Source: a virus. Taken from it: DNA of 39,126 bases. The position numbers and the translations under genes are program-made. Of this stretch, positions 1 through 39,126 are shown piece by piece (positions within the stretch are counted from its first letter, which is position 1; every line of letters begins with the position of its first letter). The stretch is taken from positions 1-39,126 of IMG/VR virus record IMGVR_UViG_3300005734_000009. One strand, 5' to 3'. The notes beneath the pieces were generated by a model. That model searched no databases, was not told where the DNA came from, and saw only the letters and a list, made by a program, of their open reading frames with translations.

Positions 1-1260
1 CCCGCCGTAGCTTGCCCGCACAACATCAGCAAACACCCAGGCGGGATTAGCTGTTAAGACCGGCACACTCCAGCCAGTAACAGGATCCCAAACCGGCGTT
101 TTACACTGAGGCACACAATTAAATTTATGGACCACTTCATTCGCTATGGCATTAGTCGCCCGGATTCGCACCGCCACCCGAGTCATAGTGCTGGGCTGGT
201 CTTCATCCCGCAGATACGCCCGCAACGCTTCCCACTCGATCTCATCACGCACCTTAGTGCTGTTTGAGTCACCCGATACACGGATTACTTTTACCTGGTA
301 ACGCCCCGGATCAACAGCATAATAAAACGAACGCCGCACTGCAGTCGGATGATCACCTGAGATATGCTCAGTGCCTAACACAATCCAGTTACCTACCGGC
401 GTATCATTCTGGTCCAGCTGCTGCGCCTCGATACGAAACTGAACTGATTGGGTACGCATATCACCTTGATCGTTCTGCGACCACAAACCACCGTTAGCCG
501 TAATATCAATCCCCAATCGGGTTGCTACAGTGTTAGCAGCATTCGCAACATACGGCCCTAGCTCCGTTCCGATAGACTGGCCGGACACCTCGCCCGCTGT
601 TACAACTTCCGTCGGATAGAGGGTTGAATGCTCGCCCGGCTGCAATACCTCAACCTGGAAGCTATCAAATGCTGTCAACGGCGTGTTGTGAAACCGCATT
701 GAGTCCACATCAATATCAGCCGGCCCCTGCTTCACCTCAAAGATCTGATATAGGAACTGGCTGTTATGGATGTATTCCGTATATGGCAGACTTGCCATAT
801 CCGGCCAGACACGCGGCGAGCCATACGCTACCGGCTTTGGCTGACCCAGTCTGGCACGGTTGCCACGCGACTCGATATTATAAGTCGGACTAGCCGAAGG
901 CATATCTGAGCCAGGTGGACGAAAATCAGGCATTCCAGGTGTCAGCAGCGCTGTTGCCGCAAGCGACAATGCCACTGATGCAACGACCACCCAGTTTGCT
1001 GCGATCCATGTACCAACTGCAGCCAGCGCAGGACCTCTCGGAATAGCCTGCAAAATAATCACATCATTTTTCTGTAGCTTAAAATGCCAACCCGCTTTCA
1101 ACAAAGGCTGGCCGTTTCGAGTCACTACAGTTGGGCAAGTTAGAAACTGCTGATACACGCCTGAACGCTGCAGCCAGTTATCAAAATACTGACCTGCACG
1201 CACTTCGTAGCATTCAACCTGCGAATCATCGACAGGCGATTTTCGATAGATAATCTTCAT
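1..1260 (-). CDS. Tail tip / host specificity protein J-like, N-terminal part
   Basis: The reading frame is open from an ATG at 1260 to the left window edge, giving the first 420 residues of a longer protein. The N-terminus (MKIIYRKSPV) is followed at about residues 79-106 by an alanine/valine-rich hydrophobic segment, and then by a soluble region with RVAVRIRATNAI near residue 370. This resembles the N-terminal part of J-type tail tip proteins, which form the hub at the end of a siphophage tail and contact the receptor. The gene overlaps the NlpC/P60 gene by 35 bases, and K followed by J is the lambda order. The receptor-binding part lies outside the window, so host range cannot be judged. 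Family assignment rests on order and general resemblance. Confidence 0.75.
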   Translation of the reverse strand, partial: MKIIYRKSPVDDSQVECYEVRAGQYFDNWLQRSGVYQQFLTCPTVVTRNGQPLLKAGWHFKLQKNDVIILQAIPRGPALAAVGTWIAANWVVVASVALSLAATALLTPGMPDFRPPGSDMPSASPTYNIESRGNRARLGQPKPVAYGSPRVWPDMASLPYTEYIHNSQFLYQIFEVKQGPADIDVDSMRFHNTPLTAFDSFQVEVLQPGEHSTLYPTEVVTAGEVSGQSIGTELGPYVANAANTVATRLGIDITANGGLWSQNDQGDMRTQSVQFRIEAQQLDQNDTPVGNWIVLGTEHISGDHPTAVRRSFYYAVDPGRYQVKVIRVSGDSNSTKVRDEIEWEALRAYLRDEDQPSTMTRVAVRIRATNAIANEVVHKFNCVPQCKTPVWDPVTGWSVPVLTANPAWVFADVVRASYGG

Positions 1261-1630
1261 TTAATCGGTGGTATCCCAGTACAGTAAGCCCGGAGGCCGA
1301 AAGGTCAAAAACGGATTGGGCGATAGTGCCAGTATTTCGATCACAGTGAAGAATCAAAGCGCCGGTAAAGATGCCTATGTGGTCGAAATTTTCGTAACGC
1401 CGCATTGAAACAACATCGAGTGGCTGCGGAATCTGCACCCGGTCAAATGCACCGGTCAATGGATGAGTATTAAACTCATGCGCGATTGCTTCCACTGACC
1501 GAGTATCGCACTCAACACGCGGCAACCTAACGCCGGCTTGATCAAACAATACCTGCCGTACCAGATCCCAACACTCATGCTCAGCTTCTACCCACGCCCG
1601 CCCAAGATAGGGAACGTGGTTAATAGTCAT
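1226..1630 (-). CDS. NlpC/P60-family tail assembly peptidase (lambda K-like)
   Basis: 134 residues. The motif HECWDLVRQV places a candidate catalytic cysteine at residue 20, and FDHIGIF gives a histidine at 84, with a further histidine at 95. This is the Cys-His pattern of NlpC/P60 peptidases. In lambda-like phages such proteins (gpK family) act in tail-tip assembly and may cut peptidoglycan during DNA entry. The protein lacks the N-terminal Mov34/JAMM half seen in lambda K and is only the NlpC domain. Its ATG overlaps the stop of the DUF1833 gene by four bases (ATGA), so translation is probably coupled. Confidence 0.85.
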   Translation of the reverse strand: MTINHVPYLGRAWVEAEHECWDLVRQVLFDQAGVRLPRVECDTRSVEAIAHEFNTHPLTGAFDRVQIPQPLDVVSMRRYENFDHIGIFTGALILHCDRNTGTIAQSVFDLSASGLTVLGYHRLNEDYLSKIACR

Positions 1631-2154
1631 TGAATTAATCCAGGGTTACTTTCAGGTGTATGAAGAACAGAAGGAAATGCTGAGTTTGCCGCATTTGGTC
1701 TACCCAGTGTCAGCTCAAGTCGTCCGCCATTGTTTGTGATATGACGCACCTGCTGGCGTATTGCCTGCATCCGACGGATAACCTGGTGACCTAATACATT
1801 CACATCATAGGAACGGACAGTTGCCTCGATAATCTCTACTGTTGCATTAGCCGCAGCCAGCTTATCCTCTGCCGCCCCACCAATGGCATTAACTGAGACT
1901 TTCATAGTCGCGCCAGGCTGGCTACTCATAGCTGACGGCTTAGTTTCAAACGGCATCGCGATATGTGTGACCGTTTCGCCCGCATTGAGCGGCGCAATAG
2001 CCTCCAGCGGAAGATCTAAATCGCGAGTATAAGCCACATACCGGTAAACACCGCCCGGAAATGTTGAATGGCGAAGTTCCAGTGCCCACACCTCAATATC
2101 TCCCGGCGCCGCCCGCGCCATCGCTTCCCGCTCCACATCAGTCCAGTCAGACAT
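1627..2154 (-). CDS. DUF1833-family phage tail protein
   Basis: 175 residues. It opens with acidic text (MSDWTDVEREAMA) followed by a region rich in beta-strand patterns (IEVWALELRHSTF, YRYVAYTRDLDL). This matches DUF1833 proteins, which are encoded just upstream of NlpC-type tail genes in many siphophages and are thought to belong to the tail tip, like lambda L/M. No catalytic motif is seen. The gene sits in a tight tail-tip cluster: two bases separate it from the DUF1353 gene and four bases overlap the NlpC gene. Family recognised by eye; the function is inferred from position. Confidence 0.7.
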   Translation of the reverse strand: MSDWTDVEREAMARAAPGDIEVWALELRHSTFPGGVYRYVAYTRDLDLPLEAIAPLNAGETVTHIAMPFETKPSAMSSQPGATMKVSVNAIGGAAEDKLAAANATVEIIEATVRSYDVNVLGHQVIRRMQAIRQQVRHITNNGGRLELTLGRPNAANSAFPSVLHTPESNPGLIQ

Positions 2155-2156
2155 AA

Positions 2157-2489
2157 TTACCCGCCTTTAATAATTGAAAACAGCCGCACTGCCCCGAACA
2201 TAGTCCAATAACGCCAGGGTGAAATACCCTCACTACGCAGCGCATCCAGAAACGCATAATCAGCATTTTTCCGCGACCAAACAGTCAATAGATAATCATG
2301 CAAAAAAGCTTGCGGGGCATACCGCCCGATAGGTGGAAATATTGGCCAGGCTGGCCGTGGAACCGTCGCTCCGTCAGAGATAAAGCCTGCTGGAACAACC
2401 TTGCCGTTAACTTTCAGGTCATTCAGTAGGCGATACTTAGCCGGCTGCCACCATTTTTCCGGCAGGATAATATCCACCGATAAACACAT
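2157..2489 (-). CDS. DUF1353-family phage protein
   Basis: 110 residues with the characteristic DUF1353 blocks: FISDGATVPRPAWPIFPP, GRYAPQAFLHDYL and a C-terminal aromatic stretch. DUF1353 proteins are small and common in tail modules. The conserved SDGAT and HDYL motifs look catalytic and the family has been compared with peptidases, but no activity is established. The start is the ATG at 2489, preceded by a G-rich Shine-Dalgarno run. It is read between the fibre-assembly-like gene and the DUF1833 gene in one transcription unit. Confidence 0.8.
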   Translation of the reverse strand: MCLSVDIILPEKWWQPAKYRLLNDLKVNGKVVPAGFISDGATVPRPAWPIFPPIGRYAPQAFLHDYLLTVWSRKNADYAFLDALRSEGISPWRYWTMFGAVRLFSIIKGG

Positions 2490-2501
2490 CAGTGCCCCCC
2501 C

Positions 2502-3059
2502 TTAGCTATTCAGCAGTAAAGCCAACTCAGTTTCGGCAACCTGTTCTAACTCAACCAGCAGATTAGCAATTTCTTCCGGGCTGTTTTTTGAATTCACCGC
2601 CGCAACAGCTGAAGACTCCAGACCATCAATGACCGATAAAGCCTCCGCATATTTAGCCGCTTTCACCAAGTGGATCGCGACCAGCATATCAACCGTTTCT
2701 CCCCGCCCTCTACGGTCAGCCTCGGCCTGCACAATCTCAATATCCTTCGGTAATGGTACGCCCGCTGTTATACGTTCAGCTCGACGCGCCCTATCCGTCC
2801 AGCCAGCGGTTTTATATTGATCAGCGACACCAGCGATTTGCTGACGAATAGCGCTAGCTTTTTGCTGTATTTGAAGCTCGGCGGAGCTTTTAGCATTTTT
2901 TAGTAGCTCTGCCTCTGAGAATTCAGGCTCTGGAGAGTTGCCATCATCGATCCATTCCTGAACCAGCCAATAGTGACGGTTGGCCGGGTCTGCTGGGACG
3001 GACAGCGAACCGTTAACCAGGTAGCCGCTTTGTTGCAGTTTGACGGTTTGAATGTTCAT
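2502..3059 (-). CDS. Putative tail fibre assembly/accessory protein
   Basis: 185 residues directly downstream of the tail fibre gene, with two bases between them. The N-terminal part contains HYWLVQEWIDDGNSPEPEF, a pattern typical of small proteins encoded after phage tail fibres. The rest is helical and charged, with a likely coiled coil over about residues 50-110. Proteins in this place often act as fibre chaperones (Tfa-like), but the sequence is not clearly related to lambda Tfa. The role is inferred from position. Confidence 0.5.
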   Translation of the reverse strand: MNIQTVKLQQSGYLVNGSLSVPADPANRHYWLVQEWIDDGNSPEPEFSEAELLKNAKSSAELQIQQKASAIRQQIAGVADQYKTAGWTDRARRAERITAGVPLPKDIEIVQAEADRRGRGETVDMLVAIHLVKAAKYAEALSVIDGLESSAVAAVNSKNSPEEIANLLVELEQVAETELALLLNS

Positions 3060-3061
3060 GG

Positions 3062-4891
3062 TTAAAGCTCCGCGTCTGCTGTGTATTCAATGTATGCCCA
3101 GTAGCAAAGTGCACCACTGGCTATCGCGTCCACCTGGAATCCTGAATCCCGTACACCGTCGGTCAACGAGCCACCTGCAATTGCCTGGTTTGCGCCCCCA
3201 TTTTCCGCTGTGTACTTCCCCGCATTACCACTCCCGTCATGTACGCTCACGGCTGGGGTTGCTCTCATAGTTACCGGGAAGAATATCGAAGTGCTGAAAT
3301 ACTTTGTGGATGACATAGTCATACGCACATACCGAGTACCCAAGTAGTACCGCTGACACAACGCCAGTTCTTCACCGATAGGCCGGTATTCAAAGTCTGT
3401 CGCCTGGGAGCCTTCTTCAAACTGCCAGCCGGTAGTGTGGATGGTGCCTGCCAAGCCATTGCTAGGGTCTACCCTTACTTCAATGGCGTCCCCATCTTCA
3501 TACACCCAATCCATCGTAATAGTCGCTTCAATCCGACTCCACTGATCTGCCACGTTATTCTTAGTGATAACTAAGTCACGTACCTCATTAGAATTCGGCG
3601 CAACACCATATTTTATGATGAAGATGTTTTCTATAAAGTTCGCTACATCCGAGAGCACGTAAGCGCTAAAGGTAAATGTACGCCCGTTCAGCTGTTGCTT
3701 GGCTTTATTCTGTTCAATTTCCATTCGTTGAATGGTTTGGGTATCCTGGCCAGCGGTCTTGGTTAAGGACAAGTGATTGGTGAAGCCTTGTGGATTATTA
3801 AGTCCCGCTCCATTCTTCGTAACAGACCCAGAGAAGTTGTTGCAGATAAAACGATCAGCAGTGTAACCATTCGCGCTAAATGAAACCCCGCGCTGCCAGA
3901 CATCAAAGCCACTGTTAATCAGGTAGTTCTTCCGGCCTGACTTTGCCTTAAGTACCTGAGTATCCACATACGTGGTGTCAGCCTTCGCCCCGACCTGTGC
4001 CGCAATAGTAGTAGCAAAATTCGGATCATCCCCCAGCGCCGCCGCCAACTCATTCAGCGTATCCAGCGCAGCAGGAGCCGATGCAACCAAAGCCGCAAGC
4101 TGCGCATCCACATACGTAGTGTCAGCCTTCGACGCTAGCGTAGCGGCAGCATCCTCCGCATGTTCTTTTGCAGACTTAGTGCCTGCACCACCGGGCAACG
4201 TACCCTCCGCCCAGGCCTGCGCATTTGTTTCAGAAGCTGATGCATTGCCGGCACTTTCAGAGGCTTCTCCCGCCTTTGTGGTCGCAATACCGGCCTGGGT
4301 GGTAGCTGTGCCAGCGTCAGTGGATGCACTGCTCGCTGAGCCGGCCGCCGCCGTGGCACTGCCCGCCGCTTCACCCGCCTTTGTGGTCGCAATACCGGCT
4401 TGAGTGGTAGCTGTGCCAGCGTCAGTGGACGCGCTGCTCGCTGAGCCGGCCGCCGCCGTGGCACTGCCCGCGGCTTCGCCCGCCTTTGTAGTCGCAATGC
4501 CGGCCTGGGTGGTCGCCGTGCTGGCATCAACCGCCGCCTGGCTTGCCGCCTGCTCAACTGCTGACCGCTCTGCCGCGATCTGGTCCAACAATACCTGAGT
4601 TGGATCGGGGAGCGTGCTCACGCTCAGAAGCGAATTAATTGAGACGCTACCGCCAGCCGCCACTGAAATATTCCCCAGGTGGCGAGGAATACCCGCATAA
4701 ACAACCCGCACCGAGTAATACCCAAACTCCACCGCCTGGCTATACGCACCCGCGCCATCGGTGACAATTTCACAATCTGAGCCCTCAACCAGCCCGCTCG
4801 ACTCAGACCGCAGCGCCTCCAAAATCAAAACAGTATTCGGCAACACAGCGCTCGTTGGCGACTTAAGTGTGCCTGTTAAAGTACGCGACAT
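3062..4891 (-). CDS. Tail fibre protein with alanine-rich repeats
   Basis: 609 residues. Residues 1-90 form a beta-rich N-terminal domain (MSRTLTGTLKS, with YYSVRVVYAGIPRHLG) like the prophage tail fibre N-terminal domain that anchors fibres to the tail. Residues about 105-230 are an Ala/Ser/Thr/Gly heptad-like shaft built from 35-residue repeats. Two KADTTYVD blocks flank a leucine-rich stretch, a common fibre hinge. The C-terminal half starts with NYLINSGFDVWQRG, typical of phage fibre carbohydrate-binding-like domains, and probably holds the receptor-binding part. It lies between the tape-measure module and the tail-tip genes, upstream of J rather than downstream as in lambda. Confidence 0.85.
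   Translation of the reverse strand: MSRTLTGTLKSPTSAVLPNTVLILEALRSESSGLVEGSDCEIVTDGAGAYSQAVEFGYYSVRVVYAGIPRHLGNISVAAGGSVSINSLLSVSTLPDPTQVLLDQIAAERSAVEQAASQAAVDASTATTQAGIATTKAGEAAGSATAAAGSASSASTDAGTATTQAGIATTKAGEAAGSATAAAGSASSASTDAGTATTQAGIATTKAGEASESAGNASASETNAQAWAEGTLPGGAGTKSAKEHAEDAAATLASKADTTYVDAQLAALVASAPAALDTLNELAAALGDDPNFATTIAAQVGAKADTTYVDTQVLKAKSGRKNYLINSGFDVWQRGVSFSANGYTADRFICNNFSGSVTKNGAGLNNPQGFTNHLSLTKTAGQDTQTIQRMEIEQNKAKQQLNGRTFTFSAYVLSDVANFIENIFIIKYGVAPNSNEVRDLVITKNNVADQWSRIEATITMDWVYEDGDAIEVRVDPSNGLAGTIHTTGWQFEEGSQATDFEYRPIGEELALCQRYYLGTRYVRMTMSSTKYFSTSIFFPVTMRATPAVSVHDGSGNAGKYTAENGGANQAIAGGSLTDGVRDSGFQVDAIASGALCYWAYIEYTADAEL
4269..4550 (-). repeat. 105-bp tandem repeat inside the tail fibre gene
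   Basis: Copies start at 4269, 4374 and 4479 on the plus strand, an exact 105-base period (35 codons), with about 2.7 copies. The first two copies differ at only a few bases. Each unit encodes one block of the shaft (DAGTATTQAGIATTKAGEAA), so copy-number change by slippage would lengthen or shorten the fibre shaft without changing frame. Confidence 0.9.
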
Positions 4892-4895
4892 TTAT

Positions 4896-5273
4896 TTACT
4901 CCCAAGTGTATTCGGGCTGTGAGAATTCTAATCGGATAGCCGCCTGCCATAAGCGACCAGTTTTACGCCACTGCGGAGCTCCTGAGAATTTAACGCGGTG
5001 TTCGATTAGCCCGTCACCGGTATCGACCGGCAACGAAAACCAGACCGTGCCGTAAGCTAGCTCCTGACGGTAAAAGACCATCAACTCACGCCGCCGATCA
5101 TTATCAAACAGCGCATTAAACCGCACCTCGCCGCCCTGGTGTTGAGCCAGCAAAGTTTCACGCGCTTCACCCACCTCCATCTGAAGCCGGGTTACTTTTG
5201 GTTTATCCTGTGCGGAATAACCCGACAGTAGTGGTTCAATCAGCCCCGAAGGGCAAAAAATTGGTATACTCAT
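4896..5273 (-). CDS. Minor tail protein, unknown family
   Basis: About 125 residues, between the tape-measure and fibre genes. I see no catalytic motif. The sequence has beta-strand character (ELAYGTVWFSLPVDTGDG) and ends WRKTGRLWQAAIRLEF, a pattern of small phage tail proteins encoded after the tape measure at the lambda gpM position. The ATG at 5273 overlaps the tape-measure stop (TGATG); a GTG three bases earlier is the other possible start. The function is inferred only from position. Confidence 0.55.
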   Translation of the reverse strand: MSIPIFCPSGLIEPLLSGYSAQDKPKVTRLQMEVGEARETLLAQHQGGEVRFNALFDNDRRRELMVFYRQELAYGTVWFSLPVDTGDGLIEHRVKFSGAPQWRKTGRLWQAAIRLEFSQPEYTWE

Positions 5274-7399
5274 CACGCCCCCTGACGTTGTAATCCAAAC
5301 ACGGACTGAAAATCACCAGACAACTCACCGCCGCTATGAATATCTTCACGAACAGCGCTGATTGCCACTTCACGCAACATCACCACCGTCTGGCCGTCAT
5401 GCTGCTCCCGACTCTCCTGCCACTCGCTACTGCTATCCGCCAGGGGCTGCACAATTACTTGCACCCCACCCCCCATACCACCACCCTTCATGGCCGCGGT
5501 AAAATCGGCATTCTGACGTGGTGACAACACACGCTCACCCTTATCAAGCAACCAGGTGCCCTCTCGCGGGATGTAGTCCATCCCGCTGTGCGCCATACCT
5601 TGTAGGTTAGTACCCTGAATCGTGCCGACTATGCCGGCAGTGGCGCTGACTACGGTACCGATTGCTGGAAGGTTAGCTGGGAATGGCAACGCCGCTGCAT
5701 TGGCGATACCCTGCTGGATTTTGATAATAGATTCTGCGATAGCAAACGCCTTACTAGCCGCAAACATAACTTTGTACAAACCGGATTGCTCACCGGCAAA
5801 GGTCTTAGACAACCCCGCCAGACCATCAAATAACTGCGCTCCACCCTGCAGCAATTCTGCGCTCTTCTTCGCCTCAAGCGCAGCCAGTTTCTTCTGATAA
5901 GCTGCCCAGTTTTTTAAACTGCTGGCCTGATGCTTTTGCTCACCGATCAGCTCACGCGACAGTGCATCATCAATCATCAACTGCCGATTTTCATAAGCAG
6001 CCCGCTCGACTTCCTCTTTAGTCAGCCACTGCTGCTGCGCCCGCTCAAAATCCTGCAAAGCCCTGTCATCTTCACGCTGCCGAATCGCATCTAATTGATC
6101 CTGATACTGCTGCGCCGAACGCTGCTCATACTCCGCCCGCAACTGCTCAACAGACTCAAAACCTCTGCGCTTAAGCTCAGCTTCAGAGATCTGCATTTCT
6201 GCAATCTTAGCCAGCCGCGCCTGATGCTGAAGCTGCAACCGCCCCTGCTCATCAGCAAACTGAACATCTAGCTGCTGAAGGTAAGAAGCACCCACCTCCC
6301 GCTGTTTTTGCAACTGATCCCCAGCATTCCCCGACAAAGGATCAAGCTCAGGCGCAACATACCCTTCAACAAGCGAACCGGAAGCAGTGTTACCCATCTG
6401 CTCCTGCAGCTCTTTATACTCACGCTGAAGCTGTCTGACTTGTGCTCTTCGCTCAGCCAACCGCTCCCCTTTGCTACGAGTATCACCCATCATGGCATCC
6501 CGCATGCCGGTTATACCACCGCCATACTTCTTACCATTCTTTTCTAAATCGGCAATCTCTTCAGTAAGCCCTGCCAGCTCCTCCTGAATATCAGACATTC
6601 GCTCAGTTCTGGATGTACCAAACAATTCCTCCATCCAGTGAGCCCCTTTAGCCAGAAGCCCTACAAATGGAATAACCGTTTCCCGGGAAAGAGAATCCCA
6701 GGCTAGCTGCAAATCCCTTACATCCTGATCATACTGCTTGAACTTCTCGATCTCAGAATCAGACAGCGCCACATCCATTTCACGGTAGCGCTCCACCATC
6801 TTACGGAACTGCTCACCATTATTTTCAAGCAGCGGCGCCAGCTTAGAGGCATCATCCGCCAGAGACTCCAGATAAAACACCTGGCGATCAGCGCTGATAT
6901 TGGCATCATCCATTGCGCTCTTAACAGCAATCAACGCATCAGGACCCGCCATGCGAGCCAGTTCATCAGCAGTCAGGCCGACCTTATCGCCAACCTGCTC
7001 AAAGAAATCAGCAAACTCTCCAGCCCCGGTAGATCGAAAATCACCCAGTTTGTCCTGCCAGTCCTTAAAGATATCACCGGCTTTCTGCGCATCAATGCCC
7101 ACAGACTGAGTGGCATAACCAATCTCCTGAATCGCCTGAACCGAGAGGTTCGAAGCAACCGATTGCGCCTGCAACTCGCGCCCCAGCATTGCGTTTTCCC
7201 GGGCGATCATGTTAATCGCTGTAGCCGCAGTTACCGCAGCGGTAGCCAGCACAGCCACACCGGCAGCACCCGCCTTGGCACTCCTCGCAATACCGGAACC
7301 AAAACGCTGACCATCCCGCCCGGCTTCATCAAACGCTTTTCTTAATTCAGCGTTTTCACCAACAAGCTTTACTACCAGCTTTGCCGCTTCACTCGACAT
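5273..7399 (-). CDS. Tail tape measure protein
   Basis: 708 residues, the longest tail gene apart from J. It begins with a coil-forming N-terminus, then a hydrophobic segment at about residues 44-63 (GVAVLATAAVTAATAINM), then a globular stretch (about 70-250). Long charged coiled coils rich in Gln/Glu/Arg follow (about 270-500), and the C-terminus is Ala/Gly-rich and hydrophobic. This is the usual make-up of a tape measure protein, which sets tail length and is ejected with DNA. At 0.15 nm per residue the tail would be near 105 nm. It follows the G/GT frameshift pair, as lambda H does, but an intrinsic terminator lies between them. Confidence 0.9.
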   Translation of the reverse strand: MSSEAAKLVVKLVGENAELRKAFDEAGRDGQRFGSGIARSAKAGAAGVAVLATAAVTAATAINMIARENAMLGRELQAQSVASNLSVQAIQEIGYATQSVGIDAQKAGDIFKDWQDKLGDFRSTGAGEFADFFEQVGDKVGLTADELARMAGPDALIAVKSAMDDANISADRQVFYLESLADDASKLAPLLENNGEQFRKMVERYREMDVALSDSEIEKFKQYDQDVRDLQLAWDSLSRETVIPFVGLLAKGAHWMEELFGTSRTERMSDIQEELAGLTEEIADLEKNGKKYGGGITGMRDAMMGDTRSKGERLAERRAQVRQLQREYKELQEQMGNTASGSLVEGYVAPELDPLSGNAGDQLQKQREVGASYLQQLDVQFADEQGRLQLQHQARLAKIAEMQISEAELKRRGFESVEQLRAEYEQRSAQQYQDQLDAIRQREDDRALQDFERAQQQWLTKEEVERAAYENRQLMIDDALSRELIGEQKHQASSLKNWAAYQKKLAALEAKKSAELLQGGAQLFDGLAGLSKTFAGEQSGLYKVMFAASKAFAIAESIIKIQQGIANAAALPFPANLPAIGTVVSATAGIVGTIQGTNLQGMAHSGMDYIPREGTWLLDKGERVLSPRQNADFTAAMKGGGMGGGVQVIVQPLADSSSEWQESREQHDGQTVVMLREVAISAVREDIHSGGELSGDFQSVFGLQRQGA

Positions 7400-7410
7400 A
7401 GATCACCCAT

Positions 7411-7432
7411 AAAAAAACCCGCACTAGCGGGC
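7411..7432 (-). terminator. Intrinsic terminator between GT and tape measure genes
   Basis: On the minus strand a CCCGC-TAGT-GCGGG hairpin is followed by seven T residues (7417-7411). It starts three bases after the GT stop and ends 12 bases before the tape-measure start. Being inside the tail operon, it should cut expression of downstream tail genes unless transcription is antiterminated. Confidence 0.8.
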
Positions 7433-7434
7433 AT

Positions 7435-7731
7435 TTAACACATTTTCCGAAAGAAGGACTCAATATCCTCAGCTGTCGCTGCCTGTTTCACTTCGGGCTG
7501 ATAGTCCGGATAAAATTCAGCCGGTTTCATTTTAGAACCATGCACCTGAGCCATCGTGGCACACACCTGCCCCATACGGAAGTTTTCCACCTCCCAGCCC
7601 CAGGGCTCCTCTTCATAGTAAGCGTACCGCTCAACCAGCTCGCTCATCGGCAAGCACGCCAACCAACTTTTAAGAAACGGAACCCCGGCAAGACCGGCTA
7701 ATCGGTGGATAAACTTTCGTCGGGGGAATCC
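7435..7731 (-). CDS. GT extension: tail assembly chaperone T domain, reached by -1 frameshift
   Basis: 98 codons in the -1 frame relative to the G gene, read after slippage at 7731-7737. The frame has no convincing start of its own: the only nearby start-like codon is a TTG at 7662 inside LACLPMSELVERYA, with no Shine-Dalgarno site. The part from about 7660 resembles the short DUF4035/GpT-like domain (ELVERYAYYEEEPWGWEVEN). In lambda, the GT fusion binds the tape measure protein and recruits tail tube protein during assembly. The predicted fusion is about 234 residues (136 from G plus 98). The frame was checked codon by codon and is open throughout. Confidence 0.85.
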   Translation of the reverse strand, partial: GFPRRKFIHRLAGLAGVPFLKSWLACLPMSELVERYAYYEEEPWGWEVENFRMGQVCATMAQVHGSKMKPAEFYPDYQPEVKQAATAEDIESFFRKMC

Positions 7732-8138
7732 TTTTTTACAGCACCCAGACCATTCAGCTCTGCGACCTTTTCATACATTTCATTAAGCACACTGCTCGAC
7801 AATGAAAGCCGCAGCTCAGCCTCAATATCTGCGACGGACTTTTCAGGGTAGCCAGGAGCAAGCGCACAAGCACACCAGGTATACTTGCTATCAACCAACG
7901 CCTTGCCGTATTCATAGCGAGACACGTAATCCACTTCCGAAGACTCTTCATCCTGCTGCACCGATTCAGGGAGCTCATCATCTGCCTGCTTTGCTTGCAA
8001 CTCAGCCCAGGCTTCAAGCGCATCTGCAGATAGAATATGCTCCTGATACAGCGCGCCAGTCAGCTCATAAAGCACCACCGTCTGACCCGCTACATCAAAT
8101 TCCGCATTGGCCAGAGGGGGCGCATCAAAAATACCCAT
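7698..8138 (-). CDS. Tail assembly chaperone G-like protein
   Basis: 146 residues from an ATG at 8138 that overlaps the tail tube stop (TGATG); a GTG at 8147 is an alternative start. The protein is acidic, with a glutamate/aspartate-rich middle (SVQQDEESSEVDYV), and lies between the tube gene and the tape measure gene like lambda G. G proteins coat the tape measure before tube polymerisation and are absent from virions. Near its end the codons GTA AAA AAG contain an A-AAA-AAG slippery heptamer; without slippage, translation ends at TAG 7700-7698. Confidence 0.8.
   Translation of the reverse strand: MGIFDAPPLANAEFDVAGQTVVLYELTGALYQEHILSADALEAWAELQAKQADDELPESVQQDEESSEVDYVSRYEYGKALVDSKYTWCACALAPGYPEKSVADIEAELRLSLSSSVLNEMYEKVAELNGLGAVKKDSPDESLSTD
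7731..7737 (-). promoter_or_regulatory. Programmed -1 ribosomal frameshift site
   Basis: The heptamer A AAA AAG lies exactly in the zero-frame phase of the G gene. This is the strongest bacterial -1 slippery sequence (as in dnaX). Downstream, a possible stem pairs CCCCG with CGGGG across a 34-base loop that holds a smaller CCGG-TCTTG-CCGG hairpin. No strong upstream Shine-Dalgarno-like stimulator is obvious. The -1 frame from here is open to 7435. Confidence 0.85.
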
Positions 8139-8554
8139 CAGGTCCACACTCCCTCAACCGGCTTACCGGAACGCTTAAATTTAACCTTACGGGCAATCTC
8201 ACCTTCCACCGGGAACGCTTCACCGATCGATGTAACAACAGCGTCATAAGTAAAACTGGTTTTACCTGCTGTTGGTAGACGAGTCTGAAAGCGGCCAAGC
8301 TTACCCAAATCATCCAACAAGCCTGTATGCGCAGCATCAGCGGTTGCCCGATCCTTCCAGGTCAACTCAAGCTCAAACTCACCCGGATCAATCAGACCAC
8401 CATCAAACGTTTTATAGTTATCATCCTGATCAACTTCAGTGGTTTCATGCGTGTCCGCAGTCGCTTCCTGCTCACCAAAGTTACGAATACCGGCCACCTT
8501 CTCAAATACATTTGAGACATTTTCACGCCAGAACGTAGTTCCAAATCCATTCAT
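8138..8554 (-). CDS. Major tail tube protein
   Basis: 138 residues starting MNGFGTTFWRE. The size, acidic character, beta-rich pattern (FELELTWKDRATADAAH, KVKFKRSG) and position between the tail terminator and the G/GT genes fit the siphophage tail tube protein (lambda V family). Tube subunits polymerise as hexameric rings along the tape measure. It lacks the extra Ig-like C-terminal domain of lambda V. The gene probably has high expression demand, but no separate promoter was seen. Confidence 0.8.
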   Translation of the reverse strand: MNGFGTTFWRENVSNVFEKVAGIRNFGEQEATADTHETTEVDQDDNYKTFDGGLIDPGEFELELTWKDRATADAAHTGLLDDLGKLGRFQTRLPTAGKTSFTYDAVVTSIGEAFPVEGEIARKVKFKRSGKPVEGVWT

Positions 8555-8575
8555 TTCTTTTCTCCCAAAGCCTAT

Positions 8576-8995
8576 TTAAGACTCAGTTTCAAAATTTACT
8601 TTATAGACCAACCCAAGCCAGGAATGCCCAGTGTTCTCATCCATGCCGTAGCGCCATTCCCGCAGCGATGAATCATCCAGCAACCCACCTAAATACGGAT
8701 TCGCAGCCAAATAGATTTCAACGTTTTTGCCAATGCTATCCAGATGATCTTCTACCGCATCACTCAGAACTGTGCTGATTTGAATAACCAAATCCGCATT
8801 ATCCCCACGAGACTCATAAGTGCGCCGGCTAACATCTCCTTTAAAAAAGAAGATATTGATATAGTGCTCAACCCCCTCATCAACCCGCGCCCGCTGCTGG
8901 GTAAATACCTGCAACGTCGGCAACTCAGCCAACTGACTCTGCAGCTCAGACTTCAGCGCATCCCGAATCTGCTTACGCCGATCAACCGCCAGCAT
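8576..8995 (-). CDS. Tail terminator protein (lambda U-like)
   Basis: 139 residues from the ATG at 8995, which has an AAGGTGG Shine-Dalgarno site; a GTG at 9004 is possible. The N-terminus is an amphipathic helix (RRKQIRDALKSELQSQL) followed by beta strands (YINIFFFKGDV, ADLVIQISTVL). This helix-then-strands plan and the place just before the tube gene fit the tail terminator, which caps the growing tube and joins tail to head. The C-terminal GHSWLGLVYKVNFET also fits. Confidence 0.7.
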   Translation of the reverse strand: MLAVDRRKQIRDALKSELQSQLAELPTLQVFTQQRARVDEGVEHYINIFFFKGDVSRRTYESRGDNADLVIQISTVLSDAVEDHLDSIGKNVEIYLAANPYLGGLLDDSSLREWRYGMDENTGHSWLGLVYKVNFETES

Positions 8996-9164
8996 CGCCG
9001 CCACCTTTCACCACAACCTTTGCGGCGAGCAACGACTTACCCACCGCTTCCGGTACCGCTGGCAGATTTGTTTTTTTCTCTCCAGGCCCGTACGCCACAT
9101 TTTCAAATGTGACATGCCCAACCGCGACTAAACCGCTCATGGTTTTATCTTTTTTCTCAGCCAT
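8982..9164 (-). CDS. Small head-tail region protein, unknown
   Basis: 60 residues with a lysine-rich start (MAEKKDKTM) and the pattern AYGPGEKKTNLPAVPEA. Short proteins with a YGPGE...LP stretch are common in the head-tail joining region of phages. A second ATG at codon 9 is possible. It overlaps the terminator-like gene by 14 bases if the ATG at 8995 is used. The function is unknown. The pattern resembles the N-terminal part of the 89-residue acidic-repeat protein encoded 350 bases upstream, so the two may be distant relatives. Confidence 0.5.
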   Translation of the reverse strand: MAEKKDKTMSGLVAVGHVTFENVAYGPGEKKTNLPAVPEAVGKSLLAAKVVVKGGGDAGG

Positions 9165-9181
9165 TCAATTCACCACTTAGC

Positions 9182-9493
9182 TCAGACAGCACCCGCAAAA
9201 CGAACAACCAAGCGAACACTTGAGTTATCATCTTCCAGGGTATCCACCACAATAAAACGCTCAGCTCCGGCGATAACTTCATCACCTTCCAAGCAACCCA
9301 TTACAGGCTTAGGCAAGCTGGCGTGCGTTTGAGTTACAGTGGTGTAGCCATCACTCGATAGCACCTTAAGATTCCGATCAATAATCACATTTGTTTCAAC
9401 CGAGCTTTCCCCTCGCTTATAACTGCAAGGCATACCCAGCTCTTCACAGATCGTCTGATCAACCTCAGCCATCAACTCATCAAACTCAGACAT
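9182..9493 (-). CDS. Head-tail joining protein (lambda FII-like)
   Basis: 103 residues, MSEFDELMAEVDQTICEELG. An N-terminal helix is followed by beta-rich text (TNVIIDRNL, ERFIVVDTLEDD, SVRLVVRFAGA). The size, the helix-plus-barrel plan and the position between capsid and tail terminator genes match gpFII-type proteins, which attach to the connector and form the docking site for the tail. The assignment is from pattern and order, not from a diagnostic motif. Confidence 0.65.
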   Translation of the reverse strand: MSEFDELMAEVDQTICEELGMPCSYKRGESSVETNVIIDRNLKVLSSDGYTTVTQTHASLPKPVMGCLEGDEVIAGAERFIVVDTLEDDNSSVRLVVRFAGAV

Positions 9494-9513
9494 ACACCAC
9501 CGCTCCCGAATTA

Positions 9514-9783
9514 CTACTCTTCAGAACCAGACTCTTCAGAACCGGACTCTTCAGAACCGGACTCTTCAGAACCGGACTCTTCGGAACCGGACTCTTCGGA
9601 ACCAGGCTTTTCAGCAGCTGGCTCGACATACTTTTCAGCCAGACCTTTTGCAACCGCCTCCTTAGCGATGGCAGCAGGTAGCTTCTGAGGCTTATCCGAC
9701 GGCAATACAGTGACTGACTCTTTCTCTTTTTCTGAGTACTGAATTGTTTTCTTCACGATATACAATGTAACTTTTCTGCCCAT
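9514..9783 (-). CDS. Small protein with acidic SGSEE repeat tail
   Basis: 89 residues. The N-terminal half is basic/mixed (MGRKVTLYIVKKTIQYS, then LPAAIAKEAVAKGLAEKY). The C-terminal third is six near-perfect copies of the pentapeptide SGSEE, giving a strongly acidic disordered tail. The gene stands between the major capsid and FII-like genes and is preceded by an intrinsic terminator. I do not recognise the family. A capsid-surface or connector accessory role is possible, but nothing in the sequence proves it. Confidence 0.65.
   Translation of the reverse strand: MGRKVTLYIVKKTIQYSEKEKESVTVLPSDKPQKLPAAIAKEAVAKGLAEKYVEPAAEKPGSEESGSEESGSEESGSEESGSEESGSEE
9517..9606 (-). repeat. 15-bp tandem repeat, six units
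   Basis: Six contiguous 15-base units (9517, 9532, 9547, 9562, 9577, 9592) encode the SGSEE tail. Units differ at one or two bases; units two to four are identical. Because the unit is five codons, replication slippage would change tail length without a frameshift. Confidence 0.95.
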
Positions 9784-9807
9784 GATGATTTCCTGTTTTC
9801 AGTTCTT

Positions 9808-9838
9808 AAAAAAAAGGCCCTACATCCGCAGAGCCTTA
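9808..9838 (-). terminator. Intrinsic terminator after the major capsid gene
   Basis: On the minus strand AAGGCTC pairs with GGGCCTT (one G-T pair) around a 10-base loop, followed by a run of eight or more T. It lies 13 bases after the capsid stop and before the acidic-repeat gene. Confidence 0.75.
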
Positions 9839-9850
9839 TTCATCAAATGG

Positions 9851-10876
9851 TTATGCCAGCTCGATAACAACAAAGTCGTTTGGAGTTGGAGTGACCGGCA
9901 GAGGAGCCGACTGAGTCATCAGGTTTTCAACTGATGGGTTATCGGTAAACCAGTTCTTAGGATGACGGCTGGTTGCAACTACACCATCAGCATTAGCTTT
10001 AGCATCCTGAATCGCACCGTAGCAACGCACACCCTGGTAACCAGCTGGCGCCATCACCATCGTGGTACCTGGCATGAATTCCTGCTCAACACCATCATCA
10101 TCATCGTACTTGCCAGCGTATACATAAACCTCGTACTCACCAAAAGTACCCTTGTACTGCACAACGTTAGCCAGTTGCGGACCAAGCTGTAGAGAACCAG
10201 TTGTTCCACGCTTGGTTTTATCCATATCGTCTTTTACTGCTTTAAACTTACTGAACAGCTTCCAGCCCTTCTTAGATAAAATAAGCAGCCCCGGCACAGC
10301 CTTCGACTTATCAGCCCAGTCAGTCATATCATCAGTGGGGTCATAGGTATTTACATCCTTACTGTCCCACTTATCCGCACCAAGCAGAGCAATGTTGTTT
10401 CCAGGATCGCGGCCAAAATCAACCTGCTGCTCAGGATAATCTTCACCCACAACGACAACACTACCGGTCAGAACAGCTTCAACCGCCATATGCTCTTCAC
10501 GCCGGTCAATCGATTTTTCCTGCTCAGACAGTAGATCAACCACAACAGCCTGACGACGCTGAACAGCATCCAACACGCCACCCAAAGGCTCACCAGCCAT
10601 TCGAGTGAGCAACTGACCAGGCTCAACAACATCCATAGGCTTGACGTAAGCCGGCAAGAATGAAGTGAAGGTCGTACCCGCTTGACGGTTAGGCTTGCCC
10701 GCGACCATTGGTGATACAAATGGCGCCAGTTTTTTACCCTTAACCACTTTATCAAAAGCGATCTCTTTAGATGTAAACTCGATCATCTGCGGGAAGAACG
10801 TCTGCAGGAAGAACGGCACGAATTTGGGCAGCTCAGCTCGCATGCCCAGCAGTTGAGTAGTAGTAAATACGTTCAT
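9851..10876 (-). CDS. Major capsid protein (lambda gpE family)
   Basis: 341 residues, the same size as lambda gpE. The N-terminus MNVFTTTQLLGMRAELPKF, the block RREEHMAVEAVLTGS in the middle and the C-terminal RHPKNWFTDNPSVENLMTQS are typical of the Phage_cap_E family. These subunits form the icosahedral HK97-fold shell. The gene follows the decoration protein as in lambda D-E. It is bounded on both sides by intrinsic terminators (10890-10911 upstream and 9808-9838 downstream), which is unusual and could serve to tune capsid dosage. Confidence 0.95.
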   Translation of the reverse strand: MNVFTTTQLLGMRAELPKFVPFFLQTFFPQMIEFTSKEIAFDKVVKGKKLAPFVSPMVAGKPNRQAGTTFTSFLPAYVKPMDVVEPGQLLTRMAGEPLGGVLDAVQRRQAVVVDLLSEQEKSIDRREEHMAVEAVLTGSVVVVGEDYPEQQVDFGRDPGNNIALLGADKWDSKDVNTYDPTDDMTDWADKSKAVPGLLILSKKGWKLFSKFKAVKDDMDKTKRGTTGSLQLGPQLANVVQYKGTFGEYEVYVYAGKYDDDDGVEQEFMPGTTMVMAPAGYQGVRCYGAIQDAKANADGVVATSRHPKNWFTDNPSVENLMTQSAPLPVTPTPNDFVVIELA

Positions 10877-10889
10877 TTTTTTCTCTCAC

Positions 10890-10911
10890 AAAAAAGCCGC
10901 TCAATAGCGGC
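10890..10911 (-). terminator. Intrinsic terminator before the major capsid gene
   Basis: On the minus strand GCCGC-TATTGA-GCGGC is followed by six T. It lies between the decoration gene stop and the capsid start, so unmodified RNA polymerase would often stop just before the capsid gene. Confidence 0.8.
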
Positions 10912-10944
10912 CTGTATTAAAAAGGATTTCTACAAAAACTGCGC

Positions 10945-11295
10945 TTAGCGCAATCCCTGCAAGCTGATAGGAGTGCCAACAAAGGCCGTCAGCTTCTGTG
11001 CAGCAGTTGTGCCGCCAGGCCAAGCAACCAGATCCGGATTGAAAGTTCCCGCTTTAATCAGGTTCTTATCTGCAGCCCCACCGGTAGTATCGATCGCAAA
11101 TGGCGCAATACGAACAGCAACCTCAGTGCCATCATTTGCCGCTGGGTCCCATTCATGGAACTCACCGGTAGTTAAGTTTTGCCCCATCGGCGCATACTTC
11201 GACAGAGCCTGACCTGCAGCGATGGTGCCCACGGTATTCGCCGGAGCGTCAGAGCCAGTTACCCACTGCTCTGGTGTGTTTGTTTCGGGTGTCAT
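10945..11295 (-). CDS. Head decoration protein (lambda D family)
   Basis: 116 residues, like lambda gpD (110). The sequence has the D-family plan: an early GTIAAGQALSKYAPMG stretch, then EVAVRIAPFAIDTTGGAADKN and FNPDLVAWPG near the C-terminus. Trimers of such proteins clamp the expanded capsid shell. It lies between the protease/scaffold gene and the major capsid gene, exactly as in lambda C-Nu3-D-E. Its start (ATG 11295) is seven bases after the protease stop. Confidence 0.9.
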   Translation of the reverse strand: MTPETNTPEQWVTGSDAPANTVGTIAAGQALSKYAPMGQNLTTGEFHEWDPAANDGTEVAVRIAPFAIDTTGGAADKNLIKAGTFNPDLVAWPGGTTAAQKLTAFVGTPISLQGLR

Positions 11296-11301
11296 GGCTT
11301 A

Positions 11302-11727
11302 TTAAGCTCCTGTTGCTTTTTTGTAGGCCGCTACTGCACTGGCCGCGATTTTTTGATCTTTACTCAGCTCTTCTTCACCTGCTTCCGCATCAGCGCTCAG
11401 GTTTGGCTGCTCTTCAGTTTCCATCAGCGCATCGAGCGATGTGCCTGCATCCAGATTGGTTGCGGTGGATTGCTCTGAAGCAGCCAAAACTTTGCCCGCC
11501 TCTTCAACACTCATTTCTGTTTCATACGCCAGGTGATTCGCTAGTGCCTGACGCCCCTCTGCTTCTGCATGATTCATAATGCCCTGAATACGCTCACGCT
11601 CTTCGGCACGGTAATCACTTGCTTGTGTTGCGACTGCAGCCGCAGGCGCAGGCACTTCAGCTCCCGCCGCAGGGCCACCCGGTTCAGGCGTTTCAACCTG
11701 AGATTTATCTTTGTCTTGTTCAAACAT
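11302..11727 (-). CDS. Nested scaffold protein (lambda Nu3-like), internal start
   Basis: 141 residues in the same frame as the protease, beginning at its methionine 305 (MFEQDKDKSQ). The ATG at 11727 is preceded by a perfect AGGAG with a five-base spacer (CGAGT), a strong internal ribosome site inside a coding region. The product is acidic and helical (EEAGKVLAASEQS, EEELSKDQKIAAS), fitting a scaffold that directs capsid assembly and is then degraded. Lambda makes Nu3 from an internal start in C in the same way. Confidence 0.8.
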   Translation of the reverse strand: MFEQDKDKSQVETPEPGGPAAGAEVPAPAAAVATQASDYRAEERERIQGIMNHAEAEGRQALANHLAYETEMSVEEAGKVLAASEQSTATNLDAGTSLDALMETEEQPNLSADAEAGEEELSKDQKIAASAVAAYKKATGA

Positions 11728-12639
11728 ACTCGCTCCTATGGAGATTGTTCTGCCCTGCGTGGACAGATGTTGTGTGAATATCGACATTGCTTCATGGCCG
11801 TTTACCAGCTCATCAGCAAAGCCAACATCTATAGCCTCTTGGCCGCGATATACCGCAGCTTCCGTGGCCAATACGGTTTCAAGACTCAACCCCATATGAT
11901 CGGAAACGATCTGCGCAAACTCGCGCCGGAGCTGATCTGAATTTTGTTGAAATTGTTCAAGCACTGTTTTTGGCAGCGACTCATAAGGGTTGCCGTCTAC
12001 CTTGTGCGAACCGGAGTGAATCAGCGTAACCTTGACGCCTGCTTTATCCAGCTTTCCACTCATATCCTGATGCGCCATCACTACACCCACCGAGCCCGCA
12101 ATACCTGTCTGGGTAATCAGGCGGCGATGCGCAGAACTTGCCAGCGCCATCCCCGCGCTGCAGTTCATGTCATAACACAGCGCCCAGAGCGGCTTGCCGG
12201 CTGCATCTGCCATCTGGCGAAGAGTCCGCGACGTATCAAAACAGCCAGCCACCTCACCGCCAGGGGTATCAAGATCCATCATCAGACCCTTAACCTCTGG
12301 ATCTTCCAGCGCTATTGCGGCCATAGCTATAATGCCGTCATAGCCGGTCATGCCACTATAAGGCCGAAGCCGATTAAGCTTATGGGTCAGAGTGCCAGAC
12401 ACAGGGATAACCGCTGCACCATCAACTAACTCATAAGGCCGGTTACGAGCTCGATCTGATGACCAGCTTTGAGCCGACTGGCGCAGTTTCTCACCCGTGA
12501 GAATCTCACCATCTGCATCAGCAAGCTCTGTAATATGAAGGCGATCAGCCAGAGCGCTAAAAAACACTCTCGCATAGCCTGGTTCGACCAGCAGCGGGGT
12601 ATTCAATACACGCGCGGCAAGTTGTGCGTAACTCTTCAT
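11302..12639 (-). CDS. Capsid maturation protease with C-terminal scaffold (lambda C-like)
   Basis: 445 residues, S49/SppA-type fold. MDLDTPGGEVAG at about 121-132 and MNCSAGMALASS place the nucleophile serine at 161; HKVDGNPYE places the general-base lysine at 213. The 52-residue spacing equals that of lambda C (as recalled). The rest, from about residue 300, is acidic, helical and low in complexity and acts as scaffold. The protease cleaves scaffold and portal during prohead maturation. An internal start at 11727 yields the scaffold alone. Its ATG overlaps the stop of the 71-residue gene by four bases. Confidence 0.92.
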   Translation of the reverse strand: MKSYAQLAARVLNTPLLVEPGYARVFFSALADRLHITELADADGEILTGEKLRQSAQSWSSDRARNRPYELVDGAAVIPVSGTLTHKLNRLRPYSGMTGYDGIIAMAAIALEDPEVKGLMMDLDTPGGEVAGCFDTSRTLRQMADAAGKPLWALCYDMNCSAGMALASSAHRRLITQTGIAGSVGVVMAHQDMSGKLDKAGVKVTLIHSGSHKVDGNPYESLPKTVLEQFQQNSDQLRREFAQIVSDHMGLSLETVLATEAAVYRGQEAIDVGFADELVNGHEAMSIFTQHLSTQGRTISIGASMFEQDKDKSQVETPEPGGPAAGAEVPAPAAAVATQASDYRAEERERIQGIMNHAEAEGRQALANHLAYETEMSVEEAGKVLAASEQSTATNLDAGTSLDALMETEEQPNLSADAEAGEEELSKDQKIAASAVAAYKKATGA

Positions 12640-12851
12640 GCGGCAACCTGTTGTTGGTTAGAAGGACGAGGCAGCATGCCTTTTTCCATCTGCCGAACAC
12701 GGCGCGCTTTCTCCTTGGCGCGGGTCGGTGCTAATCGAGCCCGAGCAACACCAGCCCCAGTCTGATGACGATAAACCGGAATGCGATTTGTGGTCTGACC
12801 AGTACCCAGCAGCAACGCCGCCATTGTCCGTAAAATGTTTTTGCGTTTCAT
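12636..12851 (-). CDS. Small basic protein, unknown
   Basis: 71 residues, very basic (MKRKNILRTMAALLLGTGQ, then ARARLAPTRAKEKARRVRQ). The N-terminus looks somewhat like a signal or membrane segment but is short. It lies between the portal and protease genes, after an intrinsic terminator, and its stop overlaps the protease start (ATGA), which supports its being translated. It matches no family I know. It could be an RNA- or DNA-binding accessory, or a leader peptide that couples translation to the protease gene. Confidence 0.5.
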   Translation of the reverse strand: MKRKNILRTMAALLLGTGQTTNRIPVYRHQTGAGVARARLAPTRAKEKARRVRQMEKGMLPRPSNQQQVAA

Positions 12852-12875
12852 ACTCTTCCCCTTATTTCAGACATT

Positions 12876-12899
12876 AAAAAACCCGCACAAGGCGGGCTT
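12876..12899 (-). terminator. Intrinsic terminator after the portal gene
   Basis: On the minus strand GCCCGC-CTTGT-GCGGG is followed by six T. It lies nine bases after the portal stop and before the small basic gene and the protease gene. Confidence 0.8.
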
Positions 12900-12907
12900 T
12901 ATTCTGT

Positions 12908-14500
12908 TTACGCTGCAGCAGCTTCTAACTCATCAGGCGCCATAGCCTGAACTTGCATCCAGCTTGGCGGCGGTAGACCTGCTTCCTTGCGCTCCCTTTG
13001 CTCACGAACCTGTTGTGCAAAGATTTCCTGATAATCCTCACCCATCTGCGCATGTTCTTTTTCATAAGTACTCAGCCCAGACTCGATCCGCAAGACCGCT
13101 TCTTTAACTTCTTTCAAGCCATCGATCGCAAGACGACCCGAACCGATCCAACTAGCGTTTAACCAGGCGGCTTTAGCTTCGTAAAATCCACGATTCGCTT
13201 TACGCGGTAAGGTAATTAGTTTGCGATGAAGCATCTCTTCAAACACCAACCCGAAAATCTGGCTAGCGTATCGACTGGCAATCACTTTGCGCCGGCCCAT
13301 GTAGTAACGCCAACCCTCAAGCATTGATGCGCGGGCCGAACTGTAACTAGAGTTGCGATAGTCTTTAGCAAACGGCTCATATGGCACATGCAAACCAGCA
13401 GCCAGCCAGCGAAGCACAGAGCTTTCCAGTTCAGCAAAACCGTTATCAACGTTACCGGAAGTCTGAAGATTCAACCGCTCACCTGGTACCAGATGCGGTA
13501 TCTTCACGCCATTCATTTTGATGTTGGCGTTATCGTGATAAGCCCCCATCATCGACATAAACGGGGCAACCAAATTATCAACTGTTTGGCCACCATCTGC
13601 CGCGATCAATTCCATCGCCGATTTAGTATCAAGCTCAGACTCGATCACCGCAGCATACATTGCGTTAACAATAGTGTTTTGCAACTTGGTATTCTGCAGC
13701 TTGGGCAGAATATGCATCTGCTCTAGTACGCTAAGGAATTTGTTTGCACCCCGGCTCTGCCCATCTTCTGTAGGCTCAAAGATATGCAAAAACTTCAATC
13801 GACCATTGGATGCTTCACGAGTGATACGCTTCCACTTGTGACCAAAACCCGAACCGTAACCAAAGGCATTCTGATCAACGTCACGCACCCAATAGGCAAC
13901 AGCCGCACCATGGCGATCCGTCTCAATACCGCCGGCTAACCCGTTGGAATTTCCCCGACCATTAGGGTTAGAAACTCGCTTAGGGCTAACCACTTTAATC
14001 GCGGTTTTAATCAGCGATCCAGGCCGATCAATCCACTCAGCAGCAGCTGTAATCTCACCCAAACTAGTATGAGTGCCAACACCTTCACGAATCATCATGG
14101 TAAATGTTCGTTTACGCTCAGCATCCAACCAGCAACCCTGCTCATCTTCTGCTATCTCAAGCCAGCCCTGCTCTACATCGCGAGCAAAAGCACGGGCATC
14201 CTCTTCACTCATTCCAAGGTTGCGCCACATCGGCTTGTAGCTCAGACGAAACAGATGGCCGACAATGTTGTCGATATGCAGTTGCACCCCGTTCGATGCA
14301 AAGGCATTGTTCCGCACCACATCTTCAGTCCGGGCATTACCCAGATCCAACTGCGGCAATAAGGCGGCATCTACGGTTTTTAGTGATGGAGCCCATTGAG
14401 CTAACTGACCACCAAAACCAGCGCCAGCACCTTGAAAACCATTCATTTGGCTCCGGGCTGGTATGCCGTTTGGACCCAGAATTTGCACATCCATACTCAT
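12908..14500 (-). CDS. Portal protein (lambda gpB family)
   Basis: 530 residues, as in lambda B (533). Recognisable blocks are NNAFASNGVQLHIDNIVG near residues 64-80, RVSNPNGRGN, LKFLHIFEPTEDGQSRG, PYEPFAKDYRNSSYSSARA and FYEAKAAWLNASWIG. The dodecameric portal is the DNA entry/exit ring at one capsid vertex; it docks terminase during packaging and gpW afterwards. The start at 14500 overlaps the gpW stop by four bases. Confidence 0.95.
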   Translation of the reverse strand: MSMDVQILGPNGIPARSQMNGFQGAGAGFGGQLAQWAPSLKTVDAALLPQLDLGNARTEDVVRNNAFASNGVQLHIDNIVGHLFRLSYKPMWRNLGMSEEDARAFARDVEQGWLEIAEDEQGCWLDAERKRTFTMMIREGVGTHTSLGEITAAAEWIDRPGSLIKTAIKVVSPKRVSNPNGRGNSNGLAGGIETDRHGAAVAYWVRDVDQNAFGYGSGFGHKWKRITREASNGRLKFLHIFEPTEDGQSRGANKFLSVLEQMHILPKLQNTKLQNTIVNAMYAAVIESELDTKSAMELIAADGGQTVDNLVAPFMSMMGAYHDNANIKMNGVKIPHLVPGERLNLQTSGNVDNGFAELESSVLRWLAAGLHVPYEPFAKDYRNSSYSSARASMLEGWRYYMGRRKVIASRYASQIFGLVFEEMLHRKLITLPRKANRGFYEAKAAWLNASWIGSGRLAIDGLKEVKEAVLRIESGLSTYEKEHAQMGEDYQEIFAQQVREQRERKEAGLPPPSWMQVQAMAPDELEAAAA

Positions 14501-14700
14501 GAAATCACCCCAGCCGGACGCCGACGACTTGCAGAATTAACTTTTTGCTCCAGCTCTTGGATGTACTGGCGCAGCGCACTAATATTAATCGGTGTGAATT
14601 CCACCATACGCCCTTCTTTCTGCACTTTGACCGCCTTCTTACCTGTCATCAGTTTGTGCAAAGCAGTTTGCGCTTCAGCTAGTTGCTGCTGTGTTGTCAT
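14497..14700 (-). CDS. Head-tail joining protein gpW
   Basis: 67 residues, the size of lambda W (68). It has the two-helix pattern around a short hairpin: QQLAEAQTALHKLMTGKK, then VEFTPINISALRQYIQELEQ. gpW binds beneath the portal after packaging, keeps DNA inside and is needed for FII and tail binding. Gene order TerL-W-portal and four-base overlaps match lambda A-W-B. Confidence 0.92.
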   Translation of the reverse strand: MTTQQQLAEAQTALHKLMTGKKAVKVQKEGRMVEFTPINISALRQYIQELEQKVNSASRRRPAGVIS

Positions 14701-16844
14701 TAGTGATTACCCATTCTTCTTGCCAGTTCTGCCATTGTTGGGGCTGCACTGGTATTGGCTGATTGGTTGGTCGGCCGCGTTGTGATAACTGAAGGCTTTG
14801 AGGCCGCTGGCTGCTCTTTTGATTCAGCTGCAACTTCAACTTCCACTTCTTCCGGATTGTGGTTGATACTACGAACCAAATTATCCGGCTCTGCCGAATC
14901 ACCCAGCAAATCACCCTGCAGCAGTACCGCTTCTTTCTGCTGCCACCAATCTGGTTTCTTAATATGAAGCTTCTCAGCCTGCGCTGCATGACGCGCGTAA
15001 ACCGTACAATCCCATGCCTCAATAGGCTGGCCTGCTTTCGGTTGCCACATAAGTTTATTTTTAATGCTTCGATGCGGCGCTTTAATTTCGCCGGTCATCT
15101 GATCAAAGAAATCAGATCGAATGCTGTCATAAATATGCAATCGGCCGGGACCATTACCAAGCAACTTAAGCGCCCCCGCGATCTCATCTTTCAGAAGCTG
15201 TGTACCCACTTTCCATAACTGCAAGCCGTACTTGTCAGCACCGGTACGGGTAGCGTTTAAATCCATCTTGCGAGGGACGGTTACCGGCGGGGCATCCAGC
15301 TGGTTAGCACCTTTAATCGCTCGCACATTTACGCCGCGACCTCGGCGAGAACGAACATAATGGTATGTAGCTTTCTGGGTGACACCATCTGAAGTATCAA
15401 TATCAGCAGCAAGCACCGACAGATAACAGCCGGCCTCATGCTCATACGAACCGAACACCAGCTTATCAAGCTCCGACCAAACTGGATCATTAATATCGTT
15501 GATATTATGTGCTGCCCAAATCTCCCCGAAGTAGATAATCCAGGACTCCATCATTGGCCCCCAGGCATACACTGTGACGGCTACCCTGTCCCGCTGGACA
15601 TCAATACCGATAGTCAGAATCAACGCTCGGCGCGGTACAATCAGCTCAGGATAATCTTCTGCTTTCTCTTTCAGTTCCTCTGCTGTTGAGTTGTCATCCT
15701 TGTACTCATACGACTGACCCAGCTTCTGATTAATGAAAGCTATCATCAGGCTTTCATCGCCAACATCAGACTGAGCTTCAGCTGCAAGATAGTCCGCAAC
15801 TACATCAGCCAGTGATGTACCAGGCATGCAGACATAAAGCTCACTCAAATCCTGAAAGCCAGCCTTGCCATAAAATGGCGCAGTAGGGGTCCAGCCCGCG
15901 AACTTGTCACCCGACAGGTACGCATCAAAGCAGGTCTTACGAATATTGGTTTGTCGCTGCTTGTCGTTCCACTCGGTACCGCAGTTTGAACAGACATATA
16001 CTGCTGTTTCCGGATCGCTGGTACCGTAGATAGGGTGAGGCTCTGTAAACGCCTCGCTATCCCAAATTACATTCGACCAATCCAATACATGCGATTCACC
16101 GCACTCATGGCAAACGATCGGTAAAACTCGCTGGTCAGTACCTTTTAGGCGGGCATCTGTTTTCGATAACCCTTTTACAGCTGGCGTACCACCAACAATC
16201 AGCTTCGACCCAACATAACGCTTAAGTCGTTCAGCCAGGTTAACAATTGAATCACCCTGACCGGCAACGTTGTCCTGAGTATCATCAGGCTCTTCAACGA
16301 AACCAATACCCACTTTAGAGGTTGATTTAACGTTGCCCGGAGAGTTAGAACCGACCAGCTTTAGAAAGCCACCGGTGAATATTTTGTTATCCCAGCGATT
16401 GCCAGATTTCCGGCTGACCAACATACCCAGAACTTCTTCAGCAAAAGGGTTGGCCCGAACAATTTCTACTAACTTCTCATCATGGAAGTTTTTGGCGTCA
16501 CCCGTTTTCGCAAACAACCCCATGATTGGGCTTCGCTTAAACACCGCGTAGTCAATACGCCGCAGGATGTAACCAATAATGAAGATGGTCCAGCCGATCT
16601 GCGATGCCTTCCGCAGGTCAATCTCTTTGACTTCAGGATCATCCAAAGCCAGCGCGACACCCAAAAAATACGGCGTGAAGTGAAAGCTGTAATGCCGCCC
16701 CGCATCAGGCAGATAGTAATTCTGTTCCAGAAAATCGACGGTTCCCAGAATTTCAGGCGGCTCCCAAATCAGCGCCGTATCAGCTGTCACCTCCTGCAAG
16801 TTCGACTGCAGCGCGGCCAACTCGCTTGTTTGTAGAGGTAACAT
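14700..16844 (-). CDS. Terminase large subunit (lambda gpA family)
   Basis: About 714 residues from the ATG at 16844; a TTG at 16853 with a GAGGAG Shine-Dalgarno site four bases away is the alternative start. The ATPase half has KASQIGWTIF at the Walker A place and IGFVEEPDD at Walker B, followed by a zinc-binding pair (CHECGES and CSNCGTEW). The nuclease half begins ILTIGIDVQRDRVAV, where the aspartate is a metal ligand. This GpA-type motor cuts cos-like sites and pumps DNA into the prohead. It overlaps the small subunit gene by about 65 bases. The GpA class suggests cohesive-end packaging. Confidence 0.95.
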   Translation of the reverse strand: MLPLQTSELAALQSNLQEVTADTALIWEPPEILGTVDFLEQNYYLPDAGRHYSFHFTPYFLGVALALDDPEVKEIDLRKASQIGWTIFIIGYILRRIDYAVFKRSPIMGLFAKTGDAKNFHDEKLVEIVRANPFAEEVLGMLVSRKSGNRWDNKIFTGGFLKLVGSNSPGNVKSTSKVGIGFVEEPDDTQDNVAGQGDSIVNLAERLKRYVGSKLIVGGTPAVKGLSKTDARLKGTDQRVLPIVCHECGESHVLDWSNVIWDSEAFTEPHPIYGTSDPETAVYVCSNCGTEWNDKQRQTNIRKTCFDAYLSGDKFAGWTPTAPFYGKAGFQDLSELYVCMPGTSLADVVADYLAAEAQSDVGDESLMIAFINQKLGQSYEYKDDNSTAEELKEKAEDYPELIVPRRALILTIGIDVQRDRVAVTVYAWGPMMESWIIYFGEIWAAHNINDINDPVWSELDKLVFGSYEHEAGCYLSVLAADIDTSDGVTQKATYHYVRSRRGRGVNVRAIKGANQLDAPPVTVPRKMDLNATRTGADKYGLQLWKVGTQLLKDEIAGALKLLGNGPGRLHIYDSIRSDFFDQMTGEIKAPHRSIKNKLMWQPKAGQPIEAWDCTVYARHAAQAEKLHIKKPDWWQQKEAVLLQGDLLGDSAEPDNLVRSINHNPEEVEVEVAAESKEQPAASKPSVITTRPTNQSANTSAAPTMAELARRMGNH

Positions 16845-17289
16845 AGGTTTCAATTAACTCCTCGGGCACTTCGATCTCAAGCTGATCCTGCAAGTCCTCA
16901 ACAAATCCATCAAACCCGTCTTTATATTCTTGGATCGCCTTCACCGCCCATTTTTTTAATAGGTCCTGAGCATCTTCTTTCAGAATCAAAGTGCCCAATT
17001 TTTCGTGATAGTTCAGCCGTTTTAAAGCTGCATCAGCTTCAGCCTGTTCAGTCTTAGCCTTCGCCAGGCTGCTCTGCTCATTTGCTGATTTGCTCTCAGA
17101 TACCGACATCAGATAACGAAAAACCTGAGCAGTATCGTAGGTATTCTTTTCACCCCGCTCCCCGTCTTTCAGGATTGGGAACTGCGGATCTTTCTGATAC
17201 TCAGTGAAACTGCGTTCACTGATACCAAATATTTCAGCCAACTGTTTCTTATTAACCCGCTGGCCTTGGCTATTCGGATTGATCTTCAT
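16780..17289 (-). CDS. Terminase small subunit (Nu1-like)
   Basis: 169 residues. The N-terminal winged-helix part reads NKKQLAEIFGISERSFTEYQ, the site-recognition helix region of Nu1-type subunits, followed by VFRYLMSV. The middle is a charged helix that dimerises, and the C-terminus (residues 110-169) should bind the large subunit. Small subunits choose the packaging start site on the concatemer. The gene overlaps both the large subunit gene and the short ORF upstream. Confidence 0.88.
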   Translation of the reverse strand: MKINPNSQGQRVNKKQLAEIFGISERSFTEYQKDPQFPILKDGERGEKNTYDTAQVFRYLMSVSESKSANEQSSLAKAKTEQAEADAALKRLNYHEKLGTLILKEDAQDLLKKWAVKAIQEYKDGFDGFVEDLQDQLEIEVPEELIETYVTSTNKRVGRAAVELAGGDS

Positions 17290-17434
17290 AAGTCAGCTTT
17301 ATCTCATATTCGATCTGCTGCAGCCGGGCCATGAGCTCGCGGCGGCGTTGATCCGTGTGGGCATATGGCAGCTGCTCAGTCTCGATCTTTATCCGCTGAA
17401 GACAGAGCTCATTACGCCGGTCAATTTTATCCAA
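17270..17434 (-). CDS. Short helical protein upstream of terminase, unknown
   Basis: 54 codons from a TTG at 17434 to TAG at 17272-17270. An in-frame TAA directly upstream leaves TTG as the only good start, and no strong Shine-Dalgarno site is seen. The product is charged and helical (LDKIDRRNELCLQRIK, then RRRELMARLQQIEYEIKL), unlike random translation, and its stop overlaps the TerS start by 20 bases. Small coiled-coil proteins just before terminase are common in siphophages. Moderate evidence of coding. Confidence 0.45.
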   Translation of the reverse strand: MDKIDRRNELCLQRIKIETEQLPYAHTDQRRRELMARLQQIEYEIKLTYEDQSE

Positions 17435-17452
17435 AACTTAGCTAACTCATTG

Positions 17453-17458
17453 ATTATA
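17453..17458 (-). promoter_or_regulatory. Possible -10 element upstream of the terminase genes
   Basis: A perfect TATAAT on the minus strand about 19 bases before the TTG of the short ORF. No good -35 hexamer is visible at 16-18 bases, so this may be a weak or activator-dependent promoter, or chance in an AT-rich spacer. The 117-base spacer 17435-17551 holds nothing else obvious. Confidence 0.3.
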
Positions 17459-17551
17459 AAAGGAAGGAAGCAAGTTAAAAAACCACCACATCTGAAAAAA
17501 AACTGCGGATCGAATTACCCGTACGGAGTATTCTGGGTAGAAGGACCCATG

Positions 17552-18268
17552 CTATTTAATTGCTTTCTTCAGCTCTTTCTTGAGAGCTCTTCGATATTGA
17601 TCTTGGAACTTAGCATCCCGGACTCTCTGGATGACGCCATAGTAATCAAACGTTTTCTTGTAGCGTGCAGCCTTATCAACAATGGCTAGAATAGGTACAA
17701 CCTTGCGGCGACTGCGCCGTTCCCAGATACCGATTGGCTTACCGCTCTTATCACGCTTTAGGAACTGCACTCGCTTTGAAGCTTTGCGAGTGTTCATGGT
17801 GTAGCCCTGCTCAGTATGAGCATTCATGTTCGACAGCAGCTTAACCACTTGTCCGCCGGTCATATTCCCGTATCGGTTGCGCCGCACACCTGAACCAGGC
17901 ATTACTGACTGACCAGCCCTGATTACACCAGCACGCTGCAGCTTCCACTCAAACGCTTTCTGGTCACGCTCACCACCTCTAACATGAGGCATCAGCGTTC
18001 TAGCTGCTGGATTATTGTTTCCGTTACCTTTCCATTTAGAGACTTTCACCCCTGACTCAGGGTTCTGAACTGTTGCGCGATCAACATAGATAGACCGCCG
18101 CATCCAAGGCGTTACCCTATCGAATGCACTATCCATCTCTTTCTGCACTTCTGCCCGCGCATCCCAGGCTGTCCAGGTTAAAGCGGTTGCTAGTGCCTTA
18201 TCTGATGCTGCGCTTAACTTACCCAACCTCTTAGAGAACCCAGCGAGATCAACTGTTGCATCCAGCAT
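17552..18268 (-). CDS. Putative tail completion protein (gpZ/HK97 gp10-like)
   Basis: 238 residues, strongly basic. Features: ALTWTAWDARAEVQKEM, then FDRVTPWMRRSIYVDRA, then MPHVRGGERDQKAFEWKL, and a C-terminus ending RRALKKELKKAIK. This plan (helical start, VTPW block, basic C-terminal helix) resembles minor tail proteins of the lambda Z / HK97 gp10 kind that close the head-proximal end of the tail. Its place between the lysis genes and the terminase is unusual, since Z normally lies with the tail genes. It could also be an unrelated structural protein. Confidence 0.5.
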   Translation of the reverse strand: MLDATVDLAGFSKRLGKLSAASDKALATALTWTAWDARAEVQKEMDSAFDRVTPWMRRSIYVDRATVQNPESGVKVSKWKGNGNNNPAARTLMPHVRGGERDQKAFEWKLQRAGVIRAGQSVMPGSGVRRNRYGNMTGGQVVKLLSNMNAHTEQGYTMNTRKASKRVQFLKRDKSGKPIGIWERRSRRKVVPILAIVDKAARYKKTFDYYGVIQRVRDAKFQDQYRRALKKELKKAIK

Positions 18269-18288
18269 AACGACCTCGCTTCAGATAA

Positions 18289-18549
18289 TTAACGCTTGTC
18301 TGACCAACCTTTGATATCGGTTTTGTCTTTGTTGCATTGCTTGATAGCAACCTCACATTGCCTGATGTACCGAGTGTCATTCGTTACACCATCGATTAAC
18401 TCAGGAGGCGATATAGGGACAAGCCAACCAGCTGGTACTGCTTCACGTTTGTATTCAGTCTTCACCGGCCCGGAACTGCCGCACCCGCTCAATAGTAGCG
18501 CTAGACCAAGGGCGATTATTGCATTCATCATTTTGCTTTCGTAAGTCAT
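18289..18549 (-). CDS. Outer-membrane spanin lipoprotein (Rz1-like)
   Basis: 86 residues from the ATG at 18549 (an upstream in-frame ATG at 18594 would bury the signal peptide). The signal peptide NAIIALGLALLLSGCGSS has a lipobox LSGC, so the cysteine should be lipidated. The proline-containing body (VPAGWLVPISPPELID) and short length fit Rz1, which spans the periplasm with Rz and fuses the two membranes at the last step of lysis. The gene starts inside Rz in another frame, as in lambda. Confidence 0.8.
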   Translation of the reverse strand: MTYESKMMNAIIALGLALLLSGCGSSGPVKTEYKREAVPAGWLVPISPPELIDGVTNDTRYIRQCEVAIKQCNKDKTDIKGWSDKR

Positions 18550-18784
18550 CTTCCAGCCCTTGAGCTTTACGATTGAGGGTGTTTGTATATGCACGAGAGT
18601 CAGCCAGCATCAGGTCTGTCTCTATATGCCGCTCAGCCAGATCTTTCATCGCTTCTGACTGAGCATTGATTGTTGTGAGGTATTGGTTATTGGTCGCTTT
18701 CAGCTCACCGTTCTGCTGCACCTGCCGCCAAAGCAGCCCGCAGATACCAAGTATTACCGCTGTTGCTATCAGCTTAAGTCTCAT
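18455..18784 (-). CDS. Inner-membrane spanin (Rz-like)
   Basis: 109 residues. One N-terminal membrane helix (LIATAVILGICGLLWRQVQ) is followed by a periplasmic coiled coil (residues about 25-100, NGELKATNNQYLTTINAQS). This is the i-spanin plan. The ATG at 18784 follows a GTG. The last 95 bases overlap the Rz1 gene in a different frame, the classic nested spanin pair. Confidence 0.8.
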   Translation of the reverse strand: MRLKLIATAVILGICGLLWRQVQQNGELKATNNQYLTTINAQSEAMKDLAERHIETDLMLADSRAYTNTLNRKAQGLEDDLRKQNDECNNRPWSSATIERVRQFRAGED

Positions 18785-18792
18785 CACTGCAC

Positions 18793-19116
18793 CTATTTCG
18801 AGCCAAACTTGCTAACGAAGTAATCAGCGAAAGCACCGCCTTTAGAATCCAGCGCCGCCAGTATCGGCCAGAACATAAAGCCCAAACCAAACAGAGCACC
18901 ATCGCGCCCCGGCATATCAACAGGGATATGCGGACCAATCATATTCACTGTGAAGCTACCCAGCAGAACAAAGATAATCAGCCCTTTCATACTCAGCGGC
19001 TTACCCTTGCTGGCATGCAGATACAGGTAGTTAGCACCTGCACCCAAACCACCTGGCAAACCATAAGACACATACACCATTGCCCGCTCAGCCATATCCG
19101 CTAACATCGCCTTCAT
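18793..19116 (-). CDS. Putative holin
   Basis: 107 residues with two or three membrane segments (VSYGLPGGLGAGANYLYL, GLIIFVLLGSFTVNMIG and GALFGLGFMFWPILAAL) and a charged C-terminus. It lies between the endolysin and spanin genes, the place of a holin, which would open the inner membrane to release the endolysin. The start overlaps the upstream membrane protein by four bases. The assignment is from topology and context. Confidence 0.65.
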   Translation of the reverse strand: MKAMLADMAERAMVYVSYGLPGGLGAGANYLYLHASKGKPLSMKGLIIFVLLGSFTVNMIGPHIPVDMPGRDGALFGLGFMFWPILAALDSKGGAFADYFVSKFGSK

Positions 19117-19424
19117 CCTTGCCTTCCTGCTGAGAGTGATACTTCTAAATTCTTTAGCTGAGCCAGTAAAATAATCGCCAGCAGAACATCAAACACTGCC
19201 CACCATCGACTCAACGAACCAACCCCGCACTCCTGCAGGGATGCTGTAACAAAACACAACCCAACCCCGAAAGCTGAAGCCGCAAAGATAAGCACTACTT
19301 GATGTTGCGCAAAATGAGTCAGATTGCGCTTAGGGTCTGCAACTTGCGTGAGATGCCATACATAAAAACAAGAACGAGCAACCCATATAAAAGCCAGAGC
19401 TACCAACACATAAACCAGCTGCAT
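19113..19424 (-). CDS. Membrane protein, second holin or antiholin candidate
   Basis: 103 residues with three predicted membrane helices: LVYVLVALAFIWVARSCF, VVLIFAASAFGVGLCFVTA and WAVFDVLLAIILLAQL. It is encoded between the endolysin and the putative holin with a four-base overlap. Paired small membrane proteins in lysis cassettes often act as holin and antiholin, but which of the two triggers lysis cannot be told from sequence. Confidence 0.6.
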   Translation of the reverse strand: MQLVYVLVALAFIWVARSCFYVWHLTQVADPKRNLTHFAQHQVVLIFAASAFGVGLCFVTASLQECGVGSLSRWWAVFDVLLAIILLAQLKNLEVSLSAGRQG

Positions 19425-19427
19425 AAT

Positions 19428-19844
19428 TTATTCCGGTCGTATTAATTCAAAGTGCGGAAGATCATTAAAACGTTGATCAGAAACCTCTGTGTCGAGATCC
19501 CAATCACCACCCCACCGTAACCGATGAGAGATTTCACCCGCCTCGTACAACTGGCTCGCAATAGCTAAGACATAACCACCAAACATGTAAAACCGCTTCA
19601 GGTCACGCCAGTCGATAGGATATGGCGCTGCATCAATAGCCATGCTCGGCATAGAATTATGCTTACTGGAAGGCCAAGCAGCTTTGGATCTACGCTCTTC
19701 AACTGCTTTGTCCTGGTCAGCTTTACTTCGATGACCGCAAAGAATTGAGCAATCAAATCCCTTAACCACCTCGGTGAATATCTTCTGTAGATCTGGATGA
19801 CTACTATTCAACCGCTCATCGCTTCGCTTACCAAACTTAGCCAT
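19428..19844 (-). CDS. M15-family endolysin
   Basis: 138 residues, MAKFGKRSDERL. The ATG at 19844 has a GGAGG site seven bases upstream and is preferred over two upstream GTGs. Zinc ligands are visible as SKHN (His62), AIDAAPYPIDW (Asp71) and DLPHFEL (His131), with Asp128 as the likely catalytic acid. RWGGDWD is typical of phage VanY/M15 peptidases that cut peptide cross-bridges in peptidoglycan. No signal peptide is seen, so release depends on a holin. First gene of the late operon, just after the tandem terminators. Confidence 0.92.
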   Translation of the reverse strand: MAKFGKRSDERLNSSHPDLQKIFTEVVKGFDCSILCGHRSKADQDKAVEERRSKAAWPSSKHNSMPSMAIDAAPYPIDWRDLKRFYMFGGYVLAIASQLYEAGEISHRLRWGGDWDLDTEVSDQRFNDLPHFELIRPE

Positions 19845-19861
19845 CACCACCCTCCGGGCAT

Positions 19862-19887
19862 AAAAAAACCCGGCACAATGGCCGGGT
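19862..19887 (-). terminator. Second tandem terminator before the lysis genes
   Basis: On the minus strand ACCCGGC-CATTGT-GCCGGG is followed by seven T. It is 18 bases before the endolysin start. With the terminator at 19928-19956 it should block late transcription unless an antiterminator acts. Confidence 0.85.
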
Positions 19888-19927
19888 ATAAGTACTACAT
19901 ATTGAAGAGACTCTGATTAACAGACAC

Positions 19928-19956
19928 AAAAAAACCGGAGCCCTTTCGGAATCCGG
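19928..19956 (-). terminator. First tandem terminator after the late promoter
   Basis: On the minus strand ACCGGA ... TCCGGT with an inner CC-GAAA-GG, followed by seven T (19934-19928). It begins about 26 bases after the predicted late start point, so an unmodified transcript would be only about 55 bases long. Confidence 0.8.
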
Positions 19957-19988
19957 TTTTCGTTACCCACTTTTCAGAAGTTAACACA

Positions 19989-20017
19989 AAAATACCACCC
20001 CATTCCCACGGCGTCAA
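19989..20017 (-). promoter_or_regulatory. Candidate late promoter (PR'-like)
   Basis: On the minus strand TTGACG (20017-20012), a 17-base spacer, then TATTTT (19994-19989). The -35 matches five of six and the -10 four of six consensus bases. The start should be near 19982. An inverted GTCAAC/GTTGAC pair (20013-20018 and 20033-20038) lies around and upstream of the -35 and might be a Q-binding element. The two intrinsic terminators follow directly, then the lysis genes. Confidence 0.55.
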
Positions 20018-20089
20018 CCGCTTATTTACGCCGTTGACATTTTTTATAACACCTCACCCAGCGGACGCCAGCGCCGCTGAGCATCCATG

Positions 20090-20446
20090 TTATCTGTAGA
20101 ACTCCCGCATGCACTTTGAATCACATACATATCGATGCATCCCAGCGTGCATACATACTTTCATATCCTTAACCGGATTCTCTTTGCCGCAGTTAGCGCA
20201 GCTTTTGATATCCGGCCGATGAGGCAGTGCCATCCAATATTGCTTAGGGTCCACTTTGTAACTCTCCTCGCTGCAATCTATGTGATTATTAATCCAGAAA
20301 TACTCAGTTTCATAATCACTCACATCCCCTGCATCAAGGGTGTAGATTTCATTCTGCACATCGCCGTTAGAAAATAGAATCACAGGCTGCCCAATAGCGG
20401 GAAGACTGTCTTCTACGCTTGTCCATTTATCCATTGGTTTCACCAT
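20090..20446 (-). CDS. DUF551-like protein with C-terminal zinc site
   Basis: 118 residues. The first 80 (MDKWTSVEDSLPAIGQPVILF, ending YWMALPHRP) follow the DUF551 pattern common in phage accessory regions. The last 35 carry CANCGKENP and VCDSKCMREF, a four-cysteine zinc ribbon with histidines between. Unknown function. An internal ATG at codon 5 gives the more typical DUF551 start. It is the last gene of the early minus-strand operon, just before the late promoter. Confidence 0.65.
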   Translation of the reverse strand: MVKPMDKWTSVEDSLPAIGQPVILFSNGDVQNEIYTLDAGDVSDYETEYFWINNHIDCSEESYKVDPKQYWMALPHRPDIKSCANCGKENPVKDMKVCMHAGMHRYVCDSKCMREFYR

Positions 20447-20507
20447 CGTTCACAAATAACAACTCAGTCGTAACAGACTCGTCAACCTTACTCTTCGCTT
20501 CAATCAT
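20427..20507 (-). CDS. Very short ORF, uncertain
   Basis: 26 codons (MIEAKSKVDESVTTELLFV) from an ATG at 20507 with a GGTGGGTGAG stretch just before it; its stop overlaps the start of the DUF551-like gene. It may be a leader peptide coupling translation to that gene, which lacks a clear ribosome site. Coding is not proven. Confidence 0.25.
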   Translation of the reverse strand: MIEAKSKVDESVTTELLFVNDGETNG

Positions 20508-20521
20508 CTCACCCACCACCA

Positions 20522-20662
20522 CTACACTGACCCAATCGCAGCAATTAAAAAATAAAACCCAAATACCAACTTAAACACACTAAGTAAGCGCTCAGCCTTC
20601 GCGTATGAAGCCCCTGCATCAAACACATAAAAGGCACCCAAGCAAAGACAGAGAGTTAACAC
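20522..20662 (-). CDS. Small membrane protein, unknown
   Basis: 46 codons from a GTG at 20662, one base after the stop of the Q-like gene. Two hydrophobic helices (LTLCLCLGAFYVFDAG and VFKLVFGFYFLIAAIGSV) are joined by a short charged loop (KAERLL). The tight spacing and clear amphipathic plan suggest a real gene. It could be a small holin-like or regulatory membrane peptide. Confidence 0.45.
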   Translation of the reverse strand: MLTLCLCLGAFYVFDAGASYAKAERLLSVFKLVFGFYFLIAAIGSV

Positions 20663-20663
20663 C

Positions 20664-21131
20664 TCACCCTGCCTTCTTCAGTTCGCGCACAGTGATCAGC
20701 TCACGCGCCCGGCTTCGTTTGCCACCTGGTAGCATCATCTGCACTGCCTGATGAGCCTGAGCCAGTCGGCGGTGGTATGTGCTGCTGCTGCAGCCACAGG
20801 CAGCGTGTTTCTGTACTGGGGTGCTGGTCATGTTCAGGTAATGCTCACGGATCACCTGGCCGAGCTCTGGTTTCTTCTTTTCTATATGACGAACTGCCTT
20901 ATCAGTGTCAAAGATGGCATCAGGCATGCTGGACGCTGGTACCGTGCTGCGTACGACAACCCCTTTCGATTCCATGAGTGTTGATACAACGCTGCGGCCG
21001 TATCCGATACCCGGATCATCGAACTTATCCCGCGCCTTCCATTCTGCCCAGTTGGTCAACCGATTATCGATTGATGGGATCATCCGTTCCGCCATTCTGC
21101 TTACCCCGATGCTGTTTGATGAATTACTCAT
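20664..21131 (-). CDS. Q-like late antitermination protein
   Basis: 155 residues from the ATG at 21131, which has AAAGGAG nine bases before it; the longer frame to 21173 runs into the repeat array and is not preferred. The C-terminal half has VIREHYLNMTSTPVQKHAA, CGCSSSTYHRRLAQAHQAV and a basic tail, the helix-turn-helix-like pattern of the phage antitermination protein Q family (phage 82 type). Such proteins load on RNA polymerase at the late promoter and let it pass terminators. It is the last early gene before a promoter with tandem terminators, the expected place. Confidence 0.75.
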   Translation of the reverse strand: MSNSSNSIGVSRMAERMIPSIDNRLTNWAEWKARDKFDDPGIGYGRSVVSTLMESKGVVVRSTVPASSMPDAIFDTDKAVRHIEKKKPELGQVIREHYLNMTSTPVQKHAACGCSSSTYHRRLAQAHQAVQMMLPGGKRSRARELITVRELKKAG

Positions 21132-21162
21132 TGCTAACCGCTCCTTTCCCCTTAAAACTCCG

Positions 21163-21431
21163 TTACCGGACATTTACCGGACATTTTTTCTTACATCCGG
21201 GAACATAACTAACTGATTTACTTACACTTACCGGACCTACCGGACTTACCGGACATTATTTAAGCCTCGCGTAAGAGTTTTTTTTGTTACTTAAACCAAT
21301 GACTACCGCGTAAAAATACGCCCGCGCGCGCGGTAAAAACCTCCGGTAAGTCCGGTAAGTCCGGTAAACCTATTAATTTCAATAGGTTGCCGTCCCGGAC
21401 ATTGAAACCTTACATCCGGTAAGTCCGGTAA
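21163..21431. repeat. Symmetric array of 9-bp repeats, candidate origin
   Basis: The unit is TTACCGGAC. Forward copies lie at 21163, 21174, 21228, 21237 (CTACCGGAC) and 21246. Inverted copies (GTCCGGTAA and one-base variants) start at 21341, 21350, 21359, 21414 and 21423. This gives 2+3 copies facing 3+2 copies about a centre near 21297. A weaker pair (ATCCGGG at 21195, CCCGGAC at 21394) has the same centre. The middle has an AT-rich run and a (CG)n tract. The right arm also holds AACCTATT/AATAGGTT (21367-21388). The array begins right after the helicase stop and fills the whole 300-base gap before the Q gene. Iterons of this kind act as replication origins or operators. Confidence 0.85.
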
Positions 21432-21432
21432 A

Positions 21433-23103
21433 TTAAGTCGCACGATGCACCTCCATCGCTTTTCTAAAGTCAGTAACACACTCACCCAACCACTTGCTTT
21501 GAGTCTCGCCATCCGGTTGATCACCCACCACCAGGAACGTCCCCGTCTTTTTACTGGTGCCAATGTAATACGTGACATCCCGCCGCCGCTTACCCCGGCT
21601 CGGTACCGACACAAACGAACTAAACCGCTTGAGACTAATCGCATTTTCATTGCCGCTATGGCACCAGTCCTTATACACCTGGTACAAATCTGACATCAGA
21701 CAGGGAGCGTACGGCACCCAAAGCCGCTTACTTCGCCATTCCTGATAGAATGAATCCCAGCCCGACCGACCGAAATCAATCAACCGATCTTTGGCATCTG
21801 TCATCGGTGGCTCATAGTGAGTGTGGAAACCAGTGAGATTGACATTCAACAGATAACGGTAGAAAGCCTTAACCCCGCCGCCATTAATCTCTGCTATCGC
21901 ACGATCTCTAAGCGTGTGGTCTAACTTACCTTCCGGCCAAATCACCAACATACGTCGGTCACCCGCCTCTACCGGAAACGGCTGAATCTCATTAGAGAGA
22001 AACACCGCATTCATATGGTTGGCCTCTTCCCAGCCTGAAACGAATTTCTTCTCAATCCGCATTGTTTCGCCGGTAATCATCTGCTTAAGCGTGCCGGTGT
22101 GGCTGTACTTCTGATCGCGGCTGAATATCTCCTCAAACACCCCGTACAACATCTGGCTACGCCAATCGGTGTATTGAGATTCAAGCTGATGCTGGCCCAG
22201 CGTTGCACTGTATTCGCCATAAATCTTGCGCATCACACCATCAAAGAAAAGCGACTTACCCGACCCCTGAATTTCAGAGTGCATCATCACCGCCGTAGCC
22301 ATCTTCGCCCCGACGTTCTGCAGTGGATAAGCCAACCACTTAATTAACCAACTGAACACAGCATCATCATCGTTGCAGAGAAACCGAATCAAATCCCAGA
22401 TGGCAGAACACCCCTTCTCTGACTCAGCAGGCTTAAGCGCCAACCCACGGAACATATTGATATGCGTATCAGGATCCACCGATTCGGTCGGATCAAATAC
22501 CAGGTTTTCAATATCGATTTCATCCCGATGCGGATGCTTGATCCAATCATCAAAACAATCAGCTATTGCCACCTTCAAACCAGTAATCGATACAACCTTG
22601 CGTTTCTGCCGATCCCAAGCACTGGTTTCAGGGTAGAGATACACATAACGTTGCAGCGCCTCACTAATACCCCCGCGCCCCTCTTTTTGGGCGGCGAAGG
22701 ATTCGCGTTTTACTACATCCTGCTCTACAACCCGGCGGTTTTCGTGTGCCATCCACTCATTGAACAGCTCTTTACCGATCAACTCACGGAAAGGCACCTT
22801 CTTAACCAACTGCTTCTTATGGCTGTCCCAGATCTTTCCATCGGGCATTGCGTAGCAATAACGCTGAATCAGAGTACCAATGGTAAATTTGGCAGCGGGC
22901 TTGCTTTGTTCAGAGGGGTGCGGGGAGTCATCATGGTCACCCACTCCCGCTAACTCTGGATAATCATCGTATCCAGCTGGGCTGTCATTAGCAGCCGGTG
23001 CATTCCGCGCCTGCTCAACCGCGCTCATCACCTGGTCACGCACTGCAGCTAACCCTTCAGAAACATGCAGGTCATTAAAGTCTGTTTGGTTACTTTTACC
23101 CAT
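21433..23103 (-). CDS. Phage replicative helicase (SF3/D5-like, DUF5906 type)
   Basis: 556 residues from the ATG at 23103, two bases after the primase stop. Walker A is SEIQGSGKSLFF near residue 280; the Walker B region is LYGVFEEIF about 40 residues later; VFLSNEIQPFPVEAGDRRM fits the sensor motif. A basic, helical N-terminal half precedes the ATPase, and a winged-helix-like C-terminus follows. With the primase it would unwind and prime the phage origin, as O/P-type systems do by recruiting host proteins. The repeat array directly follows its stop codon. Confidence 0.85.
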   Translation of the reverse strand: MGKSNQTDFNDLHVSEGLAAVRDQVMSAVEQARNAPAANDSPAGYDDYPELAGVGDHDDSPHPSEQSKPAAKFTIGTLIQRYCYAMPDGKIWDSHKKQLVKKVPFRELIGKELFNEWMAHENRRVVEQDVVKRESFAAQKEGRGGISEALQRYVYLYPETSAWDRQKRKVVSITGLKVAIADCFDDWIKHPHRDEIDIENLVFDPTESVDPDTHINMFRGLALKPAESEKGCSAIWDLIRFLCNDDDAVFSWLIKWLAYPLQNVGAKMATAVMMHSEIQGSGKSLFFDGVMRKIYGEYSATLGQHQLESQYTDWRSQMLYGVFEEIFSRDQKYSHTGTLKQMITGETMRIEKKFVSGWEEANHMNAVFLSNEIQPFPVEAGDRRMLVIWPEGKLDHTLRDRAIAEINGGGVKAFYRYLLNVNLTGFHTHYEPPMTDAKDRLIDFGRSGWDSFYQEWRSKRLWVPYAPCLMSDLYQVYKDWCHSGNENAISLKRFSSFVSVPSRGKRRRDVTYYIGTSKKTGTFLVVGDQPDGETQSKWLGECVTDFRKAMEVHRAT

Positions 23104-23105
23104 AG

Positions 23106-24179
23106 TTACGCTGCAGCCTCCGCGACAAACGTTGGTGAAACAACACAACCACCAACCGCTGCTGCAGCCATTTCAGCTTTTTCCAACCCCGGATTACCCT
23201 TGCCCGCCGCTTCTGTTTCATGATCGTCATCAGCCGCAAACAACATCAATGCAGTAGGATAAAGCGCCCGCAAAGCCTGACCGACCGGCAACAAATTACC
23301 CGCATCAAACGCCACTGCGACAGGCAAGCCCGTTGCCTCATGAATACTCGCCGCTGTTGCATAGCCCTCAGCCACAATTAAAGAATCTGAAACCTCACCT
23401 ATCAGATGCCAGCAGCCACTTTTACGGCCACCCTTCAAAAACTTCTTACCACCTGCTTTAAAAATCAGCTGCAGGTTCTGCACCAGTCCGGTCTCATCAA
23501 CCATCGGTACTATCAACGTATCCGTCTGCAGGGCAGCAAAGGAAGTGATCTCATGGTCGTACTCAGTCCAGTTTTTGCGAGATCTCCAGAACTGATCCCG
23601 GTCGGTCTTAACAATCAACAACTGCCAATTCAATGGCTGCTGCTGAACAATGTGAATCATTGCTGTTGTAGGAAAAAAAACACCGAACCCCCGAACCTTC
23701 TTCACTCCGAGATAAGGAGACCGACCAATCTTCTTGCAGTGCCCGAGGATTGTCCGGGCTGCATTCGCCGCGTAAGCCGCCAGCTTATTATCATGCTCTG
23801 CCTCAGCCAGCGCTTCTTTCTGACGCTCAACTTTTCGCTGAGCGGCTTCATCTGCCAGGCGTTTCTTATCTTCCTCATTGACTGAACGGCGTTTATAGCC
23901 GTTAGCAATTGCCTCATGGAACAAACTGGCGATAGTGATAGTGCCGCGATTACCCGCCGTTTTTATCGCCTTCCAATCTGCCCGAATCTGCTTTTTGTTG
24001 TAGCCTTCATCACCAGCGCTCCACTGGTCCCATACATCGAAACCGGCTTCACCAAATTCATTCTTTATTGCACAACCCATACGGATCCAGATATCACGCT
24101 TATCAGCATGCACGTAACACAATGCATCAGCGACCTCATCCAGCGTGCAAGCTTCAAAATCCCGCCCCTTGTTGTTCAT
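23106..24179 (-). CDS. PriCT-2/Toprim primase
   Basis: 357 residues. Residues 1-90 form a PriCT-2-like domain (ADKRDIWIRMGCAIKNEFG, DVWDQWSAGDEGYN). A charged linker follows (about 95-135). The C-terminal Toprim domain has LIVAEGYATAASIHEATG near residue 265 (catalytic Glu) and LMLFAADDDHET (metal aspartates). This makes RNA primers for phage replication. It lacks an archaeo-eukaryotic primase domain. It is translated with the helicase gene in the early operon. Confidence 0.88.
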   Translation of the reverse strand: MNNKGRDFEACTLDEVADALCYVHADKRDIWIRMGCAIKNEFGEAGFDVWDQWSAGDEGYNKKQIRADWKAIKTAGNRGTITIASLFHEAIANGYKRRSVNEEDKKRLADEAAQRKVERQKEALAEAEHDNKLAAYAANAARTILGHCKKIGRSPYLGVKKVRGFGVFFPTTAMIHIVQQQPLNWQLLIVKTDRDQFWRSRKNWTEYDHEITSFAALQTDTLIVPMVDETGLVQNLQLIFKAGGKKFLKGGRKSGCWHLIGEVSDSLIVAEGYATAASIHEATGLPVAVAFDAGNLLPVGQALRALYPTALMLFAADDDHETEAAGKGNPGLEKAEMAAAAVGGCVVSPTFVAEAAA

Positions 24180-24198
24180 TCGCGATTCCCTCTATAAT
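24169..24198 (+). promoter_or_regulatory. Candidate promoter for a short plus-strand RNA
   Basis: TATAAT at 24193-24198 (perfect) with TTGTTG at 24169-24174 as a weak -35, spacer 18. It points away from the surrounding minus-strand genes; an intrinsic terminator on the same strand lies about 60 bases downstream. Confidence 0.4.
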
Positions 24199-24204
24199 CG
24201 TTGC

Positions 24205-24266
24205 GCTTATTCTTAGGTAGTCCATGCGTAAGCCAAGCCCGGTGCTAGTCACACCAGGGCTTTTTT
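24205..24266 (+). ncRNA. Possible short antisense RNA (OOP-like)
   Basis: If the promoter at 24169-24198 is used, the transcript would run about 62 bases and end in a strong terminator. It would be antisense to the leader between the dNMP kinase and primase genes. Lambda OOP is a similar short antitranscript beside the replication genes. No ORF of note is inside. The ends are estimated. Confidence 0.35.
24235..24266 (+). terminator. Intrinsic terminator, plus strand
   Basis: GCCCGGTG pairs with CACC-A-GGGC (one bulged A) around CTAGTCA and is followed by six T (24261-24266). There is no T run on the minus side, so it works only for plus-strand transcription, although both neighbouring genes are on the minus strand. 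Confidence 0.75.
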
Positions 24267-24870
24267 AAGCAGCCCTACGGCGAGCCTCATGAACAGGCAC
24301 CGCATCAGACAACCATCCAGCTAACCTCTCAGGAATCCTAGCCTGCAGCTCATCGATCCCAGCTTCGTTATAAACAGTCCAATCAACACACTCTGGCGGT
24401 AACGGCTGAGCAGAGCGATGGCCTACAACACCCACCGGATATACAGACGAGCGACGAATCTCAACAATCACGCCACCTTTTTCGCGGATCCAGCGCGCTT
24501 CATTCTCAAACCGCACATCCGTCCAAATACACACATCAGCAGAAGTTGCCTCACGGCGATCCATCTCAATCAACTGATCCAGAGTGAGATCTGCGCGATT
24601 ACACCAATGGTCATCACCAAATACATCACGAAAAGATTCCGTACCCATCAGCTGCAATATTTCGCGGGGAGACTTACCCCAGCGGTCTATAACTGTCTCT
24701 TTCAGCTCGCGGTCTAGCATTTGATTCATACTTAAACCAAACGCTTCAACAGCCGCTCTACGTAGCGGATCAGCAAACGCCACCGCATGGCCTGAAACAT
24801 GGCCTAACACCATGCTGGCAACCGTGTCTTTACCTACACCCGCCGCTCCAGATAAACCAATCAGCTTCAT
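24265..24870 (-). CDS. Deoxynucleoside monophosphate kinase-like protein
   Basis: 201 residues from the ATG at 24870 (a GTG at 24873 is possible). The P-loop is GLSGAAGVGKDTVASMV at residues about 5-21. WGKSPREILQLMGTESFRD and a later VCIWTDVRFENEARWI are typical of phage dNMP kinases (T4 gp1-like). These enzymes phosphorylate dNMPs to raise nucleotide supply for phage replication. It lies between the CII-like and primase genes. Confidence 0.85.
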   Translation of the reverse strand: MKLIGLSGAAGVGKDTVASMVLGHVSGHAVAFADPLRRAAVEAFGLSMNQMLDRELKETVIDRWGKSPREILQLMGTESFRDVFGDDHWCNRADLTLDQLIEMDRREATSADVCIWTDVRFENEARWIREKGGVIVEIRRSSVYPVGVVGHRSAQPLPPECVDWTVYNEAGIDELQARIPERLAGWLSDAVPVHEARRRAA

Positions 24871-24873
24871 CAC

Positions 24874-25356
24874 TTACCCCCGGTAATGTTCTACAAGTTG
24901 ATTCAATACCGCCTGGGCCTTATCCATCTCACCCTGCATACGCTGTAAGCGGCTGTATTCCAGATCATCCACACAACCATCATTGGCCAGCGAGTGAGTT
25001 ACATGCTGCTGCACCGCATTAGCGCAGCTCATAAACTCGCTAAAGGTTTCCAGCAAATCCATATCACCCACCACTTCCGGCACATGATCATTCGCGATAA
25101 ACACACCATCCGCCGCAGCACACAACGCATCAATAACCCGCTGGTCGCCCGTGATTTGCATAATCTGCACCATCTCAGCTGCAGTCAGCACATGCGTGGT
25201 TTGAGTTGGGTTTAGTTTCTTTTGGAAGGTGTTGTAGTTAACGTGCATCAGATGAGCCACCACTGTTAACCCACCTTTAAAACCGTGACAGGCGTGATAG
25301 CAGGCCATTACCGGATCTAACATCCGGCCATCATCCTTAATTGCTTGTTGTTTCAT
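24874..25356 (-). CDS. CII-family phage regulator (CP76-like)
   Basis: 160 residues. The N-terminal HTH region reads VVAHLMHVNYNTFQKKLNP, with LTAAEMVQIMQITGD after it, as in the phage regulatory protein CII (CP76) family. The C-terminal half is helical and probably oligomerises. In lambdoid phages CII-type proteins choose between lysis and lysogeny by activating repressor and integrase promoters. It is the second gene after Cro, the usual place. Confidence 0.75.
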   Translation of the reverse strand: MKQQAIKDDGRMLDPVMACYHACHGFKGGLTVVAHLMHVNYNTFQKKLNPTQTTHVLTAAEMVQIMQITGDQRVIDALCAAADGVFIANDHVPEVVGDMDLLETFSEFMSCANAVQQHVTHSLANDGCVDDLEYSRLQRMQGEMDKAQAVLNQLVEHYRG

Positions 25357-25412
25357 GGCGATTTTCTCCGTGCATTGCCGTATTTCTAAAAAAACTTACT
25401 GCTAAACTGAAA

Positions 25413-25643
25413 TTAATTAACGGATTCGGGATGACCAAAAATGTCAGGACGCAAATCAGAGCGAGTTACCTTTCCATCAGTAACCTCTTCAATCTTGATC
25501 GCCTTATCCCATGCGACATCTGTCTTACCGAGCAACCAAAAAGAGACCATGCCCTGTGTTACTCCGACAGCCTTTGCTAACGCTTTCTGTGTTTTGAAAA
25601 TATCGATCGCTTTTTCGACCGCTTTATTTGTGTGCTCAGACAT
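25413..25643 (-). CDS. Cro-like HTH regulator
   Basis: 76 residues from the ATG at 25643 with AGGAGG seven bases before it; an upstream in-frame start at 25673 overlaps the operator and is not used here. The HTH is QKALAKAVGVTQGMVSFWL, and VTRSDLRPDIF near the C-terminus is typical of Cro/YdaS-type proteins. It is divergent from the repressor across two operators and heads the early replication operon. It should lower both promoters early in lytic growth. Confidence 0.85.
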   Translation of the reverse strand: MSEHTNKAVEKAIDIFKTQKALAKAVGVTQGMVSFWLLGKTDVAWDKAIKIEEVTDGKVTRSDLRPDIFGHPESVN

Positions 25644-25663
25644 AGCAAATCCTCCTAACCGGA

Positions 25664-25692
25664 ATAATAGCAATGTTATTTTTTCATATCAA
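25664..25692 (-). promoter_or_regulatory. Early promoter for cro operon (PR-like)
   Basis: On the minus strand TTGATA (25692-25687), 17-base spacer, TATTAT (25669-25664). Operator 25691-25705 touches the -35 and operator 25666-25680 covers the -10, so bound repressor would block it. Confidence 0.75.
25666..25680. promoter_or_regulatory. Repressor operator, copy 1
   Basis: AATAGCAATGTTATT, a 15-base imperfect palindrome of consensus AATAGCAATGCTATT. It covers the -10 of the cro promoter. Its centre is 25 bases from copy 2. Confidence 0.75.
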
Positions 25693-25705
25693 TAGCAATG
25701 CTATT
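25691..25705. promoter_or_regulatory. Repressor operator, copy 2
   Basis: AATAGCAATGCTATT, a near-perfect palindrome. It covers the -35 of the cro promoter and lies just upstream of the putative repressor promoter. Confidence 0.75.
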
Positions 25706-25724
25706 AGAAAAATAATACCTAAAC

Positions 25725-25730
25725 TAATAT
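25725..25730 (+). promoter_or_regulatory. Possible -10 of the repressor maintenance promoter
   Basis: TAATAT, 10 bases before the ATG at 25741. No good -35 is visible, as in lambda PRM, which needs activation. Transcription would start at or just before the ATG, so the repressor mRNA may be leaderless. Confidence 0.35.
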
Positions 25731-25740
25731 GCTTTGCACT

Positions 25741-26229
25741 ATGAGGAAAACACTGACGGAAAAGCAGATTCTCTGGGCTGACAACCTAAGAAACATCTGG
25801 GATAGAAAGAAAAAAGAACTCGGCCTAACACAAGAAAAGGCCGGTCATCTTTTAGGTTGGACACAAGGCGGTGTCGGCCACTACCTCAATAAAAAAACAC
25901 CCCTAAACACTGATGCAAAAATAAAATTTGCAAAACTGTTACAAGTGGATGTCACAGAAATAGACCCCGACTTCAGCTTCGAACTTAACGAAGCGAGTGA
26001 AATCAACGAACCACAAAAGAGTTATAACGCAAGGATGCAACTTAACAAAGAGCAGATCTCACTGCTAAAAGAGATCATTCACAACATAGAACGAAAGAAA
26101 TTCGTTTTAACCTCAGAACAGAAAGCCAGACTTGTTGCCGGTGTATTTTCATCGTGTGTTAATAATGGCCTGACGGCAGACGACTTGTCTGATGCAATCA
26201 TCGATGCCGCCAGGATTAGCGTTATTTAA
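25741..26229 (+). CDS. Phage repressor, XRE family, no peptidase domain
   Basis: 162 residues from the ATG at 25741; an ATG at 25729 overlaps the -10 and is less likely. The HTH is LGLTQEKAGHLLGWTQGGVG at about residues 27-46. The C-terminal 80 residues are helical and charged (LNKEQISLLKEIIHNIERK), with no Ser-Lys S24/LexA-like fold and no Ala-Gly or Cys-Gly cleavage site, so RecA-stimulated self-cleavage is not expected. It lies opposite cro across two operators and should keep lysogeny. The gene is more A-rich than its neighbours. It overlaps the convergent SOS-controlled gene by eight bases. Confidence 0.8.
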   Translation: MRKTLTEKQILWADNLRNIWDRKKKELGLTQEKAGHLLGWTQGGVGHYLNKKTPLNTDAKIKFAKLLQVDVTEIDPDFSFELNEASEINEPQKSYNARMQLNKEQISLLKEIIHNIERKKFVLTSEQKARLVAGVFSSCVNNGLTADDLSDAIIDAARISVI

Positions 26230-26413
26230 TCTGCCATCGCTTAGCCCAAGCGATCTCCCTTATCTGCAGCTCCATCATCGCCTGCGCATATTCAAAATCA
26301 CCCACAGCACGGTCACGCTCCAGCGCAATCCGTGACTTCAGAATATCCTCAGCCTCACGCATACGCGCATACTCTTCATTCAAGTAAACCACATTACTCT
26401 TATTTGCAGTCAT
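26222..26413 (-). CDS. Small LexA-controlled protein, candidate antirepressor
   Basis: 63 residues from the ATG at 26413, with AAGGAG seven bases before it; the longer frame to 26476 would run through the promoter and is rejected. The product is acidic then basic and almost all helical (NEEYARMREAEDILKSRIAL, then EYAQAMMELQIREIAWAKR), a likely coiled coil. No family is recognised. It is transcribed toward the repressor gene and overlaps its 3' end. Its promoter carries a near-consensus LexA box, so it should be made on DNA damage. A Tum-like or other antirepressor role is inferred from this context only. Confidence 0.65.
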   Translation of the reverse strand: MTANKSNVVYLNEEYARMREAEDILKSRIALERDRAVGDFEYAQAMMELQIREIAWAKRWQIK

Positions 26414-26437
26414 CCAAAACCTCCTTGTCCAATAAAG

Positions 26438-26457
26438 GACTGTATAAGTATACAGTA
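26438..26457. promoter_or_regulatory. LexA (SOS) box
   Basis: On the minus strand TACTGTATACTTATACAGTC, which matches the E. coli consensus TACTGTATATATATACAGTA at 17 of 20 positions and keeps both CTGT and ACAG cores. It covers the -10 of the promoter at 26447-26475. Confidence 0.85.
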
Positions 26458-26475
26458 CCGTATAATAACTGACCA
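26447..26475 (-). promoter_or_regulatory. SOS-regulated promoter
   Basis: On the minus strand TGGTCA (26475-26470), 17-base spacer, TATACT (26452-26447). The LexA box spans the -10. The start should be near 26440, about 27 bases before the ATG at 26413. Confidence 0.65.
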
Positions 26476-26512
26476 CCTTAACAGCGGCACAAAACTCAGA
26501 TAACGCCGTAGC

Positions 26513-26637
26513 ATTTATTTTGCTGCGGGACTATACACCTAAACAGCACCAACCCGTACCTGGTCATCTTTATTGGGTGACTTAAGGCGCTCAAAGTCCC
26601 CCATTTTGAATGACTACAGCGCCACAGCAAAATAAAT
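26513..26637. repeat. 13-bp inverted repeat pair before the second regulator
   Basis: ATTTATTTTGCTG at 26513-26525 and its reverse complement at 26625-26637, 99 bases apart, with weaker similarity beyond both ends (CGTA...). A smaller inverted GGCGCT/AGCGCC pair lies inside. These may be operators for the XRE protein encoded next, or ends of a small inserted element. The 234-base gap 26414-26647 otherwise holds only the SOS promoter. Confidence 0.6.
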
Positions 26638-26647
26638 ACGACACAAT

Positions 26648-26944
26648 ATGCCCGTGAGGAAATCAGCAGCCAAACGGCTGAAAAACGCACGGAAAGCGGC
26701 AAACTATACGCAAAAGGATGCTGCCAAAGCACTCAACAAGAGCCTTTATACATATCGCTCCTGGGAGTGGGGTGAGAAGCTGCCCAGCAATCCTGAAGAC
26801 ATGATAGCAATCTGCGATCTATACAACATAACGCTGGACTGGTGGCTACGCGGCCAGCACCCAGACAGTACCAATCAGTTAGCCAAGCTCCCCCAACCTA
26901 TTCAGCAGACAATCAGACTACTCATTGATCAAATTGCCGGGTAA
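26648..26944 (+). CDS. XRE-family regulator
   Basis: 98 residues. HTH at about 20-45 (YTQKDAAKALNKSLYTYRSW), followed by MIAICDLYNITLDWWLRGQ, the usual end of phage XRE domains. No Shine-Dalgarno site is obvious before the ATG. It heads a plus-strand unit with the lipoprotein and zinc-ribbon genes, and an inverted repeat pair just upstream may be its own operator. It could control the two cargo genes or modulate immunity. Confidence 0.75.
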   Translation: MPVRKSAAKRLKNARKAANYTQKDAAKALNKSLYTYRSWEWGEKLPSNPEDMIAICDLYNITLDWWLRGQHPDSTNQLAKLPQPIQQTIRLLIDQIAG

Positions 26945-26988
26945 ACTAACCTCTGTTACACAGGACGTGAGACAAGGAAAAGAATACG

Positions 26989-27822
26989 ATGAAAAACAAT
27001 CTGAAAATGATAGCAATCCTAATACTGTCAACCACACTGAGCGCCTGCGGACCAAGCTCTCAAGAGCACAACGCACTAGTATCTGAGCGGAACCAACTAA
27101 AACAGCAAGTTGAACAGCTAAAAAAACAGCTTGATGACATTCAACACGGCGCAGACAGATTACTGAAAAAATCTGAACGACTAATCCAGCAAGACGAACT
27201 CAAATCAGCAAAAACCCACCTATCAAAACTAATAGAGAAACACCCAGACTCACCAGAATTTAAAAAAGGGACAGCTTTACTTCAAAAAGTCGAAGCCCAG
27301 CTCGCTGCTATTGAAAAGCAACGGAAAGCCTCTGCAGCAAAAGCCAAAGCCAAGAAAAAAGCCGAAATCGCCAGAGCCACCAGAAGCCTGAAAAAGAAAC
27401 ACGACGAAGTCAGAGGTGTTACCTGGTACACACACACTAAAGCCCCCACTACAAGTCGAGGCATATACATCTATATCGGAAAATCAAAACATTCAGACCC
27501 CTGGCTTAGACTAGTTACCAGATACAAAGGGGAAGACTGGCTATTTATCCAAGGCTACACCCTATCCATAGACGGCCAAAACTACTACCGAGAAAATTTG
27601 AAGTATGAACGAGACAACGGCTACGGCCAGATATGGGAATGGCATGACACAACACCAACCCACCAAGACCTAGAGCTCATCCGCAAAATCGCAGACTCTA
27701 AAAAAACAATTCTCCGCTTTCAAGGACGCCAGTACTACCATGACTACATTGTGCCCGCTGCCGAGAAGCGAGCGATTAAAGAAACACTGATCGCCTATGA
27801 AGCATTAAAAAACCCCACCTAA
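26989..27822 (+). CDS. Prophage-encoded lipoprotein with coiled coil
   Basis: 277 residues. Signal peptide MKNNLKMIAILILSTTLSAC with lipobox LSAC, cysteine at about residue 20. The residues after the cysteine (GPSSQ) do not include Asp at +2, so outer-membrane sorting is likely. A long coiled coil follows (about 25-145, rich in Lys/Gln/Ala), then a C-terminal domain of about 130 residues with SRGIYIYIGKSKHSDPWLRL and GEDWLFIQGYTLSIDG. I do not recognise that domain. It lies between the repressor and the second operator pair, the lambda rexAB place, and is A-rich, suggesting a lysogenic conversion or exclusion function. Confidence 0.75.
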   Translation: MKNNLKMIAILILSTTLSACGPSSQEHNALVSERNQLKQQVEQLKKQLDDIQHGADRLLKKSERLIQQDELKSAKTHLSKLIEKHPDSPEFKKGTALLQKVEAQLAAIEKQRKASAAKAKAKKKAEIARATRSLKKKHDEVRGVTWYTHTKAPTTSRGIYIYIGKSKHSDPWLRLVTRYKGEDWLFIQGYTLSIDGQNYYRENLKYERDNGYGQIWEWHDTTPTHQDLELIRKIADSKKTILRFQGRQYYHDYIVPAAEKRAIKETLIAYEALKNPT

Positions 27823-27860
27823 ATAAACCACATCTCCAAACTGATAAAGGAATATACAAA

Positions 27861-28124
27861 ATGGAAATACTTATTTTTGCAGCCATTCTCGGCTGTCTAC
27901 CCGCAGCGATCGCTAGCGGTAAAGGCGGTTCATTTGGCTTATGGTGGCTCTACGGCGCGCTACTCTTTATCGTTGCACTCCCCCACTCCCTGATAATGAA
28001 GCCAGACCAACAAGCAATCGATAACAAAGCGATTAGCTCCGGTGATTCCAAAAAATGCCCACATTGCGCTGAGCTCATCAAATCAGAAGCAAAAATCTGC
28101 CGGTACTGCTCTAAAGCACTTTAA
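27861..28124 (+). CDS. Membrane protein with zinc ribbon
   Basis: 87 residues with a ribosome site (AAAGGAA). Two membrane segments are likely: EILIFAAILGCLPAAIAS and FGLWWLYGALLFIVALPHS. A short linker then leads to a C-terminal zinc ribbon, CPHCAELIKSEAKICRYC. The plan recalls small superinfection-immunity-type membrane proteins, but this is not a firm match. It is co-directional with the lipoprotein gene and followed by a strong terminator, so the two form one unit. Confidence 0.7.
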   Translation: MEILIFAAILGCLPAAIASGKGGSFGLWWLYGALLFIVALPHSLIMKPDQQAIDNKAISSGDSKKCPHCAELIKSEAKICRYCSKAL

Positions 28125-28147
28125 ATACATTTAAACATACCCCCAAA

Positions 28148-28169
28148 GCCCGCTTCGTGCGGGTTTTTT
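28148..28169 (+). terminator. Intrinsic terminator after the zinc-ribbon gene
   Basis: GCCCGC-TTCGT-GCGGG followed by six T. It ends the XRE/lipoprotein/zinc-ribbon unit and insulates it from the early promoter at 28255. Confidence 0.85.
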
Positions 28170-28241
28170 AATGCCTGCAATTTAATTCCTACATCCCGCT
28201 CAATTTAAGCAACCGCATAAAAACCACTCATATTAAAAAAT

Positions 28242-28256
28242 AATAGCAACGGTATT
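28242..28256. promoter_or_regulatory. Repressor operator, copy 3
   Basis: AATAGCAACGGTATT, same 15-base consensus as the operators at 25.7 kb with two changes. It overlaps the -35 of the plus-strand early promoter. Confidence 0.7.
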
Positions 28257-28284
28257 GACACTATTAAAATACCATTGCTATTAT
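28255..28284 (+). promoter_or_regulatory. Early plus-strand promoter (PL-like)
   Basis: TTGACA (28255-28260, perfect), 18-base spacer, TATTAT (28279-28284). Flanked and overlapped by two operators. The start should be near 28291; the first gene begins at 28319. Confidence 0.8.
28268..28282. promoter_or_regulatory. Repressor operator, copy 4
   Basis: AATACCATTGCTATT, overlapping the -10. Centre-to-centre spacing from copy 3 is 26 bases, almost the 25 of the pair at 25.7 kb. Confidence 0.7.
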
Positions 28285-28318
28285 TATTATTGCAAGCAAA
28301 AACAAAGGGAGAACCACC

Positions 28319-28501
28319 ATGAAGGCATCAAACATCTATCTACACCCCACCTGCATGGATCAACCCCAGGCAGTTGCAGCACTGGAACGCAGAACACAAC
28401 GTACTGCCCTTATTGTTCGCAATGGCCGCGCAGTACAGCTGATCTCCCAAAACGAAATACGCTCTCTCAGAAACGACGAGCACCCACCGACAGCGGCATA
28501 A
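28319..28501 (+). CDS. Small early protein, unknown
   Basis: 60 residues, MKASNIYLHPTCMDQPQAVA, with a GGGAG ribosome site seven bases before the ATG. The sequence has a short alpha/beta look (RTALIVRNGRAVQLISQNE). Not recognised. It is the first gene of the plus-strand early operon, the place where lambdoid phages keep N-like or host-takeover proteins, though it is not arginine-rich like N. Confidence 0.6.
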   Translation: MKASNIYLHPTCMDQPQAVAALERRTQRTALIVRNGRAVQLISQNEIRSLRNDEHPPTAA

Positions 28502-28517
28502 CCGCCCGGAGGTACCC

Positions 28518-28799
28518 ATGAGCACCCGACAAATACAAGGACTCAGCCTGCAGGCAGCAGCCAAACAACTCAGTATTGGCCGCACCACACTCTGTAACCA
28601 GCTACGCGAAGCCGGGGTTTTCTACCCCAACGGCACGCTACCCAAGCCGGAATACATCAAAGCAGGCTACTTCGCAGTAGACACACGGGGCTATCAAAAC
28701 GGCGTAGGCATCGACAAGCAATACACCGCCACGCTAATCACCGGTACCGGCCTCAGCTGGCTGAAAGAACTACTAAATGAACGCAGCAAAGCTGCATAA
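28518..28799 (+). CDS. KilAC-type (phage antirepressor C-terminal) protein
   Basis: 93 residues with GGAGGT five bases before the ATG. LSLQAAAKQLSIGRTTLCNQ and PEYIKAGYFAVDTRG, then ATLITGTGLSWLKELL, follow the ANT/KilAC pattern (PF03374) closely. In complete antirepressors this domain follows a BRO-N or other N-terminal domain; here it stands alone. It is the second gene of the operon controlled by operators 3 and 4, so it could antagonise the repressor after induction. Confidence 0.75.
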   Translation: MSTRQIQGLSLQAAAKQLSIGRTTLCNQLREAGVFYPNGTLPKPEYIKAGYFAVDTRGYQNGVGIDKQYTATLITGTGLSWLKELLNERSKAA

Positions 28800-28822
28800 G
28801 AAACCAAGCAAGGAGCAATCCA

Positions 28823-29179
28823 ATGAGCAATAAACATCGCCCCGACCTGTTTACACACACCCTGAACTCCCTGCGCACTGGCGCCGCTCAGGAGTTGAGT
28901 GAAGAGCTAACCGCCTGTGTTGACGCAGTACGCGAAACACAAAAAATGGCCACGCTGACCGTCGTGCTGAAAATCAAGCCCGAAGGCGAAGGCATGTACG
29001 GCATTGAGGAAGAGATCAAATCTAAGCTGCCACAACTACCACGCGGCAAAACCATCCTTTGGGGTACCCCAGAAGGCAACCTGATCAGCCACGATCCAAA
29101 CCAAGGCACGCTGGAGCTGAAACAGGTAACCAGCAGCGAAGAACAAACCGAACAACCACTACGCCAGGTTAACGCCTAA
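28823..29179 (+). CDS. Phage protein upstream of DUF2303, unknown
   Basis: 118 residues. A helical N-terminus (LNSLRTGAAQELSEELTACV) is followed by a beta-rich middle (MATLTVVLKIKPEGEGMYGI), then LPRGKTILWGTPEGNLI and a polar tail. Small proteins of this kind often precede DUF2303 genes in phage early regions; the function is unknown. A ribosome site AAGGAG precedes the ATG. Confidence 0.6.
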   Translation: MSNKHRPDLFTHTLNSLRTGAAQELSEELTACVDAVRETQKMATLTVVLKIKPEGEGMYGIEEEIKSKLPQLPRGKTILWGTPEGNLISHDPNQGTLELKQVTSSEEQTEQPLRQVNA

Positions 29180-29219
29180 CAACTAACCCTTAAAAACTAC
29201 CCATACAGGATCAACAACA

Positions 29220-29996
29220 ATGCAAGACTTTATCAATCGAATCATCAATGCAGTCACCGGTACAGCAGAAGCCAAAACAGCCGACGGCGATTATGCCGTT
29301 TTGCCGGAAGGCCACAAACTTCAGGATCTTGAGCAATACCAAGATCGCCCCCGTCGAATCGAGAAGGATCTAAACCTTGCTACCGCCCGATCCTTCATTA
29401 AGTACGTTGCAGACTTCGGTACCGATTACTCAGTTGTATTCGCCAACCTGAAAAATCAACAGTTCAAAGCTATTCTGGACTACCACGACCCACTGAACGG
29501 CCCTGGCTGGTGCCAACACACCGCCACGTACAGCTGCCCAGTTGATATCCGCTGGAAGACGTGGAAAGGCAACGACGGTAAACCCATGCCACAGGTTGAT
29601 TTTGCCCGCTTCATTGAAGACAACCTGATCGACATTGCCAACCCTTCTGGCTCTGACATGCTCACCATCGCCAAATCCTTGCAGGCGAAAAAGAACATCG
29701 AATTCAAATCCGACCAACGCCTCAGCAACGGTGATATCCAGTTCACCTACAACGAGACAACCAACGGATCAGCAGGGCAATTAGAAGTACCTGAAGAATT
29801 CACGCTGGGCATTCCGGTATATGAAGGCGGCGCCAAATATGAAGTAACAGCCCGTCTGCGCTACCGCATCTCCGATGGCAAGCTGGTGATGTGGTACGAC
29901 CTGCTACGCCCAGACCGCATGGAAGAAGATGCATTCAAAGAAGTAGAGCAGGAAATCAATACTGGCCTGACCGACAAAGTCACCTTCTTCAACTAA
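29220..29996 (+). CDS. DUF2303-family protein
   Basis: 258 residues. The DUF2303 pattern is clear: [39 protein letters not shown] and, near the end, [20 protein letters not shown]. These proteins are widespread in tailed phages of Proteobacteria, usually near recombination or SSB genes; no activity is established. An imperfect hairpin follows the stop at 30018-30050. Confidence 0.85.
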
Positions 29997-30017
29997 CCAT
30001 CCCAATCAACAGCCACT

Positions 30018-30050
30018 AAAGCCCCTTAACTGGGGCTTTCTGGGTGAAAA
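30018..30050 (+). repeat. Intercistronic hairpin element, copy 1
   Basis: AAAGCCCC-TTAACT-GGGGCTTT followed by CTGGGTGAAAA. A nearly identical element lies at 33166-33197. The T run is short and interrupted, so termination would be weak; RNA stability or processing is also possible. Confidence 0.7.
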
Positions 30051-30078
30051 CAATCAACAACATGCAAGGAGCAAAACA

Positions 30079-30552
30079 ATGTTAATTCTCACCCGCCGTA
30101 TCGGCGAAACCATGATGGTTGGCGATGATGTCAAAGTCACCGTACTCGGCGTAACCGGCAACCAGGTACGCATTGGCGTAAATGCACCTAAAGATGTCGC
30201 AGTGCACCGCGAAGAAATCTTCGCCCGCATACAAAAGGAGCGCGAGGAAGTAGAGCGCACTCAGGTATTTGATATCACCGGCACAATCAGCAAAGACAAC
30301 CTGGTATCAGAAACCATCGCTGCCACAGACAAAGGCCAGGCAACCACCCTGTTTATGCAGATGCACCCTAAAGCCAATCCAGACTATCTGGAATACAGCT
30401 GCCTATGGCACCCAGCAGGGCTAGCGCTGGAAGAAACAAACAGACTGGATGAAGCAGAAGCGCAAATTTTACAGCGGCTGAAAAACTGCATCCGCTACGG
30501 CGACCGCCTACCGTTTGTCTTCAAAGCCCCAACAATGGAGCAAGCCGCATGA
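30079..30552 (+). CDS. CsrA domain fused to an unknown C-terminal domain
   Basis: 157 residues. Residues 1-54 are a complete CsrA domain ([37 protein letters not shown]) and match E. coli CsrA at about 43 of 54 positions, as recalled. RNA-contact residues (Leu4, Arg6, Arg44) are kept. Host CsrA ends near residue 61, but here the frame continues for about 100 residues. That part has [36 protein letters not shown] and [20 protein letters not shown], which I do not recognise. CsrA dimers bind GGA motifs at ribosome sites. A phage copy could redirect host or phage translation. Ribosome site AAGGAG; the stop overlaps the next gene (ATGA). Confidence 0.9.
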
Positions 30553-31052
30553 AACTTACCATGATCAAAAAAAGAGCCTTGGAGATTATCGGGCTGGCTA
30601 TTGAGCATGAGATACGCGGCATTGAAGACCCAAAACGCCTTAAGCGCCTACTTGAAGTATCACTGCCTGAGCTTGTTGAAGCTGAATCAATCGTGACTCG
30701 TTTGAATGAAAAAACCAACAAGCTCCGTCAAAAGCGTAAATTTGGCTGCTTCAAATCCTACCTTCACTTCGGTTCAGATAAAGCAATAGCTGCTTTCTAC
30801 TATGAACTACACGGAGGATTAACACTTGGCAGCGTAGGAGTGGCCATCACAAACCTGAATCACCTCAGAGCAGAAACAAGCTTCTCTGAGGATGTGACGC
30901 TAGTGATAGACGGTGATCATCGATGGTTTGAGCTCAGAGACTCAAAAGACATGCTTGAGCCTAACCAGTTCTACGCAACTGATAAAGAGCTGATCCACGC
31001 TATCAACTCTCAGCTAGAAACAACAGAGCAACAACTGGAGCAAGCCGCATGA
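30549..31052 (+). CDS. Unknown phage protein coupled to the CsrA fusion
   Basis: 167 residues. Helical N-terminus ([37 protein letters not shown]), middle part [17 protein letters not shown], then beta-rich text with [19 protein letters not shown]. No known motif. Its start overlaps the CsrA-fusion stop by four bases, and both genes end in the same 16-base stretch (GGAGCAAGCCGCATGA), which supplies the ribosome site and overlap for the next gene. This points to strict translational coupling of three genes. Confidence 0.65.
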
Positions 31053-31441
31053 CATGCAAAAGCTGCAATGACGGCATCTGCACCCAGCAGTGCGCAAAGG
31101 GCGAAACCCGCCCCGCGCGCCGCCGCCGTGCAGCGCCTCTGGCCGACAGTACTCGGCCAGCTATGCAACAGTTCAACAACACAGCGCTGATGCTAATGCT
31201 TCAATACAACAGCCCCGTTGTAGAGCTAAAACAAGTGGCCCACCTGTTTGGATTTAACACCCCATCAGAAGCCAATCGCGCAGCCAATGATGGCGACTTG
31301 CCGGTGCCTGTCTTTAAGCACCGCAACAGCCAGAAAGCCCCCTTCCTCATCCATGTTGAGGATTTAGCAAAACACATCGAAAACCAACGCCAGCAAGCCG
31401 CCGACGAGCAAGCCAGCTGGACCAACAGGAGAGCGGCATAA
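31049..31441 (+). CDS. PrtN-like regulator with cysteine-rich N-terminal extension
   Basis: 130 residues. From about residue 40 the sequence follows the PrtN (pyocin activator) pattern: [37 protein letters not shown] and [17 protein letters not shown]. The first 38 residues are an extra segment with four cysteines ([13 protein letters not shown]) and a poly-arginine run, possibly a metal site. PrtN proteins bind DNA and activate phage-like gene clusters; many phages carry relatives as early regulators or excisionase-like proteins. It may serve either role here, since no other excisionase is seen. Its stop abuts the SSB start. Confidence 0.7.
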
Positions 31442-31911
31442 TGGCGCGCGGAGTTAACAAAGTCATCTTAATCGGTAACCTGGGCAACGACCCGGAAACC
31501 AAATACATGCCCAGCGGCAATGCGGTAACCAACATTACTGTCGCCACATCTGAAACGTGGAAAGACAAAAACACCGGGCAAGACCAAGAACGCACCGAAT
31601 GGCACCGCGTCGTGTTCTTTAATCGCCTGGCAGAAATTGCCGGTGAATACCTACGTAAAGGCTCCAAGGTATATATCGAAGGCTCATTACGCACCCGTAA
31701 ATGGCAAGACCAATCCGGACAAGACCGCTACACCACCGAAATAGTCGCTGCTGAAATGCAAATGCTGGACGGAAACAACAGCAATCAACAAGCCGCTTCT
31801 CAATCTCAGTACCCAGAAGCGCAACAACCCCAGCAACGCAGCCAGTACATGAATAGCGACGGCACTCCAATGACACCGGAGCAGATTCAAGCCGCCAATA
31901 GTAGACGATAA
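31441..31911 (+). CDS. ssb: Single-stranded DNA-binding protein
   Basis: 156 residues. Clear SSB OB-fold: [56 protein letters not shown] and [19 protein letters not shown] glutamine-rich linker follows. The last residues are [10 protein letters not shown], not the acidic DDDIPF-like tip that host SSB uses to bind repair and replication proteins. The phage protein should therefore bind DNA but may not recruit host partners, possibly competing with host SSB. Confidence 0.95.
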
Positions 31912-31926
31912 ACGGAGATCAACACC

Positions 31927-32751
31927 ATGGAATTAACCACCAAACAAACCGCCGTTCTACAAGCGATGAAACGACTTAGAAAGCCAGCAGGCGTACAAGT
32001 CATTATGACCAGCAGCCAAGGTGTAGAAGGCAAAGCACAAGTTAAAGCAGTGCTAGACCAGCTGGTTAAGCAAGGCGCTGTCGTACACCAATCAAACGGC
32101 CAGTACCGGGCTACACCGAATGCGCTTAAATCGGTCAACACAGCACCCAAAATTACCGGGCTCGCCTCAACTAAGAAGCCGCCAGCCTCTGCCCTGCAAG
32201 ACATTCCATCACTAACTAAGCCACCGGTTAAACAGCCGCCTGCCAAGCCATCAGTGAAACCTGAAGTTATAGACTCCCGAATTAAAGAGCTGACAGAACA
32301 GCTAAACGCCGCTCAAAAACAAGTTAGCGAACTAACCGATAAAAATGAAACCCTGCGCAGCCAGCTCAGCGACGAACAAGAAAGCAACCAGGCACTCATC
32401 AACAACCTCAATGAGGTTCGCGAGATCACCGGAACCCACGGGTCTACACACGCCGGTCTGATCGATGCCTTGAAGATGCTGAATAAATTCCATCAGAATT
32501 GGCACAAGCCAGCAGAAGCAGAAAGCGAACACCCGCCGATCCAGCCCCGCGCCGCTATCGCCCAACTAACCGAACAGCTCAGCGGAATGTATGACGACAC
32601 CGCCAGCATTTCAATTTTCAAAAATAAAACACCAGAAATTATCTGCGATGACAACCGGTATGAGATCCCAACCGGCTCAGACGAAGAAACTCAGGAGTTC
32701 TTCCAATCACTCACCTGGATAAGCGGCCAATGCATCAAACAAGCCGCCTAA
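31927..32751 (+). CDS. Winged-helix/coiled-coil protein, unknown
   Basis: 274 residues. Residues 1-70 look like a winged helix (LTTKQTAVLQAMKRLRKPAG, VKAVLDQLVKQGAVVHQSN). A proline/lysine linker (about 80-120) follows, then a coiled coil (KELTEQLNAAQKQVSELTDK), then a C-terminal domain with ITGTHGSTHAGLIDALKML. The plan suggests a DNA-binding, oligomeric protein working near SSB in replication or recombination; no family is recognised. Confidence 0.6.
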   Translation: MELTTKQTAVLQAMKRLRKPAGVQVIMTSSQGVEGKAQVKAVLDQLVKQGAVVHQSNGQYRATPNALKSVNTAPKITGLASTKKPPASALQDIPSLTKPPVKQPPAKPSVKPEVIDSRIKELTEQLNAAQKQVSELTDKNETLRSQLSDEQESNQALINNLNEVREITGTHGSTHAGLIDALKMLNKFHQNWHKPAEAESEHPPIQPRAAIAQLTEQLSGMYDDTASISIFKNKTPEIICDDNRYEIPTGSDEETQEFFQSLTWISGQCIKQAA

Positions 32752-32954
32752 ACACTTGCAGCTGCCAAAGCCAGCCACGCTGGAACCCTGCATCCAATCT
32801 TCACCCACTAGACCTATGGGTATTGATTCAGGTGCAGGGTACAGCCCTACTGGCCAAGCGCAGCACACTACTTGAAAGCCGCTCAGACAACCGCGTTTAT
32901 CTGAGCAAAGAAGGAATTGAATACAGAGGTAAATACCCATGGATGTATCCGTAG
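32730..32954 (+). CDS. Small protein, unknown
   Basis: 74 residues. It overlaps the preceding gene by 22 bases and the following gene by 16 bases, both in other frames. The C-terminal part (RSDNRVYLSKEGIEYRGKYP) looks like a genuine short beta hairpin region; the N-terminal part is less convincing. Overlaps are common in this operon and favour coding, but a late internal start cannot be excluded. Confidence 0.4.
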   Translation: MHQTSRLNTCSCQSQPRWNPASNLHPLDLWVLIQVQGTALLAKRSTLLESRSDNRVYLSKEGIEYRGKYPWMYP

Positions 32955-33154
32955 CCGCCGATCCACTCGACCGCGCCAACGCCACATCAGAGCTCTTCTT
33001 ACAAGAAGCCCTCGCCAACCAAAAGGCCAAAGCCGTCAGCCTGCCCAACACCGGCAAATGCCACGCCTGCCACGAACCAGGCATCAACGGCGTATTTTGT
33101 GACGCCGAATGCAGCCAGATGTACGAAGAGCTGAAACGCAACGGAAAGGTTTAA
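32939..33154 (+). CDS. Small zinc-finger protein
   Basis: 71 residues. The N-terminus DPLDRANATSELFLQEALAN resembles the start of TraR/DksA-type phage proteins, which bind RNA polymerase. The C-terminus has CHACHEPGINGVFCDAEC, a four-cysteine zinc site that departs from the usual DksA spacing and looks more like the small DUF2116 type. The function is unknown; transcription modulation is possible if the TraR likeness is real. Confidence 0.55.
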   Translation: MDVSVAADPLDRANATSELFLQEALANQKAKAVSLPNTGKCHACHEPGINGVFCDAECSQMYEELKRNGKV

Positions 33155-33165
33155 CACCCCGAAAC

Positions 33166-33197
33166 AAGCCCCTTAATTGGGGTTTTCTGGGTGAAAA
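33166..33197 (+). repeat. Intercistronic hairpin element, copy 2
   Basis: AAGCCCC-TTAATT-GGGGTTTT followed by CTGGGTGAAAA, nearly identical to the element at 30018-30050. It lies just before the methyltransferase gene, as copy 1 lies just before the CsrA-fusion gene. Confidence 0.7.
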
Positions 33198-33219
33198 ATC
33201 CAGCATAGGGAATACAGCG

Positions 33220-34947
33220 ATGAACGCGCATTTTAGAACACAATACGGACTACCACTTAACCAGATTGAAGAAGAGATTAATGTTGATATCTTTGCTGGC
33301 GGTGGAGGTGCAAGCACAGGGATTGAAATAGGATTAGAGAGGCCTGTACACATCGCAATCAACCACAACCCTAATGCTATCAGTATGCATGAGGCCAACC
33401 ACCCCGGCTGCACCCACTACGAAACCGACGTATGGGACGTAGACCCAGCTGAAGCGCTGCGCGGTAGGAAGGTTGGCTGGTTCCACGCATCACCGGATTG
33501 CACCCACCACAGCCAAGCCGCCGGCGGACAACCCAGAAAGAAAGAAATCAGAAACCTCTCTTGGGTTGTCACCAAATGGGCGGGCATCACCTCCCCTAGA
33601 GTTATCAGCCTGGAAAACGTAAAGCAGATCCGCCAATGGGGGCCGCTCATCGCCAAGCGCTGCAAAAAAACAGGCCGCGTTATTACGCTTGAAAAGATCA
33701 CTTGCCCAGCAACAGGCAAACTAATCAATCGAGTAGCGGAACCAGGCGAACGAGTACCCCGCCAAAACCAACACCTGATACCTGACAAAAAACGCAGCGG
33801 CAAAACCTGGGCGAAATTCATTCACTCTCTTGAAAGCCTTGGTTATACCGTTGAGCACAAATTATTAAAGGCTTGCGACTACGGCGCCCCCACTTCACGA
33901 GAAAGGTTGTTTCTTATCGCAAAGCGAGACACCAACCTCATCGAATGGCCCGAACCAACCCACGCGAAAAAGCCAGCCAAGGGACAAAAGAAACTCCGGA
34001 CAGCCGCAGAATGTATAGACTGGTCTATTCCAGGTAAAAGCATCTTCAACCGTGACAAACCTCTGGCCGAAGCCAGCATGCGCAGAATCGCCAAAGGTAT
34101 CAAGCGCGAAGTTCTTGATCGTACTGAGCCATTCATTGTGCCTATTGCTAACTGGAGTCACGAAACCATACACCAGGTTGATAAGCCTCTAACCACAATC
34201 ACCGCCCACCCAAAAGGCGGATCTCACGCCCTTGTATCACCAGTATTAACCCCTTACTACGGCGGTGAAATTAAAGGGAATAGAGCGCACTCCATCGAAG
34301 AACCGCTGCGAACCCAAACAACAGAGAACCGGTTTGCCCTAGCTTCTGCCAACCTGATCCACCTACGCAGCAATTGTGATTACCGAAAAGTGGACGACCC
34401 ACTCATGACGATTAGCGCCGGAGGCCAGCACCACGGTTTAGTAACTGCCTTCATGGCACAGGCGAATGGTGGATTTAATACCACCCACTCCAAAGCAGTT
34501 GACGAGCCAATGACAACAATCACCAAGACTGGCAGTCAACAGCAGCTAATTGAGCTCAAGCTATCACCTGAACATAAAGAAGACGCCCTACGCTGCGCCG
34601 CATTCTTGATTCGCTACTACGGCACCGGAGGCCAATGGGGTGATCTACGAGAGCCAATCCACACCCTAACCACCAAAGACCGCCTAGCCCTAGTAACCGT
34701 TTGGATTAAAGGCGATCCCTACGTCATTGTAGATATCTGCCTGCGGATGCTTCAACCACACGAACTGTATGCCGCCCAAGGATTTCCGGCTAACTACATC
34801 ATCTCTCACGGGCATGATGGCCGTAAATTCACCAAAGCACAGCAGGTGTTTATGTGCGGCAACAGCGTTAGCCCCATGCCAATGGCAGCGATAGCCCAGG
34901 CAAATGACCCATATCGAATTCAACAGACACTAGAAATTGCAGCTTAA
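33220..34947 (+). CDS. C5 cytosine DNA methyltransferase
   Basis: 575 residues from the ATG at 33220 (AGGGA ribosome site); an earlier in-frame ATG at 33109 lies within the upstream gene and is rejected. Motif I: VDIFAGGGGASTGIEIG. Motif IV: ASPDCTHHSQ, catalytic cysteine in a PDC instead of the common PCQ. Motif VI: SLENV. Motif VIII: APTSRERLFLIAKR. Motif X: CGNSVSPMPMAAI. Between VIII and X, where the target-recognition domain lies, are five related blocks (for example DKPLTTITAHP and DEPMTTITKTG). It methylates phage and host DNA, probably to escape restriction; no partner nuclease is seen. Confidence 0.93.
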   Translation: MNAHFRTQYGLPLNQIEEEINVDIFAGGGGASTGIEIGLERPVHIAINHNPNAISMHEANHPGCTHYETDVWDVDPAEALRGRKVGWFHASPDCTHHSQAAGGQPRKKEIRNLSWVVTKWAGITSPRVISLENVKQIRQWGPLIAKRCKKTGRVITLEKITCPATGKLINRVAEPGERVPRQNQHLIPDKKRSGKTWAKFIHSLESLGYTVEHKLLKACDYGAPTSRERLFLIAKRDTNLIEWPEPTHAKKPAKGQKKLRTAAECIDWSIPGKSIFNRDKPLAEASMRRIAKGIKREVLDRTEPFIVPIANWSHETIHQVDKPLTTITAHPKGGSHALVSPVLTPYYGGEIKGNRAHSIEEPLRTQTTENRFALASANLIHLRSNCDYRKVDDPLMTISAGGQHHGLVTAFMAQANGGFNTTHSKAVDEPMTTITKTGSQQQLIELKLSPEHKEDALRCAAFLIRYYGTGGQWGDLREPIHTLTTKDRLALVTVWIKGDPYVIVDICLRMLQPHELYAAQGFPANYIISHGHDGRKFTKAQQVFMCGNSVSPMPMAAIAQANDPYRIQQTLEIAA

Positions 34948-34962
34948 TAAAGGAAAAAACCA

Positions 34963-35226
34963 ATGAGCATCACACTAAACATCAAACAAATTATCAATCT
35001 AGCCGAGTTTGCAGGGCTAGCAATCAACGAAAAGATGTCCGTTCATCACAACGATTCAGAAGCGCTTTTAACCGAGCTGACAATAGAAACCAACGCCAAA
35101 GTAAAAATGGATGATGGCTCCATATATACCGGCCTTAGCACTCACTTTTCAGAATATCCGGAAGAAGGCTCTCTACCTCTTGAAGAACTAACCGACGGTA
35201 ACACCAAGCAGCCAGAAGCAACTTAA
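34963..35226 (+). CDS. Small unknown protein
   Basis: 87 residues, MSITLNIKQIINLAEFAGLA, acidic, with KVKMDDGSIYTGLSTHFSEY in the middle. A ribosome site AAGGAAAAAACC precedes the ATG. Small proteins of this size recur in phage early operons; I do not recognise the family. Confidence 0.6.
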   Translation: MSITLNIKQIINLAEFAGLAINEKMSVHHNDSEALLTELTIETNAKVKMDDGSIYTGLSTHFSEYPEEGSLPLEELTDGNTKQPEAT

Positions 35227-35236
35227 GAGAGGAAGG

Positions 35237-35827
35237 ATGATGAAACACCACGAACTAAAAACAGATAAGCAGTACTTTGAAGCCGTTGAATCCGGCAGCA
35301 AAACATTTGAGATTCGCCGCAATGACCGTAACTATCAGGTTGGTGATCTTTTAACTCTACGCGAAACGGAAAATACAGCGTATGAAATGTCTGACGGAGC
35401 CCCGCTTGAGTACACAGGTCGAGAGCTAACCGTTGAATTAACCTATGTAATGGATGGCTACTCTGGCGGCGCTGTACGTCAGGGCTGGTCGATGCTGGGA
35501 TTTAAACCGGTTATTACTTTTAGCGACACTACTGAAGAGATTCAACAGAACCTTGCTGCGGATGCTGAGCATTTGAACTGTCCTGCTTGTGGTGGCTCTG
35601 GGCATATCGATGACACCACCCCTGCCGCTCAGAGCGATGGCTGGATCAGTATTGAGGTGCAGTGGCCTGAACGAACTGATGGAAGCAAGATTCTAGCTTA
35701 CGGCAATGGCTACGTCTTTGAATGCGAGTGCGACCAAGATGGCGAATGGTGTAGCTTAGGCGGTGAAGAATTCACCCACTGGAAACCTTATAGCGCCCCA
35801 ATTCAGCCAGAGCAGGAGGCGGTATGA
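35237..35827 (+). CDS. DUF3850-zinc knuckle-DUF551-like fusion
   Basis: 196 residues. Residues 1-90 are DUF3850 (HELKTDKQYFEAVESGSKTF, FEIRRNDRNYQVGDLLTLRE), an ASCH/PUA-like fold thought to bind RNA. A short linker has CPACGGSGH. The C-terminal 65 residues (DGWISIEVQWPERTDGSKIL, ending THWKPYSAP) follow the DUF551 pattern. These usually occur as separate small proteins in phages. Stop overlaps the next start (ATGA). Confidence 0.75.
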   Translation: MMKHHELKTDKQYFEAVESGSKTFEIRRNDRNYQVGDLLTLRETENTAYEMSDGAPLEYTGRELTVELTYVMDGYSGGAVRQGWSMLGFKPVITFSDTTEEIQQNLAADAEHLNCPACGGSGHIDDTTPAAQSDGWISIEVQWPERTDGSKILAYGNGYVFECECDQDGEWCSLGGEEFTHWKPYSAPIQPEQEAV

Positions 35828-36183
35828 ACTACGAAGAGATGAGCGATTTTGAGATTAATAGATCTGTTGCAGCAATTATCTTCCCTGACTCTGAAGTGCC
35901 TGAGCGAGGTGATGCTTTGGTGCGTAATTCAACCCAGTGCCAGGTAATTCATGAGCCTGCTGTAAGTGGTGAGCTAAAGGACTACTGCAACAACCCGTCA
36001 GACGCCTGGCCGGTGATTGTTGAGAACAAAATAGCTGTTATGCCGGATAGTGACGACACATGGAAAGCGGGAAACCTACCAGCTAAGAAGGTTGTAGGCT
36101 GGGCGAATTTCATTCGAGGACAGAACAACCCTCTCCGCACCGCCATGATCGTCTTCCTGAAGATGAAAGGAGCAGCGCAATGA
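35824..36183 (+). CDS. DUF2591/NinX-like protein
   Basis: 119 residues. DYCNNPSDAWPVIVENKIAV is the signature stretch of DUF2591 (NinX-type) proteins, followed by VVGWANFIRGQNNPLRTAM. These belong to the nin-like accessory sets of lambdoid phages; the function is unknown. Both ends overlap neighbours by four bases (ATGA). Confidence 0.75.
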   Translation: MNYEEMSDFEINRSVAAIIFPDSEVPERGDALVRNSTQCQVIHEPAVSGELKDYCNNPSDAWPVIVENKIAVMPDSDDTWKAGNLPAKKVVGWANFIRGQNNPLRTAMIVFLKMKGAAQ

Positions 36184-36530
36184 GCAGAATGAATCCTCGC
36201 ATTGAGAAGAAGCTCAGTAAGCGGCTAATCCAGATCCTTCCTGAGATGTACCGCGACGCTTGGAAGTGTGATGAAACTCATGTGATGTGCGTGGGTGGCG
36301 GAACTGATTATTGGGGCGAAGGCCAAGATGCCTACACGGTACTTGAGGACTTTACCGGCATTAATCAGGGAGGGTATTGCTGGTTTGGGCTCTGGGGCTT
36401 CTACCCTGATGGTCATAGATTTGAGCGATATCCAGTCCCAGACAAAAAGAAACAGACTGGCAAGCGCATCATTGAAATAGCAAAGATCATCGCCAGAAGA
36501 AAAGCTGAGCTACTGGGTAAGCAATCATGA
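36180..36530 (+). CDS. Unknown phage protein
   Basis: 116 residues, basic ends and an aromatic middle (GTDYWGEGQDAYTVLEDFTG, GGYCWFGLWGFYPDG). Cys and Trp content is high, but no known motif is seen. Coupled by ATGA overlaps to both neighbours, so it is surely translated with them. Confidence 0.6.
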   Translation: MSRMNPRIEKKLSKRLIQILPEMYRDAWKCDETHVMCVGGGTDYWGEGQDAYTVLEDFTGINQGGYCWFGLWGFYPDGHRFERYPVPDKKKQTGKRIIEIAKIIARRKAELLGKQS

Positions 36531-36685
36531 AAAAGAAACTGATCGCCCTAGCTGTTACCGGGGCCATGCCGGGACCGATGATAGCCCAGGCTGACGCAAC
36601 ACTTTACTGCGGCATTAAGTCGTACCATCCGAATGACAACGACTGGCGCCGTCCAGGTAAACGAAAAATGAAAAGGCAGCGCTAA
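36527..36685 (+). CDS. Small exported protein, unknown
   Basis: 52 residues. The ATG overlaps the preceding stop (ATGA). MKKKLIALAVTGAMPGPMIA followed by QADA looks like a cleavable signal peptide, leaving a mature part of about 28 very basic residues ending RRPGKRKMKRQR with one cysteine. It overlaps the convergent toxin gene by four bases. Last gene of the plus-strand early operon. Confidence 0.5.
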   Translation: MKKKLIALAVTGAMPGPMIAQADATLYCGIKSYHPNDNDWRRPGKRKMKRQR

Positions 36686-37098
36686 TACGCTGCCCTTGCC
36701 CTTTCTGCCAACTCAATCAGCCCGTCCATATGAGGTCGCTGCTCTGCCAAACCATGAGCATCAGGAAAGATGATGGTAAGAATAATATAACAATTTGGGT
36801 TTCTAAAGCTTCGCGTATAAACAAGCCACTTATTGCTTGTCCTTTTGTGCTGCGTTTTAGCTGGATCCCAAGGATAACGCGGCGGATCCACTATATCCTC
36901 AATAGATCCTTGCTTTAGATGCAAATGCCAGAGATCAGCATCAACAGCACCAGGCGGCCTCAAATACGGAACATCTTTACCAAAATAGTGCGGTAAATCT
37001 TTTTTCCCAGAAAAAACATACTTTTTAAAATCTGAAGCCAGGTCTGCAAAGCCGGGAGTGTCGTATAATTTATTTGCTGCTTTAACATCAAATCTCAT
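36682..37098 (-). CDS. YafO-family toxin (mRNA interferase)
   Basis: 138 residues (E. coli YafO has 132). The YafO pattern is visible: FKKYVFSGKKDLPHYFGKDV, LWHLHL, then KRTSNKWLVYTRSF and CYIILTIIFPDAHGLAEQRP. YafO binds the ribosome and cuts mRNA near start codons, stopping growth. Here it is the second gene of a two-gene unit, overlapping the upstream partner by four bases, which is the usual antitoxin-toxin order. It may stabilise the prophage or act against other phages. Confidence 0.75.
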   Translation of the reverse strand: MRFDVKAANKLYDTPGFADLASDFKKYVFSGKKDLPHYFGKDVPYLRPPGAVDADLWHLHLKQGSIEDIVDPPRYPWDPAKTQHKRTSNKWLVYTRSFRNPNCYIILTIIFPDAHGLAEQRPHMDGLIELAERARAAY

Positions 37099-37688
37099 GA
37101 AAACTCTATATCCTTACCGTTGCGCACATCATCCATAATTGCGTCAGAAGCTTCTATGAATCCATCCATAACTTCTTCGGTAAGGTTGAGTTGTCCATCA
37201 AAGACATTCTCCGGTGGTGCAAACTGCCGTAAGTGATTCACAACATCTGTTGCTAAACATGCTGCCTTTTGTACTTCAGCTATAAAGTCACTATAAGCAA
37301 AACTTAGCTTTGAACGCCATTCACCTAGATGTATATCACCATCTACAGACTGCTTTTTCGCATTCAATAGAGCTCCGCATATACCATGCAGAAGTAGCTC
37401 ATGATTCTCTACAGCCTCTATTCGCGCCACAACTTCAGCCTCTGTAAACTGTACAGAAAAAAAGGACTCATACAAATGAACCTTCAAACGCGCGTTTTTT
37501 CGAGCAACTTCAGCTGTCTTTTTTTCAAGGTGGGTAATCCTTCGCATTGCTTCTTGAATCTGCTTAGGACCCGGCGCGATATGTGCAGGACGCACAAATT
37601 TTGAAGCGCCAGACATTACTGCCGCCAAAGATTGTCCTATGTCATTATATAGATCGTGCTGCGCATCGACCGCCATAGCTGCCATCAT
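37095..37688 (-). CDS. Partner of the YafO-like toxin, possible antitoxin, unknown family
   Basis: 197 residues from the ATG at 37688 with GAGG five bases upstream; an upstream TTG (37730) and ATG (37706) are less well placed. It is helical and acidic. QEAMRRITHLEKKTAEVARK looks like a coiled coil at about residues 60-90, and the C-terminus ends AIMDDVRNGKDIEF. It is twice the size of YafN (about 97 residues) and shows no Phd/YefM fold. Position and overlap suggest the antitoxin, but it could have another role. Confidence 0.6.
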   Translation of the reverse strand: MMAAMAVDAQHDLYNDIGQSLAAVMSGASKFVRPAHIAPGPKQIQEAMRRITHLEKKTAEVARKNARLKVHLYESFFSVQFTEAEVVARIEAVENHELLLHGICGALLNAKKQSVDGDIHLGEWRSKLSFAYSDFIAEVQKAACLATDVVNHLRQFAPPENVFDGQLNLTEEVMDGFIEASDAIMDDVRNGKDIEFS

Positions 37689-37831
37689 ATTCGCCTCTTC
37701 TAACATCCATATCGACCACCCCACGTACAAAATTGAAAGTGGAGGGATAGTCCATTAATTATTATCGTTATCGTATTAACTTCGCCAAATAGCGCAGAAC
37801 AGCGCACATCTACGCCAAATAAGAGAGTTGC

Positions 37832-37857
37832 GCTTATTGACGAGTTAGTCAATAAGC
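37832..37857. promoter_or_regulatory. Perfect 10-bp inverted repeat, candidate operator
   Basis: GCTTATTGAC-GAGTTA-GTCAATAAGC. A perfect dyad of this size upstream of the toxin operon is a good candidate for autoregulation by the toxin-partner complex, or for a phage regulator. No T run, so not a terminator. Confidence 0.65.
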
Positions 37858-37909
37858 AAGTGCATTATGTATGCGATAAGCGCATTTGTAAAATCTATTT
37901 AAACAAAAC

Positions 37910-37921
37910 GTGACATGTCAC
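37910..37921. promoter_or_regulatory. 12-bp perfect palindrome
   Basis: GTGACATGTCAC. A perfect palindrome about 90 bases after the integrase stop. Possible regulator site; no factor can be named. Confidence 0.45.
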
Positions 37922-37938
37922 ATCGCATTTTGAGGCCA

Positions 37939-37962
37939 GATTACCCCCTAGATTGCCCCCTA
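37939..37962 (-). repeat. Two adjacent 12-bp repeats, possible integrase arm sites
   Basis: On the minus strand TAGGGGGCAATC and TAGGGGGTAATC side by side. G-run repeats next to a phage tyrosine integrase gene often serve as arm-type binding sites. They lie 49 bases beyond the integrase stop. Confidence 0.45.
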
Positions 37963-38010
37963 CCGGTGGCGCCAATTTTACAAAGCAGGAGATACAAAAT
38001 TCAAACAACA

Positions 38011-39126
38011 CTACTCAACACCAAACCGATTCAACCAACGCCACCCTTCATACTTATCAAAAGGCTCAGACTTAACCAGGTGAGTATAACGCTTCAGGTT
38101 ATCCCAGCTACCATGGCCGGTCACCATCGCCACCCTCGGAATATCCCAACCCAGCTCAAAGTAATGCGATGTCCCCTCATGCCGCAAATCATGGAGCCGC
38201 AACCCCTTAACTCCAACATCCTGGTCCTTACACGCTCGCCGGAAAAACTCCCCCACAGACTTAGGATTAAACGGAAATATACGCTCATCATCCTTCGGCT
38301 GAGCCATCACCACAGCCCACGCACGCGCCGGTAAAGACACCCACTTGTGATTCCCTTCCTTCTTACGCGGATGCTTCATATCACGCACCAGAATCCGCTG
38401 ATTCTCATAATCCAAATCAGCCCACTCGATACGGCAAGTCTCAGCAACCCGCCGAGCTGAGAAAATCTGAAACACCACCAAATCAATCATCGGCGTTGTC
38501 CTATGATCCCGAACATAAGACCCCTTACCCGAAAGCGACCGATCAAAATGCACAAACAACCGATCCAACTCATCCAGCTCAGGGCGCCGCTCAACCTCTT
38601 TCGCCCGATCAACCAAACCCAACTTAGACGCCAGCCGCCGAGCATCTTCAAGCACCAACAAATCAACAGGCTTACCCCAAGCCGAACGCGCGTACTCAAA
38701 CACCTGCTTAAGAAAAATAACATCCTGCGCAGCAGTCGCCGGAGAAGCCCCAGCACCCACACGCCACCGAACCCAATCTATCAACTCATTCGACGTATGG
38801 CCGACCAAAGGCAACTCAGCCAGCGGCAACTGCCTTTGCATATAATTCAACGCACTCTTCTTTGAGCGACCAATACCGCGAGGCAACTTACCCACCTCTT
38901 CAACATACTGCTTACACGCCTGCCCAACCGTCAGATCATCCAACAACGAATCAACGCCAACATCATCAATAAACGATTCTCGCTTCTTCGCCCAACGCTC
39001 AGCCGACTTACGCTGATCGAAAGTTTTGCTTTCCTGATATATAATCACGCCTTTCCGGCGAATGCGGATCTGCGCAGTATAAGAAACGGATCCATCCGCC
39101 CGGGTGCGTGGTGAGATAGTTGCCAT
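38011..39126 (-). CDS. int: Tyrosine site-specific integrase
   Basis: 371 residues from the ATG at the right window edge; the start MATISPRTRADGSVSYTAQI is typical of the arm-binding domain. A core-binding domain (about 65-160) follows. Catalytic residues: Arg226 in SARRVAET, Lys251 in DMKHPRKK, His312 and Arg315 in LHDLRHEG, His338 in TGHGSW and Tyr347 in RYTHL. It recombines attP with the host attB and, with an excisionase, the reverse. The upstream side and any att site on that flank are outside the window. Confidence 0.95.
   Translation of the reverse strand: MATISPRTRADGSVSYTAQIRIRRKGVIIYQESKTFDQRKSAERWAKKRESFIDDVGVDSLLDDLTVGQACKQYVEEVGKLPRGIGRSKKSALNYMQRQLPLAELPLVGHTSNELIDWVRWRVGAGASPATAAQDVIFLKQVFEYARSAWGKPVDLLVLEDARRLASKLGLVDRAKEVERRPELDELDRLFVHFDRSLSGKGSYVRDHRTTPMIDLVVFQIFSARRVAETCRIEWADLDYENQRILVRDMKHPRKKEGNHKWVSLPARAWAVVMAQPKDDERIFPFNPKSVGEFFRRACKDQDVGVKGLRLHDLRHEGTSHYFELGWDIPRVAMVTGHGSWDNLKRYTHLVKSEPFDKYEGWRWLNRFGVE

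Follow-up and report, generated by a model that had tools for sequence, protein, structure and literature searches.

The region discussed here lies within a stretch of 39,126 nucleotides (the window), which encodes terminase, portal, head protease, tape measure, tail fibre and integrase, together with repressor-like and CII-like genes, and is a complete temperate phage. Three neighbouring genes on its minus strand are of concern: a primase with matches to the PriCT_2 and Toprim domains (23106–24179), a DUF5906 SF3 initiator helicase of 556 amino acids with a C-terminal winged helix (21433–23103), and a Q-like antiterminator (20664–21134) that matches phrog_4300 and, weakly, phrog_79. The helicase most likely starts at the ATG at 23103, directly after the primase stop, rather than at the TTG of the listed open reading frame. 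Between the helicase stop and the start of the Q-like gene at 21134 is an intergenic gap (21135–21432), and it is this gap that holds the array of repeats described below. In the window the primase gene lies next to the helicase gene but is distinct from it (23103–23108); the two are also separate in Halomonas H4907 and Turba, and fused in PG1 and Mcat4. Elsewhere in the window, a DNA methyltransferase of 612 amino acids (33109–34947) aligns through residues 38–605 with 306 positions of phrog_116, leaving a long unmatched stretch that suggests an insertion.

The assignment of the helicase is based on several lines of evidence. The window protein matches Pfam PF19263 (E 4.6e-18), as do all 45 aligned members of the family, and 22 of these 45 also match Pox_D5. 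In the alignment, the SF3 Walker A and B motifs, the sensor and the arginine finger (GxGKS, EE, LSN, and DRR) are invariant or nearly so. The AlphaFold2 model (pLDDT 86.6) contains a winged helix at residues 470–525, predicted with high pLDDT as two helices (470–483 and 491–498) and two strands (505–514 and 517–525), and a further helix at 535–555. Fold comparisons (Foldseek, VIA-align) match this model to the NrS-1 helicase (Z 28) and the SaPI5 primase-helicase (Z 18), and also to the D5 proteins of ASFV and poxviruses and to E1. The N-terminal part shows an apparent tandem duplication in both alignment and model: a unit of about 45 residues, RYxxxxPxxxxWDxxKxxxxK...GxxxxxxW, occurs at residues 75–118 and 145–190 (residues 75–190 being encoded at window positions 22534–22881).

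The array is made of a 9-bp iteron, TTACCGGAC, present in 10 copies (seven exact, and three with one mismatch) arranged as 2 + 3 facing 3 + 2 around position 21297.5. On the plus strand, an outer group of two exact copies (21163–21171 and 21174–21182) is followed by a core triplet (21228–21236, 21237–21245 with one mismatch, and 21246–21254). On the minus strand, the opposing core triplet (21341–21349 with one mismatch, 21350–21358, and 21359–21367) is followed by the second outer group (21414–21422 with one mismatch, and 21423–21431), whose last copy is one base from the helicase stop codon. At a tolerance of one mismatch, the whole window holds 16 matches to TTACCGGAC, against 4.5 (sd 2.0) in shuffled versions, and none of 100 shuffles reached that number. 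Ten of the 16 are packed into 269 bp. The remaining six occur singly and scattered, roughly as often as chance predicts.

The symmetry of these sites is close to exact. The triplets are centered at 21297.5 and the outer pairs at 21297.0 and 21298.0, while a weaker pair, ATCCGGG/CCCGGAC (21195–21201 and 21394–21400), again falls at 21297.5. Mirror complementarity reaches 0.69 inside the sites vs. 0.38 outside them, so the symmetry is a property of the sites. All of this agrees with the original prediction, made from the sequence of the window, which had listed ten 9-base copies as 2 and 3 facing 3 and 2, a common centre at 21297.5 for the triplets and the weak pair with the outer pairs within one base of it, arms that are unlike between the repeats, and a central AT-rich run with a (CG)n tract. 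Read as 9-mers, the members of the weak pair are TTCCCGGAT on the minus strand (21195–21203) and GTCCCGGAC on the plus strand (21392–21400), each with two mismatches and each inverted relative to the adjacent iterons. De novo detection with a position weight matrix (PWM) recovers them as sites 11 and 12; the first has the position and orientation of strong inverted singles in relatives, and the second is its mirror partner. The resulting plan of the window is therefore 2 + 1 inverted + 3 facing 3 + 1 inverted + 2, or six sites per half, although the weak inverted pair may lack a bound protein in this phage.

Is this arrangement peculiar to one phage? Relatives of the helicase were drawn from IMG/VR, GTDB genomes and GenBank phages, giving 66 loci after dereplication, window included, and a de novo search for a word repeated on both strands was run at each locus over 620 bases surrounding the helicase stop. 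Opposed cores follow the helicase stop at 63 of the 66 loci, that is, in the window and in 62 of 65 relatives, whose helicases are 34–68% identical to that of the window. The phages and prophages concerned come from Pseudomonas, Hahella, Marinobacter, Moraxella, Halomonas, and other hosts. Their common layout consists of two cores of 2–3 sites facing each other across a central gap (median 93 bp, interquartile range 89–100), with more sites outside. In 63/66 loci the arrays lie within about 0–330 bp of the helicase stop, and the first site lies 0–28 bp past the stop in nearly all of them. Counted from the centre across the aligned loci, the core sites of one strand cluster at −45/−54/−63 and those of the opposite strand at +45/+54/+63, and the flanking groups are some 96–145 away.

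What is conserved is the layout and not the word. The iteron is about 9 bp long throughout, and at most loci it differs from that of the window: in addition to TTACCGGAC, the family uses TGCCGACAC, CATGCCGTTCAT, AGGCCGGAGGG, GCCTAGGGT, AAACCCGTAAA, AAGTTGAAGA, TGGCACGGGT, TGTGCAGGGT, and TGTGTTGGGT, among others. A search for the 9-mer itself in related phages, which the original prediction had put forward as a check, is for this reason misleading. Among the IMG/VR contigs matching the 9-mer pattern, five with at least six copies (L089, L096, L109, L116, and L182) were rejected as related arrays, as they have no such helicase and carry collagen-like Gly-Pro-Thr coding repeats, which look like tandem CCGGAC 9-mers and would be mistaken for iterons. 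Neither megablast of the region against phages nor blastn of the array against E. coli genomes returned any match.

The number of sites is also fairly constant. The median is 12 per array at all thresholds from 6 to 8.5 bits (63 loci), and exactly 12 are found in 30–33 of the 63 loci, where chance would give 0.13–0.42 sites per 350 bp. A 6 + 6 split is the commonest at each threshold (25–28 of 63 loci). Many of the loci are Pseudomonas relatives, and splits were consequently also counted by helicase cluster at 65% identity: 6 + 6 is modal in just 6 of 16 clusters, the others having 4–7 sites per half, so that "about six per half" is a tendency and no law. Mirror symmetry varies likewise. The clade resembling the window forms a complete mirror image, whereas in a large Pseudomonas clade (L048, L053, L216, and others) the right outer group is oriented like the left one while the core is still mirrored, which means that full mirror symmetry is not essential. 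Tested locus by locus against random placement, the mirror gives values below 0.01 in 27/64 loci, which settles the matter for the clade resembling the window; for the Pseudomonas clade the test is not decisive. Three loci failed the automatic core call. At L013 and L038 the calls are weak or displaced, a mirrored repeat being visible by eye in the former and a similar array lying farther along in the latter, while L045 has no detectable array at the helicase stop (1 of 66 loci). Directly after the gene for the distant DUF5906 primase of Yuavirus YuA, no such array is seen.

The space between the cores is itself organized. Read along the helicase strand, it carries a tract of alternating CG/CA, frequently CGCGCGCG with GCGTA after it, then a variable middle, an A/T run, and finally a box close to TTTYTYNYGCGAG that contains YGCGAG and is often palindromic (CTCNCGNGAG). 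In the window, these elements are a Z-DNA-prone (CG)5 tract at 21323–21332, which occupies one half of the centre, and, in the other, A/T-rich half, a T8/A8 run at 21278–21285 beside the box, which reads CTCTTACGCGAGG on the helicase strand (minus, 21265–21277). CG alternation exceeds that of random segments from the same locus in 59/64 loci, and the box is significant (p < 0.05) in 41/63, mostly ending 7–12 bp before the core. Across centre-aligned loci, AT content peaks at 0.63 in the centre, between the two half-arrays, with the CG tract taking up part of that space; the centre of Moraxella Mcat4 is A/T-rich and has no CG tract. With the CG tract on one side and the A/T run and box on the other, the centre is directional despite the symmetry of the sites.

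Which protein would read iterons that change so readily? Two pairs of close relatives bear on this. The helicases of L036 and L207 (Hahella sp. HN01) match fully over the SF3 core and are near-identical until about 57 residues from the end, then diverge; their iterons are ACGCCACAGGTT and ATGTGCAGGGTT, at nearly the same positions and in the same layout. DNA identity between the two is 95% upstream, drops to 41–65% over the helicase 3′ end plus array, and recovers to 71–91% beyond. L035 and L037 show the same pattern, with TATACAGGGT vs. TGTGCAGGGT and a somewhat longer divergent helicase end. Within each pair, all the iterons differ but Q keeps 91% protein identity. As iterons and helicase end change together while Q is largely kept, these comparisons point to the helicase C-terminus, and not Q, as the most likely reader of the array. 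Placed on the AlphaFold2 model, this divergent end matches the beta-hairpin wing of the C-terminal winged helix, together with its last helix. Its counterpart in the window, the proposed iteron-reading part, is encoded at 21436–21609 (minus strand, boundary approximate). Among pairs with a core identity of 0.70–0.78, mean C-terminal identity is 0.44 when the motifs differ and 0.66 when they are alike; a sliding-window analysis of co-variation over all pairs gave no localisation, phylogeny dominating the signal. It can also be observed that in L036, L207, L035, and L037 the helicase 3′ end and the putative origin (about −300 to +340 around the stop) have apparently been exchanged together, like a specificity cassette.

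Taken with its position, the array is best read as the replication origin of a temperate phage, of the PICI/SaPI and P4 type, a reading to which we assign a probability of about 0.88. The original prediction had also favored an origin, and gains support from the recurrence of the layout after the helicase in 62/65 relatives and from a word that changes with the C-terminal end of that protein. The GC skew of the window shows no turn at the array. The other proposal of that prediction, a regulator array controlling Q, would make the segment a binding site for Q or another transcription factor acting on the downstream antiterminator gene. The array does lie just upstream of a Q-like gene, and the next gene is Q-like (phrog_79 or phrog_4300) in several relatives as well as in the window. 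However, in L036/L207 and L035/L037 the sites do not co-vary with Q but with the helicase C-terminus; Pseudomonas phage Turba has the array, yet its next annotated gene runs on the other strand; and the segment yielded no sigma-70-like promoter. Control of Q is accordingly very unlikely.

Hardly better placed, and likewise very unlikely, is the possibility that the helicase binds the array as a control or enhancer element comparable to crr of P4, with melting taking place elsewhere. In P4, crr with its type-1 iterons is indeed directly 3′ of alpha, and ori is about 4.5 kb away. The window, however, has no second iteron cluster, its leftover one-mismatch matches being isolated and close to the chance number, and unlike crr the arrays have, between their opposed cores, a conserved centre with A/T-rich and CG-alternating parts. 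One could finally imagine that what is conserved is a hairpin or cruciform in the DNA, as proposed for replicons of the pRN1 type, of which the repeats are just the arms: a single strand of the segment folds far better than shuffled versions (z −7.8), and pRN1 requires a stem-loop 3′ of its replication gene (PMC4234260). The complementarity is nevertheless limited to the sites (mean 0.74 inside, 0.35 outside), and on these grounds the cruciform was rejected as the conserved feature. Moreover, the Pseudomonas clade has outer groups that are not inverted, and spacing is kept in steps of 8–9 bp, as for protein sites. A folded strand as the conserved element is thus extremely improbable.

If the array is an origin, initiation might proceed as follows. 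The C-terminal winged helix of the helicase would bind the iterons, and each of the two facing half-arrays, with its approximately six sites, would probably nucleate one SF3 hexamer, bringing two hexamers head to head across a centre of about 95 bp. This seating is proposed because of the precedents of SaPI Rep, SCCmec Cch2, and the PICI rep-ori segment. Melting would start at the A/T run and adjoining sequence in the centre, while the alternating CG tract could absorb or insulate superhelical strain, Z-DNA or a priming site being other options. The helicases would then unwind in both directions, with priming by the primase encoded just upstream and extension by a host polymerase. We consider the chances about even that the arrays of this family are origins built as a fixed dock for two hexamers, with six sites per half and a constant centre (CG alternation, then A-T and YGCGAG), and that the whole origin together with the initiator wing makes up an exchangeable specificity cassette. 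If the cassette reading is true, these phages can switch replication specificity in a single recombination step.

Several consequences follow for work in the field. Origins in such genomes could be located by a simple rule, in the approximately 300 bp that follow a DUF5906 helicase gene; natural initiator/iteron pairs become available by the dozen for learning how a winged helix reads DNA; and the seating of two SF3 hexamers at an origin gains a testable model. No description of this family of arrays was found in the open-licence literature on DUF5906 phages, Z-DNA at origins, and temperate-phage iterons, and an earlier one may exist.

How does the array compare with known replicons? It is intergenic and follows an SF3 helicase gene, and so departs from origins of the lambda O type, where iterons lie inside the initiator gene and the helicase loader is separate. 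The alpha protein of P4 is a primase-helicase with a Toprim-type primase and C-terminal DNA binding (see also PMC4234260). P4 resembles the phages described here in having crr, with short iterons in both orientations, directly 3′ of alpha; it differs in its two direct 120-bp crr repeats and in an ori with type-2 repeats 4.5 kb away, whereas the window has one compact bipartite array, other one-mismatch matches being scattered. SV40 T antigen and papillomavirus E1 are SF3 helicases that act at opposed short sites, assembling as two hexamers beside asymmetric melting elements. The fold of E1 is matched by the window helicase, but at SV40/E1 origins the sites are between the melting elements, while in the phage arrays they are outside the central region. 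In both of these viral proteins, the DNA-binding domain is N-terminal (PMC7581432). The putative SCCmec origin has direct repeats just downstream of the helicase gene that are bound by the C-terminal domain of Cch2 (PMC7581432), although these are merely three 5-nt iterons without mirrored halves.

The PICIs and SaPIs (SaPIbov1, SaPI5, and EcCICFT073) share the order of primase and self-loading initiator helicase genes followed by an origin in which two iteron sets flank an AT-rich region. The C-terminal domain of SaPI Rep recognizes iterons directly downstream of its own gene (PMC7581432), and PICI origins, located 3′ of rep with the AT-rich region between their two iteron sets, support replication of a plasmid when carried on a rep-ori segment (PMC6092414). 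In the phage family, a putative origin occupies the same position, immediately 3′ of the helicase gene, at 63 of 66 loci, and the fold of the SaPI5 primase-helicase is matched by the window helicase, which falls in one structural group with the helicases of the PICI/SaPI and P4 replicons; that the C-terminus sets iteron specificity here is indicated by comparison of L036 with L207 and L035 with L037. The differences are equally clear. With its terminase, portal, head, tail and integrase genes the window is not a PICI: unlike in these satellites, its array sits in a complete phage with head, tail and late genes. The window primase is of the Toprim (DnaG-like) type, in contrast to the AEP primases of SaPIbov1 and SaPI5, and the arrays have iterons of about 9 bp in a fixed plan of about 12 sites, around a centre that conserves a CG-alternating tract and a YGCGAG box. 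The replicon type of PICI/SaPI and P4 was already known. New are the plan common to the whole family, its conserved centre and the apparently exchangeable specificity cassette. A PICI/SaPI-like organization thus occurs, more regular than in its models, among complete temperate phages and prophages that form a broad family.
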